From positions 4,218,501 through 4,282,500 of the forward strand of contig OX485807.1 in the NCBI GenBank assembly GCA_950295325.1: 64,000 bases of DNA, in the 5' to 3' direction. Source of the stretch: Polytrichum commune (lineage: Eukaryota; Streptophyta; Polytrichopsida; Polytrichales; Polytrichaceae). Shown here in pieces: positions 1-64,000 of this stretch (position 1 is the stretch's first letter; the number at the start of each line of letters is the position of its first letter). The notes beneath the pieces were generated by a model, which was given only the letters and a program-made list of their open reading frames with translations, was not told where the DNA came from and made no database searches. A program made the position numbers and the translations under genes.

Positions 1-1462
1 GTGGTATGCCAGGAAGAAGAGGCCTTGAAAGATCAAGACTTGTCAAATGCTCTAGCTGACACGAACTGGACCAAGGCAGTGCAGTTAGCATTTGAACTTC
101 GACGTCCTTTCAGAGTTCTGAATGTCTTTGCAGATCTTCTAAGGTTCAACTTCTGCCATATTATTACCTGTTTGATATGAGTGCCAGTCTGCAAGTGTTC
201 AGCATTTGTGCTGTAAATTCCTTACTGATTGTTTAGCTCATGTGCTTTCTCAAAGCATGCAAAGAGATAGCAGTCATTTTTGTCTCTGAGGCAGGATTCT
301 TCTTGAGACTTCACTCCATGATGTGTCTAATTCTGGTGCACGTTGCAGGCAGGAGGGGTCTGATGTAACAATACGAGAGATTCTGCAATCACTTGGAAAG
401 GAGTATTATAAGCTGTTACTAGAATATATTCGAGACTGGAATGCAAAGCCAAAGTCCTGTCATGTTGCGCAGCGTGTACTGTATGAACTGATTTCTGTAA
501 TTCCTGCTGGAAAAATTGTTGAGGTTTGATAGCTTATCCTGCTTCCTTGTTGTTTTGCTGATCCTGTTATTTAAGGTCTGTTCTTTCAGAGAGCAGCACC
601 AGCTTTAGTAGATCTTTGAGTTAGTAATGGTGCATAATTAGGTAATTCTCCACTAGGGTAAGTTTGATGTTTTATTTCAGTCACATATTCAAGCAGAATT
701 GCAACATTGGGTATTGTAACATTATTTTAAGTTTTTGCAGCCGTTGCTGCAAATTCGTAATCAGTATTTTGCAGCACCAATCTATGGTTGCTTAGATGCA
801 GAAGGCTTTTGAACTTGTTTCAACTGTTCTTGATGTCATTGTAAAATAACTTGTGGTTAGCCTCCAGAATTGATCATCCCCCCCCCCCCCCCTCCCCCTT
901 TTCTCACTGGTTGTTGTGATCTTTGCAGATACCTGGGATTCGGGAGCTTATGGAAGGAATAGTCCCGTACACAAAGCGTCACTTCAGTAGGATTGATCGC
1001 CTGTCACGTAGCACTTTCTTGCTTGATTACACATTAGCTCGCATGAATGTACTCTTGCCAGAAGATACTCTGGACTCAGGAGCTGCACTCCAGAGCTCTA
1101 GTTGGCCAACTATTGGAAACAACCAAACAATACATTCTGCTCAAGAACCAAAAGTACAAGATAAAATGCAAATAGATGGCAAGATTATTTTCTCTCAAGA
1201 AAATGGTAAGATTATTGAAAATGGAGCTGAGGGAGATGGCGAAGCTGAAGCAGAGATGACTGACGCAAGGGAGGAGAGTCAGAGAGAGGAGATTAATGGC
1301 AATGGGGAGGTTGCAGGCCTTGAAAGTGTCATAACACCAAGAAAACGCAAGCAGAAGAGGAAATCGGCACAGAAAGTAGAGAGTGCAACTAAGAAAGGTG
1401 GGTCAAAGTCTGTATCAAAAGGAGTTAAGAAACAATCAATATATCCTTCGGCAGCCTCATAG
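1..1462 (+). CDS. TOZ: UTP13/TBL3-type small-subunit processome protein (TOZ), C-terminal exons, 5' partial
   Basis: Three exons are visible: 1-143 (in frame from base 1), 349-523 and 929-1462 (stop TAG at 1460-1462). The introns are GT-AG: CTAAG|GTTCAA with TTGCAG|GC in phase 2, then GAG|GTTTGA with TTTGCAG|AT in phase 0. The joined frame carries the Utp13 C-terminal domain: a helical stretch with NWTKAVQLAFELRRPFRVL, then REILQSLGKEYY, then IPYTKRHFS-like and LLDYTLARMNVLLPE motifs. After the domain comes an acidic, low-complexity linker and a Lys/Arg-rich tail (PRKRKQKRKSAQK) that looks like a nucleolar localisation signal. In the family this domain follows tandem WD40 propellers and binds within the UTP-B (PWP2) complex during 18S rRNA processing. 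The WD40 exons lie left of the window. The first intron is about 205 bp and the second about 405 bp; the second holds a poly-C run close to its acceptor. Family assignment is confident; the symbol is by homology to the plant TORMOZ gene. Confidence 0.87.
879..898 (+). repeat. Poly-C tract in the last intron of the UTP13 gene
   Basis: A run of C broken by one T lies about 30-50 bases upstream of the TTTGCAG acceptor at 922-928. It is a homopolymer microsatellite in the position of a polypyrimidine tract. Length variation or sequencing error is likely here. Confidence 0.6.
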
Positions 1463-2982
1463 TAGGCTCTGAAACAACTCCATGCATAGGCAAGTAAGAG
1501 CACTTGCATGAGGGAATTTTGCACAATACACAGAGCAATCCTGAGTTGAACACTGTTGTATGTTCTTTGCATTGATCTGCATTCTTACTTTAAATTGAGT
1601 AGCATAGGCATAGTTAAGAATGTTGCATATTAGGCGAACTCTTATATTGTCCAGGCTTTCTGGCAAAGAAATTTTGTGAACAAGGACAACTTGATTTATT
1701 TTAGGTACATTCCTAGCCTACAAGGATGTTTGACTATGAATACACAGGCATTGTGAACGTTGTTTTGTCTGATGAATGCATCCTAGCTAAATTATGTGAA
1801 GGATACCATCAATGCTGTTTAACATGCTGGTCTGTTACCACCTCCAACAGCCACTGTCATAGAGGTTGTAACTGAAGTAATCCCACATAATTATTGGCCT
1901 TGCTCTGAGCATGTTTCTTGTTGTGGACCTCACAATACTATCAGAACCTTTATTCTATGATGGCAGTTTTCTGGTTTTTGTCACCTTTGAACCTACCTAC
2001 TGAACTACTGTACCATTTAAGCATTAAACTTAGGTTGACTCCAGAATGCTTGAAGGTTGGAGTATGCCAGCATTCTACTCTTACCTTGGGAGCAAAAAAT
2101 ATATCAAAGTTCTTATCAATCAAAAATGGTACACAGTTTTCAGTATGTGATGCACTACCTGGAGTGACTTAGTTTACTGAGCACCTTAGTTGTGATATGT
2201 TGTAGAAAATTGTCTTCTCACACGTGTTTGTGGAGGAGACCTCATATTTAGAGGTGATTTTACAACCACATGTGCTAGACCATGACTGAAGTAATTTCAC
2301 CAAAAGTAACAACACTTTTGACCACTTATGTTTAAGAGGTGTACAGAACTAATAACTCACCAAAATGCTTCAAAAACACTCTTATGATGTTGATGCCCAG
2401 CAGCCAGTGTCTGCTATGTGAATCCCACAACGCACATTAAGGAGGCAAACCCATTGCTGTGGTGCTTTTGCTCACCCACACGATTGTCCCCAAGAGATGC
2501 TTCAAGTAATAAGGTAGACGTGCCTAATTGAGTTACTTATCTTGATTGGACAACTATATTTGAGTGGTATGTGGTTTGGTGTGGCTCCAAGAATGGATAC
2601 CAAAAAGACACGTGTGTAAAAGAGATTGGATTGCATGCTCAAATATGCTAATCATTTTTAGTTTAAGGTAGAGACGTCCATAACTAATCACTTAAGAGAT
2701 TTTGCATCAAATCTGAAGAAGTATAAGGTGGTGTCAATTTTTCTTGTATAGGAAGATACAATCAAGAGGATTGCAATTTTTTCAGTAACTTTATTCCTTA
2801 AATTGGAAATACTATGAATTTTTTAAGCCAAAAGTTGGCCTGAACACATTTACACCAATGTGTAGAGTTTACCATAACCACTCATTCTGAGACGAATTCC
2901 TCCTCATTTTAGCACTCAAAACTAGGGACATGTGTCATGGCACTATCGATTCCCTAGTGACACTATAATTTAAGTTGGAGAC
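1463..2982. other. 3' flank and intergenic sequence of the UTP13 gene, no gene recognised
   Basis: No coding signal was found. The 3' UTR presumably occupies the first few hundred bases, but no poly(A) signal can be assigned with confidence. A stretch near 2590-2645 resembles pieces of the dispersed repeat at 42.0 kb and 59.6 kb. Confidence 0.5.
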
Positions 2983-2985
2983 TTA

Positions 2986-3369
2986 GGGTGAGTTTCCATG
3001 TAGGCCGCTTGCCCACTAGATTTTAGATAATAGTGGGTCGGAGGTGTTCGCATGTAGTTAAGCACAAGCTACTATTCAACCACATTATGACGGTCCGCTA
3101 GAATGTGGAGGGCTGTGGACACGGGCCACTAGACTTCCATGCGACCACTAAAGAATCTTTAACCTACAAGTGCCGGTCACTGAGAAAGGTTTTGAAGACC
3201 GGTTTTAGAAGGAGGAGGAGGTTAGTAGGTGGGCTTGGATTTGAGAAGATGGGAGTAGCTAGTTGGCACATATGAACCCTACCCCACTAGACTCCCTCTA
3301 CATTTGAGCAGGTGTGTCATTATTCACACTAGAATCTAGTGGGCGAGCTACCTACATGGAATCTTACCC
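2986..3369 (+). mobile_element. Tourist-like (PIF/Harbinger) MITE, copy 1, 384 bp
   Basis: The element starts GGGTGAGTTTCCATGTAGG and ends with the inverted counterpart CCTACATGGAATCTTACCC. It is flanked by TTA on both sides (2983-2985 and 3370-3372), the 3-bp target duplication typical of PIF/Harbinger Tourist MITEs. The terminal inverted repeats extend about 40 bp and include the CCCACTAGATTYTAG segment. It is the same family as 26894-27319, in the opposite orientation. No coding capacity is visible. Confidence 0.82.
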
Positions 3370-3372
3370 TTA

Positions 3373-3900
3373 GAAAACCAAGAACTATTGGTGTACAAGT
3401 TGGCAGGAAGGGTGTGCATTGATGTCGATCATCATCAAACAATTCTTCCATTGTCACCAGATTGTGAATATTCTTCTTCAACGCTAAAAATTGCATGCAA
3501 TCCTTCCTCATTGTAGCACCTGCAATTATTTGCAATTTTGGAGCTGAGCCTAGAAGAGTTTTAAGTTCTAAACATTCTTTTGGAGTTGCTTTCGGATCGC
3601 AAGAAAATGTAAAAAGTTTCATACAAGTGAAAATAAACACCTTCCTAGGGTCTAAATTATGACCTATAGACCCTTCTTTTTTTGGGAAATATTTGCTTAT
3701 GATTAGTCATGAAAACTATGACATTCTCACTAACTCGTGGTTTAATCAACGTGACATTTGACAATCATGTCTTGCTATGCACAAAAACCCAAGCCGTGAA
3801 ATGCGGAACCTTATTTTAACCACCCACAAAAAGAACATATCGAAATTAGTCCCAACTTTATGGATATTCTGATACCCTATATACTCCCGACGGGGTCTTG
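3373..3900. other. Intergenic sequence between the MITE and the copia insertion
   Basis: A 103-codon open frame on the minus strand (3329-3640) overlaps the MITE end and resembles no family I know. I see nothing else. The copia element inserted at the right edge of this stretch, at ATCGG (3901-3905). Confidence 0.4.
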
Positions 3901-3905
3901 ATCGG

Positions 3906-4303
3906 TGTTAAGAGTGAGGAAACCATGTGCATAATGAAACAGAGTAACGGTGCTAACTCAAACTCTTGAACTATCTTGATCAAAGGGGGAACTGTCCTTA
4001 TATACAATCTGGCTCGACACTTGGACTAGGTCCAAGTGTCGGCACCTGGTTACACCGTGGACTAGCTACCTCGGTGGGAATATTCTAGCTCGGCCTCGGT
4101 CTCCTATATCAAGACCGAGGCCCTTAACTAATTGTTTGCTCATAAGTTGAGATACCTTGGACTTGTGTGCACGGCCTCCTACCGGCGGCCGCCACTTTAC
4201 TTAAGGTGGCTAATGCCCATGTGGGACTAATTAATACCGATTAGCTTCCATGCTAGATGACGGTTAACCTAGGTTGCTTAGGTGCTTATCCATTATCTTA
4301 ACA
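3906..4303 (-). repeat. Copia 3' LTR (element orientation)
   Basis: It is 398 bp with termini TGTTAAG...CTTAACA, a 7-bp inverted terminal motif beginning TG and ending CA. It matches the other LTR except at three sites where this copy has C and the other has T (AACAG/AATAG, AACTC/AATTC, TTACACC/TTATACC). A TATA-like box (TATATAAGG on the minus strand) lies at about 3997-4007. Upstream of it in element orientation are two perfect hairpins, at 4015-4041 and 4092-4122. Confidence 0.95.
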
Positions 4304-4316
4304 CTTCTCCTCAACC
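4304..4316 (-). other. Copia polypurine tract
   Basis: Read on the minus strand, GGTTGAGGAGAAG sits directly against the TGTTAAG terminus of the 3' LTR. This is the expected position and composition for the plus-strand primer. Confidence 0.75.
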
Positions 4317-4389
4317 TAGGATTAACTTCATTAAAAACTTTTTCAAGTAAAACCCGTTTCGGGACAAAACCTTGAGGAAGAAAATAGTA

Positions 4390-7300
4390 TTAATCTTTCG
4401 GTGAGTCTAGTTCTTGGAGTGACCTCATCCTAGCGGCATGTAACAACTTCTTATGCTTATATGCCGGAAGAGCTTTGGTAAGCATATCGGCAATGTCTCG
4501 GGGAGTTCACTAGACATGTATATATGTATACACGTGCGTGACAAGGGTATTTATTCAAGGGGTATTTAATTATCCATCCTTGATTTTTTGTACCATATTA
4601 TTATATTATTATATTATTTCTTGTTTTTTAAATGACCCTATAATTACTTTTAAATTTGATGAAGCTCTAATTTTAAGCTAGGTATGTTCATTATAATTAT
4701 TTGATTTTTCTCCAAAGGGTTTAAGAGCATTCAAAGTACTAAGTCACCAAAATCCAATGCACATCAAGGTTTTATATTAAGAGTGTTCATAAAGAGTTTC
4801 AAACAATAAAATCAGCCCATGTTCCTCAATCAAGTTATACGCACAATTAAACACAACGGTATTGAGTGTAAAAAAACAATTAAAACACCAACAACAAAGC
4901 AAGCAAAAATATGGTCCATGCCATAATGTAGAAGGGTATAGAGTTAATACTACAACATCTTGCTTGAAGCAGACAAACACAAGACCAACCAAAACTCCTA
5001 GTTTTTCATCCAAAATCTTCCCGGCTCTGAACATAAAGGACACCCTATTTCAAAAAACCTAGGATCCTTAAATCCTACGGTATATTTTTAAAAATATGCG
5101 TTATTTGTATCAAGCCTATATTATTTATAATACAATTTTTATCATACATACTCACCTATATTACTTCTAAGAAAATTCTAAGTTTTTCCTTTTGTGAATA
5201 TAAATTACCCTATATTTTCCCGCACGTTGTTTTCTAATATTATCACAGTGAACTCTCCGAGGGCAATGTTGTGCTCCGACTCTATCTTTCTAATCTCAAG
5301 TTGATCCTTGTTAATCAAGTCTTGAAATAAACTAAAGATATGTGGACTAATGTGTTTAGTCCGGTCGGCTTTGATGAAGCCCGAGGACATTTGTTGTATG
5401 CAGGCTGCATTGTCCTCGAAGATGATCATTGGTTTCTCCTTCTTCTGGATTTGGCATTGTTGTCGTATGATCTTCTCGATGGTTCGTAGCCAAACACTCT
5501 CGCGGACCGCTTCGTGGAAGGCCAACAACTCGGCATGATTTGTCGATGTTGCGGTCACGGTCTGTTTCGTGGATTCCCACGAGATGGGTGCTCCGCATTT
5601 GAGGAAGATGTATCCCGTTTGTGATTTCCCGACGTCCGGGTCGGTTCGGAATCCTGAATCTGCAAAACCTATCACCTCGGTTTTGTTAGTTCTTTGATAG
5701 TATAATCCGAGGTCGGATGTACCTCGTAGGTACCTCAGCAGGTGCTTGACCCTGTTCCAATGTCGTATCGTTGGATTTTGGCTATGCCTAGCCAATATGC
5801 TCGTTGCGAATGCGATGTCGGGTCTTATGTGAGTTGTGAGGTAGGTGAATGAACCAACCGCGGTGAGGTACTTTTGTTTGTCTATCACCTCCTCCTCCTC
5901 CTCACGAGGTTGGTACGGGTCTTCATTCGTCTTGCTCCGGCCGATCATTGGCGCAGCCAATGGGTTGGCGTCCTCCATCTGAAACATTTTGAGCACTTTC
6001 TGCACGTAGGTCTGTAGGTGTAAGAATATGCCATTCGGCATATGGTGGACTTGAAGTCCGAGGCAAAATGTAGTTGGTCCAAGACATTTCATGTCGAACT
6101 TGCTTGTTAGAATGTCTTGAGCATATTTGCACATCTTGGGGCTCCCGATGATGTTCAAATTATTTACATATGCGGCAATGATTACAAAACCATCCTTAGT
6201 GCAATATGTGAAAATGCAAGGTAAGGTAGAGTTGTGTATAAAACCTTGTGATACCAAAAAGTTGCATAAATGGTGGTACCAGGCTCGGCTTGATTGCTTA
6301 AGGCCGTAGAGGGCCTTACATATCCTCAAGCCCACAAACCATCCCGGTTTGGGCTTAGGAACGGATTCTAGGAATCCGGGTGGGGGGTTGATGTGTAGGA
6401 TTGAATCCAATGTACCGTGGAGGTACGCGGTTACCACATCCAATAGATATATCTTTAGAACAAGATGAACTGTTAGTGCTAGTAGGTACCTGAAGGAGAC
6501 ACAGTCCATCACATGTAAGTATGTTTGGTCAAAATCAACTCCGGGTCTTTGAGTGCAACCTTGGGCTACTAACCTTACCTTATACCTTAGGACTCGACCT
6601 TGTGAGTCGAGTATTCGGGTGAAGATTAGCTTATGGCCGATTGGTGGCTTCTTAAGGTCATCCGCAATGTCCGAGAATACCTCGTGTTTCCGAAGAGAGG
6701 TGTATTCGGCTTCTATGGCCAATTGCCACTGAGGCCAATCCTTCTTCTTTCTAGCTTGGTCTAAGGTAGTTGGATCGGTGTCGGGACTCGAGTCTAAGGA
6801 CTCGGTAGTGTAATGAACCTTGAGTGTCCGTTTGGGCGTCCGTTTGGTAGGTGGTTTGGTAGGTGGGCGTTTTTTAGGGAGGATGTTGCTGGTGCCAGGG
6901 ATGGCACCTCGAATCACCCTTTCCTCGATTGAGAATCCGTCGGGCACGTTTTCGGCTAAGGCCTTGAGGTTTAGAAGCTTAGATGTCTCGGTGTTGGTTA
7001 ACGATGTAGGTGGGTCTGGATTCATGGTTAACGTCTCCGGTGCACCAAAGTTCAAAGGTGAGCTTGACTTGTTTGAGGATAGTGTCGGGAATACTTGCTC
7101 TAGGAACTTACAGTTAGCGAATCGGGCTTTAAGGAGGTTCCCGGTTGTGGGTTCTAGATATCTGATTATCGAGGGTGAATCGTATCCAACATAGATTCCC
7201 TCGTGTCTTTGTGGGCCTATTTTATGCCGTTTTGGGTCCAGGAGAGGGACCCAAACTTGGCAACCGAAGGTTCTGATATGGGCCACATTCGGTGGCCTTC

Positions 7301-9635
7301 CGGATAGGAGTTCGTGAGGTGTTTTTGTGTTGAGGAGGGTGGATCGTAGCTTAAGGAGGGCCGCGGTGTATAAGATTGCATGGCCCCACATGTTGGGTGG
7401 TAATCGGGAATGTAGGAACAAAGGTCTTGCTACTAGTTGGATTTTCTTCACAAATGCCTCTGCGAGGCCATTTTGTGAGTGTTCGTAAGGTACTGAGTAG
7501 GTTAGGTTGATCCTAGAGGCGTTACAATAGTCCTCAAAAGCGTGAGATCAGAATTCTTGGGCGTTGTCCATCCTTAGGTGCTTAATCGGGTTGTCGGGGA
7601 AGTGGTCTTTGTACCTGATAAGGATGGATAAGAGTTTTGGGAAGGCTAGGTTTCGGGTCGGGAGTAAGGCGACCTCGAGGTGGCTTCCCGATGCGTCCAC
7701 AAGTACGAAGTAGTAGCAAAAGGTCCCTGAAGGTGGGCTTATTGGCCCGCATATATCCCCGTGTATCCTGAATAGTGGTGGAGGTAGTTCTGTGGGTAGT
7801 GTCCAATGTGATGGCCTCCGGATTAGTTTTCCTTGGATACATGCTACGCATTCTTGTGTCTTCCCGGCGTCTGCCGTTGTAAGGGCGCGACCTTGGGTCA
7901 ATGGGATCATCCTCCGGAATATGGTCGTTCCCGGATGTCCCAGTCTAGAGTGCCAAATATCTGGCTTGGCGGCTTTAGTGTCTATAGACACCCCCTGCGC
8001 CAGGTTGCGCTCCGTCGTGGGACCTCTCTCCCACGCGGCCATGCAAACATTTTCCTCACCTAGAGTGGGGCTAGATCCCAAGGGTTTTATGGCAACCTTG
8101 TAAAGTCCATCGAGGCCCGCGTTAGTGGTGGCAATGACCTGGGGTCCTTGCCTAAGCTCGATTACTTCTTCATCGCCCTGCATCGCCGTGCAGAGGTGGA
8201 TATTCCTTGCCCTCAGATCCCGATAGCTGATCAGGCTCCTCAGCGCATCTGGGGCGTACATTGCCTTCTCACAATTGAGGGGGAATCCCCCGGGCAAGAT
8301 AATTGTTGCCCGGCCCTCCCGGAACCTTAGCGTCTGGCTTCCGGCCATTGTAAGTATTTTACAGGTGGACCATGACTTCTCACTTTGGAAGTGGAAGAAT
8401 TGTGCCTTAGTTAGGATTGTGTGAGTTGATGCGCTATCCAGGAGGGCAACATCTTGGGTTGACGTGCCTCCTTCCCGGATAGCCATAAAATTTTCCACAT
8501 CAAAATCAAGATCGGGCATGTCTGAGGGTTCAAAGTTGTAATTATGCCTTGGTTTATTACGTAGCTCTTGCAATTCCCTGAACATATCTACAATGTACTG
8601 TGATGCCCTGCAATCCTTTGCAAAATGTCCTTTTCTCCCACATTTGTGACAATTTCCCGAGGTTGTCCTAGCCTGTTCCTGCTTAGGTGGGAAGTATCTA
8701 GGGCTGTGTGGGTTCCCTGTTGCAGGTTTATTATGCCATTGAGGTGGAGTTTTGCGAAAAGAACCTCTTGGTGGCCTACGGGAGGCCTCTGTAGTGTGAA
8801 CTTCCGCGTGGTGGTGAACTGGGGAGTCGTCCCGCCGCGGTCCCGGTCCCGGTCCGGCTCCGCGTCCTGTCCCCGGCATCGGTGCGAGTGCTCCTGTGGT
8901 TCCGTTTAGCTCCTCCGGCTCGACGTCCTCGATCTTGGCGATGGTCGTATGCACCTCCCTCGCTGGTCGGGACTCCGCGTTTCGTAGCAGGATTTGGTGA
9001 TGCTTCTCGGCGAGCAATAGGTGAGACATGAGCTTCGAGTGCTTCTTAAACTTCATATTCTTGTATTGTTGTGAGAGGATGGCCGTTGCAGGTGGGAATG
9101 TCGAGAGGGTCTTCTCGATTAGCTCCTCGCCCGTAATGACTTGCCCGCACAACCGAAGTTGAGCTGTAATCTGGTGCAGCTCCGAGTTGAATGCGGCGAA
9201 GTCCGGGAAATCGAGTACTCGGATGTTGGTCCAGTCTGCTCGAGCTTGTGGCAGGAACAACGTCTGTTCGTGGTCAAACCGGGCGTGAAGTTCCGCCCAT
9301 AGCTCGGCGGGGTCCTCGATCTGCAAGTATTGAAGTCGTAATGCATGGTCGAGGTGGCGTCGAAGTATCATCAATGTATGTCATTTGGCTGCTGGCGGGA
9401 TCGGTGGTGTGTCGTCCGTTGGGGTGGTGCTTGTGCTTGGAGGTGGTGATGTTAGAGTCTTGGCGAGGTCCTCAACACTCAGTAACACTTTAGCATCATT
9501 AACCCATTCTAAGAAGTTTGACCCGTCGGAACTCAGAGGTGCAAACATTAAGGCATGCATTTTGGATTCTGTAAATCTAGGTTTTGTAGACATTGATATT
9601 ATGGTGTGTATGTCATCAGTTGATGAAGTAAACAT
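4390..9635 (-). pseudogene. Copia gag-pol polyprotein, broken by two TGA codons and a transposon insertion
   Basis: One minus-strand frame runs 9635 to about 5270 and is resumed after the nested element to a TAA at 4390-4392. In order it shows a gag region; a CCHC knuckle CHKCGRKGHFAKDC; a protease motif ALLDSAST; an integrase HHCC region (HSRLGHP, CVACIQGK) and the DDE core (GDICGP, RMDNAQEF, then SQNGLAEA); RT with GYDSPS and LYGLKQSSRAWY upstream motifs; and RNase H with FADSGF and ADRTKHISP. Breaks are a TGA at 9381-9383 in gag, a TGA at 7548-7550 just after RMDNAQEF, and RT active site YVNN instead of YVDD (codons at 6159-6164, both Asp to Asn). The 765-bp element at 4497-5261 splits RNase H. 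The last segment (ADMLTKALP onward) lies at 4390-4496. Both TGAs fit CGA to TGA changes. Confidence 0.93.
4489..5269. mobile_element. CTCGG-terminus TIR element (MITE), 765 bp, nested in copia RNase H
   Basis: The element is 4497-5261. It is flanked by a perfect 8-bp duplication GGCAATGT at 4489-4496 and 5262-5269. The termini are CTCGGGGAGTTCACT and, inverted, CTCGGAGAGTTCACT: 15 bp with one mismatch. Removing the element and one duplicate restores the retrotransposon frame, which proves the boundaries. Just inside the left end is ACACGTGCGTGACAAGGG, which resembles the subterminal sequence of the 784-bp and 343-bp relatives. Interior ORFs (66 aa on +, 88 aa on -) resemble nothing I know. 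An 8-bp duplication suggests hAT, but the terminus lacks the usual hAT A at position 2, so the superfamily is left open. Confidence 0.85.
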
Positions 9636-10236
9636 CTATGAAATCAAACACTAGTAACACATGCCAGTGTCTACTCCTTAGTTTAGGTAGAAGAGCTTAA
9701 AACAGATTGGTTAGAATCTCAAAGTGAAAGTTTCCATGTAAATTTCGGCAGCATAACATTTCTGAAGGTGGAAAATTCAGAGAAAAAAAATCTGCAGCAT
9801 AACTTTTCTTGTGACTTGGTGAAAGCAGGAGGTATATCTAATTTGCTATTAACTATTGGACAATAGTTCGGTATTGTAACAATGTATGACTTTTCTACAT
9901 GAAAATCTGGGGAAAAATTTGGCAGCACTTCGGTACTATCACAACTATCCAGAATGTAGAAAATGGGGTAAGAAAGAGAGTAATGCTTTCAAATATAGTA
10001 GCTATCATGGAATGACAAAGAACTATATCTGATCCTAGACAAACTGTGCTTTCTGATAGTAGTCCAATGGTAAAACTATCTGTCTAGTAGTAAAAATGAT
10101 TTTCTGATGCCTTAAACAAGCTAAACATGCATGTCTATCTAGTGATCTCTCAAAAGTGACCACTCAAGTGCTCTTAGAGGTGATTGACTAACAATCTAAA
10201 GTGAACAATGAGGTGCTAGGAGCAGTGTTGATAACG
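9636..10236 (-). other. Copia untranslated leader
   Basis: About 600 bp between the 5' LTR and the first gag methionine at 9635 on the minus strand. It contains no long open frame and includes the putative primer-binding site at its LTR edge. Packaging signals would be expected here but none can be read off. Confidence 0.5.
10217..10236 (-). other. Possible copia primer-binding site
   Basis: Directly after the 5' LTR the minus strand reads CGTTATCAACACTGC. The TATCA core recalls the TGGTATCAGAGC site for initiator Met-tRNA used by many plant copia elements, but the match is poor. It is either a diverged or a different tRNA site. Confidence 0.3.
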
Positions 10237-10634
10237 TGTTAAGAGTGAGGAAACCATGTGCATAATGAAATAGAGTAACGGTGCTAATTCAAACTCTTGA
10301 ACTATCTTGATCAAAGGGGGAACTGTCCTTATATACAATCTGGCTCGACACTTGGACTAGGTCCAAGTGTCGGCACCTGGTTATACCGTGGACTAGCTAC
10401 CTCGGTGGGAATATTCTAGCTCGGCCTCGGTCTCCTATATCAAGACCGAGGCCCTTAACTAATTGTTTGCTCATAAGTTGAGATACCTTGGACTTGTGTG
10501 CACGGCCTCCTACCGGCGGCCGCCACTTTACTTAAGGTGGCTAATGCCCATGTGGGACTAATTAATACCGATTAGCTTCCATGCTAGATGACGGTTAACC
10601 TAGGTTGCTTAGGTGCTTATCCATTATCTTAACA
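10237..10634 (-). repeat. Copia 5' LTR (element orientation)
   Basis: This is the 398-bp partner of 3906-4303. It has the minus-strand TATA-like box at about 10328-10338, a 27-nt palindrome with a 12-bp stem and 3-nt loop at 10346-10372, and an 11-bp-stem hairpin at 10423-10453. As the 5' LTR it would hold the promoter that drives the genomic transcript toward lower coordinates. Confidence 0.95.
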
Positions 10635-10639
10635 ATCGG

Positions 10640-12606
10640 GAATAGGTGGTTCGACTCTATAGTCAATAGAATTAGGAGGACCTTTATGACCATTTAATGA
10701 ACATAAGAATCTTCACTTTGACAATAAATAAGATACTCATTTGAACTCCAAAAATTATGAAAAATTTGGCTACATGCTTGATTGGATTAGCTAACCAATT
10801 TGTACAAATCATCTCCTAGGAGAAGTGGGCTAGTTGGACAAAGTGACCGTTTAAGACTCATCTACATTAACATCAACACATATTGGGAACAACAATCTTT
10901 GGTTTCAATACTCGAGATACGAGGGGCAAAGTGATATTGCTCCAACAAACAATAGTCAATACAGGTGCCTTCTAGCCTTGTGAAGCGTGAAGAGTTACAT
11001 ATCCCACTTCACTCCTGCTGTGCCTCTGGGATTGATGTGATCTTTATTCTAATATCTATACATCCAGAATTGGCAGATTCTCACAAATTGCTACTTGTCT
11101 TTAATTATACAAGTTGGAAGAGTAGTATGAGAGAGAGTTCTTTCCCTTGCCCCTCAACAATACTTAACAGTGATTGGGGAGATTTTTGGGCATAATTGGT
11201 TGAGATCCTAATATTTGCAAGTCCAACCGGTTATATGTTTGACATCCTTCGGTTTTCCTTTATTAAATTGGGATATATTCTATAAATTCCTCTAAAATGA
11301 TCAGCAATTTTCCTGGAGTCTTGAAGTTCAACCGGTTATTTCTCAAACTCAAGCGGTTCATCTGTAACTAACTGCCGTTTCTCCCCAATCATTGGTACTT
11401 AACCCTTAAAGGACCACCAAGGGGCTCAACTTTACGGCCTATCTACACAATTTGTACAAGCCTCACTGAGTCTTTAATCATGAATACATAAATTGGTGGG
11501 TTTCAAACTGTATTTAGTACAATATCTTCTATCAAAGAGAAAAGAAGAAGAAGAATTTTTCTATGACATTGATGATCATTATATTGAGTATGTATCTGCA
11601 TTCAAAGGCACCCATGTTGTGTAAAACTCCAACTAGGCTGACGTAAGACCCATATGATCATATCTACAGTATCTGGAATTCATCCCATTGCATCCATCCA
11701 GGATCTCCTAAGACAAAACTACCGATACTCTTCTTTCCGCTTTTCTTAATCTCTTCAGTACCATCTATTGCCACCCTAAAACTCTCATGCATTGCCGTCT
11801 CTTGCTAACGGTAAGTCACATGCTTATTCTAGTTGATGATCTTCATGCCAATTACAGATGCACAAAATGGACAACAGTGTCGCTGACTTATCCATCAGAA
11901 ATGATATAGTTCTCCTTGCATCGATGTAAGGATAGGAAAGGAAGGGAAACGATTGGGTCTTTGGTCAGGTTTAGTATGAAGACTGAGTTGGGTGCAAACC
12001 TACAAATTTGATGAATTTAGTCCTGGTGGGTCACTTTGTTGAACACCATCTTAAGCTGTCTTGCAGAAATTCTTACTTTATGGATTGGGTTTGAATTTTA
12101 GAGCCTTTGTGGGGGGTTTGTGTGTGTGTTGTGAATCATCCTTGTTAACTGAAGGAGTGGGTGAAGGGTGTGTGAACGTAGTTGTAAAAATGTGTGAAAT
12201 GGGCTGCTTATGTCACAGAAGTCCTTGTACAAGGTCGAGGTTGAAAACAATATTGTTGCAGCAGAAAGCAGGGGGGGAAATTGTGAATGAATTGGTTTAA
12301 GGTCGCCGGATAGGGTGTGAGATGATGTGAATTAAATTGCAACGTAGTCCCTCGAACAAGGATTGACGACCTTTGTTTTTCCTGAAGGCCTCCGGAAATG
12401 AATGTGAAGTTGATTCATTCTTGGGGACTGCTCCGGGTCAAAGGATCAATTAACTTTCTTATTGTTAGTGAGCTTGTGCAACTCCTGGATTATCTCAAAA
12501 ATGGTGGCATGTCGAACTAACTGCTTCCGTTCCTCCACGCTTCCATGAGTTTTTAGCTGAAAGACCTAAATTTTGTTTGTGCCAGGTGCGGAGGGCGTAT
12601 GGTACC
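10640..12606. other. Intergenic sequence upstream of the CCR4-like gene, with a dispersed repeat
   Basis: No gene was recognised. About 11167-11335 is an inverted copy of 32588-32760, so part of this spacer is old repeat. The core promoter and 5' UTR of the CCR4-like gene should lie in the last part. A possible 5'-UTR splice acceptor (TTTGTGCCAG|GTGCGG) lies at about 12585, 22 bases before the start codon. No TATA box can be assigned. Confidence 0.45.
11167..11335 (-). repeat. Dispersed repeat, copy a (inverted relative to 32588-32760)
   Basis: On the minus strand this shares strings such as GGAATTTATAGAATATA and GGTTGGACTTG with 32588-32760, with roughly three-quarters identity by eye. No termini or target duplication were found, so the class is unknown. 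Confidence 0.6.
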
Positions 12607-15600
12607 ATGACCGCCGCAATCCCACGTCGTGTTCCAACATTTGTTCCAATCCAGCTTCCAGATCAGCCAGAGGTTTCTCCTTCCACATGTAAGCAGAAAT
12701 ATAAGGGATAAGTGGGACCTTTGTATGCTCTGTTTGAATCAGCAATGGGTTAGTGACAATTAGGGTTTTGTATTTTGAAGTGTATGCACATTTTTACCAT
12801 ACTGTATTTAGTGATTATGGTGGTTAACTTTTGCATGACTTCTAACATAATGCAATGATGTGGTTCTGTGGCAGCACTAGTTCGCATTGTTTCTTACAAC
12901 ATTCTTGCTCAGTCATATGTGAAGAGTATCTCTTTTCCACATTCTCCATCACCATGCCTCAGGTACAGAAACAAGTGGAATTCGAAGGTGGTCTGTTTAT
13001 GTCACTTAGTTTATTCTCTTCCATGATTCTTTGATCCTGGTTTTTATGTAAACCCAGGACCCTAAAGCTTGAGGAATCTACTTGTGCGAATTATGTCTGG
13101 CATATAGTAATGAGCAAACTGTTCAATGAAGCTACATTTATTTGTTTGTTGCAACTATGGTCGACAAAAATCTATGGAGTGTCACAAAGTCTATCTGTTT
13201 GATTTGTGGAGTAAGGTCTTTGTTGATTATTGGTGTGCATTTCTATGTACCATGCTGTTAATTGTCAAGGTCATGCTTAGTGGATCACAACAATTTAGTG
13301 ATTCTGTATGCGTGGTCATGTTGTTGCAGATGGAAGAATCGATCAAAGGCAGTTCTGGAGAGACTTTTATCATTTGACGCTGATGTCCTCTGTCTTCAGG
13401 TGTGCCTTTTAACTTCCACTCCCGAATTTGTATAGAGGTGCCTGGTGTTAACATAAGAGATTAGTCACATGGGTGTAAGTATAGCATCTATTTGAACATT
13501 CAATCTGGATAGCTGCACATCAGTCTCAAAAAGAAGGTAGATGGGTATTACATGGTAACTTTTTCTGACTGGCCTACAAGATGGTTAGCAAATCCCAATC
13601 AATGTCATAGCTACTTTCCTCATAATTTTTTGGAGCTCACATGAATATACTTCATTATCAAATTGAAGATTCTAGTGCTCATTAAATGGTCATATAGTGA
13701 CCCCCACTTATTTTGACTATTGAGCCTAGAATGGTTATCATATTTTAAACACATAGTCCAATCTCTTTTGAACACACTTGGTATCTGTTCTTGGAGCCAC
13801 ACCAAACTACATACTACTCAAATATAGGTATGCTCATAAGTAAAGTAGCTGAATAAGGGCTGTCTACCTTATGTGTACTTGTTCTCAACTGTCCTTGTTT
13901 TCAATTGTCCTTGTTTTCAATTGATTGCTGTAAATTATCTATCTTGAAGCCTGAAGGTTTAGCACTGAGGTATTATGCTTGTGTTGGTAAAGTATCTAAT
14001 ATGCACAACGTTGTACATTCAGGAATTAGATGAGTATGATAGCTACTACAAGAGCCGTTTGAGCAAGGAAGGCTATAGTAGTGTTTATTTTCAACGCAGT
14101 GGTAGGAAACGTGATGGCTGTGGCATATTTTTCAAGCGGAAACGGTACATTTTTTAGTATTCTCTTCAAATCAAACAAGGGTGTCTATCATTGAATTGGA
14201 GTCATATATTCTATTTAAGCCATATATCAAGGTCTTTTCTATAAGCCTTGCTTGAGGATTGTTGCAATGCTATGCATTACATTTGCCTTCAGTTTATTAT
14301 GTGCATTTTCTTAAGTCTCTGTGGTATGTAGACTTTGCAACCATTGTGAAAATTATATTGTGCTTGTTATGAACTAGAATGGAACTGGTGGAGAAACAAG
14401 CAGTTGATTTTAATGACCTGGTGCCTACTCTCCTGGAGGTTGACAAATGCGAGGGAAGAGTGGGGGATGAAGTTTCAACTGGCACGGAATCTATTGCTGT
14501 ACCTGTAAAGGACTCAAGTCCACCAAAATCAAGAAGTCGGTCTCGTTCATCTTCACCTGTAAAGGGTATGATGCTAATGATTATTTTAATTTCCAGTAAA
14601 TATGCTGCAGTTCTTCTGTTTCTCAGAAACTGTAGTAATTTGTGCAAAGAATCAGTCTCTCAAGTGATGAATTTCGTAACCCACTTGTCACGAATCACCC
14701 TCGTGTATTGCTGTATTTACATGGAACCAATATTGACCTCCCACTTTGTCATAGCTTCACAATGTAGAGTTGGGTTGTGCTTGATGGCATGTCTTCATAG
14801 TGGAAGTGCCTTTCAATATAGTGAATAATAATATGTCTCAACTCCATCTCAACACCATCTTTACTCCTAAGATTCTTCTGAGACCTAGTGGTTGGCACCA
14901 CAGTTCTTCAGGTATTGTTTTTTTCCATATACTAGTGGGTAAGGGTATTCAAAAAAAATTATTGTTTGATACCCTCAGGTCATGGTATTAAACATATATA
15001 TAAAATTATCCAATGGTATATGTGAAAATATTAGGTGGGTATCAATACGGGTATTGAAGGATGATACATCTGGGTGATATATATATATGAAATACCCTTA
15101 TAGATATCCTTTTTGATACCTGGCTTGAACCCATATACCCGCACAACATTGGTTGGCACTCAGTGTGGTCAGCTCATGAAGGTTCCACATCGATTTCTTT
15201 CCTTATTCTAGTATGAACCATCACTGGATTAATAAATACTACTGCTTACACAAGACCTTGACCGCTGTCGATCTAAATAGGACTACACCAATTTATTTGC
15301 AAAGAAAATCTGAGAACTGTCTGAGTTGGAGTTAAAAGTGGTTGCAGCCTCATTGTGCATCTGCAGTTACCATTTGTCTGGAGATGATTGTTGTAAAAAA
15401 ACTTCTTAAATGTAAGTTATGCTTATTTGCATATATATGTAAGTGGATTCAATCAGTCTTCATTTCTTGTGGCTCAAAGGTCTTATAAACGTTGGGATCA
15501 GTCTTTGTATTAAAGTCAAGTGCCACTTCATCTGTATTTGACTACATGTTAATGCTGTGTATCTGATTATTGCAGCAGGCTCAGAAGAGCGAGGGGACCC

Positions 15601-16729
15601 AAATGACCCACGTGTCCGGCTTAAACGGGATTGTGTAGCCATATTGGCTGCTTTTCGCATTATCGAGGCACCTAGCAAATTGGTTATACTTGGGAATACG
15701 CACCTATATTGGCAAGTACTTCTTTTGTAAATTCAGCAGCAAAATGAATCACTATTCCTTTTTACCTCGTATTGTTGGCTATGATTGTGATTTTGATGTA
15801 GGTTTACCTGAGCTGACAGATACTACTGTTCACAGGGATCCAGAGTGGGCTGATGTGAAATTGGCACAAGCCAAATATCTATTATCTCGCATTGTTAAGT
15901 TTCAGCATGACCTGCGTTGCAATGTGGAGGCTTCCCCCCTGGTGCTTGTATGTGGTGACTACAACTCAACTCCTGGGGATCGGGTAAATCATTCTGCTAT
16001 AATCAATCTTTGGAGATGGTTTCAATCTGAGACCCAAAACAGGCACAATCAGCTAGCAAAAGTGACAATTCTTGGTGCATAATGAATCACATTTTGAACT
16101 TCCTCCATGAGTGAATTCATGAGACACTTTTTTTCACATAATTGAAGGAAAAGTTAGATAGATGAAATGCATACTAGGGGTCTTCTTGTAGATATATATT
16201 GTCACTCTCCACCTGATAAACATTCATATTGCATTCTGGCGCAAGAGCACGACACCTGTACCAGTATTATTACTGTGCAAATGGGAGTCCTTATTGACCA
16301 GTTTTTGTCCTCCAGGTTTATAAGTATATCACATCAGGCTTACACAAAGGTGACGCACAGCAGGGCAACGAAGGCAACTCTAATTTACTTCTGGAAAAGG
16401 AACTCACAATGCTTGATCTTCACAGTGCTTCGTTATCTGATGGTGATAATGCGGCAACTAAGGATGGTAATGAAGGGCAGACAGAGAGGGCTCCAATCCC
16501 CTTGGTTAGTCTCTATGGAGCAGCTCTGGGAGAGCATCCCAACACAAATGTTACACCTGGATTTACTGGCACCCTAGACTACATTTTTTACTGTCCGTCA
16601 GATTCATTACGTTTTGTTAGTTTGATGGCTCTTCCTACTGCTGACTCTCTTGACCTTGTAGGTGGTCTTCCAAATTACAGTCATCCAAGTGATCATTTGC
16701 CTATTGGTGCTGATTTCGCAATTTATTGA
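12607..16729 (+). CDS. CCR4-4: CCR4-homolog-4-type EEP nuclease (nocturnin/deadenylase family), eight exons
   Basis: Exons are 12607-12688, 12875-12962, 13330-13399, 14023-14144, 14378-14565, 15576-15711, 15836-15983 and 16316-16729 (TGA). Every phase is consistent and the product is about 415 aa. The start is the first ATG (MTAAIPRRVPTF), the only one open into exon 2. Catalytic motifs of the endonuclease/exonuclease/phosphatase fold are all present: SYNILAQ; the metal-binding Glu opening exon 4 in ELDEYDSYY; NTHLYW; GDYNSTPGD; TLDYIF; and SDHLPIGADF at the C-terminus. There are no leucine-rich repeats, unlike true CCR4, so this is the plant homolog-4 type, predicted to shorten poly(A) tails or act on nucleotides as nocturnin relatives do. 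Exon 5 encodes an RS-rich linker (SRSRSRSSSP). Intron 6 begins GC, not GT, and exon 6 has a CAGCAG acceptor. No frameshift or stop was found, so it looks functional. Confidence 0.9.
15712..15835 (+). other. GC-AG intron in the CCR4-like gene
   Basis: Exon 6 ends ...CACCTATATTG and the intron begins GCAAGT; the next exon begins GGATCC after CACAG. Only this junction gives the conserved NTHLYW-DPEWADV sequence in frame. GCAAGT is the strong-context non-canonical donor known from plant GC-AG introns. Confidence 0.8.
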
Positions 16730-19497
16730 CACAATATTTGTTGTCTTAGAGCTACACATTGTAGCCCGGTTTCTGGTGAGCTGACATGTTATTGCCCCTT
16801 ATCAAAAGGGGCACAGTAGACCAAGCCAAATTTTTTTCTAGATTGAAATAGTATTGGCTCTGCAATAGTTACATAAATTGTGTGGGATAGTATCATTTTA
16901 TTGGTATGTGGTTCAGATATAATCAAATTGATGGTTCTAGATTTATTCAAATTTTGCAGCCATTGCTTCAATAAAGCATTTCTCATCAGTGATAGTGAGT
17001 GGTCTCTTACCAACTTCAAGATTATTGTCAAGGTTGATCTGCTGCTATTGTAATTTTACATTTTGCATGTACCTATCTCATAGGTTGATGTGAACCTCCT
17101 GTTTGACAATTTTGGTTGCAACAATTACAATTGACATAGAGTAAAAATAGATTGTTTGGTCTTATTGGATTTGTTTTGGTGCAATATGATTCAAGAGCCC
17201 ACACTGATTACTGTGAAAACCTTGAAATTGGAAGACTTTGAGAAGCTTGTGATCATACTCCCAAGGTTAGGACAAACTTCTGTAATTGGGACAACTTTGT
17301 GCATATACTAGTGATGGCCTGTGCCGGACACTGGCATAGTGACTCTATCATTCAAAAATTGAATACAATGGCATTTTCATTTTACATTAATGATTGTCAA
17401 TGATACTTTGAATGTCTTCTTGAGACTAATATGGGATCTCGGAAGTTGATATAAGAGGTATTCTATCTACAAATGAATATATATGGACTTTGCATAGCAA
17501 TCAACATTTTTCACCCTTCCCCTCGATAGTGGTCATGATTATTTACATGTCCCAAACCACTCACAATTCGTTCCCGAAAAGGTAGAATACTATTGTAGAA
17601 CCCATGGATTTTTACCATTAAAAAAAAAGTCCTAAACCAAGGTCCAAAGACCTCAAATTAGAGCAGTAAACTCACATCAAGATGAATCAACAACAAACCT
17701 AAGTGGATATGTGGTTCCTATATTGGGGTTAGACTATTATGGTCTTTAGAGCTAATTTTAATGTGTCAAATGAATTACAAAAACAACCTCTGGGCTACAT
17801 ACTATTTTCAAAGTGAGCATTAGCCGTATGTAGTTAATAATACCACTCTCTAAGTGGTTGAGAAGGGAAATAATCACAAGCTGAAAAAAGGGCTCGTGAT
17901 TCTCTTACCATGCGAGTTTAATTTGCAAGTTGCCAAACTTAGAGCTAAGGTTTCTCAATTTTAGTCAAACGGAAGTTAAGTCTCTTTTACTTTTTCACTA
18001 TTACATGGGAGGGGTGGGACTATTTTCCGCAGCCACAATTGTCTCCCACTTGCAGACAAAATTCACTACTCCATGTATAATAAAAACTCAATCAATGAAT
18101 CAAATACAAGGTTTTTTGGTTAAAAAAGGATTCAAGGTCTTCTACGGCTTTCTAAGGCTTCACATCTTTAGGTGTTTCAAATACCCAATTGGAGCCCCAG
18201 TAGTATACATAGGTTTGATGTAGTCACAACTTTCTTTGGAGATTAATATTGGGTCACTTTCCTTTTTGAGGTTTTAGTGGGTAAGACCCTAGGCATGCAA
18301 AATTTGTTATTATGCGTAGAATAAGGAATATGTTGTCTTCAATGTGCCAGCTCGCTCAAGACAACGTCAGGTTAGTTAAGGCTGTTGGATGGGGGTATGT
18401 AAGAAGGAAGTTGGGTTTTCACTGCATCAATTTGTGAGACCCATCTGGCATTTAGTTTCTTTTCACCCACATTTCATGATTCAAGCTAGGCTCAATCCAA
18501 GAGAGAATTTAGAGCTTCTCAAGGCCTCAAGAGAGGATTTGCTATAGAGGAGGCGTGTTCAATTTAGGTGTCTCATTCTTCCCATCAAATTACACACTTA
18601 TTTCTATTTATTTATTTATTTATTTGGTTTGTTTTTATCATGTTGGGTGTTTAATTTATGTTTGAACTAGGTCCCATTGTTCATTCAATTCACATTGGAA
18701 TCCATATTAGTGTTTAGACTAGCTGAGGTGGAGGAGGACGCCTAAAAACTCATTGGCATTTGGTTGCAAGTGCACATTGATTGGAGCCACCACACAACAA
18801 AATTAGGGTTGAGTTCTTTGTCCAATTGATCCTCTATTTTTTTACTTTCAAATGCAAACAATATTTTCAGGGTTGTGTTCCCTCTTGGTTTGATCATGCA
18901 ATACTTGGAATTGCTTCCTAGCCAAAGATGCGTTGTGGATGGCTGTTGGTTGAATAAGGATGAAATTGGTAGATGGATGAAATACATAAAATAGACATAT
19001 CGGTCCAATGAATGCAATATGTGTAATTGTTAGTTGTATGTGGATGTTTTTCACAATGCAAAGAATGATGAACCTCTATGATAGTAACCGTGTCGCACTA
19101 CCAAGTGATGCATAAAATATTTTCATCTTTTGACTCAAGTTGTGAAATAATGGAGTAGAATAACTTGACAAGTTGCAAATAGAGAGGTTTCTTCATTGAT
19201 AATGAAAGAGTCATTCTCTTCCATCTCTCCACCCAAAAACAATTAACAAAATTGGTACTATTAACAACCATAATTTTATGTGATGGTCTAATGTACACAC
19301 AATTGCTCACTAAACAATGGATTGCAAGTCTAACTAGTACGAGAAACTCTAGCATAAAAGTCTCTTACTTCCTCTTAGTATGTAATAATCCTAAGGATAG
19401 ATCAATGATCAACAATATACTACATCAACCAAGAACTAGAGACATTTATTCACACTGACCAATCTAGGGATACTTTCAAAATGTGACTCTTGCCAAA
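16730..19497. other. 3' flank of the CCR4-like gene and intergenic sequence
   Basis: The 3' UTR presumably lies in the first few hundred bases. Beyond it I find no coding signal, only short chance ORFs and AT-rich sequence. About 17650-17720 resembles short dispersed fragments at 37.1, 39.9, 62.0 and 63.8 kb (GATGAATCAACAAC-type strings). Confidence 0.45.
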
Positions 19498-19625
19498 TGG
19501 TAGAAGTGTCTAGGTTGTTTAGTGGCCTTCTTGTGGATTGAATGCCAACCATTCTGTAGTCCCCACTACCATTACACATAACTTGTTGTTGGTAGAAGTG
19601 TCTAGGTTGTTTAGTGGCCTTCTTG
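19498..19625 (+). repeat. Direct repeat of about 36 bp, spaced 92 bp
   Basis: GGTTGTTTAGTGGCCTTCTT and its preceding GGTAGAAGTGTCTA occur at 19498-19533 and 19590-19625 without mismatch. The second copy abuts the start of the LINE coding remnant, so the duplication may have arisen when that fragment integrated. Confidence 0.75.
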
Positions 19626-20440
19626 CCCCTTAAGTACCTAAACCCCAACTGTACACTATGTCATAACAACAACAAAGACACATGGCCCCACTTATTATCA
19701 ACATGCGAACATCCATACCTAAAGGGACTACGAATTGCACGGCACAACAAAGCAGTCCACCTCATCACTCAGACACTACAAGCCAATAAAAACACCCAGT
19801 CTTTCACTTTGACCAATGCATGCAACCTAACCAACCAACCCCCAAACCAAACAGTCGTAGAATGGCTCCTTAAATGCACATGCCCACAAAGAATATGTCA
19901 ATGTCATGCCAAACTAAGACCAGACATATTGTGCATTATTGGAGCCCCAAACCAAACACAAACACCTATATCACCTTCCCCAAACACACAGTTCAATTCA
20001 TCGAATTCACATACTACCACGACAAATTTCTTGAACAAGCCCTCATGCACAAACACACCAAATACGACCCACTAATCAATATCATACAAAACAATGGTTG
20101 GAAAACCAACCCCCTCATTACCATCACCACCGGAGTAAGAGGAGCTATACAAAAACAATCCATAGACCATTTAATCAAACTAAAAATCCTGAAAACCAAT
20201 ATTAAAACCCTCATGAAAAATATACACCAAAACGCCATCATATACCTCACTTACCTTGTCCTAAACAAAAGAAAACTAGATAATAAACAAACCCCTGTCC
20301 CTCCACCATAATGAAAGGGGTTAACTAGTACAACACCAGAGCCCACCTCCCAAAGGAGGCATTAACACCCTATACAACATCACGGGATATCGTGATCAAC
20401 ACAGGGCCAACGGGCCCGTATACATGCCGTACATTGGTAC
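19626..20440 (+). mobile_element. LINE 3' fragment, copy 1: CCHC finger plus restriction-like endonuclease
   Basis: Two overlapping + frames (to 20075, and 19874-20311) form one coding region broken by a single frameshift near 19965. It begins in a zinc finger CTLCHNNNKDTWPHLLSTC (C-x2-C-x8-H-x4-C) followed by RHNKAVHL. Then come RPD (residues from about 19918), EFTYYHD, and HKHTKY, matching the PD-(D/E)XK core of restriction-like endonucleases in R2/Dualen-type LINEs, and a Lys-rich C-terminus ending ...KRKLDNKQTPVPPP-stop at 20311. The sequence after the stop has two short perfect hairpins (CACGGGATATCGTG; GGGCCAACGGGCCC) and may be 3' UTR; the element's 3' end is not certain. There is no reverse transcriptase here, so the copy is 5' truncated. 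Confidence 0.72.
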
Positions 20441-22050
20441 GGACGTTATATTTCTTTTGTTTAGTAAATCATGAAATTGTTCTATGCTAGGACAATCACA
20501 AAGGTGTCAACCAATGATAGGACGCAAAATTTCCCTTAATCAACATAATAAGGGTAGTGTGGACATGATGGCTTACTAAAAATTGAGCTTAATAAGGGTT
20601 AGGACTAGCTTAACGAATTTTGTAGGGAACCCCCTTTGCCAATGGCAAGGGGGAAAACCGAGAGAGGAAGTTGTTAACAACCTCAAGTAGTAGCTTAAAA
20701 TAGGTGAGAGACCAAAAAATGGTCTAATAAGCATTTAGGGGTTATAATAAAGGCGCGTGACGCATGATTTTAGTGAAGAGTGCACCCCTGGGAGGGGCGC
20801 CAATGGCTTTGTTGGAGTACAAGACTGAGATCCATGGTTGCAAAGTTTTGTGAATGTGGCAGCAATTTCACTACAACATTGGTCGACGAAGGAAGCCAAA
20901 CCACAAGCAACAATGCATTCATGACTTTCTATAGTTCTTTTTAGATTGAGCAAAAACATGCTAAATGTGCACATATCCAACACTTGGTCGAATCCACTTC
21001 CTCATTTGAGTTTAGATCCAAGCCAAGGGATTTCAAAATGAGATAAGGTAGCTGCACCTGTGAGCATCCCCATCCCTTATACCAAAAAAAATTGGGCATT
21101 TTGTTTGGTGGAGTTTCATCATTAATAAATTTGACAAACAATGAAATGGTGTATTCAACTGGATGATATTTGACACACACCCACAAGTCAATTCGTGTGA
21201 GTTGATGATGAATAGTATGGGCCTCACCAGATCATTTGTTAGAAAACTGCTTTGCATACAAAACTCTGGAATACTAAAATCCGAGGACTCAATTTACTCA
21301 TAAATGCAATTCCATTTGGTTTAACCATAATCGTCCCAGCTAAAGCTCCGATATATGCAAGGTCTATCTATCTACACCGAGGATGTGCCTCATGAGATCA
21401 AATTCAAGTTAAATCATACCAACAAATTGTGATACATAAACAAATGTGACAAATAAAAACGAATCTTGTCTCCCGTGTCTTGTACAGATGCTTCAAAACT
21501 ACAGTGACACAATGTCCATTGTATGTTGACCTTTGCGTTTCAAAGAAGATCTTGTGCCTACTTGTTTAGAACCTGAACATCTACCATACACCACATGTTC
21601 GTCCCAACCATGGAGAAAATGGTGACCATCAGAATACGCCATCAAAATTCTATCATACTCTGAGCATCACCACACCAACACGAAAATGTTCCTTTGAGGT
21701 TTTTCCTTCTGTCTTCATTCTGGAAATCATTTAGTTCAATGCCTGTAATTTTTTGTGAGATTGAACTCAGAATATTTAATCACTCTATCATGCACAAATC
21801 TGGCTGCCATCACTCCCAATGCACGCATTCAAGATGAAATCCTCCAAAACCCTACACAAGCAAGCGCATGAGAGGAAAGGAGAGAAGTGGGGAGAATTGC
21901 TGCTCTTCGAAGAGGCAAGCTTGGTGAGGAGAAAATGAGGTTCGGAAGAGAGTGGGAAAGCCCAACCTTTTGCCAGTTAACTTAGACTGATAAGTGGGAA
22001 ATTAGGGTTCGGTAGAGAACTCTAGGGCTAAGGCTTTCAAACCTTGGACA
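20441..22050. other. Intergenic sequence with short minus-strand open frames
   Basis: Minus-strand ORFs at 20735-20983, 20941-21186 and 21033-21257 overlap in different frames and may be one decayed coding unit (for example VQLPYLILKSLGLDLNSNEE). I recognise no family. The rest is featureless. Confidence 0.3.
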
Positions 22051-22058
22051 ACTGCCAA

Positions 22059-22558
22059 AATAATTATAGTTAACTAGATTTTTTCCTAATCATTTTAGGG
22101 AACAACTATAGTTGACCAGAAAATCTTCAAACTGATTTGAAGAACAACTATAGTCACTAAAAAAACTTAAGATCAAATTCAAGAACAACTATGGTTAACT
22201 ATAAAAAATTCAAGTATTATCATATATTCGAAGAAGTTCGCCTCTTGATTTGCTTCAGTGGAGGATCTTAATATACTCAGGCCACGGAGAATCCTCAAGA
22301 AACGCCCTCATACGATCACTCACGGTGTTGGGTTCCGGAATAACCTCCATGTACACCACCAACACAAATAACACACTAGTGACACTACAACACTACAACG
22401 GAATTCCGTGAACAAGTTGTGCTCAACTTTAGAACTAGATATTTAGTTAACTAGATATAACTATAGTTAACTAAGATTTTTCGGGAGATAGAATTTAGAA
22501 CAATTATAGTTAACTTCATTTTTTGGCAGGTCAAATCGCAAACAACTATAGTTACGAA
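22059..22558 (+). repeat. Degenerate 42-bp tandem repeat with AACTATAGTTAACT core
   Basis: Seven near-copies of the palindromic core AACTATAGTTAACT occur at about 22061, 22103, 22145, 22186, 22457, 22502 and 22543. Spacings within the two blocks are 42, 42, 41 and 45, 41 bp. The blocks are separated by about 240 bp of unrelated sequence, which looks like a later insertion or an unrepeated spacer. Units also share an AAGAACAACTATAG lead-in. Confidence 0.7.
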
Positions 22559-22564
22559 AGGCAA

Positions 22565-22618
22565 TGCATAAATTTGCTATTTTTTTTGTTGGTAGACAAT
22601 GCATAAATTTGCTATTTT
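22565..22618 (+). repeat. Two-copy tandem duplication, 38-bp period
   Basis: CAATGCATAAATTTGCTATT occurs twice, at about 22561 and 22599, separated by a T-rich spacer. Confidence 0.7.
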
Positions 22619-22639
22619 ATGGGAATTTTTGAAAATTCC

Positions 22640-25600
22640 CTAAGCTAATTATTAAAATTTCTAAAATAATTTTTTTGCTTCTTAAAATGACACTTTAAGG
22701 CCTTAGTATCTTAAGAGCCCAAGGGTGGGCTTGGGCAAGACAACCAATTAGCAACTACAACAGATGAAGTTGTGGAGCTACAAAGTGTGTGTGCATGAGT
22801 TTGGGTGGGACCCACTCAACTTATGTTAATCTCCCGCTTTTCTCTCTTTCTTTTCTTCACTGCAAATCCGCTTTCTCCCTAGTATGGCTACTTCTACATG
22901 TATTGCAAATTAATTTGAGCATTTAATTTTTGCATCAATTTCTACATCAATTTTTGCCCCTATCTATTATATGTGAGCATAGTTCTTAATGTTTTTGTAA
23001 ATAAGGCTTGCAATATGTGTATTGCAAAGTTAGTGTTGTGAATGTATTAGAGTCTCAAATGAATGTCAAGTGTTACAAAATTAGGGTTATGGTGTATTTG
23101 CTTGCATTTGGCATACTTACTTGTAAGAATGCTTTTAAAGATTTTGTGTTTGAAAAGATTGGTTTGTATCCTAGCTCTGAAATACTTGTAACTATGCAAT
23201 ATATGTATATCGCTAAAACAATTGGTGTTTTCATATGTTGCCTTGTTGTGTATAAAGATAATCACATGATGCCCATTTGGAGTCAAGGTTGTGTACTCAA
23301 TACCTCAAGTGCCAAGAGGTCACATGAACCACACCATTTGAAGTTGTTGGCAATGTCACAAAATTGTCAGGATTGAGCATTGCTTTCAATATTGCAATGA
23401 TTTGTACAAATTACTTGTATTGTTTGTTTGTTATGAATCCATGAGCTTTTCTCAACGCTTGATGTCACCAAAACTTTTGGGTAGGAATCATAAATTTTGA
23501 AAAATCCTTAGTAACTAACTCAAATTTTCTTTCTATATGTTGAATAAGTAAGAAAGCATTGATTTTAGTGACCATTCAGTAGAAAGAAGGATTAGGGAGC
23601 TAAAAAGAGTGGAACACTTCTAGCTATTGGCAAGAGATAGTAGGAGTTTTAGTTAAGGACCATATACATGTGAATATTGTAAGGAATGTTTGAAATGAGG
23701 ATGTAGACAAATGCATCCTTTAAGGGTCGAGCTTCCGGCTCACCTCACCAATATATTTTTCTTTAGGCCATAATCAAAGAGAGTCAGGAGAGACTCAAGG
23801 AAGTGTGTGAAATGGAAGTCCCTCTTAGGAAGAGAGTGGATATTTTTTTGGTGATATACCTTTCTTTAAGTACCATTGTCTAAAATCAAATGTAGGGTGT
23901 GAAGCCCTCTTTCACTATCAATTTATTTCATGTGATTTACATTTGGATGTGACAGTCTTCTTAGTGCAATTGTTCGAATTAATGGTCTTGACTTTTTAGG
24001 AGAGAGTTGAGTGATGGAGTGGAATGTTTGATTGGGACGATTGTCTGTTGCAAGGGATTGTTGAGGGTGTACATTTTTTAAGGAGTAATTACATCTAGAA
24101 AGTTGAATGTTTGAGTAGCACCAATGTTTGGTAAATTCTAGGGGGTGCAACCTTTGGGACGAAGTAAAGTCTCATGAAATGCATTTGAGTCTAGCAATTG
24201 TCCCCTTTGAAGTGAATGGCCATTTGCGTAAAGAAGAGGATAAGCGTGAATGTCATGTGGGCATAGCCTTAGACCAATCTCAAGCATATGAAGTCCATGT
24301 CGATAAGAGTGCAGAGTAACCAAGCGAGAGGCTAGTGTTTGTTGGGCAATTGCATAATCATAAGGAATCGAAGTCTTACTCTACAAGTGATAAATTTGGG
24401 GGAGTCGGAACCACCATAAGCCTAATTTGTCAATAAAGGTTGTGCATGGCAGTTTGGCTGCTAAGGTTGAGTACATACCAAGCTAATTATCTCGTTGACG
24501 TGAGTAAACCCCCATATATAAGAAGTGAGGGAGACATATTATCACTAAGACAAGAGAGTTAATTTAAAAGAGTCTTATGGGTTACAATTGGGTTGGACAA
24601 ATTGTCTTGGGGAAGTGAATGGTCTTGTTGCATTGATATGAATTTAAATTGTCCAAGCCATAATCCCAATTTTAGAGAGAGAATTTCATATTTAAGGATT
24701 TTGTCATGGTCAAAAGAGTTGTTACAAGGTGTGACACCTTTGTTGAATAAAGAAGGACATGTAAAAGGTTATAGTTGAAGGGAATTGGCGGAAAGTGAAA
24801 AACCATAGCCTACAAAGAGACCATTGTCTTTTAGAGTTGGTGAGACTGGAATTAGAGAAAGTGAGTTGACATTTGAGAGAGGAAGGTCACAAAACTTGTA
24901 CTTGCTACGAGTGAATCGCCAATCCAAAGGATCGAAGGAGGCGAACTCTTATATGACCTTTCGAGAAGGCAATCTCCAAATAAGGATTAACCAAAGTCTT
25001 GCAAATTCTTCCCTAATTCATTAAAAGAATTGAGAATCAATTTAGAAAGAAATGTACTTAAAGTGATGAAAATTGAGACTTAAAGGGAGATAAATAATCT
25101 TGAAAATAACCAATTAATTATTGAATTAAAGTTCTCAACAACTACAAATTATTGTCATAGTTAATATCATTTAAATAATCCAAAACCCCTTGTGAGTTAT
25201 AACTAAAATTATCTAAGCATAAAGAATAGACTATGGTGTAGTACACATATCTAACTTGTTGTTGCCAATAGCTCTGGAAACTTACATGTTGTTATCTTTT
25301 AGTCAGTCCACATAAGGACAATGGTCATACTGCCTCATTAAATTCAAGATAAATTAATAAACGTTGTAACCCACATGAGTTTCACTACAATATTTTATCA
25401 TCCGTTAAAATTATCAAATAATTAAGGAGAGATTATTGTTCATATTGGGGTGCCCTTGGCCCTAATTAAATGTGGTTATTAATACTCATAAAGACTATTG
25501 ATGAGCCAAGACTTGCTGCATTGAAACCCATTCGTAGCAAGTCATTACTACTGGACTATGGTTGGATGTAAGGGAGAGACTACGCAATTACATGTACTAT

Positions 25601-25989
25601 TGAGTGAGCCTCATAATCCGCTCCTTAGTCTTATGTTAATTCCTAAAATTCACATGAAACAAAGTCTCACCTAGGTTTGATACTCAAATCTCCTTCTAAA
25701 GGCATTGTAATCTATCAATTAACCTCATAATGACACGTAGAGTTCAATCTGACACTTATTTCATCTTCCATGTGTGGTTTTCCCTCAGTAGGACCAATCC
25801 AAAACACCTATCTACGCTTGATACAAATAGCAGCATAGCACGTCACCCACAAAATTTGAAATCACCCCCCAAGTTTTTTTAAAAGCTCAAGTTTCTCTTC
25901 ACCTTCTTAATCCACAGTGTGGTTGCCAAATCAACTCTCAAACACCCTGCACATTGGCTAGAGGTCTTCACACTAGTTAGATATGGTGT
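22640..25989. other. AT-rich intergenic sequence, no gene recognised
   Basis: Both strands were read for motifs and none was found. The longest frame is 122 codons (23008-23376) with no family resemblance and an unremarkable composition. I see no tRNA, terminal repeat or target duplication. Confidence 0.45.
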
Positions 25990-26082
25990 CTAAATGACAT
26001 GAACATTCAACATGAAATGACCAAAATGCAACCTATACCTATCATTTTAGGTCATTTCATGTTGAATGGTTGTGTCATGTAG
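25990..26082. repeat. Foldback: 33-bp arms, 27-nt loop
   Basis: The arm at 25990-26022 contains CATTCAACATGAAATGACC and the arm at 26050-26082 is its inverted counterpart, perfect over 19 bp and with a few mismatches outward. It could be a small MITE relic or a hairpin-forming transcript unit. No target duplication was found. Confidence 0.65.
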
Positions 26083-26893
26083 CTACCACATTTATACTCG
26101 TGTCATGTACATATTTGAATAATATATTGGAGTTTTTTTTCATAGTAGTATCTTATCAGTTAAGGGACTTTGTATGTCAAATTTGGGTTTGTCTCCAAGC
26201 CACATTACAATTTCCTCAATTTATAAGATACAATTTTAGTGGCACATATTTCTAGTCAATGCCACCTAGGAATGGGCCAAAAATTAAACCCTTATAAGAA
26301 AATAATATGAAGTTTATGTACTACAATTGCATTTTTTCAAAATTTCCATACCTATTATCTGAGTGCAAAGTGAGCACTCGAAAGATGTCATTTCCATGCA
26401 AAAATATATTATGTAATTCAAACTGAAAATCTAAAAATGACACTAAAAAAAGAGAAGGATGGAAATGCAATCATTTGGGGTTAAAAGTTCCAGGCTACCA
26501 AGTGGGTCATATTCAAACACAACTCACTAATCAATTGGAATGACCAAGACTATAACATGAGCAAAGCTAATCGAGGTTTAATGCACAATTTGCATAAACA
26601 ATTAGAGTTCTTGGCACTTGCAAATCCAAATATGTGGAGGTTTGAATGCCCCGAAGTTTAGTTAGGAAGTAGATAGAGACTTTATTGATCAACTTATTGG
26701 TGAACATATGTTCAATATTATATAAGCTTCTCGAAATCAAATCTCATCCGGCTTGACTTCTCAAATTTAATTAAGGCTCATGTAGTGCTTGCATTGTAGC
26801 TCATGATAGAAGTGCAAAAGAAGATGTAAACACCGCTTGGAAAAGAAGTAAGTTGTATGCTTTATAAAGACATTTCACATTCTGACCTTATAA

Positions 26894-27319
26894 GGGTGAG
26901 TTTCCATGTCGGCCGTTCACTCACTAGGTTCTAGTGTGAATAAGGACAAACCCATCCAAATGTAGAGGGAATCTAGTGGTATAGGATTCATATGTGCCAA
27001 CTAGCTACTCTCATCTTCTCAAATCCGGGTTCGTTTATTAACCTCCTCCTCCTCTTGGTTATTGAGGACGGTATTCTAGAGCATTATTAATTCTCTTGAG
27101 TCTTTAACCAGTCTTAACCCTTCGGTCACCAGCACTTGTAGGTTAAAGATTCTTCAGTGGCCGCATGAAAGTCTAGTAGCCCGTGTTAACGGCCCTCCAC
27201 ATTCTAGTGGACCGTCATAATGTGGTTGGATGGCAGCTTGTGCTTAAGTACATGCGAATACCTCCGACCCACTATTATCTAGAATCTAGTGGGCAAGCGG
27301 CCTACATGAAAACTCGCCC
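26894..27319 (-). mobile_element. Tourist-like (PIF/Harbinger) MITE, copy 2, 426 bp
   Basis: The termini are GGGTGAGTTTCCATGTCGG and the inverted GGGCGAGTTTTCATGTAGG. TAA flanks both sides (26891-26893 and 27320-27322). It aligns end to end with the inverse of 2986-3369 and carries about 42 extra bases in the middle. The short ORF running through its right part is not meaningful. Confidence 0.82.
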
Positions 27320-27322
27320 TAA

Positions 27323-27595
27323 GTCCCTCGAACACTTGTATGAGGAAACAGGCACTATGCATGTCAATTTAAATATATCAAACAACATGAGTGCGGTGTA
27401 CAGTGATGTAAGTGTTGACTCAATTACTTAGGCTTTGGATTGCCCTGTGATCAAGTTGTCATCAATTGACATGATGAGTCTTGGGACACATTTATCAGTT
27501 TTAATTGGAAATGAAGAGTCATCTCTCATACATCATGTTGGCAGCAGCCTATTTGGAGCAACCATTGAGCACCCGAATTGCAGTCATAATCTTTA
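27323..27595 (+). pseudogene. Unidentified coding remnant
   Basis: One frame runs across this segment with a single internal TAG at 27429-27431 and a terminal TAG at 27593-27595. It reads like real protein (SLEHLYEETGTMHVNLNIS; LIHHVGSSLFGATIEHP). The first part vaguely recalls the linker before a copia reverse transcriptase, but this is not secure. The MITE at 26894-27319 sits immediately upstream and may have interrupted it. Confidence 0.35.
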
Positions 27596-27837
27596 GAATT
27601 GCAAATGTACGAGTAGTTCGACACTATGTTTGCATGTTACATCAGTGGGACAGGTGTTGTTGATGTGACCCCATGAGATGTTTCGGGTGCAAAAATTCAA
27701 AGTAGGAAAACGTTCATGCTTGCTGGCATTGCGCTTGAATTATGAAGTTTTGTTTTGAAGAATCGAGGCCACTCATTCTATCCTAGACCTCCATTCAGTT
27801 GTCGTTGATGGCCTTCAAGATAGTGTCATGTGAGAGA

Positions 27838-28370
27838 TCAAATCTGCTGGGAATCAATGGCAGAGGCCTCAAATCCATCCCATCCTGTAGTACTCTTCAA
27901 CTGCTTGATTGCCTACCTCAGAAGCATGCAGAATAACCTCCAGAGTGCCTCTTGCATTTGCACTAACTTAAACAGAAACAAATTATCTCGTCGTGCATAA
28001 TTTTGACATCGCTCAACTGTAGTGGAATAACGTGTTCCTCCATAGCTGAAAAGAAAGTCACAATGTCTCATCAATTAGTACTATAACTTGCAGCTAATGC
28101 ATTCGGGTTGCCAGCCATAGCTTTCTGGGCAAAACTTGTGCCCCTGAGAGTTTGAAATACTCAACTTTGCAAACAGAATCACATGAGCAGGTGCAGATAG
28201 TATCTGATAGGATTCTCTTCAATCTGGCAGCAGGGCAGGCCCTGATTAATTTTCTTGCATCGCCTCAGTTGTAGATCTGCAATGCTTCTGGAAGACATAT
28301 CACTTCAAATCTTGTGGCAGCCGAATCAATAAGGCCTTCAAGTACAAATTCGCAATTCATATAGAGGGTG
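27838..28370 (-). pseudogene. Unidentified minus-strand gene remnant
   Basis: The minus strand from about 28370 to 28090 stays open over some 90 codons except for one TGA, and reads CEFVLEGLIDSAATRFEVIC, then LPEALQIYN, GDARKLIRACPAARLKRILS, and CTCSCDSVCKVEYFKL. After a TTTCAG acceptor-like site near 28046 a second block begins MEEHVIPLQLSDVKIM. A third block near 27900 ends KSTTGWDGFEASAIDSQQI-stop. The pattern suggests a multi-exon gene, degraded or partial. I do not recognise the family. Confidence 0.38.
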
Positions 28371-29770
28371 CATCATTTTTTTCCAATTCAACATGTGTAA
28401 TTCCTGGGCAATTATATAATAAGTGACTCATTACTGGGCAGGTAGTTATTACATACACGTGACATTGATGCTGGAAGCGACAGCACCTGACCCCACTTTA
28501 TATATGTTTCCTGATAAAAGCTGATCTTGTTGATGGGTCGAGCATTTGCAACACAGAAAAAGTCATGCAATATATATATGTATATAATTTTTTTTTTAAT
28601 TCACAAGTTTTCATTGAGGAATTTCTATATAAATATATTATTTCTCAAAAAACCAATTGGGAGTTTCTCCGAATTTTGAATGCTCAGGCAGCTTGCTGAA
28701 CTTATAGGAAAGGTAAGTTGACATGTGAATTCAAGTTTAATGTCTAACATTCTGTGAAGACTTGTTGAGCTTGTGCAGTCTATATTGATTCAAGTTGAAT
28801 GAGCAGGATGCATTTACATAGCTTGTTTGCTATTTTTTGAACAAGATTTTATTAGTATTCATATCAAAGGCTTGATGGGCCACCTGCATGGAAGCAAATC
28901 AACATCCCTCATCACTGACAGTCTACAACACTCATTGATCAAAGTAACATTCTGGAAGTAAGCTCTAGAACAAAGGGAGAGTCTTGTTAATTTGTTGTGC
29001 ATCGGCGGATTGACTTATTACTGTTTGAGGAATCCCATCTAAAACCCCAAACATTTCTCAAACCAGCGGAATAAAAACTTACATATGGCCATCTACACGT
29101 GCATTTTTGTCAAATACACCATGACTATCTCTGTTCAACCCACTAGTACGCACATCATCGAGATCCATATATCCACACTTTTGAATAATTGCATAAGATA
29201 GAGCATTCTAACAGCATTACCCCACCCAAAACCAATACTTTAAAATCTTGCAAGATTACATTTGTAATCAATATGTACTTATATTGTAAGATTTTAGAGT
29301 GTTATAAATATTGTACATATTGATTTTGAGAACATCCACTACGTTGATATCAAGTTTCCTTAGGCCAAGCGTTTTGGGGCATTTACCAATAAAAATTTGA
29401 GCCCTTGTAACTTTTGCATATGGACTTCAAAGAAGGCATGCTTTAATGCGCTTGAATCCATCTTCAATTGCTAAAAGAAAGAAGGAAAATTCCATAAATA
29501 TGGCAATAGTAACTATACCCAACACTAAAAGTGACAATTTCTGCAATTGTCTACAACCAAGTTGCATCTTTGTAGTTTCTAGCTCACAAACAAATGATAC
29601 AGTTAAATTGTGTACAACCAGAATACTTAAGTTTCTTCCTATTGTGCCGGTGGTCTGCCATCTACAAAAATATTGTCCCAATTTACCCGCACTCTGATTA
29701 GGCAAACAAATCAAGTGCACCTGAGTGTTCCAGAAGATCCACTCATTCCAAATTGTAGAGCCTTTTTTGT
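28371..29770. other. Intergenic sequence, no gene recognised
   Basis: AT-rich, with an (AT)n/poly-T stretch near 28571-28600. The ORFs at 29427-29774 (-) and 29446-29697 (+) are mutual shadows with no family signal. Confidence 0.4.
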
Positions 29771-30377
29771 GCACTGCTTGTGGATTCTTACATTGTCAGC
29801 AATAAGGTGGTGTATTTACCAACATTAGCCACCTATCAGAGCACATGTGTTGTGTCTAGGATGTTCTCATGTTGTGTAGCGAGTATGCATGCATTGAATC
29901 ATGGCCTTTGTTTTGTGCACTGCTTGCGGATTCTTACATTGTTAGCACAAAGGTGGTGTATTTACCAACATCAACCGGCTATCAGGGCACATGTGTTGTG
30001 TCTAGGATGTTCTCATGTTGTGTAGCGAGTATGCATGCATTGAATCATGGCCTTTGTACATATCCTTTGTTTTGTGCACTGCTTGCGGATTCTTACATTG
30101 TCAGCACAAAGGTGGTGTATTTACGAACATTAGCCGCCTATCAGGGCACATGTGTTGTGTCTAGGATGTTCTCATGTTGTGTAGCAAGTATGCATGCATT
30201 GAATCATGGCCTTCGTACATATCCTTTGTTTTGTGCACTGCTTGCGGATTCTTACATTGTCAACACAAAGGTGATGTATTTACCAACATCAGCCTATCAT
30301 GGCACATGTGTTTGTGTTTGGGATGTTCTCATGTTGTGTAACGAGCATGCAAGCACTGAATCATGGCCTTTGTACAT
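29771..30377 (+). repeat. Minisatellite, four copies of a 146-159-bp unit
   Basis: Units begin GCACTGCTTGYGGATTCTTA at 29771, 29917, 30076 and 30235. Copies 2 to 3 and 3 to 4 are 159 bp apart; the first interval is 146 bp because it lacks a TACATATCCTTTG segment. A fifth, degenerate start lies near 30383. Because 159 is divisible by three, an in-frame 195-codon ORF (29869-30456) repeats a 53-residue block, but the variation between units is not codon-like and no promoter is seen. I treat it as non-coding. Confidence 0.88.
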
Positions 30378-31636
30378 ACCTGATGCACGATGCTCGCGGA
30401 GGTGCAAAATTACAGACAACATTCCGATATTCTCATGTCAGCAGCTCGTAGCTTAAATGATGACAACATTGTTGCACTTCAGAGCACCTAGCTAGCTAGC
30501 AGCTACATCTAACTTACTTGCTGCGGCCTGCTGCATGGTGATCAATATGATTCTCCAAACTCGCTGCATGAAGCCCTTATAATTTAAAACCCAACAACCA
30601 CAATGTGACACCTGGAAAATGCATGTGGGGATCGGTGACTCACCGCCCGATGACATGTGCTGGGCACTAGAAGAGGGACAGGGCTTGCAAGCTGCTCATG
30701 TCATACCCAAGATCTGGACAGGCAAGTAACTTAACTGAGACTTACATCAATCCCTGAGCTATATCAGATATGCCCCAGACATGGTGCAGAGCGAGCCACA
30801 CCAACTTAAGTTCTACCTGGAATACATATCATTAATTGAAGAGAAGCAGCTGGGATGGTAATCAAGTTATATATGCAGCCCCAGAGGAGCCTGGGAAATA
30901 ATATCATGATAATAGGCCTCAGTATATCTGTGTATAATAGGAAGGGCCTGCACGTTTACAACATCTGGTACTTAATTAGCTAGGGTATGATCTGATCAGG
31001 TTGCTGTGGAGTGAGTACCCACCGCCATGTGACTGCCTAATTACCCAAATATTGAGTTAGGTAACAAAATATTGATGATGGTGATGAACTTACTACAAGC
31101 TGCACTTAGAAAACTTATCACTCAATAGGAGCCTGGCACGAGTGCCCTAGGGATTACCCACACTTGGCGCCTGCAGGCTTAGGCTTATACTTATAATGCC
31201 ACTGGTTACCGTCCAGTCTCCAGAGTAACAACTAACTAACACCCATTAATACTTCGTATCTACCTTCAATCCCCTCCATAGCAAATCATAGAGTAAACTA
31301 TGATACTCACTCAGGAATGTACCAGTTGTAAGGCCGAGATCAGAGTCCATGGCAGATTTTGCCGGTACTTCCACCAGTTCATACCTCTGCAAGTGTGATT
31401 GCCAGGGAGCTTACTGCTGAGGGACTGCCTGCACACCCTCTTTGTTTGTGGGTAAGTGAGCAAGTAGCTAGGCTGCCCCCTTCACCTCACTGCCCTCACC
31501 TCCTTTTCTTTCTTCCTTCCTTCCTTCTCTTTTTATGTATGTCTTGGCATAGCATTATTCAGGTGCCTGGTTGAGCTCTTCTTCTATATTTAGCATCCAA
31601 TAAGGGCCCACAATCTTTACCTTCGTGGGGAAGAAA
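30378..31636. other. Intergenic sequence with one exon-like island
   Basis: At 31341-31453 a stretch between ATCAG and GTAAGT reads ILPVLPPVHTSASVIAREL, then TAEGLPAHPLCLW, which resembles a genuine exon with good splice sites. No partner exon was found nearby and no family is recognised, so it may be a gene fragment. The remainder is featureless. Confidence 0.3.
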
Positions 31637-32108
31637 CTTGGATACACTTTAAACTCCGTAGTATCACACCTGTGGCAACCAAAGTGCACATGATACTACA
31701 GTGTTTTGTAGTGCTAACATGGATGCGTGATACTATAGAATTAGTGTAGCATGTGACATTATGGAATAACACAAAGGAGATGTGAGGACAATTTGAATTT
31801 GTTCTCCTGTCACCTATGTTAGTGTGGTCCACTCCACTTGGTCTTTCCAGGTGATGTGGCGGACGCATGCACCAACATTCAACACGTGGCATAAGAAGAA
31901 GAAGAAGAAGACACTCCACATGTTGACACGTGACGCAATGCAAGGGTGTGGGTTGACTTCTTTAATGAAAATTTTCGTGATATAAGGGAGAGAAATGTGA
32001 CAATCAAGAGTGAGATTTGAACTACGAACATCCGTTCCCTAGGGTTTTGGGATATTAGAGAGTGTGTGACATTATGGAGATTGATATTACGGAGTTTAGG
32101 GTGTAATA
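31637..32108. mobile_element. Probable MITE, 472 bp, with TACACYYTAAACTCCGTA ends
   Basis: The left end contains ACACTTTAAACTCCGTAGTA and the right end, inverted, ACACCCTAAACTCCGTAATA. GGAAGAAA stands at 31629-31636 and at 32109-32116, an 8-bp direct repeat consistent with a hAT-type duplication. The left boundary has a few unmatched bases (CTTGG), so the ends are approximate. It contains a (GAA)n run and no coding region. Confidence 0.55.
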
Positions 32109-32587
32109 GGAAGAAATTGATCTTGGTATATATAGTGAATTGTGCCAGTGTGAATAGTTTGAATATTATGAATAATCCCAGCATTTCCAATGAACAATGG
32201 CTAATAATGCGTGTGGGAAATTAGTGAAGGTGGTTCTAAATTTCTTTACAATACGAAATAATTGCCAACAAAAGATCTAGGGATTTGGGAGTCCAAATTG
32301 TTTGCCAAGTTTTGATGAGTAGCAACACTACCACACAAGTCTACAACGCCCATAGGTGTTGTTGTTGTTGCACCATCGAGAATGATTCTCAGAGTTGTAA
32401 CCTTAAGCTTTAAAGCACCTCAGAGCACACGCTAATTTTTTTGAAATGTATAGTAAATAAGCATGTATTCATGAATTTAGTATCACTCAATAAAAATCTC
32501 AACCCTCACCAAAATTGAGATTTGGCAATATAGTGTGTGTTTTGAGAATTAGTACCACAAGCAATAATTGGGATCATCGGTGTAGTC

Positions 32588-32760
32588 GAAGTTCAAGACT
32601 TTAAAAAAAATTCCAATCATTTTAAGGGAATTTATAGAATATACCTAACTTAATAAAGAAAATTGGAAGGTGTTGGCATGTAACTGGTTGGACTTGAAAA
32701 CACTAGGATCTTGACTAATTATGTCTAAAAGTCTCCTTGGACAATGTTATATCTACCATG
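32588..32760 (+). repeat. Dispersed repeat, copy b
   Basis: Inverted homolog of 11167-11335, sharing GGAATTTATAGAATATA and GGTTGGACTTG. Class unknown. Confidence 0.6.
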
Positions 32761-34149
32761 GGGTCTCGATCATCATTCAATCCACATGCAAGGCAAACAT
32801 GAGGGGATGATGTTTCGTAGCACCTACCAATTGGGAGGGTGAAAATGTTGATTACTATGTTTGAGAGCCCAAAGGTTTTATTTTAAGCAATTGAAATTGA
32901 AATTGTTGAAATCGGAGTTGAGGAAGGTGTTGATCTAGGCTCCGGAATCAAAAATTCTCTACATCCCAATGTGGTGTTATAGGGGGGATCTCTTTTATTG
33001 TTCTATGTTGTGCAAGTGACAACATTATTAGCAAATTCTACATGGATCATTTGCCAATGAAATCTAAGTTTAATGCCAATAGTGGTTGTGTCATGTCTCT
33101 AAAGTGGTCACATGTAAGATAAAATGTTGTCAAATTGTTCTTTCAAAATAGACTACCCATAATACAAGTTGGTCAACACCTCACAATCACATGCCGCCTC
33201 CTAATTTGCCCACCTTGGGTACAAAAATCAAGCATGTCATAGCTCAATGGATAGCACTCCTCATTATGGAAGATGGTGGGTGTAGTTTGACTTTTGTGAA
33301 GGTGATTAACCCAAATATCATCAAGACAACAATTAAATCACCACTAAATAAAAGCGATTGTACTACCAATTAGGAGCCAAAAATAAGTGTTTGATTTAGG
33401 AAGCTAACCGAATTAGCCTTGTCTACCTTACATGCAAAGGGTGTACATTGCATACCACTTGAGGGGTCTGAATTTATGTCAAGTGCAAACACACAAGTGA
33501 TGCCACTGGCAAACATGGGCTAGGGATTTGTGGTGACTCATCCATTGCATACATAAAAACACAATGGATTATATTAGAGTATGTAAATGATTTTATTTTT
33601 ATTTGACTCTGGAAATAGCATTTCAGACCCAAATTAGTGTAGCAAAGTCCAATTGGAATGAAACGGCCCTCGATTTTATAGGGATTTATTTTTACTATGG
33701 CCTTTCATGCACGATGGATGAGTTTACATAGACACCATGAATCCCAAGCTGGCGAATTCTACACAAGGCTTGTGAGAACAAGCAACAAGAGAAGACACCC
33801 TTACGCCATCTTGAGTTCCAACTTGAAATGGCAAAAACTTGGTGTCAATGTGGACAAGACCAAATTGTGATACATCAACAAGGGAACCGTTGAAGGTTCA
33901 AGTACGTGTTCCTATTCCCGAGGAGATGGACTCTTCATACCACATACGACCTAACTTGAGTGCAAGCATAGGTATTTTTTGAGGCATTAGCGTACATAGT
34001 ATACATACATAAGGGAGAGGTATTTATTTTCTCTAGTGTGTACATTTAAAAAGGCCATTCAAAATTTTGAAGTAAAGGTAGATGTACAAAAGGAGACTCT
34101 AAGGTTTAGAGGGAAAAACTAATGGTAGATGTGTTGTTTTCGTCCAATT
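32761..34149. other. Intergenic sequence, no gene recognised
   Basis: Short chance ORFs only. I see no terminal repeats, no RNA gene and no tandem repeat. Confidence 0.4.
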
Positions 34150-34640
34150 CACTTTTTCATTCATTATTTTCATTTGGTAATAGTCCTCAATGACTACTAT
34201 GTCCATTCTTGTCAGGTTTTGCATTTGGGTTGTAGGTTTTTACAAATTGGTGGCTCTTGGAGAGCTCATAGCTCTCTTAAGTTTTGCTCTCCGAATTGCA
34301 GCTAAGTTATTATGGTATTATCTTTGTTTGTTTGATGCAATCATTGAGTTACAAGTTCTAAATGAAAAAAACACATACTTAGTGATATTTTTATTGGAAA
34401 ATGATGATGGATTCTATACTTGAAAAATACATATTTATATTCATGATTTATATTTTATATATGTAGTGGAGCCAACATTAAATTGAAAAACTTAGTATAA
34501 ATAAATGAATCTCATTTCTAGCATGTCGTTAGTACACATACATTTGTTTCTCTATAGACTTTGTGTATATAAAGGGATTAACTTCATAGTCATCCACACA
34601 CGTCATTTAGGTTTCCAACGATGAGTCCACCCCTAAGTCC
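34150..34640 (+). repeat. Dispersed repeat of about 480 bp, copy 1
   Basis: It is homologous over its length to 57360-57815, same orientation, beginning near GGTAATAGTCCT and ending AGTCCACCCCT. Identity by eye is about 75 to 80 percent with small indels. The 57-kb copy interrupts a LINE coding region, so this is a mobile sequence. No inverted termini or target duplication were found. Confidence 0.7.
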
Positions 34641-36968
34641 TATTCAATACAATTTGTAGAGAAAGTGCAGAGTTTACAAGATAAGGTGTTAAATAAGGTA
34701 TGTGGCCCTATGGTATTCACTTCCGTCTCCACTTGTCGTTGGTCAGTATTGGGAATTGTCTATCCAATTAGCAATTCACTCAGATTGTCACTTCAAGTTC
34801 AGATTCAGAGTAGCAAAATATGTAAGCACCTCATTTAACTCGATCACTCATGATTTCATTTACTAGGTTTCGAAGATTACATTTCAATTTATTGATATGG
34901 GGGTAACAATGAGTAGTAGTTAGCATTGTGGGTAAGGTAAGTGTGCCTTAAACGGATATATTAAGCATTGTACCCACTTCTCATATGATATACAAGACAT
35001 TGTTGTCCCATCAGACATGATGGTTGACTTGGTTGTTGACAGGTTGATCCAAAAATTCATGTCACCATGCCTAATTGGCCTATTGGCCTGAAAATTTAGA
35101 TCAATCAAAAAAATTGATCGTTTTTTTTGTTTTTATTTTATTTTTAGGAGGGGGTGGGGAGATCGACTAGATAATTGGTTGGTCCTATGACATTGAGTAA
35201 TGTAATCCATTGATTTGCCTAGTCAACATAGATTTTCAAGTTGACTTGGCAACTGATCAGTCGACCGGTCAGTTAACATGAAGCATTATGATTGGTCAGT
35301 TTGTACCACGTAAGGAGTTTTTAACCCTTGGATTGGATAGACATGACGGTGATGAACATGACAAAGAAGATGGTGACGACCCCTGAAGTAACACAAAATT
35401 AGTGTGAGTTGATTAGGAAATCAAAACATGCCCCTAGCCGTTTTTTTTCATATATCTAAAAGCTAAGATGAGTATCTTATTCATTCTCAATATTGCATAG
35501 GGGGGGCGGATGTTGATGAATTTTTTTAAATTATTTAAAAACAAAATCACCTATTGGAGCACTAGGCACCTCTCTTGGCAAGTTGAAGGTATATCATCAA
35601 TCAAGTTCTATCCTCCACCCTTTTAGTTATTATTTAGAGTGTCCGTTTTGGGAGGAATTTTGGAGTCCCTTTAAGTACTTCCATGGTTCAAGCATATTGT
35701 AAGTGGATGAACCCTACGCATGGCCAAAACCCTATCCATTATGTATGTATCCAAACTGAACATCTTATTCACCACATACACCATAGTGTTGACATCATCA
35801 TTATATAAAATAAATGTACTTGGAACCATGCTTTGCTGCATATAATATATTTTTATTGAAATGAACATATGCAAAGACATATTTATGAAGCTATTCATGA
35901 CTTCATCATTGTATGATGTTAGTGGGCGTTTGAAAAAACTCTAAGCCTTCAAACATGTCCTCAAATTGTCTACAAACATCAATTATATAATCCATATTAT
36001 ATCCATGAATTTTGAAGAGAATGTTATTAGATTTTGACTACACAAGTTTAAAATAATAAGTCCATATACATGTTTCATAGGGACTATGACCTTTGGATAT
36101 GTAACTGACACAAAAATCCCTTATATGATGCAAACATTTGGTGTGACAATATCTTTATCTTGTAAATCTCTTGTTATTAATGTTATGTCATAATCCTGAC
36201 AAGAATATTTGTTAAAATTAGATAAGTCCTATTTTATATGATGTAAAGATCATTGAGTGTAGGATTTATTATAGCTAATGAACGGGTTGTAAAATTGCAG
36301 TGTGACATCAAAATAAGGGCATTGTAGTTTGCTTACACCCTTAAGGCATACCTTCTTCTTCTTCTTCTTCTTCTCGGGGGGGGGGGGGGGTGTGGAATAT
36401 CTCAGTTTATCAACTTTCAACTAATGGTGTCATAAAACTAGAGATATCGTAGCATTTCCACTCACGGAGCAAGAAGGCTTTTAGCCATTTGCTTTCTTAG
36501 TCTTTTAAGGTAAGACCACATCCTACATCCCACCTCAAAGTCTGTATATATATATACACACACTAAAACATCTTATTCAATCTACCATATGTTATGTAGT
36601 ATGGATAATTTAGGGAGAGGGTTTTTAAGTTGCAAAGTATTGCAACCAATGGATGAAATGTGGCTCTAGAAACCTTCACCCATTGTCCAGTTCAATCTTT
36701 GAGGGCCAATATGAATAGAATCACTTCTCCTCAATCAATCATTAAGGGAATTTTGTTTAGGTCCCATGTTGATTTCACCAACTCTAATCATCTATACATT
36801 TTGATGTTATGTCCAAGGTCGTCTGATGGAATATCTCCCAAGGGGAAGTTTAAACAAGTTAGAGACCAACAAACTCAAATATAGACACCAAATACAACTC
36901 AACCAATGGTGAACTTGATTGCCTCTTAGCTTGGGCTAAATCATAGTTTTGATGCATTGCTCATGAAG
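34641..36968. other. Intergenic AT-rich sequence with microsatellites
   Basis: (CTT)n followed by a G run lies at 36354-36391, and an (AT/AC)n stretch near 36548-36562. No gene recognised. Confidence 0.45.
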
Positions 36969-37232
36969 AGAGGCGAGAGAGAATTATCGCATGCATACAT
37001 ACCTCTCATGAGCCTCTCATCCATCTAACAAGATCGTGTCTTGAAATAGTATAAATATGCATGTAACTTTTAAGAAAAGATTGACATCAAAATTGGCTTT
37101 AAAAACGCCGACTTATTCTAGCACAACACGTAAGAACCTAATCAACCACAAACATATAGGGGATAAGCTTCTAACATGGATGGATGAGAGGTACAATCTT
37201 AAGCAAGGATTATCTCTCGCCCATGTTGTAGA
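36969..37232. repeat. Foldback repeat family member (CTCTCATCCATCTAAC ends), copy A
   Basis: The left end has CCTCTCATCCATCTAACA and the right end the inverse of CCTCTCATCCATCCATGTTA, preceded by GCGAGAGA-like strings on both sides. The interior contains the ATCAACCACAAAC...TATAGGGGAT string shared with 39.9 kb and 62.0 kb. It is probably a MITE family with about 200-260-bp members; exact ends are unclear. Confidence 0.5.
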
Positions 37233-38363
37233 GAGAGAGTGAATCTCCTGTGAACATTGGAGTACAAAAATGTGCATGTGAACAAAAAAACTCATGACAT
37301 AACCACATGGGGATTTGGTGATATAATTTTTGGGACCAAAGTTTGTCAAAAACATTTTGAATTTGTCTCCATGTTTTGCAATGATATTTCGAACGTCATA
37401 TCGACATATATAGTGGACATGGCAATCACTACAAAGATCACATATCATTATCACTATTTCTTTGCTATCACAAGGCATACATTATAGGTATTCAAATCAA
37501 TATATTAGAGCTATACCTAAAATCTTTTTCATAATGACAAAGAACCAGTTGACCATGATCTGTTCGGTGTGATCCTTGTAGTGAATTAGTTTGGATCCAT
37601 GTTGTGTTGTCCCATTGCACTCGTGCACACGGATTGATGTCCCAGATCATTGCTACACCGTTCACTCCACATGCTGTTGTTGACGGTCGACCGTTTTGAG
37701 ATGGTGTTTGCATCAACAGTCAATTGTCCTTGCCGCTCCAAGTTCCAAAATGTATAGTACTTTTAGATGGCACGAGAAGTGAAGGAGATTTGTGTACAAA
37801 GAGGCTGTCATTCTTCCTGCAGCAAGTCGAGCATATTATACTGAGTCTTGTGACATTATGATATACTAAATTGTGGTGGCTTGAAGCAGGTATATATATC
37901 TTTGAGCATATTGAACTTAGTAACATGTCATGATATTATAGCATATTTGGCTGCACTGCATGCGTTGTTTTCCTTTAAAAAAGTCAAGAAGTTTGTCGCT
38001 TGGATTATTTGCATAACTTATCCTCTGTGCAGTCTGTTTGTTGTATGATGGCAGGCTTCATGTACCTGTGCTGGTGATGAAACGCCTCCTGGAGTAAAAA
38101 TCCCTTTGATTAGTTACATAACTTAATATGCAGCTCTGTTGCAGGTCTTGTTTGGGCTTTGGGTACATGATGGCAGGCCTCATGTACCCGGGGCTAGTGA
38201 AACCAAATGATGCTGCGAAATTGGTATGAATGCGGGGACTATGATGGTCCTCTTACGTCTGTCAAGACAAATTTAGTATTCCATCGAGGAATTAATTCGT
38301 TACTACTTGGACCTTAAAATATATCTGCAGTTTTGTGTGTGCTCCTCTGCAACTGAAAGGCTT
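37233..38363. other. Intergenic sequence with a duplicated ~45-bp segment
   Basis: ATGATGGCAGGCYTCATGTACC occurs at about 38046 and 38167 in similar surroundings, each preceded by a TG(T)GCAG or TTGCAG acceptor-like site. This could be a tandemly duplicated exon relic, but no reading frame is convincing. Confidence 0.35.
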
Positions 38364-38669
38364 CTAGAAAGCCTGTGTCAACAACTCCCACATCAATAGT
38401 GTCAGGGATGTAGCTAGGTTTAGTGTAGGAGGATAAATTTCTTTATTTGGAACTGCCATACAAGGGGGGGCTCGATTTGCAACAGACTTCAACTTCAAGT
38501 GACCAGGGAGAAATAAAATACTTCGTGTCACCTTGGCTGTCATTCCATTCATTTCATTTCCCCCCTTCCTAGCTTGGCCGTCATCAAAAGTAACAGAAAC
38601 ATCAAGATCTGCTTCACCAAGTGTCAATGCAAATGTACACCATCGGAATCCATCATGCACACTAACCTG
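38364..38669 (-). pseudogene. Unidentified exon-like remnant
   Basis: On the minus strand an acceptor-like ATCACAG is followed by VSVHDGFRWCTFALTLGEA and DLDVSVTFDDGQARKGG, open to 38364. Near 38400 the better frame seems to shift (IDVGVVDTGFLEAFQLQ reads past the stop), which suggests a frameshifted relic. No family recognised. Confidence 0.35.
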
Positions 38670-39388
38670 TGATTAAAAAAATATGTTTATATTAATAGTT
38701 AGGATTTTTATCAAGGTCAGAGTAATTTCAACAGAATGTCTTTTTAATTTTTTTTCCATACAAACTACAATGTTAGGTCTAATTAGTGTGGGCCGCACTA
38801 AATTCCAACTACCCACACTAATTTTTTATTATAATTTGAAGTGGCCCATCCAAATGTCTTTTGCAACTATCCTCAATTGAACATGTATATTTGTAGGAAA
38901 TGTTGGAAAATCAAAGATGAGCAATATTGATAACCAAAATCTAGTAACTTAAAGCATCCCAGTGGACAACCCAATGAATGACATGCTTATCTATCAAAGA
39001 CCAAAATTACAAGTATAATCTAAATATAAAGATGAGTCAAAAGAGAAAAAGTACAACAATAAGATATATACCTACTTACTTCAATCGGTGTAAAGTGACT
39101 TCCTCCTCCACTAAGATTGGCAACAAAGAAAAGACGGACATTTATAGTTTGTGCTCAAATCATGTTTGTGTTGAAATCATGTTTGTGCTTAAACCTAATT
39201 GTTGTCCAATGGTGCAACACAAAGAACCCTAACATACATGGATGAAGTGTTTGGGATGACATTACAAATTTTCATCCAACATATTGTTAATCAAGGCAAG
39301 TACTCAAAAATAATGTGGGCCGCACTAATTTCCAACCCACATGAATTTCCCGCCCACACTAATTAGACAAAATAATGTAGTCTTAGGG
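38670..39388. other. Intergenic sequence, no gene recognised
   Basis: Contains a loose inverted pair around GTGTGGGCCGCACTAA (38785-38800 and 39318-39330) and nothing coding. Confidence 0.4.
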
Positions 39389-39747
39389 TCATAAACCTCG
39401 GGGGGGGGGGTAGTCATTGGTTGGAGTAGCAACATACGTGCGAACAAATGATAGGGTATTTTAAAAACATGGGAGCTAAAAATTATAAATGGACTTAAGA
39501 GTAATATAGGGTATCAAAAATGGCATTGGACATCTTTAAAGTACTATAGGGTATGGAATAATAGATAATTTGGAATTATAAGTAATGCAAGCCATTTTTC
39601 TATTAACCCAAAGTAGAAATTTACATAATGATAGCATGTGAAAAATAGAAGAGAATTGAAAGTAATACCCCCCTATAAAATAGTGGTTGTTCGCACCTAT
39701 ATCCTTAACTTTTTAACACACTGCCCCCCCCCCCCTTAGTCATAAAC
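39389..39747. mobile_element. CTCGG-terminus TIR element, 343 bp, third family member
   Basis: The element is 39397-39739 and starts CTCGGGGGGGGGGTAGTCA; its inverted right end reads CTAAGGGGG followed by GCAGTGTG. A perfect 8-bp duplication TCATAAAC stands at 39389-39396 and 39740-39747. The subterminal ATACGTGCGAACAAATGATA and the following GGGTATT resemble those of the 765-bp and 784-bp relatives. Its ends have decayed and the interior is non-coding. Confidence 0.65.
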
Positions 39748-40852
39748 GTAAATTATTGACTTGTATGGAGACAAAATCAACACTCTCCCTAAGCAATGGT
39801 TTTGAGTCAATTTGACACCATAACTAACTTCAAAAATTCCAACACTTTGGACGAATTGAAACTTGAAGCCCTTTGAGATGAATCAACCGTAAATTTATAG
39901 GGGATCAAGTTCTTATGTTGGATATCAGATGAGAGATACAATTGTATGTGACAATTCCTAAGTAAAATACATTATCAATGGTCTATCAACATATTGATTC
40001 TTTAATCCATGTCATAACCACAATTTTGAAGACTTATGAAACCAATTACAATGGTCTTTTTGTAGGCCAGTTGCCAGTTGCAAAAAAAACTATAGATTTT
40101 TTAAAAGATAAAAAAGGTATTCATGTCCATAATATTACTTAGTGTCCAACTCTCATTTTGTGGGCCCTCAAAATACAACAAACGGATGCTTGAAAAGTTG
40201 CACAAGGAGGCTCAGATTCATATTGAGCTCTCAACATCCCACTATTATATTTTGGGGGCCCACAACGCTGATTCTTTCCTTTTTTTCCTTTAAAAAATAA
40301 GGAATCAAAAAATTCATATGTACAACTACATCTATACATTAAAAAGATGTTTTTGTTGAAGCATCCGGCCCATGTTTTGATGGGTGAGGCTTGGGTTGCC
40401 ACCAAAATGGTTCTTTGACAGTAATTATCACCCTACTATAATGCCAACACTTAATCCTCAAAGGCCAAAGACAAATCTTCCCAAAATCGCCCAAAACAAT
40501 TTAGTCCAATTCCATAGCTTATTAAAATATTGTTAGATTTGACCATGCGGGTGACATCTATGTAAAATTAGGATTATTCACACATATTGGCAACCATCTC
40601 CATGTCCAAATTCTACAAATTATAGTGTGAACGTGTACGTTGGCATGGTTGGACAAGGTGATTGCCTAGACAAAACGTCCGTCTCCTAACAAATCAAATG
40701 GACACCCATGTGACGGCGTGGGAATCCTAAGATTTTGTTTTACAAAAAGATGGGTGAACATTATACTTTCATTTTAAATGACAGTGTTCACCTCACAAAC
40801 ATATGCATGACTTGGTTAGCAATGCTATATCAAATGAACAAACATTGACAAT
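39748..40852. other. Intergenic sequence, one dispersed fragment
   Basis: About 39885-39965 is an inverted partial copy of the foldback family at 61.97 kb (ATAAGAACTTGATCCCCTAT on the minus strand). Nothing else was recognised. Confidence 0.4.
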
Positions 40853-41163
40853 TCAGGGCTGGTTCACATAGGGTCCCAAGTCCTTAGTCCTAACTATGAC
40901 ATGGATGCTCAAATGGCAACAGTTTTTGGAGGAGAGGCTCGGGACTTGTGTTGCGAGTTGGGTCGAGCAAAAAGCTAGACCCACTCTCAACCCAAGTCCC
41001 GCAAATATTATTGTATAAAATAATCAAGATCCAATTTTAATGATATGTAACCATATTTTAGTGATTACTTAAAAGGCTCACAAGTTGGGTCTTTGCCTCC
41101 ATGTTGGGACTTGCTAACATGAGTGGGACTTGGGACTTGGGACCCTGTGTAAACTGGTCCTCA
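40853..41163. mobile_element. Probable Tourist-like MITE, 305 bp
   Basis: The element is 40856-41160. Left end GGGCTGGTTCACATAGGG and inverted right end GGACCAGTTTACACAGGG continue as TCCCAAGTCC on both sides: about 28 bp, with several mismatches. TCA flanks both ends (40853-40855 and 41161-41163), a 3-bp duplication like the TWA of PIF/Harbinger. Confidence 0.6.
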
Positions 41164-41623
41164 TTCTGATTCTTGAAGATTGATACTTTTATTCTTCTTC
41201 TACATGTTTTATTGTCATGATCTCTTGATATAAACTAGACATCAATTTGCTTCAAGTCTTTATTTAAGAGTAGTAGAAAATCCAACTCCAAACGACACAC
41301 TTGTCAAATGCAAGTCATTTGGATTGGTGTTGATTGAATTTGGGTTTGCTACTTAGGTATGTGGGCTTGATGTGGTCACCTTCTTAGTTGGGTGAGTGGT
41401 AGACAATTGGGGGAACCCATATTTGAGGCAAACATGGCATGGGTGGAGGGGCATGATGGCGGATTATTGGGGCCTTATGAACACGGGCATGGACATACAT
41501 GTATGCATGGGCATAGACCATGAACACGGGGCAAATGCTTGCATGGACGTATGGGGTTGGGTTGACCCAGTATATTAAATCATATGCACATGTGCAACAA
41601 GCTTGAAGGGCACATATTCAAGC

Positions 41624-42024
41624 TAAGAGCATCCTCAGTCGGTCTAGGTAAAGCTCACTGCAAACCAAGACCTATCTTGCTTAAAATTGCTCAAAATTTA
41701 GAGGGAGTGCACCAAATCTTGCTTAAAAATGGACAGATCCTCCCACACTCCCTCTAAATGTCAAAAATTTGGAGGGAGTGTGGGAGGATCTTTTCATTTT
41801 AAAGCAAGATTTGGTGCACTCCCTCTAAATTTTGAAAATGTGGTGTTTTCAATGAGGGATTTCACCTACGTCAAATTTTTACAATTCTTTTTTCTTGAGA
41901 AATATCTCACGTTCATTTAGGTGTGCTTCTAATGATGGTAATTTCAGTTTCTAATTTTAGGTCAGTCAAAAGATAGGTTTTGGTTTGTAGTGAGCTTTAC
42001 CTAGACCGACTGAGGATGCTCTAA
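41624..42024. mobile_element. MITE, 395 bp, with GAGCATCCTCAG ends and a nested hairpin
   Basis: The element is 41627-42021. The terminal inverted repeats begin GAGCATCCTCAGTCGGTCTA and extend about 50 bp with few mismatches. TAA flanks both ends, a 3-bp duplication that fits PIF/Harbinger. Inside its left half lies a separate palindrome at 41692-41834. Confidence 0.8.
41692..41834. repeat. Nested 143-bp hairpin, ~69-bp arms, almost no loop
   Basis: The arms at 41692-41760 and 41763-41834 pair with about four mismatches, including GAGGGAGTGCACCAAATCTT against its exact inverse. A transcript would form a long near-perfect duplex of the kind processed into small RNAs. It is either a second MITE inside the first or an internal expansion. 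Confidence 0.8.
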
Positions 42025-44862
42025 TAAACATACATTGAAAAGACGTGTGCTACAATGAGATTGGAGTGTGGGGCTCAATATATAGACATTCGTCTAGGTT
42101 CAATACCTAACGCAAGTGGAAAGGCCTATGGGATCATTTTAGATGAAAGACCATCTTCAAGTTGGACTCTCTTAACTTTCTCATCTCTACTTTGATTATG
42201 AACTTTGAAATGACATTCGTCCTTATTTGACCTTAGATTGTTGACCGGATGACCATATTTCCAAGTTGACATGTTTTCACTAGCGACCAATGACAATGAC
42301 TGTCGAATTATGAAATCTCTTATTGGTTGAGAAATGACTAGCAACCCACATCGTTTTACACAAGGTCATAAAAAATAAAAGTGACTATGAGTGAGAATGT
42401 CATAATATGGATGAGGAAGAGACATGGAATCCTACATGCTTTTAAATGAATAATGCTTGGTGGTCACTTGTTTTCTGCCTTTTAGAGAACCCAAATAAGT
42501 TGTCTCAATGCAAATCGAGGTGATGATAATAGAAGGGATATTTTATCTTAGAAATTTTCATTTTAGAATATCTAATTGTAGGCAACATGATTTTTAAACA
42601 TTCCTTTTATCCTAGAAAACACTACATCCCGATCTAAGTTTGCTTTACACTATGTCCCATGACCAAGGTATTTAAAAAGTGATGTGGGTTTGACTTGGTC
42701 ATGGTCTTTGACACCGCTGACCATGACCACGAAACCTAAATCATTTTTTCTCATGGTCCTTAGTCATGTGTAAAACAACCCTTAGTGTACGTTCAAGATG
42801 CTAAGTGAGATGTGATTGTCATTAACTCAATTGGCTAGTAGGCAGAATTTGGATGAAAGTGCATAAGCAACCACCGATTTACATGAGAGTGCAGATGTAT
42901 TCGTTAGTAACCTTTTGAATTTGTATTATGTAATTTTGAAGGTTAGGTTATGGTTAAACGAGCATGGCTGCAAATCTTAGACTAACATGCTTGTTGTGTT
43001 GAGCTCATGATCATGTCTCGTCCCATTGAAAGATAATATGACATATTCCATTACCACACGATCCAAACAACTAGGAAATATATGTAAACAAAATGAGTGA
43101 AATATTGCAGTGTCAAGTGAATCTTATGTGAAAATGTGTGACTGTGACATGTTTTTCACTACACCATTTGTGGTATTTAGTGCCACACATGTAAAAATGT
43201 CACTTAGTACAGTACCCTATTACGAGGCCCATGCTAGGTTACACTAATGACCAACAACTTGATTAGTAGCATAACTTCATAACACTTATGGTTAGTGGTG
43301 TATGCTAATATACTATTAGTATGCTAGAGAGAAGAGAGAGAGAGAGAAGAAACGTTGACCATAGGTTAGCATGATTGAAATGGCCGTTCGACCCACCCTT
43401 GGTATTATACCCTCAGGGCATAATAATAGTGGTGCAGGACTACTAACCCCTCTCGGGGTGGGCACTATAGTTATCGGGGTAATCGAGGTGGATGCCTCGT
43501 ATGGACGTTGTGTTCGAATGTTAGTGACTTGGCATGTGCTATGTGGTTTTGCTTGACATGAGATTATAGCCCACAACCCTAGCTTGGGTTGGAGTGCTTC
43601 CTTAGCTGTCATTGGCATTTAATCTTTTCTTTTCATCCTAATTATTAATTTGTTGGCGGGTATTTGGGGTTATTATGGTAGTTGTGTATGTGTTGGTAGT
43701 GGCTCGTTGTTTTCTATTCTCCTTTTGTGTAGGATTATGGACATAGCATATTGTATGGCAATAACATTAATTTCCTCAAATGCGTGCTTGATGTTTATCT
43801 TGGGGATTTTAAATATTGTTTCAATATTTTTCATAGAGGGGGTATGTGTGGCTGCCCTAGCACCATCCATGATGACTATTAGTGGATCTATGTTCCAACC
43901 TCAATTGGTTATATTGTCTATTAACGGTTTATATTTTTTTCTATTTTTCTAGTTATAGTATCATCTGGTATTCTATCGTTACAGTATGTGAATTCCATGA
44001 ATTGTATTGTTAGGTTCTCATTCGGTTTTGTCTATTAGTATGCTACATAACATCGTGAGGTCTATCCCCATGCTACACAATGGTCAACAAGTTGATCACA
44101 AGTGTAAATACCTGACCAATCTTGTCACTAGTAAGCTCCTCAATATTGTCCTCTTGCATATCAAATTGTAAACACATGACATCTGCCAATACAATGTTCA
44201 ACACTATCTTCCTCTTGGATACTAAATTGTGAACACATGGCACTTATCATTAATTTGCTAAACTCTCTCTCTCTCTCTCTAGCATTTGCAACACTCCGAT
44301 GTGCTACGCTGAACATCAGACTGTAAACAATTATGCACTTCAAGAAGTTACTTATGTTGTCAATTAGCGAATGTGACACTACTATGCCTTCAATGAAGCA
44401 TCTAGTTGAGACCATTCACGTGACACTAAGTTACATTCCATAAGATGTGTAGTGGGCGACTGTGCTGAGGAGCTTTCAAGTTTGCTGCACTCCAATGAAA
44501 ATCTCCCACCCACGCAGCTGCCGATGCCTCCATGTGAACACGGCATGGCCCTCTCACGCTCCCTCGCACTACTAACTTAAACCACGTGCTGCCCCACTCA
44601 TCACTCCTAAACTTAGATGGCTAATTTAAACCTACGTCCCCACCCACTCACTCGCATACCTTCATTCTTGTAATCAACCCATTTAAATAAGTAGTTTGGC
44701 GGCTGAGTCAGTCACCTGAAGCTGCATTAAATGGCCGTAATCCAGTTCTTGCACTTATCATTTTCCCGCACTCCTAAATCTAGATGGATCAATGAGTGCA
44801 AATTACAATCTCCCAAAACTTAAGCTTACAGGGCTCCCAAGGCGCTGAGTCTATATTCGGCC
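42025..44862. other. Intergenic sequence with a dispersed repeat and microsatellites
   Basis: About 42030-42210 resembles 59585-59790 (AAAGACRTGTG, GATTGGARTG, CATTCKTCTAGGTYCAAT-type strings). A (GA)n run lies at 43326-43349 and a (CT)n run at 44262-44280. A 100-codon + ORF at 43650-43952 is hydrophobic but resembles no family and is probably chance. Confidence 0.4.
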
Positions 44863-45984
44863 ATATACACCAGTGCTCAAAATTGAAGCCCTCATATGAA
44901 TTTCATTTTGAAGGGCTCTGAAATTTCAGCATTGCAATTGAAGGGCATATCTAAATCTAGGACGTCAATGGAAAATTTTCAAAGAAATATAAAACTTATA
45001 TTAAAATTATGCATGATTTGCATGGTACATGCTTCTAGTACAATGAAATAATGGAGAATCAACTATCTAACTCCACCTCTTGAAGTGACAATGCCCTACG
45101 CTTGTTGGTTACTGTAGCGGTTTTCCAAGTGTCAAAAATGCCATTCCAATCCATAAATTCAACTCCCAAACTGTTTAGGCTAACCCTCATCAATGCATCA
45201 AGTGTGTCAAGGTTTAGGCATGTTCTCCTTTCGCTCTTAACCCAATTCTGCTTTGAAAAACCACGCTCACAAACATCAGTGCTAGTAGGGATCACAAGTA
45301 TGGCTTGCCATAGCGACATTAGGGTTGGCCAATTGATCTTAAACTCTCGGTCACGGCTACAAAAAACCCAATCTTCATGCATACTTCGGTGTTGACAAGT
45401 TGAAGATAACATCTCCACAAATTCAAGCAACTCCGCATTGGCTTGATCAACAAGAACAAAGCTCCACTTGAAATGTGTCACCAACCGGTTCAACCATTGC
45501 TCAGTTAAAGTGCCTTGATCCAATGCATCCATGGGATAGTGTTTTGGGCTGAAAAGCATGGCCGCATTAAAAATGGGCAAGTCGGGGAAGCGATCATTTA
45601 GTGAGTCAATAACCTTTTGGACGTATAGTCTACCAAGGGTGATGCAATCCTCCAACGAGCCCCCTACATCACACCCGGGCATAGAGTCATAGTGCAAAGT
45701 ATGCACTTTCTCACAACCAAACCTATCAACATACAATTCCCATCTGGACTAATTCCCATCTGGATTTGAGATTTGAAGCCCAAAGTTAGACAACCGGAAT
45801 TAAACGGCTACTTGAGATGATGAACAGTACTTGAAGGGTACTATTTATCCAGCACTTCAAGTGAAGGGAGCACTTAGACATGAGGATTGTGTTTTGAAGG
45901 GCTGTTTTCCTTGAGGTATTTTTTGAAGTCCCAAAACCCATTTGAAGGGCATTGAAGACTTCAATTTTGAGCACTGATATACAC
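44863..45984 (-). mobile_element. hAT transposon, internally deleted, 1106 bp
   Basis: The element is 44871-45976 with perfect 18-bp terminal inverted repeats CAGTGCTCAAAATTGAAG. ATATACAC stands on both sides (44863-44870 and 45977-45984), the 8-bp duplication diagnostic of hAT. Both subterminal zones carry several copies of TGAAGGGC, the kind of short repeat hAT transposases bind. It keeps only the C-terminal part of the transposase gene, so it would depend on an intact relative. Perfect termini and duplication argue for a fairly recent insertion. Confidence 0.93.
45059..45736 (-). pseudogene. hAT transposase, C-terminal fragment (225 codons)
   Basis: The frame ends in the hAT dimerisation region: WPTLMSLWQAILVIPTSTDV, then CERGFSKQNWVKSERR, then LNLDTLDALMRVSLN. 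This matches the family pattern of a conserved Trp/Leu helix, a P-x-S/T-S/T stretch, C/S-ER-x-FS and a Leu-rich tail. The BED zinc finger and the RNase H-like catalytic Asp residues, normally upstream, are absent because about two-thirds of the gene has been deleted. The frame itself has no stop. By its motif it is closer to the ZNF862/SCAND3-like hAT group than to Ac. Confidence 0.85.
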
Positions 45985-46038
45985 AACCCCTACCAGCCCT
46001 CACCCAAGTCTATATATATATATACACATGCATGTATA

Positions 46039-46180
46039 ACATTATTCAGATCTATAGCAGTGTTCTGTGGGACTGATAATATTTCAAGGAATATTCCTCA
46101 CATTCAAACTGACTATGATGAAGAATATTCTGTGGAATACCGTCAGTCCCACAAAACAATGTTATGAATCTAAATAATGT
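46039..46180. repeat. Foldback of 142 bp next to the hAT element
   Basis: The ends ACATTATTCAGATCTATA and, inverted, ACATTATTTAGATTCATA continue to TGTGGGACTGA on both sides, about 45-bp arms with around ten mismatches. It is probably a small MITE. No target duplication was found. Confidence 0.65.
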
Positions 46181-47458
46181 CCGATGGTGATCATATTGTC
46201 AAATCCACTCAAACAAGTAACTTTCAAACCCCTTTGTTTAGACCACATATTCTGTCAAGGTTTTGTGTTGGATGATTGAGATTTATGCAATAATCTCTCT
46301 CGCCCTTAGTTTTGGACTCAAGTTTGGTCCCAAAGGTTGAAGTTTGGTTTCTCATATTTAGTGGAGTATTCCACCAGAAATACACCACTTATTTCCTTGT
46401 GTCATCAAGACCGCCAACTTTTGCAAGGAGAGTGGTGCGAACGTTAGCATCAAATATTCTTTAAAAATATGATCTCAACCAAGAGGAGTGCTCGTTTTCA
46501 TAGTTTTCTTGGTCTTGAACCCCAGTGTAATGAATCTTCATTAACCCCACCCTTTACTAAGTGATTCAACTTTGGAGCTACAACAACACATGGTTGTAAT
46601 TTTGCTCCCTGCTCCCTTTCTAAATGGATTTTTAGTTCACAACAACCACCAAGGGAGGGGCGATTTTTTTTAACCCAATCAAGACTTGCCAGAGCACTTT
46701 TGCCGGTCTACGATCTTGACTTAGGAGTGAATTTTGCCTGAGAATAGCAGCCATCGGGCCGTGCGATGAGAATAAGTGTTTCCTCCTCCCTCTCAGTAGG
46801 TGTCATATATGGGACCTCCTCAGCCTCTTCAAGCCCTTCCGCCATGTACGTCATACTAGGTATAAACGCTGTAGCCGGCCAAGGGAATTAAACCAAAGAC
46901 TGCATGCAGACTGCAAGGAAAAATAATGCGATTTTTCTAGATTTGCTGCTGCCGTAGACCGTAGCGTATCCACTCCTTACTAGCTACTGCACGGTGGTGG
47001 ATTGGTGCTGGCCTTCGTGTATAATACCAATTGTGAATAAATAGTATGCCTTTTCTGAAGGCGGGCGGGGCCATCATGGTCCGTCCAGCCTTCACCATGT
47101 TTCGATCCGGTGTCAGTACCTCCCTGCAACGGTTGATCGAATTGCATCCAAATTTCACTTGAAGCCAAATCATCAACAAGGAGCGCACATTTAAGCTTCT
47201 AGCTACACTAGAAGAAAGAAGCAGAAGCAGCAGCAGAGGAAGAAGAAGAAGAAGAGCCCTGCGATTTTATCATGGGGTCCATGTTTTGCATAATGTCAGT
47301 GGAGTCAACTTATAGTAGTGGCTCGCATGAAGCTGTAAGGTAACCCGCAATCGTAGCTATGTTCATGATTAGCAGCCAGCTCAGAGGACACCTCTGTCTG
47401 TAAGTAAGTTCGAATGTGTACCTTACACTCTTTCCTGCCGGCACTACTACCTTGCCTT
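46181..47458. other. Intergenic sequence, no gene recognised
   Basis: Contains an (AAG)n/(CAG)n-like run at 47213-47255. No coding signal. Confidence 0.4.
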
Positions 47459-48143
47459 TCCTTAACTCCCCCTCCGACTCTGTAGGGATCTCAAAATATT
47501 TTGTTGGAATAAACCGTTACTTGTAAGTAAATTGCAGAGCAGGCTGCTTGTGGCTTGAACAGCCAAGGACGTTGTTAACCCCTTAATCCCTTAGCACCAT
47601 TCTCCTCAAAAGTGGCCTCGAATCACTAATTGTTCCTAAGAGAGATAATTTAGGACTCGATCTGTAGGTGTTTTTGAGCATCCAACCTACACCTTAAGTC
47701 CCCCTCCGACTCCGTAGGGCTTTGAAAATACTTTGTTGGAATAAACCGTTACTTGTAAGTAAATTGCATAGCAGGCTGCTCGTGGCTTGAATAGCCGAGG
47801 ACATTGTTAACCCTTGAATCCTTAAGCACCATACTCCTCAAAAGTGGCCTCGAATCATTATTTTTTCCCAAGAGAGATAATTTAGGACTCGATCTGTAGG
47901 TGTTTTGGAGCACATCTTAACTCCCCCTCCGACTCCGTAGGGATCTGAAAATATTTTGTTGGAATAAACCGTTACTTGTAAGTAAATTGCAAAGCATGCT
48001 GGTCGTGGCTTGAACAATTGAGGACGTTGTTAACCCCTAAATCCCTGAGCACCATTCTCCTCAAAAGTGGCCCGAAATCGCTAATTGTTTCTAAGAGAGA
48101 TAATTTAGGACTCAATATGCAAGTGGTTTTGAGCATCCAACCT
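47459..48143 (+). repeat. Tandem repeat, three copies of a ~223-232-bp unit
   Basis: CCCCCTCCGACTCYGTAGGG recurs at about 47468, 47700 and 47923. Each unit then has GTTGGAATAAACCGTTACTT, CTCCTCAAAAGTGGCC and AGAGAGATAATTTAGGACTC, and ends with GAGCATCCAACCTT or a derivative. Identity by eye is around 90 percent. No coding frame persists. Confidence 0.88.
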
Positions 48144-48639
48144 TACGGATATTATATGATATGATATTGGCCTTTGTATGAGCTGTCCATAAAAATATCA
48201 ACCATCCACGTGGCAATGTGAATGACAAACTAGTACATATGTGAAGGCATAATGAGCGAAGTAGATGATTGAAAACAAACTTCAAACTTGTTGACATCAT
48301 CAAATGGATGATAAGATGAAACCCAATTGGGATGAAACTTTTTTGCATAAGATTTCCAACTAAATTGTGAACCTTCAGGGCTTGATTTTTTTAATTTTTT
48401 TTAAAATTTGCACAAAATGAGATTTTTTGAGATCCCTTGCAATGTGGAGCACTTAGTTTTACATCCAATCTTACAATATATTTTTAAGTAACTTCATAAA
48501 CTCCAATTACCAATCCCAATGCTAGATATCTTAAACATAAAATAAACTAAATCCTTGCAAGTGTTCATAGCTTTCCAAGTACATATGAGTGTTCTTTTCC
48601 TATATGACACATTTCCTAGTGTATCATGAGGTTTATTTC

Positions 48640-48800
48640 AAATCCAATGAAATTTGGGCACTTGGTGACTTTGAAAAAAATCCACAAGGTTGAGGTGTGG
48701 TCCAAATCCAATAAAATTTGGGATGCTGGATGACTTTGAAAGAAATCCACAAGGCCGAGGTTTAGTCCAAATCCAATGAAATTTGGGACGTTGGATGCAA
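48640..48800 (+). repeat. Tandem repeat, 2.5 copies of a 64-65-bp unit
   Basis: AAATCCAATRAAATTTGGG starts at 48640, 48704 and 48769, each followed by a GACTTTGAAARAAATCCAC segment except the last, partial copy. Confidence 0.85.
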
Positions 48801-50589
48801 AATAAAATTCATTAATTCGGACAAAGATTTCACCTCCATCCACAAAAGTCAAAGGTCTCATTCGAAACAAACACCATAAACAATTGATCATTTTGAGTCT
48901 CTCATGGATTTAGGGGTTAACTTGTAGCTCTGCTACTTATGTGACGCTTGAGTGCATGGTCACCACCACTTGATCATGAGCGAACTATAGCCTGAGTTGG
49001 AGAACTCTTGGAAGCTGCCTTTGACAATGTCAATAACTGACTTCGGAGTGAATCAAGTCTATCGTATGTGTGCCTTTTATTTTGTACCCACTTGGCCAAA
49101 TTTTGGTCCTGAAGCAACCATGCCATTCTAGCCATACTAGTTGCACAGTTGCGGACCAAGCTCCACTTTTATTCATGCCATTTGATGTTGACATTGATTG
49201 AAATAGGAGTGGCACCATTTCCAATATGTGTCGTATATGGCTTGGGCGAAACAACCCGTACACTGGTTCCTTGGAGGCAAGGGTTTAGGCATCCAACAAA
49301 GAACGAGTGTATGGGTTGGTTCGCCAAAATTTGTCGTATATGTTAGATTTGAACTTGGCAGACTATTATTTTACACATTGTTTGTCACCCACGCAAAGTA
49401 AGCATGTGAAATGGTCACTTTAAGCTCCACACCCACATCTTGAAGGTTGCGAAACATGTTAATAGTGTGGGATGACTGCCAATTCCAAATTGTGTTCGTA
49501 GCCATTGTTTAAGTTTTGGATAAAACAAAAACTATGGGAAACACTCAGGGAAGCATGAAAAGATGATTCTTGTATTGTCTAGGTGTCCCCGATAACTTTA
49601 ATTAGGTAGGTTGGTTTTAGATTATTTAGGATTTAGGTTGACAATTCATTTGTTTACATAAGCAAAGTAGGTGTAACAAATTTCTCGACATCAATACTTG
49701 CATTTGTGATTGCCACACACCTTACTTTATTTATCTAGTCAATAGTGTAGCAAAGGGTACTGCTTCTTTTCTTTGGTTGTCACTTCTTTTGCTTACATGG
49801 CCTTCATATTCTAGAAAATGTTTGCTCCGCAGTTGTAGCCAAGGTCGGGATGAGGGCCCACCATGATGCCTTTAGGAGGCTGACGAGAGCCTAAATTATA
49901 GGGAGGATGTATTCAAATGGGATGTCATTTGTGAAGACGATTGCCTCGTACGTTTACGTAGGGCATAGAGATTCTCTAATTTGATGGCTAAGGTGCCTTT
50001 GGAACGGGTTGGTGCCGGATTGGATGCAACCTACAAACCCTCAAAACAATTGCGGGGGGTAGTTTGAAGAGAAAGGCCGAAGCCTATGATTGACTAAAGG
50101 AACAAAAGAATCAAAGTGCAACTTGGCATAGGCTATAAAATACCTTAAGATGTGTGACGAATGGGGCAGTGTCGACACGGGTGGGCAATGTGTTGTGGGG
50201 AGGAACGGGGACATGTGCATTTGGTGTCGCCTGAAGTACATCCGAAGCCGCTAGTGAGGCACCATGTGGCTACCAAACTGAGAGGGGGAGTCTGGCCACG
50301 ATCATGCACAGGGGCGATCCTTTTGAGTGGTGATGGTGAGGGACAAAATATTTGCTTGAGCGGGGGGCTGTCCACGATGCCGCCATCTAGTGGCTCCTTG
50401 GAGTAGTTGATCATGGATGCCACGTCATACAAAAGACTTTGCAAGTTGGAATTGATAATGGTTTGGACCGAATCCTCAAAGATGTGGTTGACAAGAAATA
50501 ACCCAAAACATGAGGAGGAGGGGGAGAAATGGGGATGTTTGAAACCAATACACATTCAAAACACAATTACACATGACCAAGAAAGTTAT
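48801..50589. other. Intergenic sequence with unidentified minus-strand coding traces
   Basis: Minus-strand frames at 48974-49159 (RMAWLLQDQNLAKWVQNKRH) and 50145-50555 (136 codons, Pro/Ser/Cys-rich) look mildly coding. The second lies downstream of the FCP1-like pseudogene on the same strand and could be its tail. No family recognised. Confidence 0.3.
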
Positions 50590-51310
50590 ATCCAATAAAT
50601 TTATTATATTTTGTGTGAGTGTACAACTCTTTGTACATATACTCCTTGGGATCCATGTATCTATCACCTATTGGATTCATCTGTACGAATTGGGGACCAG
50701 AGTGCCTGCTCCTTATGAACGCATGAAAGTATCTCCCAAGGTCTTTGACCTTCCTGAGTGTCCACGTGGGTGGACTATGTAGTTGGAGGTGGGTTTCAAG
50801 ATGTTCTTTGAGGGGATGTCATCCACCACGAGGTTGTTGTCACAGGTGGGCCGCAAATCACAGGGACACCCAATCATGGTGGGGCATTAGTCTCAAGATA
50901 TGAGTGTCAACACCTTCAAGTATTGGTCAACGGCGGGGTTCCCCGGCTTCCTAACAACTCTCCCCTCCGGGATCAACAACTTCATGCATGAATCTTGGCC
51001 TAGCACCATGCAAAGGGTTCGATCCCCTTGAATATGAATACGACAACTTGGGTGTTTTTTGATTTCATGGAGCTCCAAATGGTCACCCATTGTTTGGATT
51101 GGGCACTTGAAAAAAATAGCAGAGTGTGGGCCAAAGGTAGACAAACTCGCTTTGATGTACATTGCATGGGAGCCCGCCGTAGTCCATGTTCTCAGGCATA
51201 GAGATGGGGACCGTCGGGGTTTTGGGACAATGAACACATTGGACCAGGACCCCATTTAGGTTCAAAACTAGGAATTGCCGTTTACCCATTGTGGTATGGG
51301 TGGGCAAATC
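50590..51310 (-). pseudogene. FCP1/NLI-interacting-factor-type phosphatase pseudogene
   Basis: The minus strand reads KRQFLVLNLNGVLVQ (family DLNG; the catalytic Asp is Asn here), CPKTPTVP, EFVYLWPTLCYFF, then in another frame an IWSS-like segment, next RVVRKPGNPAVDQYLKVL, and finally LVVDDIPSKNILKPTSNYIV at about 50775-50845, matching the DDSPxKN motif. HAD-fold FCP1 phosphatases dephosphorylate the RNA polymerase II CTD and other proteins. Several frame changes and stops separate these motifs and the nucleophile Asp is lost, so this is not functional. No introns are evident, so a processed copy is possible. Confidence 0.65.
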
Positions 51311-51340
51311 CGGGGAGTCGCCTTGTCGTGCTCCATGCAA

Positions 51341-51568
51341 TGCAAAGACAAACGAGGGGGAGCTATGACGCTATGTTTTGTGCCTTGTGGAGATGAGTGA
51401 GGGGGACGACTACGTTATGCTAAGTCCATTTCAAGAATTATTTAGACAAAACATGAGGACGTGAAATATTGCCAATGAAGAGAAACCAAAATGCACGTCA
51501 CAAACCATTCAAAGGGGCAAATAAATAAATAAATAAATGTATATATATCTCCCCCCCTACCTCTTTAT

Positions 51569-51607
<39 letters not shown>

Positions 51608-52349
51608 GAGAGAGAGGCCAAAAAGGAAGATTTATTTTTTGAAGTTCTATGTACAATTGTCTACAAATCCGGTTTTAAACAATGAGTTCAAAATTTCCTA
51701 AGTCATGATCTCTAAAAATAATATCATGTTGTGAAGGGCGAGCCTAGCCACACAGGGATGGACATTGGGCGGGGCGTGAAGGGGTGGGGAAGCAAGGGCA
51801 AGTGTAGCTAGGGAATAATTGCACACTAACTAGAGATGACCCATGAAGTTTGGGTTGGCCGGCCCAAACTAAGAGGACTTAGCAAATTACCTCGTCTTGG
51901 TCATGATCGACAATCGTAGAAGCCTCCACCCATTCCACTTGGTTTGTTGCATCATTACCTTCACCAACGCAGTCAACAACATCCTCTTGCACTAAGTATC
52001 AAGCCTTTGTCCCACACCAACCTCAGCATGCACATCATGCATTGGTGTGAGCCCAATATGGTGCCCACATGTGTTCTTAACACCAAAAATTTATAGAAGA
52101 CCTCAGTGTTGTGGTTGCTTGTGTTGTCAAAGTGATAACAAACGTGAGGCATTAGAATTTGGACGTGATTTTAAGTTGTTGGATTTAGTTGAGTTAAGTG
52201 TAGGATCGAGGCATTCAAATTGAAAAGATAAAGAAAGAACAAGTATATAGTTAGTTAAGTTTTAGTTAGCATTTGAGCTTGAGTGATTTTGACTTAAATT
52301 ATGGTTGGTTGTGAGTTGAGATATGGGTTGTTTTAGGCATAGGAATTGT
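51341..52349. other. Intergenic sequence with AT-rich microsatellites
   Basis: (AAAT)n lies at 51518-51538 and a long (AT)n at 51570-51601, followed by a (GA)n run. No gene recognised. Confidence 0.5.
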
Positions 52350-53460
52350 TTATTTTAGGGTGTGTTCACGGCCAATGTGGGTTGCCTCCGTCTGGAGATG
52401 AAGGAGGGCTCCCAGCCTCACCGGGAACCTAGAGATTTCCGGGAGGAGGAGAGGCGGCACCGGAGGGGTCTGGGCAAGGGGGCTCTGGTTTTGACAATGG
52501 CGGGCACTCTGGAAGTGGCGAAGACAGGAGTCTGTCGGGCGGCAAAGCCCTGCGGGGATTTTTGGGCATGGGTACAACTCGAATGGATCTTGGGTTTCTG
52601 ATTCGGAGTCAACTCCTAGCAGTTGAATGAGCCGCAGTCACAAGCATGAATTATATGGCCAGTGACACAAGCGGCCATTGAACTGGTTGCAGCGGTAGAA
52701 GAAGTAACCATGCTGGGCAAGGCCGCTTGGATTGCACACATGGAGCACATAAAGGGGAAACTGCAAAGATGAGCGAACTGGAAGTGGTTTCTCGCCCAGT
52801 GAGGGAGGGACGTTGAGCGTCGGGGGCCGGAAGAGGGAGAGGCATTTGGACAATGACATGCCGAATCCAAAGGTGAATCTTGGCTAGGACCTGGCAACAT
52901 TGCGGTGCTACTGAATGCTCTGTCTGTTGAACACTGAGGTTGCAAGGATCACGGCTGGTTCCACTGCCATTTAGGGGAGAGTCAGGGAATGCAAGAGGAT
53001 TGGAGGTGGCGGTGTGGCGGAAACATCTGAATGCCGACCGGCGAGAGCAGCATGAGCATCAAAAGGCCATGCTGGTCATTCAGGAGGAATGTTGGTTCTT
53101 CATGCGGTGTTGAGAATTCCAAAACATGAATGCGGAAGGGACTTACAATCATGCTGGTCAGACCAACAAGGTGTCACCAAGGAGGCCTGAGATGGAGGCA
53201 ACACATAATTGAGCCTGGGTGGCCGAAGGAAGACGACTGAGGCATCTGAAGTGGGAAAGCTTCCAGGGCGCAAGGGCAATGAGGATTGAGCAGCTGAATG
53301 AGGCGACTACTCGGGAACTGGTTGGGAACATGGTTGGTTACTACTGCTACAATTAGATAGCCAGGGAGTGAAGCTGCGAGGCCGGTAGATTGAGGCACCC
53401 AGTGGCAACCGAACAGCTGGGGCTGCATGACGTTTCTTACACACAACAACCAGTAAGGAG
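52350..53460. other. GC-rich island with overlapping open frames, possibly decayed retroelement gag
   Basis: Base composition jumps compared with the flanks, and open frames of 60-110 codons occur on both strands. The + strand gives charged, Glu/Lys/Arg-rich stretches (ELVAAVEEVTMLGKAAW; HEHQKAMLVIQEECWFF) separated by stops, which recalls a degraded Gypsy or copia gag. No CCHC knuckle, protease or LTR was found, so this stays a guess. Confidence 0.3.
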
Positions 53461-54329
53461 GCTTAACAAAAGGACTATTTCAGTTGACAGTGCAGACCAA
53501 CATTGCGGGAGAGTGGTGAGATGGCTCGGAGTATACAAGTGATAATTAGTGCCCCTGCTAATGGATTAGTAATACTAGGTGAAGTAGTGTTAATTAGGAC
53601 TTTGACATTGAGTAGTGAATTAATTAATTAGCTTGAAATAGGGAGGGAATGAGCTTCACCCAGTGTGTGACTTGGTGTTGGCATTGACCCAAAGATTTGG
53701 ATAGTCTATTGTGGTAGGGTTTAGGGTTTTGGTAGTGGTGTGGTGGAGATTTGACAATTGATTTCCTTGCACTGATCACAAGGGCAAAAAATATTTCTCA
53801 ATACTGAGGCCATGTGATGTTTAAATAAAGGTTGTGTGTTCAATATTAAAAGTTGGAAAGCATTGGGAGTTGGACTTCAAGGCCAAGGAAATTAAGTGAG
53901 TGCATGTGAGCCATAGGCTCTCACCTGGATTACGACGCACAAGGGTGGGAGTTTAAGGCTGACAATTGGTTCATCGACTGGATTGGGAGTGAAAATATCA
54001 CCATGCCCTTGCAAGCCTTTAATGTTTATCATCTAAGCTTCAAAGGCGTCATGATGTTGCTTTTGGATCCCAAGAGGCGTATTGGAGGTCAATACGTATA
54101 TACACGTACACAAAAGCATATGAACGATGCGTGGAGTGAGATGGTTTCATGCTCTCATTGCTTTGCCTTTTATTGTTTTTTATTGTTTATTGTTTATTTT
54201 ATTTTATTCCCTTTGGTTCATACAAACAATATGGGGTAAATCTTATCTTTCTTTGGATTAGCATTGTGGTCTTATTCTAACCTTATTGTTTCTCATGCCT
54301 CTTTCATTATATTTTTATTGATTACAAGC
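53461..54329. other. Intergenic sequence, no gene recognised
   Basis: Flanks the copia relic on its 3' side. No LTR could be identified here. Confidence 0.4.
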
Positions 54330-55820
54330 AATCTGATGCTCTTCCTTCTACACTCCCACTTTGCGAGTAGTCAAAGGCTTCTAAACCCATTGCATTTGTT
54401 AATGCTTGATGTCTATCCTTTGCAAATAGTTTGTTCAAGACGTTTGCTATCATATCCTTTGTTGGACAATACTTCAAACATATCTCTTGGTTTTCTAGTT
54501 TCTCTCAAACGAAGTGGTGTTGTACATTGATATGTTTGGTGCGAGAATGATGCGTGGAATGCCGGTCATTCTTGCATCTATCCTACATCTGCCAAAAGTT
54601 ACCTAAGCCAAATCGTTTTCTTCATGCAATGACTAGTGGCCATATACTCCGCTTCCGTCGTAGACAATGCAATGGTTGGTTGATTCTTGCATTTCCACGA
54701 AATAACTCCAATGCCAACAAGAAACACGCACACGTGGTGCATTGTTGGTTGTTTGCATCTCCCGCCCAATCCACATTGCAAAAACCTCTCAAGGCAATAT
54801 CCATACTTCCGAGGTACAATTTAAAGTCTAAAATGCCCTTCAAATACCTCATGATGCGTTTTACGGCTATGCAATGTGGTAGACTGGCCTTCGATATGAA
54901 TTGGCTCACCGTATTCATAGCAAATACAATATCGGCCCTTGTATCCACCATTGCATGTATGAGAGATTTTACTCCAGCCTTGTATGGAACACCTTTCATT
55001 TTCCTTTGCAAATTTCCAAATTCTTCATCCAAAAGTTTTAATAATTTTGAATTCGCATTGAATGGAGTTCCAATTGGTTTGCATTTTTCCATGTTAAAAC
55101 GCTTGAGGACCTCATTGATGTAGCTTCTTTGGTGCATGATGATGGTATGGGCTTTTCTATTTCTTTCACATTCCAATCCTAGGCAATAATGCAACTTTCT
55201 GAGATTGCTTATTTCAAAAAAAATCTCAAGTTCCGATTTAAGTCACTTCGATTGGTCAAATCGTTCACGTAGAGGATTGTCACCATCAAATATTCATTCA
55301 TTTGTTTGATGTACAATGAATGATCCGTTTGACTCCTACAAAAGCCTTCGTTGATGAAGAACGAGCTGATACAATGGTACCACACCCTCCACGATTGCTT
55401 TAGTTCATACGAAGCTTTCTTGAGTTTGCACATAAGGTGTTACTTCCCCTCTTATACGAACTCCTTTGGTTGATCCATGTAGATCTCTATCTCCATTCAT
55501 TAAAAAATGCTTCTTTTACATCCATTTGGTGGATCTCCCAATCCATGCCCGCTCCTATTGCTGAGAATGCATCTAATGGTGATAAATTTGGCTACAGGGG
55601 CAAAGGTGGCATTGAAATCCACTCCGGCTATTTGAGAATATTCCTTTCCTACTAACCGCTTTTATGTCTAACAATTTCATTGATACATCACTCTTGGTGC
55701 AAAACACCTATTTGAACCCTACATTCTTGTGATCATTTGGAAGTTTGGTCAATTCCCACATACCGTTGGCCATGTGCGAGTCATGCTCCTCTTACATTGC
55801 GGCTTCCCATTTGCTCGCAT

Positions 55821-56620
55821 CTTTGGATCTCGGGGGGTGCACTGTACTAAACATGCACGAGTATACGTGAGTGCACAGGAGGGGTATTGATTTGGACCTT
55901 GTCGTATTACATATACATATGGTATACATGTTATAATTTATAGTTACGTACATATATGAAAGGCCTTTAAAAAGCATACAATAATTATACTTGTATGGTA
56001 CTGTTACTATACTACATATCATAAGTTTTCATATTGGATGAAATTAGGATTAACTAGGATTAACGATTTTTGTTAGCAACCTTATAGGGTAGTATGAACC
56101 ATGTACAAGGTGTCAAGGTAATATCGGGGAAAGAGGCAGTATTAGGGTTTTGAAATGATTCGTTCAGCTCAAAGTAACAAGGAGATTGATTTATGTTGGT
56201 ATCAAGAAGGGGCTAACAACAAGTGGACATATGATCTTACTGATCATTTGATGATAGACTTAGAGACAATAATTGCATTGGCTACAATGACATATATTGG
56301 TGAATCAAATGTTTATGAGTTACATCTGGGAGATGAAAAAGTTTTCAACGACTTTGCTGATGAAAGCTAGGATATTTTGTTATACATATTATAGGGGTTG
56401 ATTATTGTTCAAAAGTATATTTGTATACTTATGTTAATGACTATATATGAATGGATGTTTTTTGTGTATACATATTGTCACTTGTATATTTATTGTTGCA
56501 ATTGTATGTGTATTACTTCATTTCACAAAAAATAACTTGTATATAAGGGGTTTTTAAAGTATGCAGTGAACGCACGTGATTCTAGGTTTTAATGAAAGGT
56601 GCACCCCCCGAGCTTTGGAT
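55821..56620. mobile_element. CTCGG-terminus TIR element, 784 bp, nested in the second copia
   Basis: The element is 55829-56612 with perfect 14-bp terminal inverted repeats CTCGGGGGGTGCAC. A perfect 8-bp duplication CTTTGGAT stands at 55821-55828 and 56613-56620. Its left subterminal sequence (GTATACGTGAGTGCACAGG, then AGGGGTATT) parallels that of the 765-bp element in the first copia, and the right end shares CGCACGT. It carries a 71-codon + strand ORF. Confidence 0.87.
56155..56370 (+). CDS. Small ORF inside the 784-bp element, WWE-like residue pattern
   Basis: This 71-codon frame runs from ATG at 56155 to TAG at 56368-56370. The spacing CWYQ...NNKWTYD...LETIIA...VYELHL...FNDF resembles a WWE domain: two Trp residues about ten apart, a Tyr, an acidic helix start, and a closing beta-strand with Tyr. 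WWE domains bind (iso-)ADP-ribose and occur in plant SRO/RCD1 proteins. The likeness is by eye and the ORF is short, so chance is possible. If real, it would be a host fragment captured by a non-autonomous transposon, as in Pack-MULEs. No promoter is visible. Confidence 0.35.
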   Translation: MIRSAQSNKEIDLCWYQEGANNKWTYDLTDHLMIDLETIIALATMTYIGESNVYELHLGDEKVFNDFADES

Positions 56621-56955
56621 TTGGACGCCTTGCACAAATTCAAATGATCATCCAAAATGCCACATTGGCATGTTCTTCACCTTGTTGGGGCATAATGTGA
56701 TTTTTCCATCACTCTCCAGGCGGACACCGCTCCTTCTTAGGATATTGTATTGGCTACAACTTCCACTGAAAATTATTTGTGGAGGTTAAGGAGCATGAAT
56801 TATGCTCCTTGCCATTTCCACAACGATGCAATTCGCACACTCCGCCACTCCATTTTGTTGAAGCCTATACAGGATGAACGTTTGCTTCTCAATACCATGG
56901 TCCTTCAAAGACTGCTCGATTGCCTTAGAAATGTACTCCATGTCGTTCCCAACCA

Positions 56956-58858
56956 ATCATACTATATGGATGGTTCATTCACACCACCAAATATTGATGG
57001 AAACAAAAACACTGCAGGGTCATGAGCATTTAATGGCCCACTACATATTCACATAGAGACTAAGCTCCCATATTACCCATAACTACACGCCATACTCTTA
57101 GCAATAGGAAACACTAAATCTCTAAATATCAATACATTCATATTTTCAAATAGCCTCAACAAGATATACCTCCTCCTCGACCACATTAAACATCATTGCT
57201 CACAATACAATTACCCAGATAAATTACTTATTGCACACATCATAGTTGCCATCAACACCTCGAAACACAACGTCCAATTTAAATAGTTAGAGCACACACA
57301 CACACACACACTCACACACCTTAGTGGGATCAAAGTGATTAAAATGCTTGTTTACACATTCATTGTTGTCATATGGTAATAGTCCTAAATGACTACCTTG
57401 TTCATTCTTGTAAGGGTTTGCATTTTCATTTTTCATTTTCTTTAATGTACAAACTCTAGGCCCTTAAGTTTTGCTCTCTGGATTGTGGCCAAGTTATTGT
57501 GCTCTAGTCTTTATTTGTTTGATGCAATCCTTGAGTTACATGCTATGGATAACAAAGTTTCATTGACTTTCTCATTGGAAAGTGAAGGTGGATTTTATAA
57601 GTAATAAAGGCTTATTTAATTCATGATTTTTATTTATTTAATGTATTGGAGGCATTTATTGCATTAAATTGAAAAGCTTAGTATGAATACAAGAGTGTAA
57701 CATGCCATTAGTACATATACATTTGGTCTTCTATATAAACTTCTCACATATAGGGGATTTTGTTTCATAATGACCCACATACATCATTTAGGTAATCAAT
57801 GAAGAGTCCACCCCTGGGTTAACAACGAAGTAGCAAACTTGCTAAAAAATGGAGTGCTAGAACCACAACTTATAATAACCCCACTCCACCTAATGGGACA
57901 TCAAACACCTTCTAGCCCTCAATTCCACCAACATTTACCCAATATGATGGCTCAATAATGAACCTCAAAGCCTACATCAAAAAAGAATATAAAAGTGCAC
58001 TCATAACTCACGCCACAAACACCATCCCATACGTCAACTAATAGTTGTCCAACAAAGACCTCCACTTAACCATATCCAATCTTTTATGAGATGCCAAATA
58101 AAGAATAAGTGCCCAAATCTTAAGATTCTAACATGGACAATATATGGGAAATTAGGAGAAAACGCGTACTCAAACATGACATCTCCCCAACATGTAACCT
58201 CTGCAACCTCAAAGAAAGCGATACATGTCTTACACCTACTATCTTGCTGCACAAACCAACAAATTGATAAACACACATAACAAAACCACCCATACCGTAG
58301 TAAACACCCTCATGGCAAAACCAACTACATGTTTCTTCACACTCATAAATGCAGGCACCATGAACAACCAAACACTCAACAACGCTATCCCATCAAGGCT
58401 CCTCCCATGCACATACCACCTTCCAAGATGCCAAACTACACCTAAATAACATTTGCATAATAGTCACGCCACCAAATGCTAGCCCCCATTTACACCAATC
58501 CAAATCCTCAAATTCACATATTGCAATGACAGATTCCCTAAGGCCAGCACAACACCGGAAAAAAATATATATGCAATACTACAACCCCTCCTAGAACAAC
58601 AAGGACGGATTGTCCTCCCCCCATCACTACTACGACTGGGATCACAAGTGCCATACACACAACATCACAACTATTAGATCTTAAATACTTCAACATAAAG
58701 TCAACAAACTAATGGAAAACATCTCACAAATTGCTATCAAATACCTCACTCATATCATATTAAACAAAGGAAAACTAGAGAAGAAACAATTGCCGACACA
58801 TGAACTAAAAAACACTAACCAACTAGAAATAGAAACAACTAGGCATTAAGCCACCCCC
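56956..58858 (+). mobile_element. LINE 3' half, copy 2: RNase H, CCHC finger, restriction-like endonuclease
   Basis: RNase H starts at about 56961 (YMDGSFTPPNIDG), continues at 57040-57290 (LHAILLAIG; SNSLNKIYLLLDHIKHH) and, after an inserted repeat at about 57300-57815, resumes VNNEVANLLKNGVLEPQ. Next come a linker (LKAYIKKEYKSALITH), a zinc finger TCNLCNLKESDTCLHLLSCC, HNKTTHTVVNTLMAKP, and the endonuclease remnant (IQILKFTYCNDRFPKA). It aligns with 19626-20311 from the finger onward. RNase H catalytic residues are lost: the Glu codon position is TAA and two Asp positions are Asn. There are many other stops. It adjoins the copia integrase relic directly, so it is 5' truncated. Confidence 0.78.
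57300..57815 (+). repeat. Dispersed repeat, copy 2, interrupting LINE RNase H, with (CA)n at its left
   Basis: It is homologous to 34150-34640 from GGTAATAGTCCT to AGTCCACCCCT. A (CA)n microsatellite at 57291-57310 lies at the junction with the RNase H frame. The RNase H sequence continues on both sides, which shows that this segment was inserted. Exact edges cannot be set and no target duplication is visible. Confidence 0.7.
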
Positions 58859-61800
58859 GGTCCCCATGACCACATTGCCATGGGATGGAGGTTGATGAAC
58901 ATAAAATGCATCTTGGTAGAAAAACTTCGGTTGTTTTTATTATAATTTTTTATTGTAATTTATGCCTTTGTTATAGGATTATAGTCTATTCAACCTGGAC
59001 TATCGATAACCCTACCCTCCTACAACTTCTCATCTTACACTTATGTTCTTTTGACAAGATGGTTACTCATCATGAGTTCAACTCCATTCTCTGTTATCAC
59101 AACCTTTTGAGCTTCAATTCTAAATATTGCTTCTTGCCTTCTTTGAACCTTACCCTTCACATGTTCTTGGCATCCTTTGTCTCTTCCTCACCTCTCACAT
59201 ACTTTTGCCAAGTTTTGGCTATGACCACTCTATCGTATACATGTTTATGTTTACACATTTTGCATTGTCATTAGAACCTTACAATTTCAAATTCTTTCCT
59301 CTTGCTCTTCATGTGTCTTCCCTACAATCTTCGGCTATCACCCAATAATTGTGGGCACTTCTAACCCTCTTGGGTAATTTTTTGTGTTGCAGTCTATTAT
59401 ATTTATCACTCGTTGTTCTCCATTTTGCCTCAGACTATCGCATGCTCCACAACTCAATGTCTTAGTTTATTTCTTCAACTAAGAGAGGATGGGGGGCCTC
59501 GGTGGACAATGATACATATAAGGTATATGGTCATTCTCCTTAATCAAACAATTATATTTAATTAGTATATGTAAATTCCATATTTGAGATGGCGCACCAA
59601 AAAGACATGTGGAATAACAAGATTGGAATGCGTGTTCAAAATGTAGACACCATTCTAGGTCCAATTGTGTTGGGAAGACCTATATGATCACTTAAAGAGA
59701 AAGACTCATCCTCACTTTGACAATTCATAACTTTTGCAGAGTAGCTTAGGTTTTGAGACTTGAAATGACAATATGCATGATTTGCAATTGCTAGCCAAAC
59801 GAGACAATTTTATGTTCAATCCAATTGTCCAAATTGTTTGTGGAGTTGGAAGTCCCACAAAAGGGCCACACACCATAGGGGCTTATGGGTGGGACGTGCA
59901 ATTATGGCATTCCCTTAAAAGACCTAAAAAGCCAATGGTAGAGGCTTGTTTGCGGCTTCATGAGTGGAAGTGCCCTCATAGTAGATGATTTTCTTTCTTG
60001 TTATGCATCATGTCCATGATGATGTGATGCACCATCAACCAACGTGATGTCATGTCAACGTGATACCATGTGATGCATGATATATGACATGTCACCAACA
60101 TCATTAAAAGAGGGGGGAGGGTCTTCTTTGAGGTTGGGAGCCACGTGTGTGTGGGACCCCTTATTAAAGCCCTTAAATCTTTACACTCATGGCCCAAATT
60201 AAAACCTTACACATCAATCATAGGCTACATAGTAGTCTCATGTATATATAAGGTAATTTTGAATCTCTAGAGAAGATTGGCCCAAATTAAGTACACAAAG
60301 TATAAGTGACTACAAAAAATGGCACAAGTTGTACATATGCTTATATATCACTTTGTACTAACAACTTTGGTGAAGTATTACAGAGGGATGACAAGTATTG
60401 CTTCATGGATGAAAATGTATGAACTATTGGGGGATATATAAGATTCATTTGGATGAAGTAAACTCCTCTTCTGAGAAAACCTTAGAGGGGCCTTAGGGTA
60501 CGCTTATCTCTACCCCATAATCCAAACTTCTCTAGGTGTTTCTATAAGACTAGGTGAACCAATACCTATCACATATGTATATTTCGTAAGCCAAAATCTT
60601 AGTACATTACAATCTTTTGTACATCCACATGATACTGTATGGAGTACGTTGATTGCTCCCCCCCCTCCCCCCAAGACATTACTAAATGTTTTTAATATTT
60701 GAATTAATTACTCTAGGCATTCTAGGTAGACCACATTGAATTGTATTGCATCACATTAAAGTGAACATTTGGCTTGCTCCAATCTGGCAAGTTTTGATAT
60801 ATAACTATGTGGAAGGGGGGAGAGGGGCGGGGGGGCTATAAAGTAATGCACATATTCATGGGATGAGTATTCCATATACTTGATGAATATTCTTGAATTA
60901 TACCTATGTTCTCAAAATGATTCTAGAACCTTGTATTTATGTTCATTATTGTCTAAAATTCACTTATTTCCACCCTAAGTTTTTGTGCATGTAGTTCTTA
61001 ATATCTTACAAAGAGCAACCTCCCCAGGTATCCACGAAGATCCAAGTTAGACCAAATTGCAATAATTAGGGTCAATTCACACACAAGCCTGGGACCGTGA
61101 CTCATTTGTGAGGGCCCTCATCCAAAGGCCATACATCTACCATGGTCCACCATAATTTGTGTCATGCCTACCTCTTGAAAATTGTCCTAACGCAAGTTCC
61201 GGCAAACCATGTTACGTTATTCATAGTCTAGCATGTGAAAATCCATGTAGACTTCTCATCCATGATAATTTCTTTAGGCCCTGAGGTTTAATGTAAAGTG
61301 AACTTGGACATTCTCGACCTTTTCATCCAATGAGAGATCATAGAATGCAATGGTCAGGAGCCTTCAGTCGCGCATGTGAAGTGGCCTTCGGATGACAAGT
61401 GACTTTGGTTGTTGGGAAAACAATAATCATATTTTTGATGTTGCACATTTATAATGCTTTTTTATTTTTTTCCTTCCAAAGGAGGAACATGAAATTATCT
61501 TACATCACAGTCAACAATTGTCACATCATGTCACTTATGATGCGACATGTGAAGCTGTGTACAAAACCATGACATGAGAAGTTCAAATTGATGAGAGACA
61601 TGTAAGGTTGTCCATACTAATTCCCCACCCAAATCAAATCATGAAGGCCGGTGTACCTGGCAACATGAGACATGAATGAAGAGAAATTATGGGTAATTGC
61701 ATATAACTCATTTTTAAGCCTCCCCTGCTACGGTGAGAGGGACTATCACATACAAACAAACGTATCCTTCATTCATCAACACACAAGGCCTGAAATAATA

Positions 61801-61959
61801 TGCAATCCGCACATTGCTTTTTAAAATTTCATTCAACACCAAAATTAGCTTTAAAGGCCCCCTCATCAATCCATTCCAAACCAATAAAAATGATGAATCC
61901 ACAAAGAAATGCCATTCTTGCATGCCCAGCCAACCTCCAATGTGTCTCCCTTGCTTATA
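58859..61959. other. Intergenic sequence with short dispersed repeats
   Basis: About 59585-59790 resembles 42030-42210. C-rich (60656-60673) and G-rich (60815-60834) runs occur 150 bp apart. ORFs at 58885-59274 and 59773-59988 show no family signal. Confidence 0.4.
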
Positions 61960-62205
61960 AAGAGAGGGATTAATCACATACAAGTGTATCTCTCATCCAT
62001 CTAGCATAAAAACTTGATACCTCCTATAAGTTTGTGGTTGATTCATCTTTGTTGATTTGGAATATACTAATTCATGGTTTTTTATAACTAACTCCAACGT
62101 CAAGTCAACTTATAATAATAACCTCCCAAGCTACATACTATTGAGGGGCTTTTATGTTGGATGGCTGAGAGGTGCACTCATATACGATAAATCTCTCCTT
62201 TTCTT
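61960..62205. repeat. Foldback repeat family member, copy C
   Basis: The left end GTGTATCTCTCATCCATCTA and the inverted right end GTGCACCTCTCAGCCATCCA continue as RCATAAAA on both sides, with about 45-bp arms differing mostly by transitions. It shares interior TATAAGTTTGTGGTTGATTC with 37.1 kb and 39.9 kb. It is probably an old MITE; the ends are approximate. Confidence 0.55.
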
Positions 62206-64000
62206 GCTTATGTACAATAGTATAACGTTTAACATATTTAATGACTTGTACACTATTTGCGAAGGGCCTAAACTAGATGCCTAGAGGTCTCAAAGTGGCA
62301 TGTTTATTATTTGTCAATATGATACTATCATGTCAACATAAGTAACTTTCTAATGTGAAAAAATATTTACATTATGACATTTAGCATAGCACATTGGGAT
62401 TTGGAGATGATAGTTTTGCAGTTTAGTATGCAAAGGGGGAGCTATTCTTAAGCATACCGATACCAAGTGTCAGTTATGTACACGTTGATCAACTTGTAAA
62501 CCATAGTGTAACATAGGCATACACCTCATAACAAATCGAACACACTCATGCCAAGATATAATTAGTAAACGCACTTGAATGTCAAGTGTCATGAAGCGAC
62601 ACTAACGGTGAAGTTGTTGCTCATCAGTATACGTCTCAAAATAGAGTGTGTGACACTAATAACCATGAATGGTGTAGTCCACCGGATTGAGTGTAGAGGA
62701 GATAAATAGGATTAGTCTGAACCTGCTCCCTGTGTAAATCCTTGCACAATTAGTGCAATGGTCTGCAGTGCATCCAAATAACCGGTGGAGTTTGTGTGTG
62801 TCACCATGCTCCGCTGACACCCCAGGGTTGCCGTGAGGATCCCGGCTTGGTTTTGGACTCATATTAAGACAAAATGGGGCAGGCAATTGGTTTACCTGCT
62901 GATTTTCCCAAGTCATGGCACAATATGTGTTATTCAAGCGGGAGTCACAGGCGGTGACTCCGAACTTTGTCAAAGCCGGGATGAATTAAATTAGAAAGAC
63001 TAAATCCAAATGAGTATGACACCAGACATCCATCGGAGCCACACCATGCACATATATACACACACAGATAGATAGATATACATTTATATATATTTATATA
63101 CCCATGTAGAGAGAGAGAGGGGGGGGAGAGAGAGATTTGATTGAATCTAGTATGCAATTCCCATAAATTCTATGTTGTCGTTTGCATGAAGCGGTGTTCA
63201 TACCAATTGAAGTGCTTTAAACTAGGCAGATCGACGGACACCTTTGTCATTTCTTTTGGCCAGCTTTTGCAGATATCATTCCGATTGGCTCCCAGTGTGT
63301 AACGAAAGCTTTAGTCGTACAGTGAGTGAAGTTAGTGGCTCACTCTCCTTCTCGCTCGGGAAGTAACGAGGTTGATTTTTAGGTCTTAGATTTAACACCC
63401 GTATGTGACACAACCGGAAAGGCAGCGCATGACTGCGACTCGGTAATTGAACTGAAGCTGGTGTATCGAAGCGATCAATGGGGAGGTGATGTAGTACTGC
63501 GCTTTTGAGGTTGTCGTTCAAAACGGACCATCTGAAGGCATGCAACCTATTTTACAGGTCACGTACATATGTCCCCTGCTGCATGGACCCTGCAGGAGCC
63601 CAAACGCATGAGAGTGAGTTTCACATGTAACTTGGTGATTCTCATATGTATGTATGTATATATGTACAAAGGTTGCAAGCTTTGGGGGGAGAGAGAGAGA
63701 GAAAGGGGGAATTGTCACATATGAGCCCGAGGGTTTCTATTTTAAAGTAAATTTTTAACCCTTAAATTGGGGTCAAGGTTCATGAGTTAACCTAGAGAGC
63801 TTAAACTAGGATGAATCAACAACCAAACTCAAAAGGGCAGATTTTTCATCATTACTTCTTCAGTAGGTGTGGTGTAAACAAATCCATGTTAGGTCATAGT
63901 GGCTCATTCTGGGAGGCGAATCATAGTGAACTCGTTTTTTGATTGTAATATATACGTTTTTTGAATTCTCTATGTTTGTTTAGAGTGTCCTTGAAGAAAA
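62206..64000. other. Intergenic sequence to the window end, microsatellites only
   Basis: (GATA)n and (AT)n lie near 63066-63100, and (GA)n/G runs at 63109-63137 and 63687-63707. Short ORFs at 62656-62973 (-) and 63276-63545 (-) have no recognised family. Confidence 0.45.

Follow-up and report, generated by a model that had tools for sequence, protein, structure and literature searches.

Remains of a probable Dualen-like non-LTR retrotransposon with a PCIF1/CAPAM-like domain in the land plant Polytrichum commune

The window analyzed here, a stretch of 64,000 nucleotides of Polytrichum commune contig OX485807.1 (assembly GCA_950295325.1, positions 4,218,501 to 4,282,500), contains the remains of large LINEs at three places (Table 1): an old, interrupted relic near 58 kb, a younger 3' end near 19.6 kb, and a minus-strand relic near 44 kb that was absent from the initial annotation. 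The motifs named in that annotation do lie on the plus strand and are homologous to an element family found throughout the genome, with tblastn E values of 2e-17, 5e-20, and 1e-51/8e-47 against ORF2 of the genome copy L015. The family falls into two lineages, here called A and B; the 44-kb relic, which is 40 to 60% identical to lineage A (L015), is nearer B, and the other two are nearer A.

Table 1. Remains of the elements in the window (window coordinates)
Feature	Position	Strand	Evidence
RNase H, 5' part (YMDGSF, LHAIL, SNSL) of an old lineage-A-type relic	56936..57274	+	tblastn 43% over 122 columns, E 2e-17, to L015 ORF2 aa 1823-1944
Unrelated DNA interrupting RNase H: CA run and 94-bp repeat	57275..57775 (limits approximate)	.	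no element match there
RNase H, 3' part with NNEVAN (about 57821-57838)	57776..57910	+	local alignment score 48, reached by 1/500 shuffles
Linker, frame-shifted CCHC finger (about 58184-58240), HNK, remains of the RLE-like region	57856..58795	+	tblastn 29-59%, two frames, E 1e-32 to 5e-20
Younger lineage-A copy, 3' end: CCHC finger and RLE-like RHN, RPD, EFT, K-x2-KY	19620..20308	+	tblastn 64-77%, two frames
Structured RNA in the 3' UTR of the 19.6-kb copy: outer stem, hairpin, long internal stem, 3' hairpin	20338..20453	+	95.5 bits, E 2e-20, to covariance model R1
Short pyrimidine-rich tail, 3' end of the 19.6-kb copy	20454..20462 (end approximate)	+	read from the sequence
Third relic: C-terminal part of the RLE-like region of a lineage-B element	43676..44025	-	tblastn 63-67% to L066, 59-63% to L064

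In the 58-kb relic, the series of RNase H motifs described earlier is present, but some 0.5 kb of unrelated DNA interrupts the domain, and the 94-bp repeat in this DNA has a second copy, 80% alike, at 34276-34369; NNEVAN, the last RNase H motif, lies downstream of this insert. The alignment score of the 3' part in its own frame was rarely reached by shuffled sequences (Table 1), and the scores of the other two frames were matched by 419 and 452 of 500 shuffles. Further downstream, two pieces within 57928-58795 matched L015 ORF2 from the linker to the end of the restriction-like endonuclease (RLE)-like region (31% and 59%, E 5e-20); remains of the proposed finger and PD-(D/E)XK-like region thus persist, but the finger requires a frameshift and, by our reading of the sequence, the active-site PD has been lost. 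The 19.6-kb fragment does repeat the finger and the RLE-like region with RHN, RPD, EFT, and K-x2-KY, yet spread over two frames (76% and 64% identical to L015 ORF2, E 1e-51 and 8e-47). Its finger spacing had to be corrected: C-x2-C-x9-H-x4-C, as in L015 and L064, rather than the x8 given originally. At the DNA level it is 77.5% identical to the genome copy L012 over 845 columns, with 39 further scored genome matches at 80 to 92%. We regard the window fragments as very probably defunct copies of a large non-LTR retrotransposon of Dualen-like type that is active, or was until recently, in the host plant.

Several other repeats were seen in the window: tandem arrays at 47461-48143 (three copies of 228 nt) and 29754-30378 (about four of 159 nt), a 300-nt direct repeat at 3905-4204 and 10236-10535 (99% identical, 6.3 kb apart), and a 69-nt inverted repeat with a 7-nt loop at 41691-41835 (94% complementary). 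Elsewhere in the genome, positions 2813-3694 of piece L003 hold a 294-aa open frame that by eye resembles a pogo/Tigger-type DDE transposase.

The genome searched comprises 407.8 Mb, with seven large contigs of 42 to 78 Mb each; it has four matches to the LEAFY family, all above the cut-off, as expected of a land plant or a near streptophyte relative. A query from the RLE-like region gave 4,863 rough first-look candidates; each of the 150 that were scored matched, and 8 had frames of more than 1,000 aa free of stops; a query covering RNase H and the linker gave 3,149 candidates, with 150 of 150 scored matching. The six lineage-A copies with the longest frames (L012 to L017; 2,038 to 2,422 aa) were read. 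L012 has a single frame of 2,422 aa in which RVT_1, RNase_H, Exo_endo_phos, and Exo_endo_phos_2 exceed the Pfam cut-offs and PCIF1_WW falls below, and L015 shows the same Pfam picture in 2,305 aa; about 49 aa of the reverse transcriptase (RT) present in other copies are missing from L012. All motif groups, from NPGP to the RLE-like region, stand in one frame in L012, L014, and the lineage-B copy L064, and those from the apurinic-type endonuclease (APE) to the RLE-like region in L015 and L016 (the WN motif pattern missed L016, which reads WNM). The longest frame of L017 begins inside the APE, and that of L013 ends before the finger; as we read them, all six have a break somewhere in the two ORFs. 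Three copies (L013, L014, and L017) are 98.6 to 99.4% alike over 11.9 kb, from which we conclude that the family moved recently; the other lineage-A subfamilies are about 70 to 76% alike in ORF2 DNA. The element is about 11.9 kb long in the best-measured subfamily, and no Pfam family exceeded its cut-off in ORF1 (best E, 0.055). In another lineage-A copy, L010, no RT was recognized by eye upstream of RNase H; it is perhaps an internally deleted form.

Lineage B was read at seven places (L062; L063 and L064, which are one place; and L065 to L069). These places come from searching the genome with PF12237, which yielded 697 candidates; all 150 that were scored exceeded the cut-off. L064 carries in a single frame DIETNPGP, the APE, an RT with YADD, PCIF1_WW, RNase H, the CCHC finger, RHN, KPD, EFT, and K-x2-KY; this frame has at least 2,746 aa, running past the piece read, and 2,919 aa in the PF12237 genome search, and RVT_1, RNase_H, PCIF1_WW, and Exo_endo_phos all exceed their Pfam cut-offs. 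The two lineages (L015 versus L064) share 42% protein identity over 2,356 columns, as well as the domain order and a covarying RNA structure in the 3' UTR. Searches of a viral contig collection, with the RT, the RNase H-RLE alignment, and the R2 RT as queries, and of a collection of other genome contigs confirmed no relatives. On these copies we are confident of the following architecture: an ORF1; an ORF2 with a 2A-like NPGP motif, APE, RT, PCIF1/CAPAM-like domain, RNase H, CCHC finger, and RLE-like region; a 3' UTR with RNA structure; and a short tail of simple repeats.

Upstream of the RT, PF03372 exceeded its cut-off in L012, L015, and L064, and PF14529 did so in L012 and L015; the APE motifs are WN, QETK, GDFN, and SDH. 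RNase H (PF00075) matched all 14 lineage-A C-termini at E values up to 0.01 and is also present in L064. Each of the six lineage-A copies has NPGP upstream of the APE, twice over in L013, L014, and L017, and within lineage A these motifs are in frame with the rest of ORF2 in L012, L013, and L014 only. The StopGo/2A core is given as (D/G/C/N)(V/I)ExNPGP in a passage of one paper (PMC12846837); this core can be read in L012, L016, and L064, and NPGP lacking the E in L015 and in L013, L014, and L017, so that the motif is a candidate 2A sequence. Selection was estimated with a Nei-Gojobori script, with undefined (saturated) pairs and pairs of very low dS dropped and with many dS values above 1, and the C-terminal domains were sampled in ten of the fourteen C-termini. 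The median dN/dS was 0.14 for the APE (5 of 6 pairs used), 0.04 for the RT (2 of 3), 0.20 for the PCIF1-like domain (45 of 45), 0.08 for RNase H (41 of 45), and, within lineage A, 0.10 for the finger with the RLE-like region (44 of 45). As estimated from these codon comparisons, the values show purifying selection on the predicted APE, RT, and RLE; the PCIF1-like domain is likewise estimated to be under constraint, though its ratio is above that of RNase H or the RLE.

The region read as a restriction-like endonuclease begins with the finger, which by itself proves nothing, since L050, an L1 of the same genome, has the identical C-x2-C-x9-H-x4-C spacing. In 13 sequences from both lineages, no variation occurs in the finger, RH, the P of PD, the E of EFT, K-x2-KY, or a C-x-C-x4-C-x-C cluster, and the D of PD is replaced by N in one row (L038); about 190 columns downstream of the finger, including PD, E, and K-x2-KY, are conserved across the two lineages. 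Endonuclease mutants of R2Bm are named KPD/A and K/ARNKY in part of a paper on that element (PMC6895275), and by our own reading its KPD and KRNKY sites would be the same motif pair as (K/R)PD and K-x2-KY here. When the profile of both lineages was compared with the PDB, R2Bm came first, at a nonsignificant E of 0.53 over 42 positions of the finger-RHN stretch; searches with a single sequence (phmmer) or a single-lineage profile gave chance matches only. Pfam placed weak zf-RVT matches on this region in 5 of 12 sequences (best E, 0.089), RNA_binding in 2 of 12 (0.11), and no nuclease. An AlphaFold model from RNase H to the RLE-like region was poor (pLDDT 42.8), and its best 50 Foldseek rows were RNases H or RTs with RNase H, with no R2 among them. 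Motif order and conservation, together with the nonsignificant best match to R2Bm, therefore support the region as a putative RLE.

The 3' UTR folds into four helices, with 88.8% of alignment cells paired. Twelve of 36 pairs had changed on both sides, compared with a mean of 5.8 in shuffled alignments, none of which (0 of 500) scored as high, and with at most 4 when the structure was slid along the alignment. A covariance model (R1) built on the window copy together with 20 rows of lineage A detected the 3' end of five of six lineage-B loci (E 0.001 to 0.01; three of the five are near copies), and in the sixth, L065, the piece ends inside the stretch concerned; the score of the 19.6-kb copy (Table 1) is high partly by construction, because that copy is a row of the source alignment. 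The model had no match in four L1 loci or in L003 and one chance-level match in the window (E 0.4), and no Rfam family reached threshold in 8 loci and the window. By eye, the lineage-B 3' UTR (L064 to L069) also has a stretch resembling the T-arm of a tRNA in reverse complement; an ARAGORN scan of 8 loci found no tRNA.

The element ends in short repeats, which by eye are of the TTTTC type in 20 lineage-A copies and of the CTAT type in the lineage-B copies L067 to L069. The part of a survey devoted to such tails reports non-A 3' repeats, including ATT and CTATTT, in 8 of 8 RandI families and poly(A) tails in 224 of 233 flowering-plant L1 families (PMC3747384); by this comparison the tails are RandI-like and unlike those of plant L1. 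The flanks beyond the tails differ in all 20 copies as read by eye, with no common target, and on these grounds we reject target-specific insertion. Words of 12 bases are repeated at the 3' junction of L014 and L017, as expected of target duplications, and the duplication of L013 was read by eye only, because that copy lies in a satellite. The three near-identical copies L013, L014, and L017 (upstream pieces L019, L020, and L023) resemble one another only downstream of approximately the first ATG; the leaders between the duplication and this ATG differ, with 16, about 58, and about 53 nt, and when up to 3 mismatches were allowed in a genome search the two longer ones matched only their own loci.

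Dualen is described in passages of two papers as having an APE, an RLE, and an RNase H (PMC4640811, PMC3636483), the set predicted here together with an RT in one element, and RandI families share the non-A simple-repeat tails in the survey (PMC3747384). The APE and RLE-like region, the RNase H, and the non-A tail fit Dualen/RandI, which supports the initial proposal that this land plant has a Dualen-like LINE. The likeness is drawn from the domain set and the tails as set against published descriptions, with the RT compared with those of R2 and L1; the tails would, if anything, raise the case for Dualen membership. The host differs: Dualen/RandI elements are listed for green algae only in one source (PMC4438587) and reported also from cryptophytes in another (PMC12747079). 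Passages on Dualen retrotransposons, an incomplete coverage of the literature and no proof of absence, name no land-plant Dualen. The NPGP motif and the PCIF1/CAPAM-like domain between RT and RNase H may be further differences from Dualen.

Among sequences of solved structures, the RT matched R2 best (9nl2, E 3e-39; R2Bm, 1e-24), ahead of human L1 (3e-20). When 22 RTs were compared in a maximum-likelihood tree (7 from the element, 3 from R2, human L1, and 11 L1-type RTs of the same genome, R2 and L1 being the only references), the element, R2, and L1 groups stayed separate, with support of 100/99 for the L1 split, in agreement with an earlier tree built without L064, in which the element likewise fell outside L1. 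L012 was left out because of its RT deletion, as were L060 (gypsy-type) and near-identical PDB chains. In this unrooted tree the split between R2 and L1 leaves the element with R2, on a long stem of 2.5 changes per column about which the tool issued a long-branch warning. The element shares with R2 the CCHC finger, RHN, (K/R)PD, and K-x2-KY downstream of the RT, and differs in having an APE, an RNase H, a PCIF1-like domain, and an ORF1 and in lacking a common target; an RLE as sole endonuclease, a single ORF, and insertion into 28S rDNA, which would make it an R2, were not what was found. The placement on the R2 side, the long stem of its own, and the extra modules (the PCIF1-like domain and NPGP) would suit a new RLE-type clade on the R2/NeSL/Utopia side that gained its APE independently of Dualen and works like Dualen without being one. 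We consider this unlikely, though it is the most serious alternative: the same set of APE, RLE, and RNase H is already described for Dualen (in parts of PMC4640811 and PMC3636483), RandI tails are also non-A (in the portion of PMC3747384 on tails), and the tree, which carries the long-branch warning, uses no references other than R2 and L1.

Far less probable is a plant L1 that acquired an RNase H and kept the usual zf-RVT finger, the supposed RLE being a conserved tail with no nuclease function. L1 elements of this genome do carry an APE and RT, with zf-RVT in 2 of 3 scanned; the in-genome L1 L050 has the same finger spacing, 5 of 12 element C-termini have a weak zf-RVT match, and some plant L1s carry an RNase H according to a passage on them (PMC4640811). 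Against this reading, the element RT lies in another clade, outside the 11 in-genome L1-type RTs and human L1 at 100/99, and is nearer R2 than L1 in its PDB scores. The RNase H of plant L1 is described in the same passage as archaeal-like, with R replacing the H of D-E-D-H-D (PMC4640811), whereas the element keeps the H (VRAHTGI in L015, VKAHINI in L064). Some 190 postfinger columns are conserved across both lineages at a dN/dS of 0.10 within lineage A; the tails are not poly(A); and three in-genome L1 frames (L052 cut by the end of its piece and L053 by a break) contain neither RNase H nor PCIF1_WW in Pfam. The RT tree, RNase H type, downstream conservation, and tails together lead us to reject it. 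That two elements merely came to lie side by side, one the source of RNase H and the other of the finger and endonuclease, is suggested by the 0.5 kb of unrelated DNA between the halves in the window and can be dismissed, since both halves share one open frame in L012, L014, L015, L016, L017, and L064 and RNase H itself starts before the insert and ends after it; the single open frames thus bear out the earlier assignment of both to one element. The question of one or two elements and that of L1 membership were both addressed on single genome copies instead of a consensus.

The most novel part of the element is the PCIF1-like domain. PF12237 exceeds its cut-off of 31.1 bits in the lineage-B copies L064 and L066 (45 to 52 bits; L064, 47 bits), and PCIF1_WW matched each of the 14 lineage-A C-termini at E values up to 0.01, remaining below the Pfam cut-off in L012 and L015. 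For an AlphaFold model made with no templates and of low confidence (pLDDT 52), the first six Foldseek matches in the PDB were human and zebrafish PCIF1, with E values of 1e-5 to 9e-4 and TM-scores of 0.24 to 0.35. A profile of lineage A only did not find PCIF1 in the PDB, and for the profile of both lineages zebrafish PCIF1, at E 1.1, was the sole match up to E 10. The catalytic motif of PCIF1/CAPAM is NPPF. It is absent in 13 of 13 aligned sequences, which at that place (located by our own reading) have AFPT, AFPK, AHPK, AYPT, AHPP, or AHPH. The domain thus resembles the cap-adenosine N6-methyltransferase PCIF1/CAPAM in its match to PF12237 (lineage B) and in the PCIF1 structures at the top of the Foldseek results, and it differs in lying inside a retrotransposon protein and in apparently having lost the catalytic motif; it may be a noncatalytic binder of RNA or cap. 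Among the titles listed by literature searches, none concerned a PCIF1 domain in retrotransposons. We tentatively propose, giving the idea slightly less than even weight, that dual-endonuclease LINEs of early land plants captured a PCIF1/CAPAM domain before the two 42%-identical lineages split and that it was kept under selection after losing its catalytic motif, probably as a module that binds capped RNA and ties the protein to its own full-length mRNA.

The element would most likely move by target-primed reverse transcription. One of the two predicted endonucleases would nick the target; the RT would recognize the structure at the 3' end of the RNA and start cDNA synthesis on the short-repeat tail; RNase H would clear away the RNA template; and the second strand would be cut either by the other endonuclease or by the host, leaving duplications of 11 to 12 bp at nonspecific sites. 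The PCIF1-like domain might bind the element's own RNA at its capped 5' end. Both the enzymatic activities and this division of the cuts between the endonucleases are predictions from the domain content.

Dualen is the known link between LINEs that cut with an RLE and those that cut with an AP-type endonuclease. With near-identical, recent copies in a land plant and thousands of rough candidate relatives, the roles of the two endonucleases may become testable in a plant system. If confirmed, the PCIF1-like domain would be a new LINE module and would suggest a way of selecting capped, full-length RNA. If our proposal of its capture is true, a protein that combines it with an APE, RT, RNase H, RLE, and 2A-like motif would be one of the most domain-rich of LINE proteins, and the transition between RLE-type and APE-type LINEs could be studied in living land plants.
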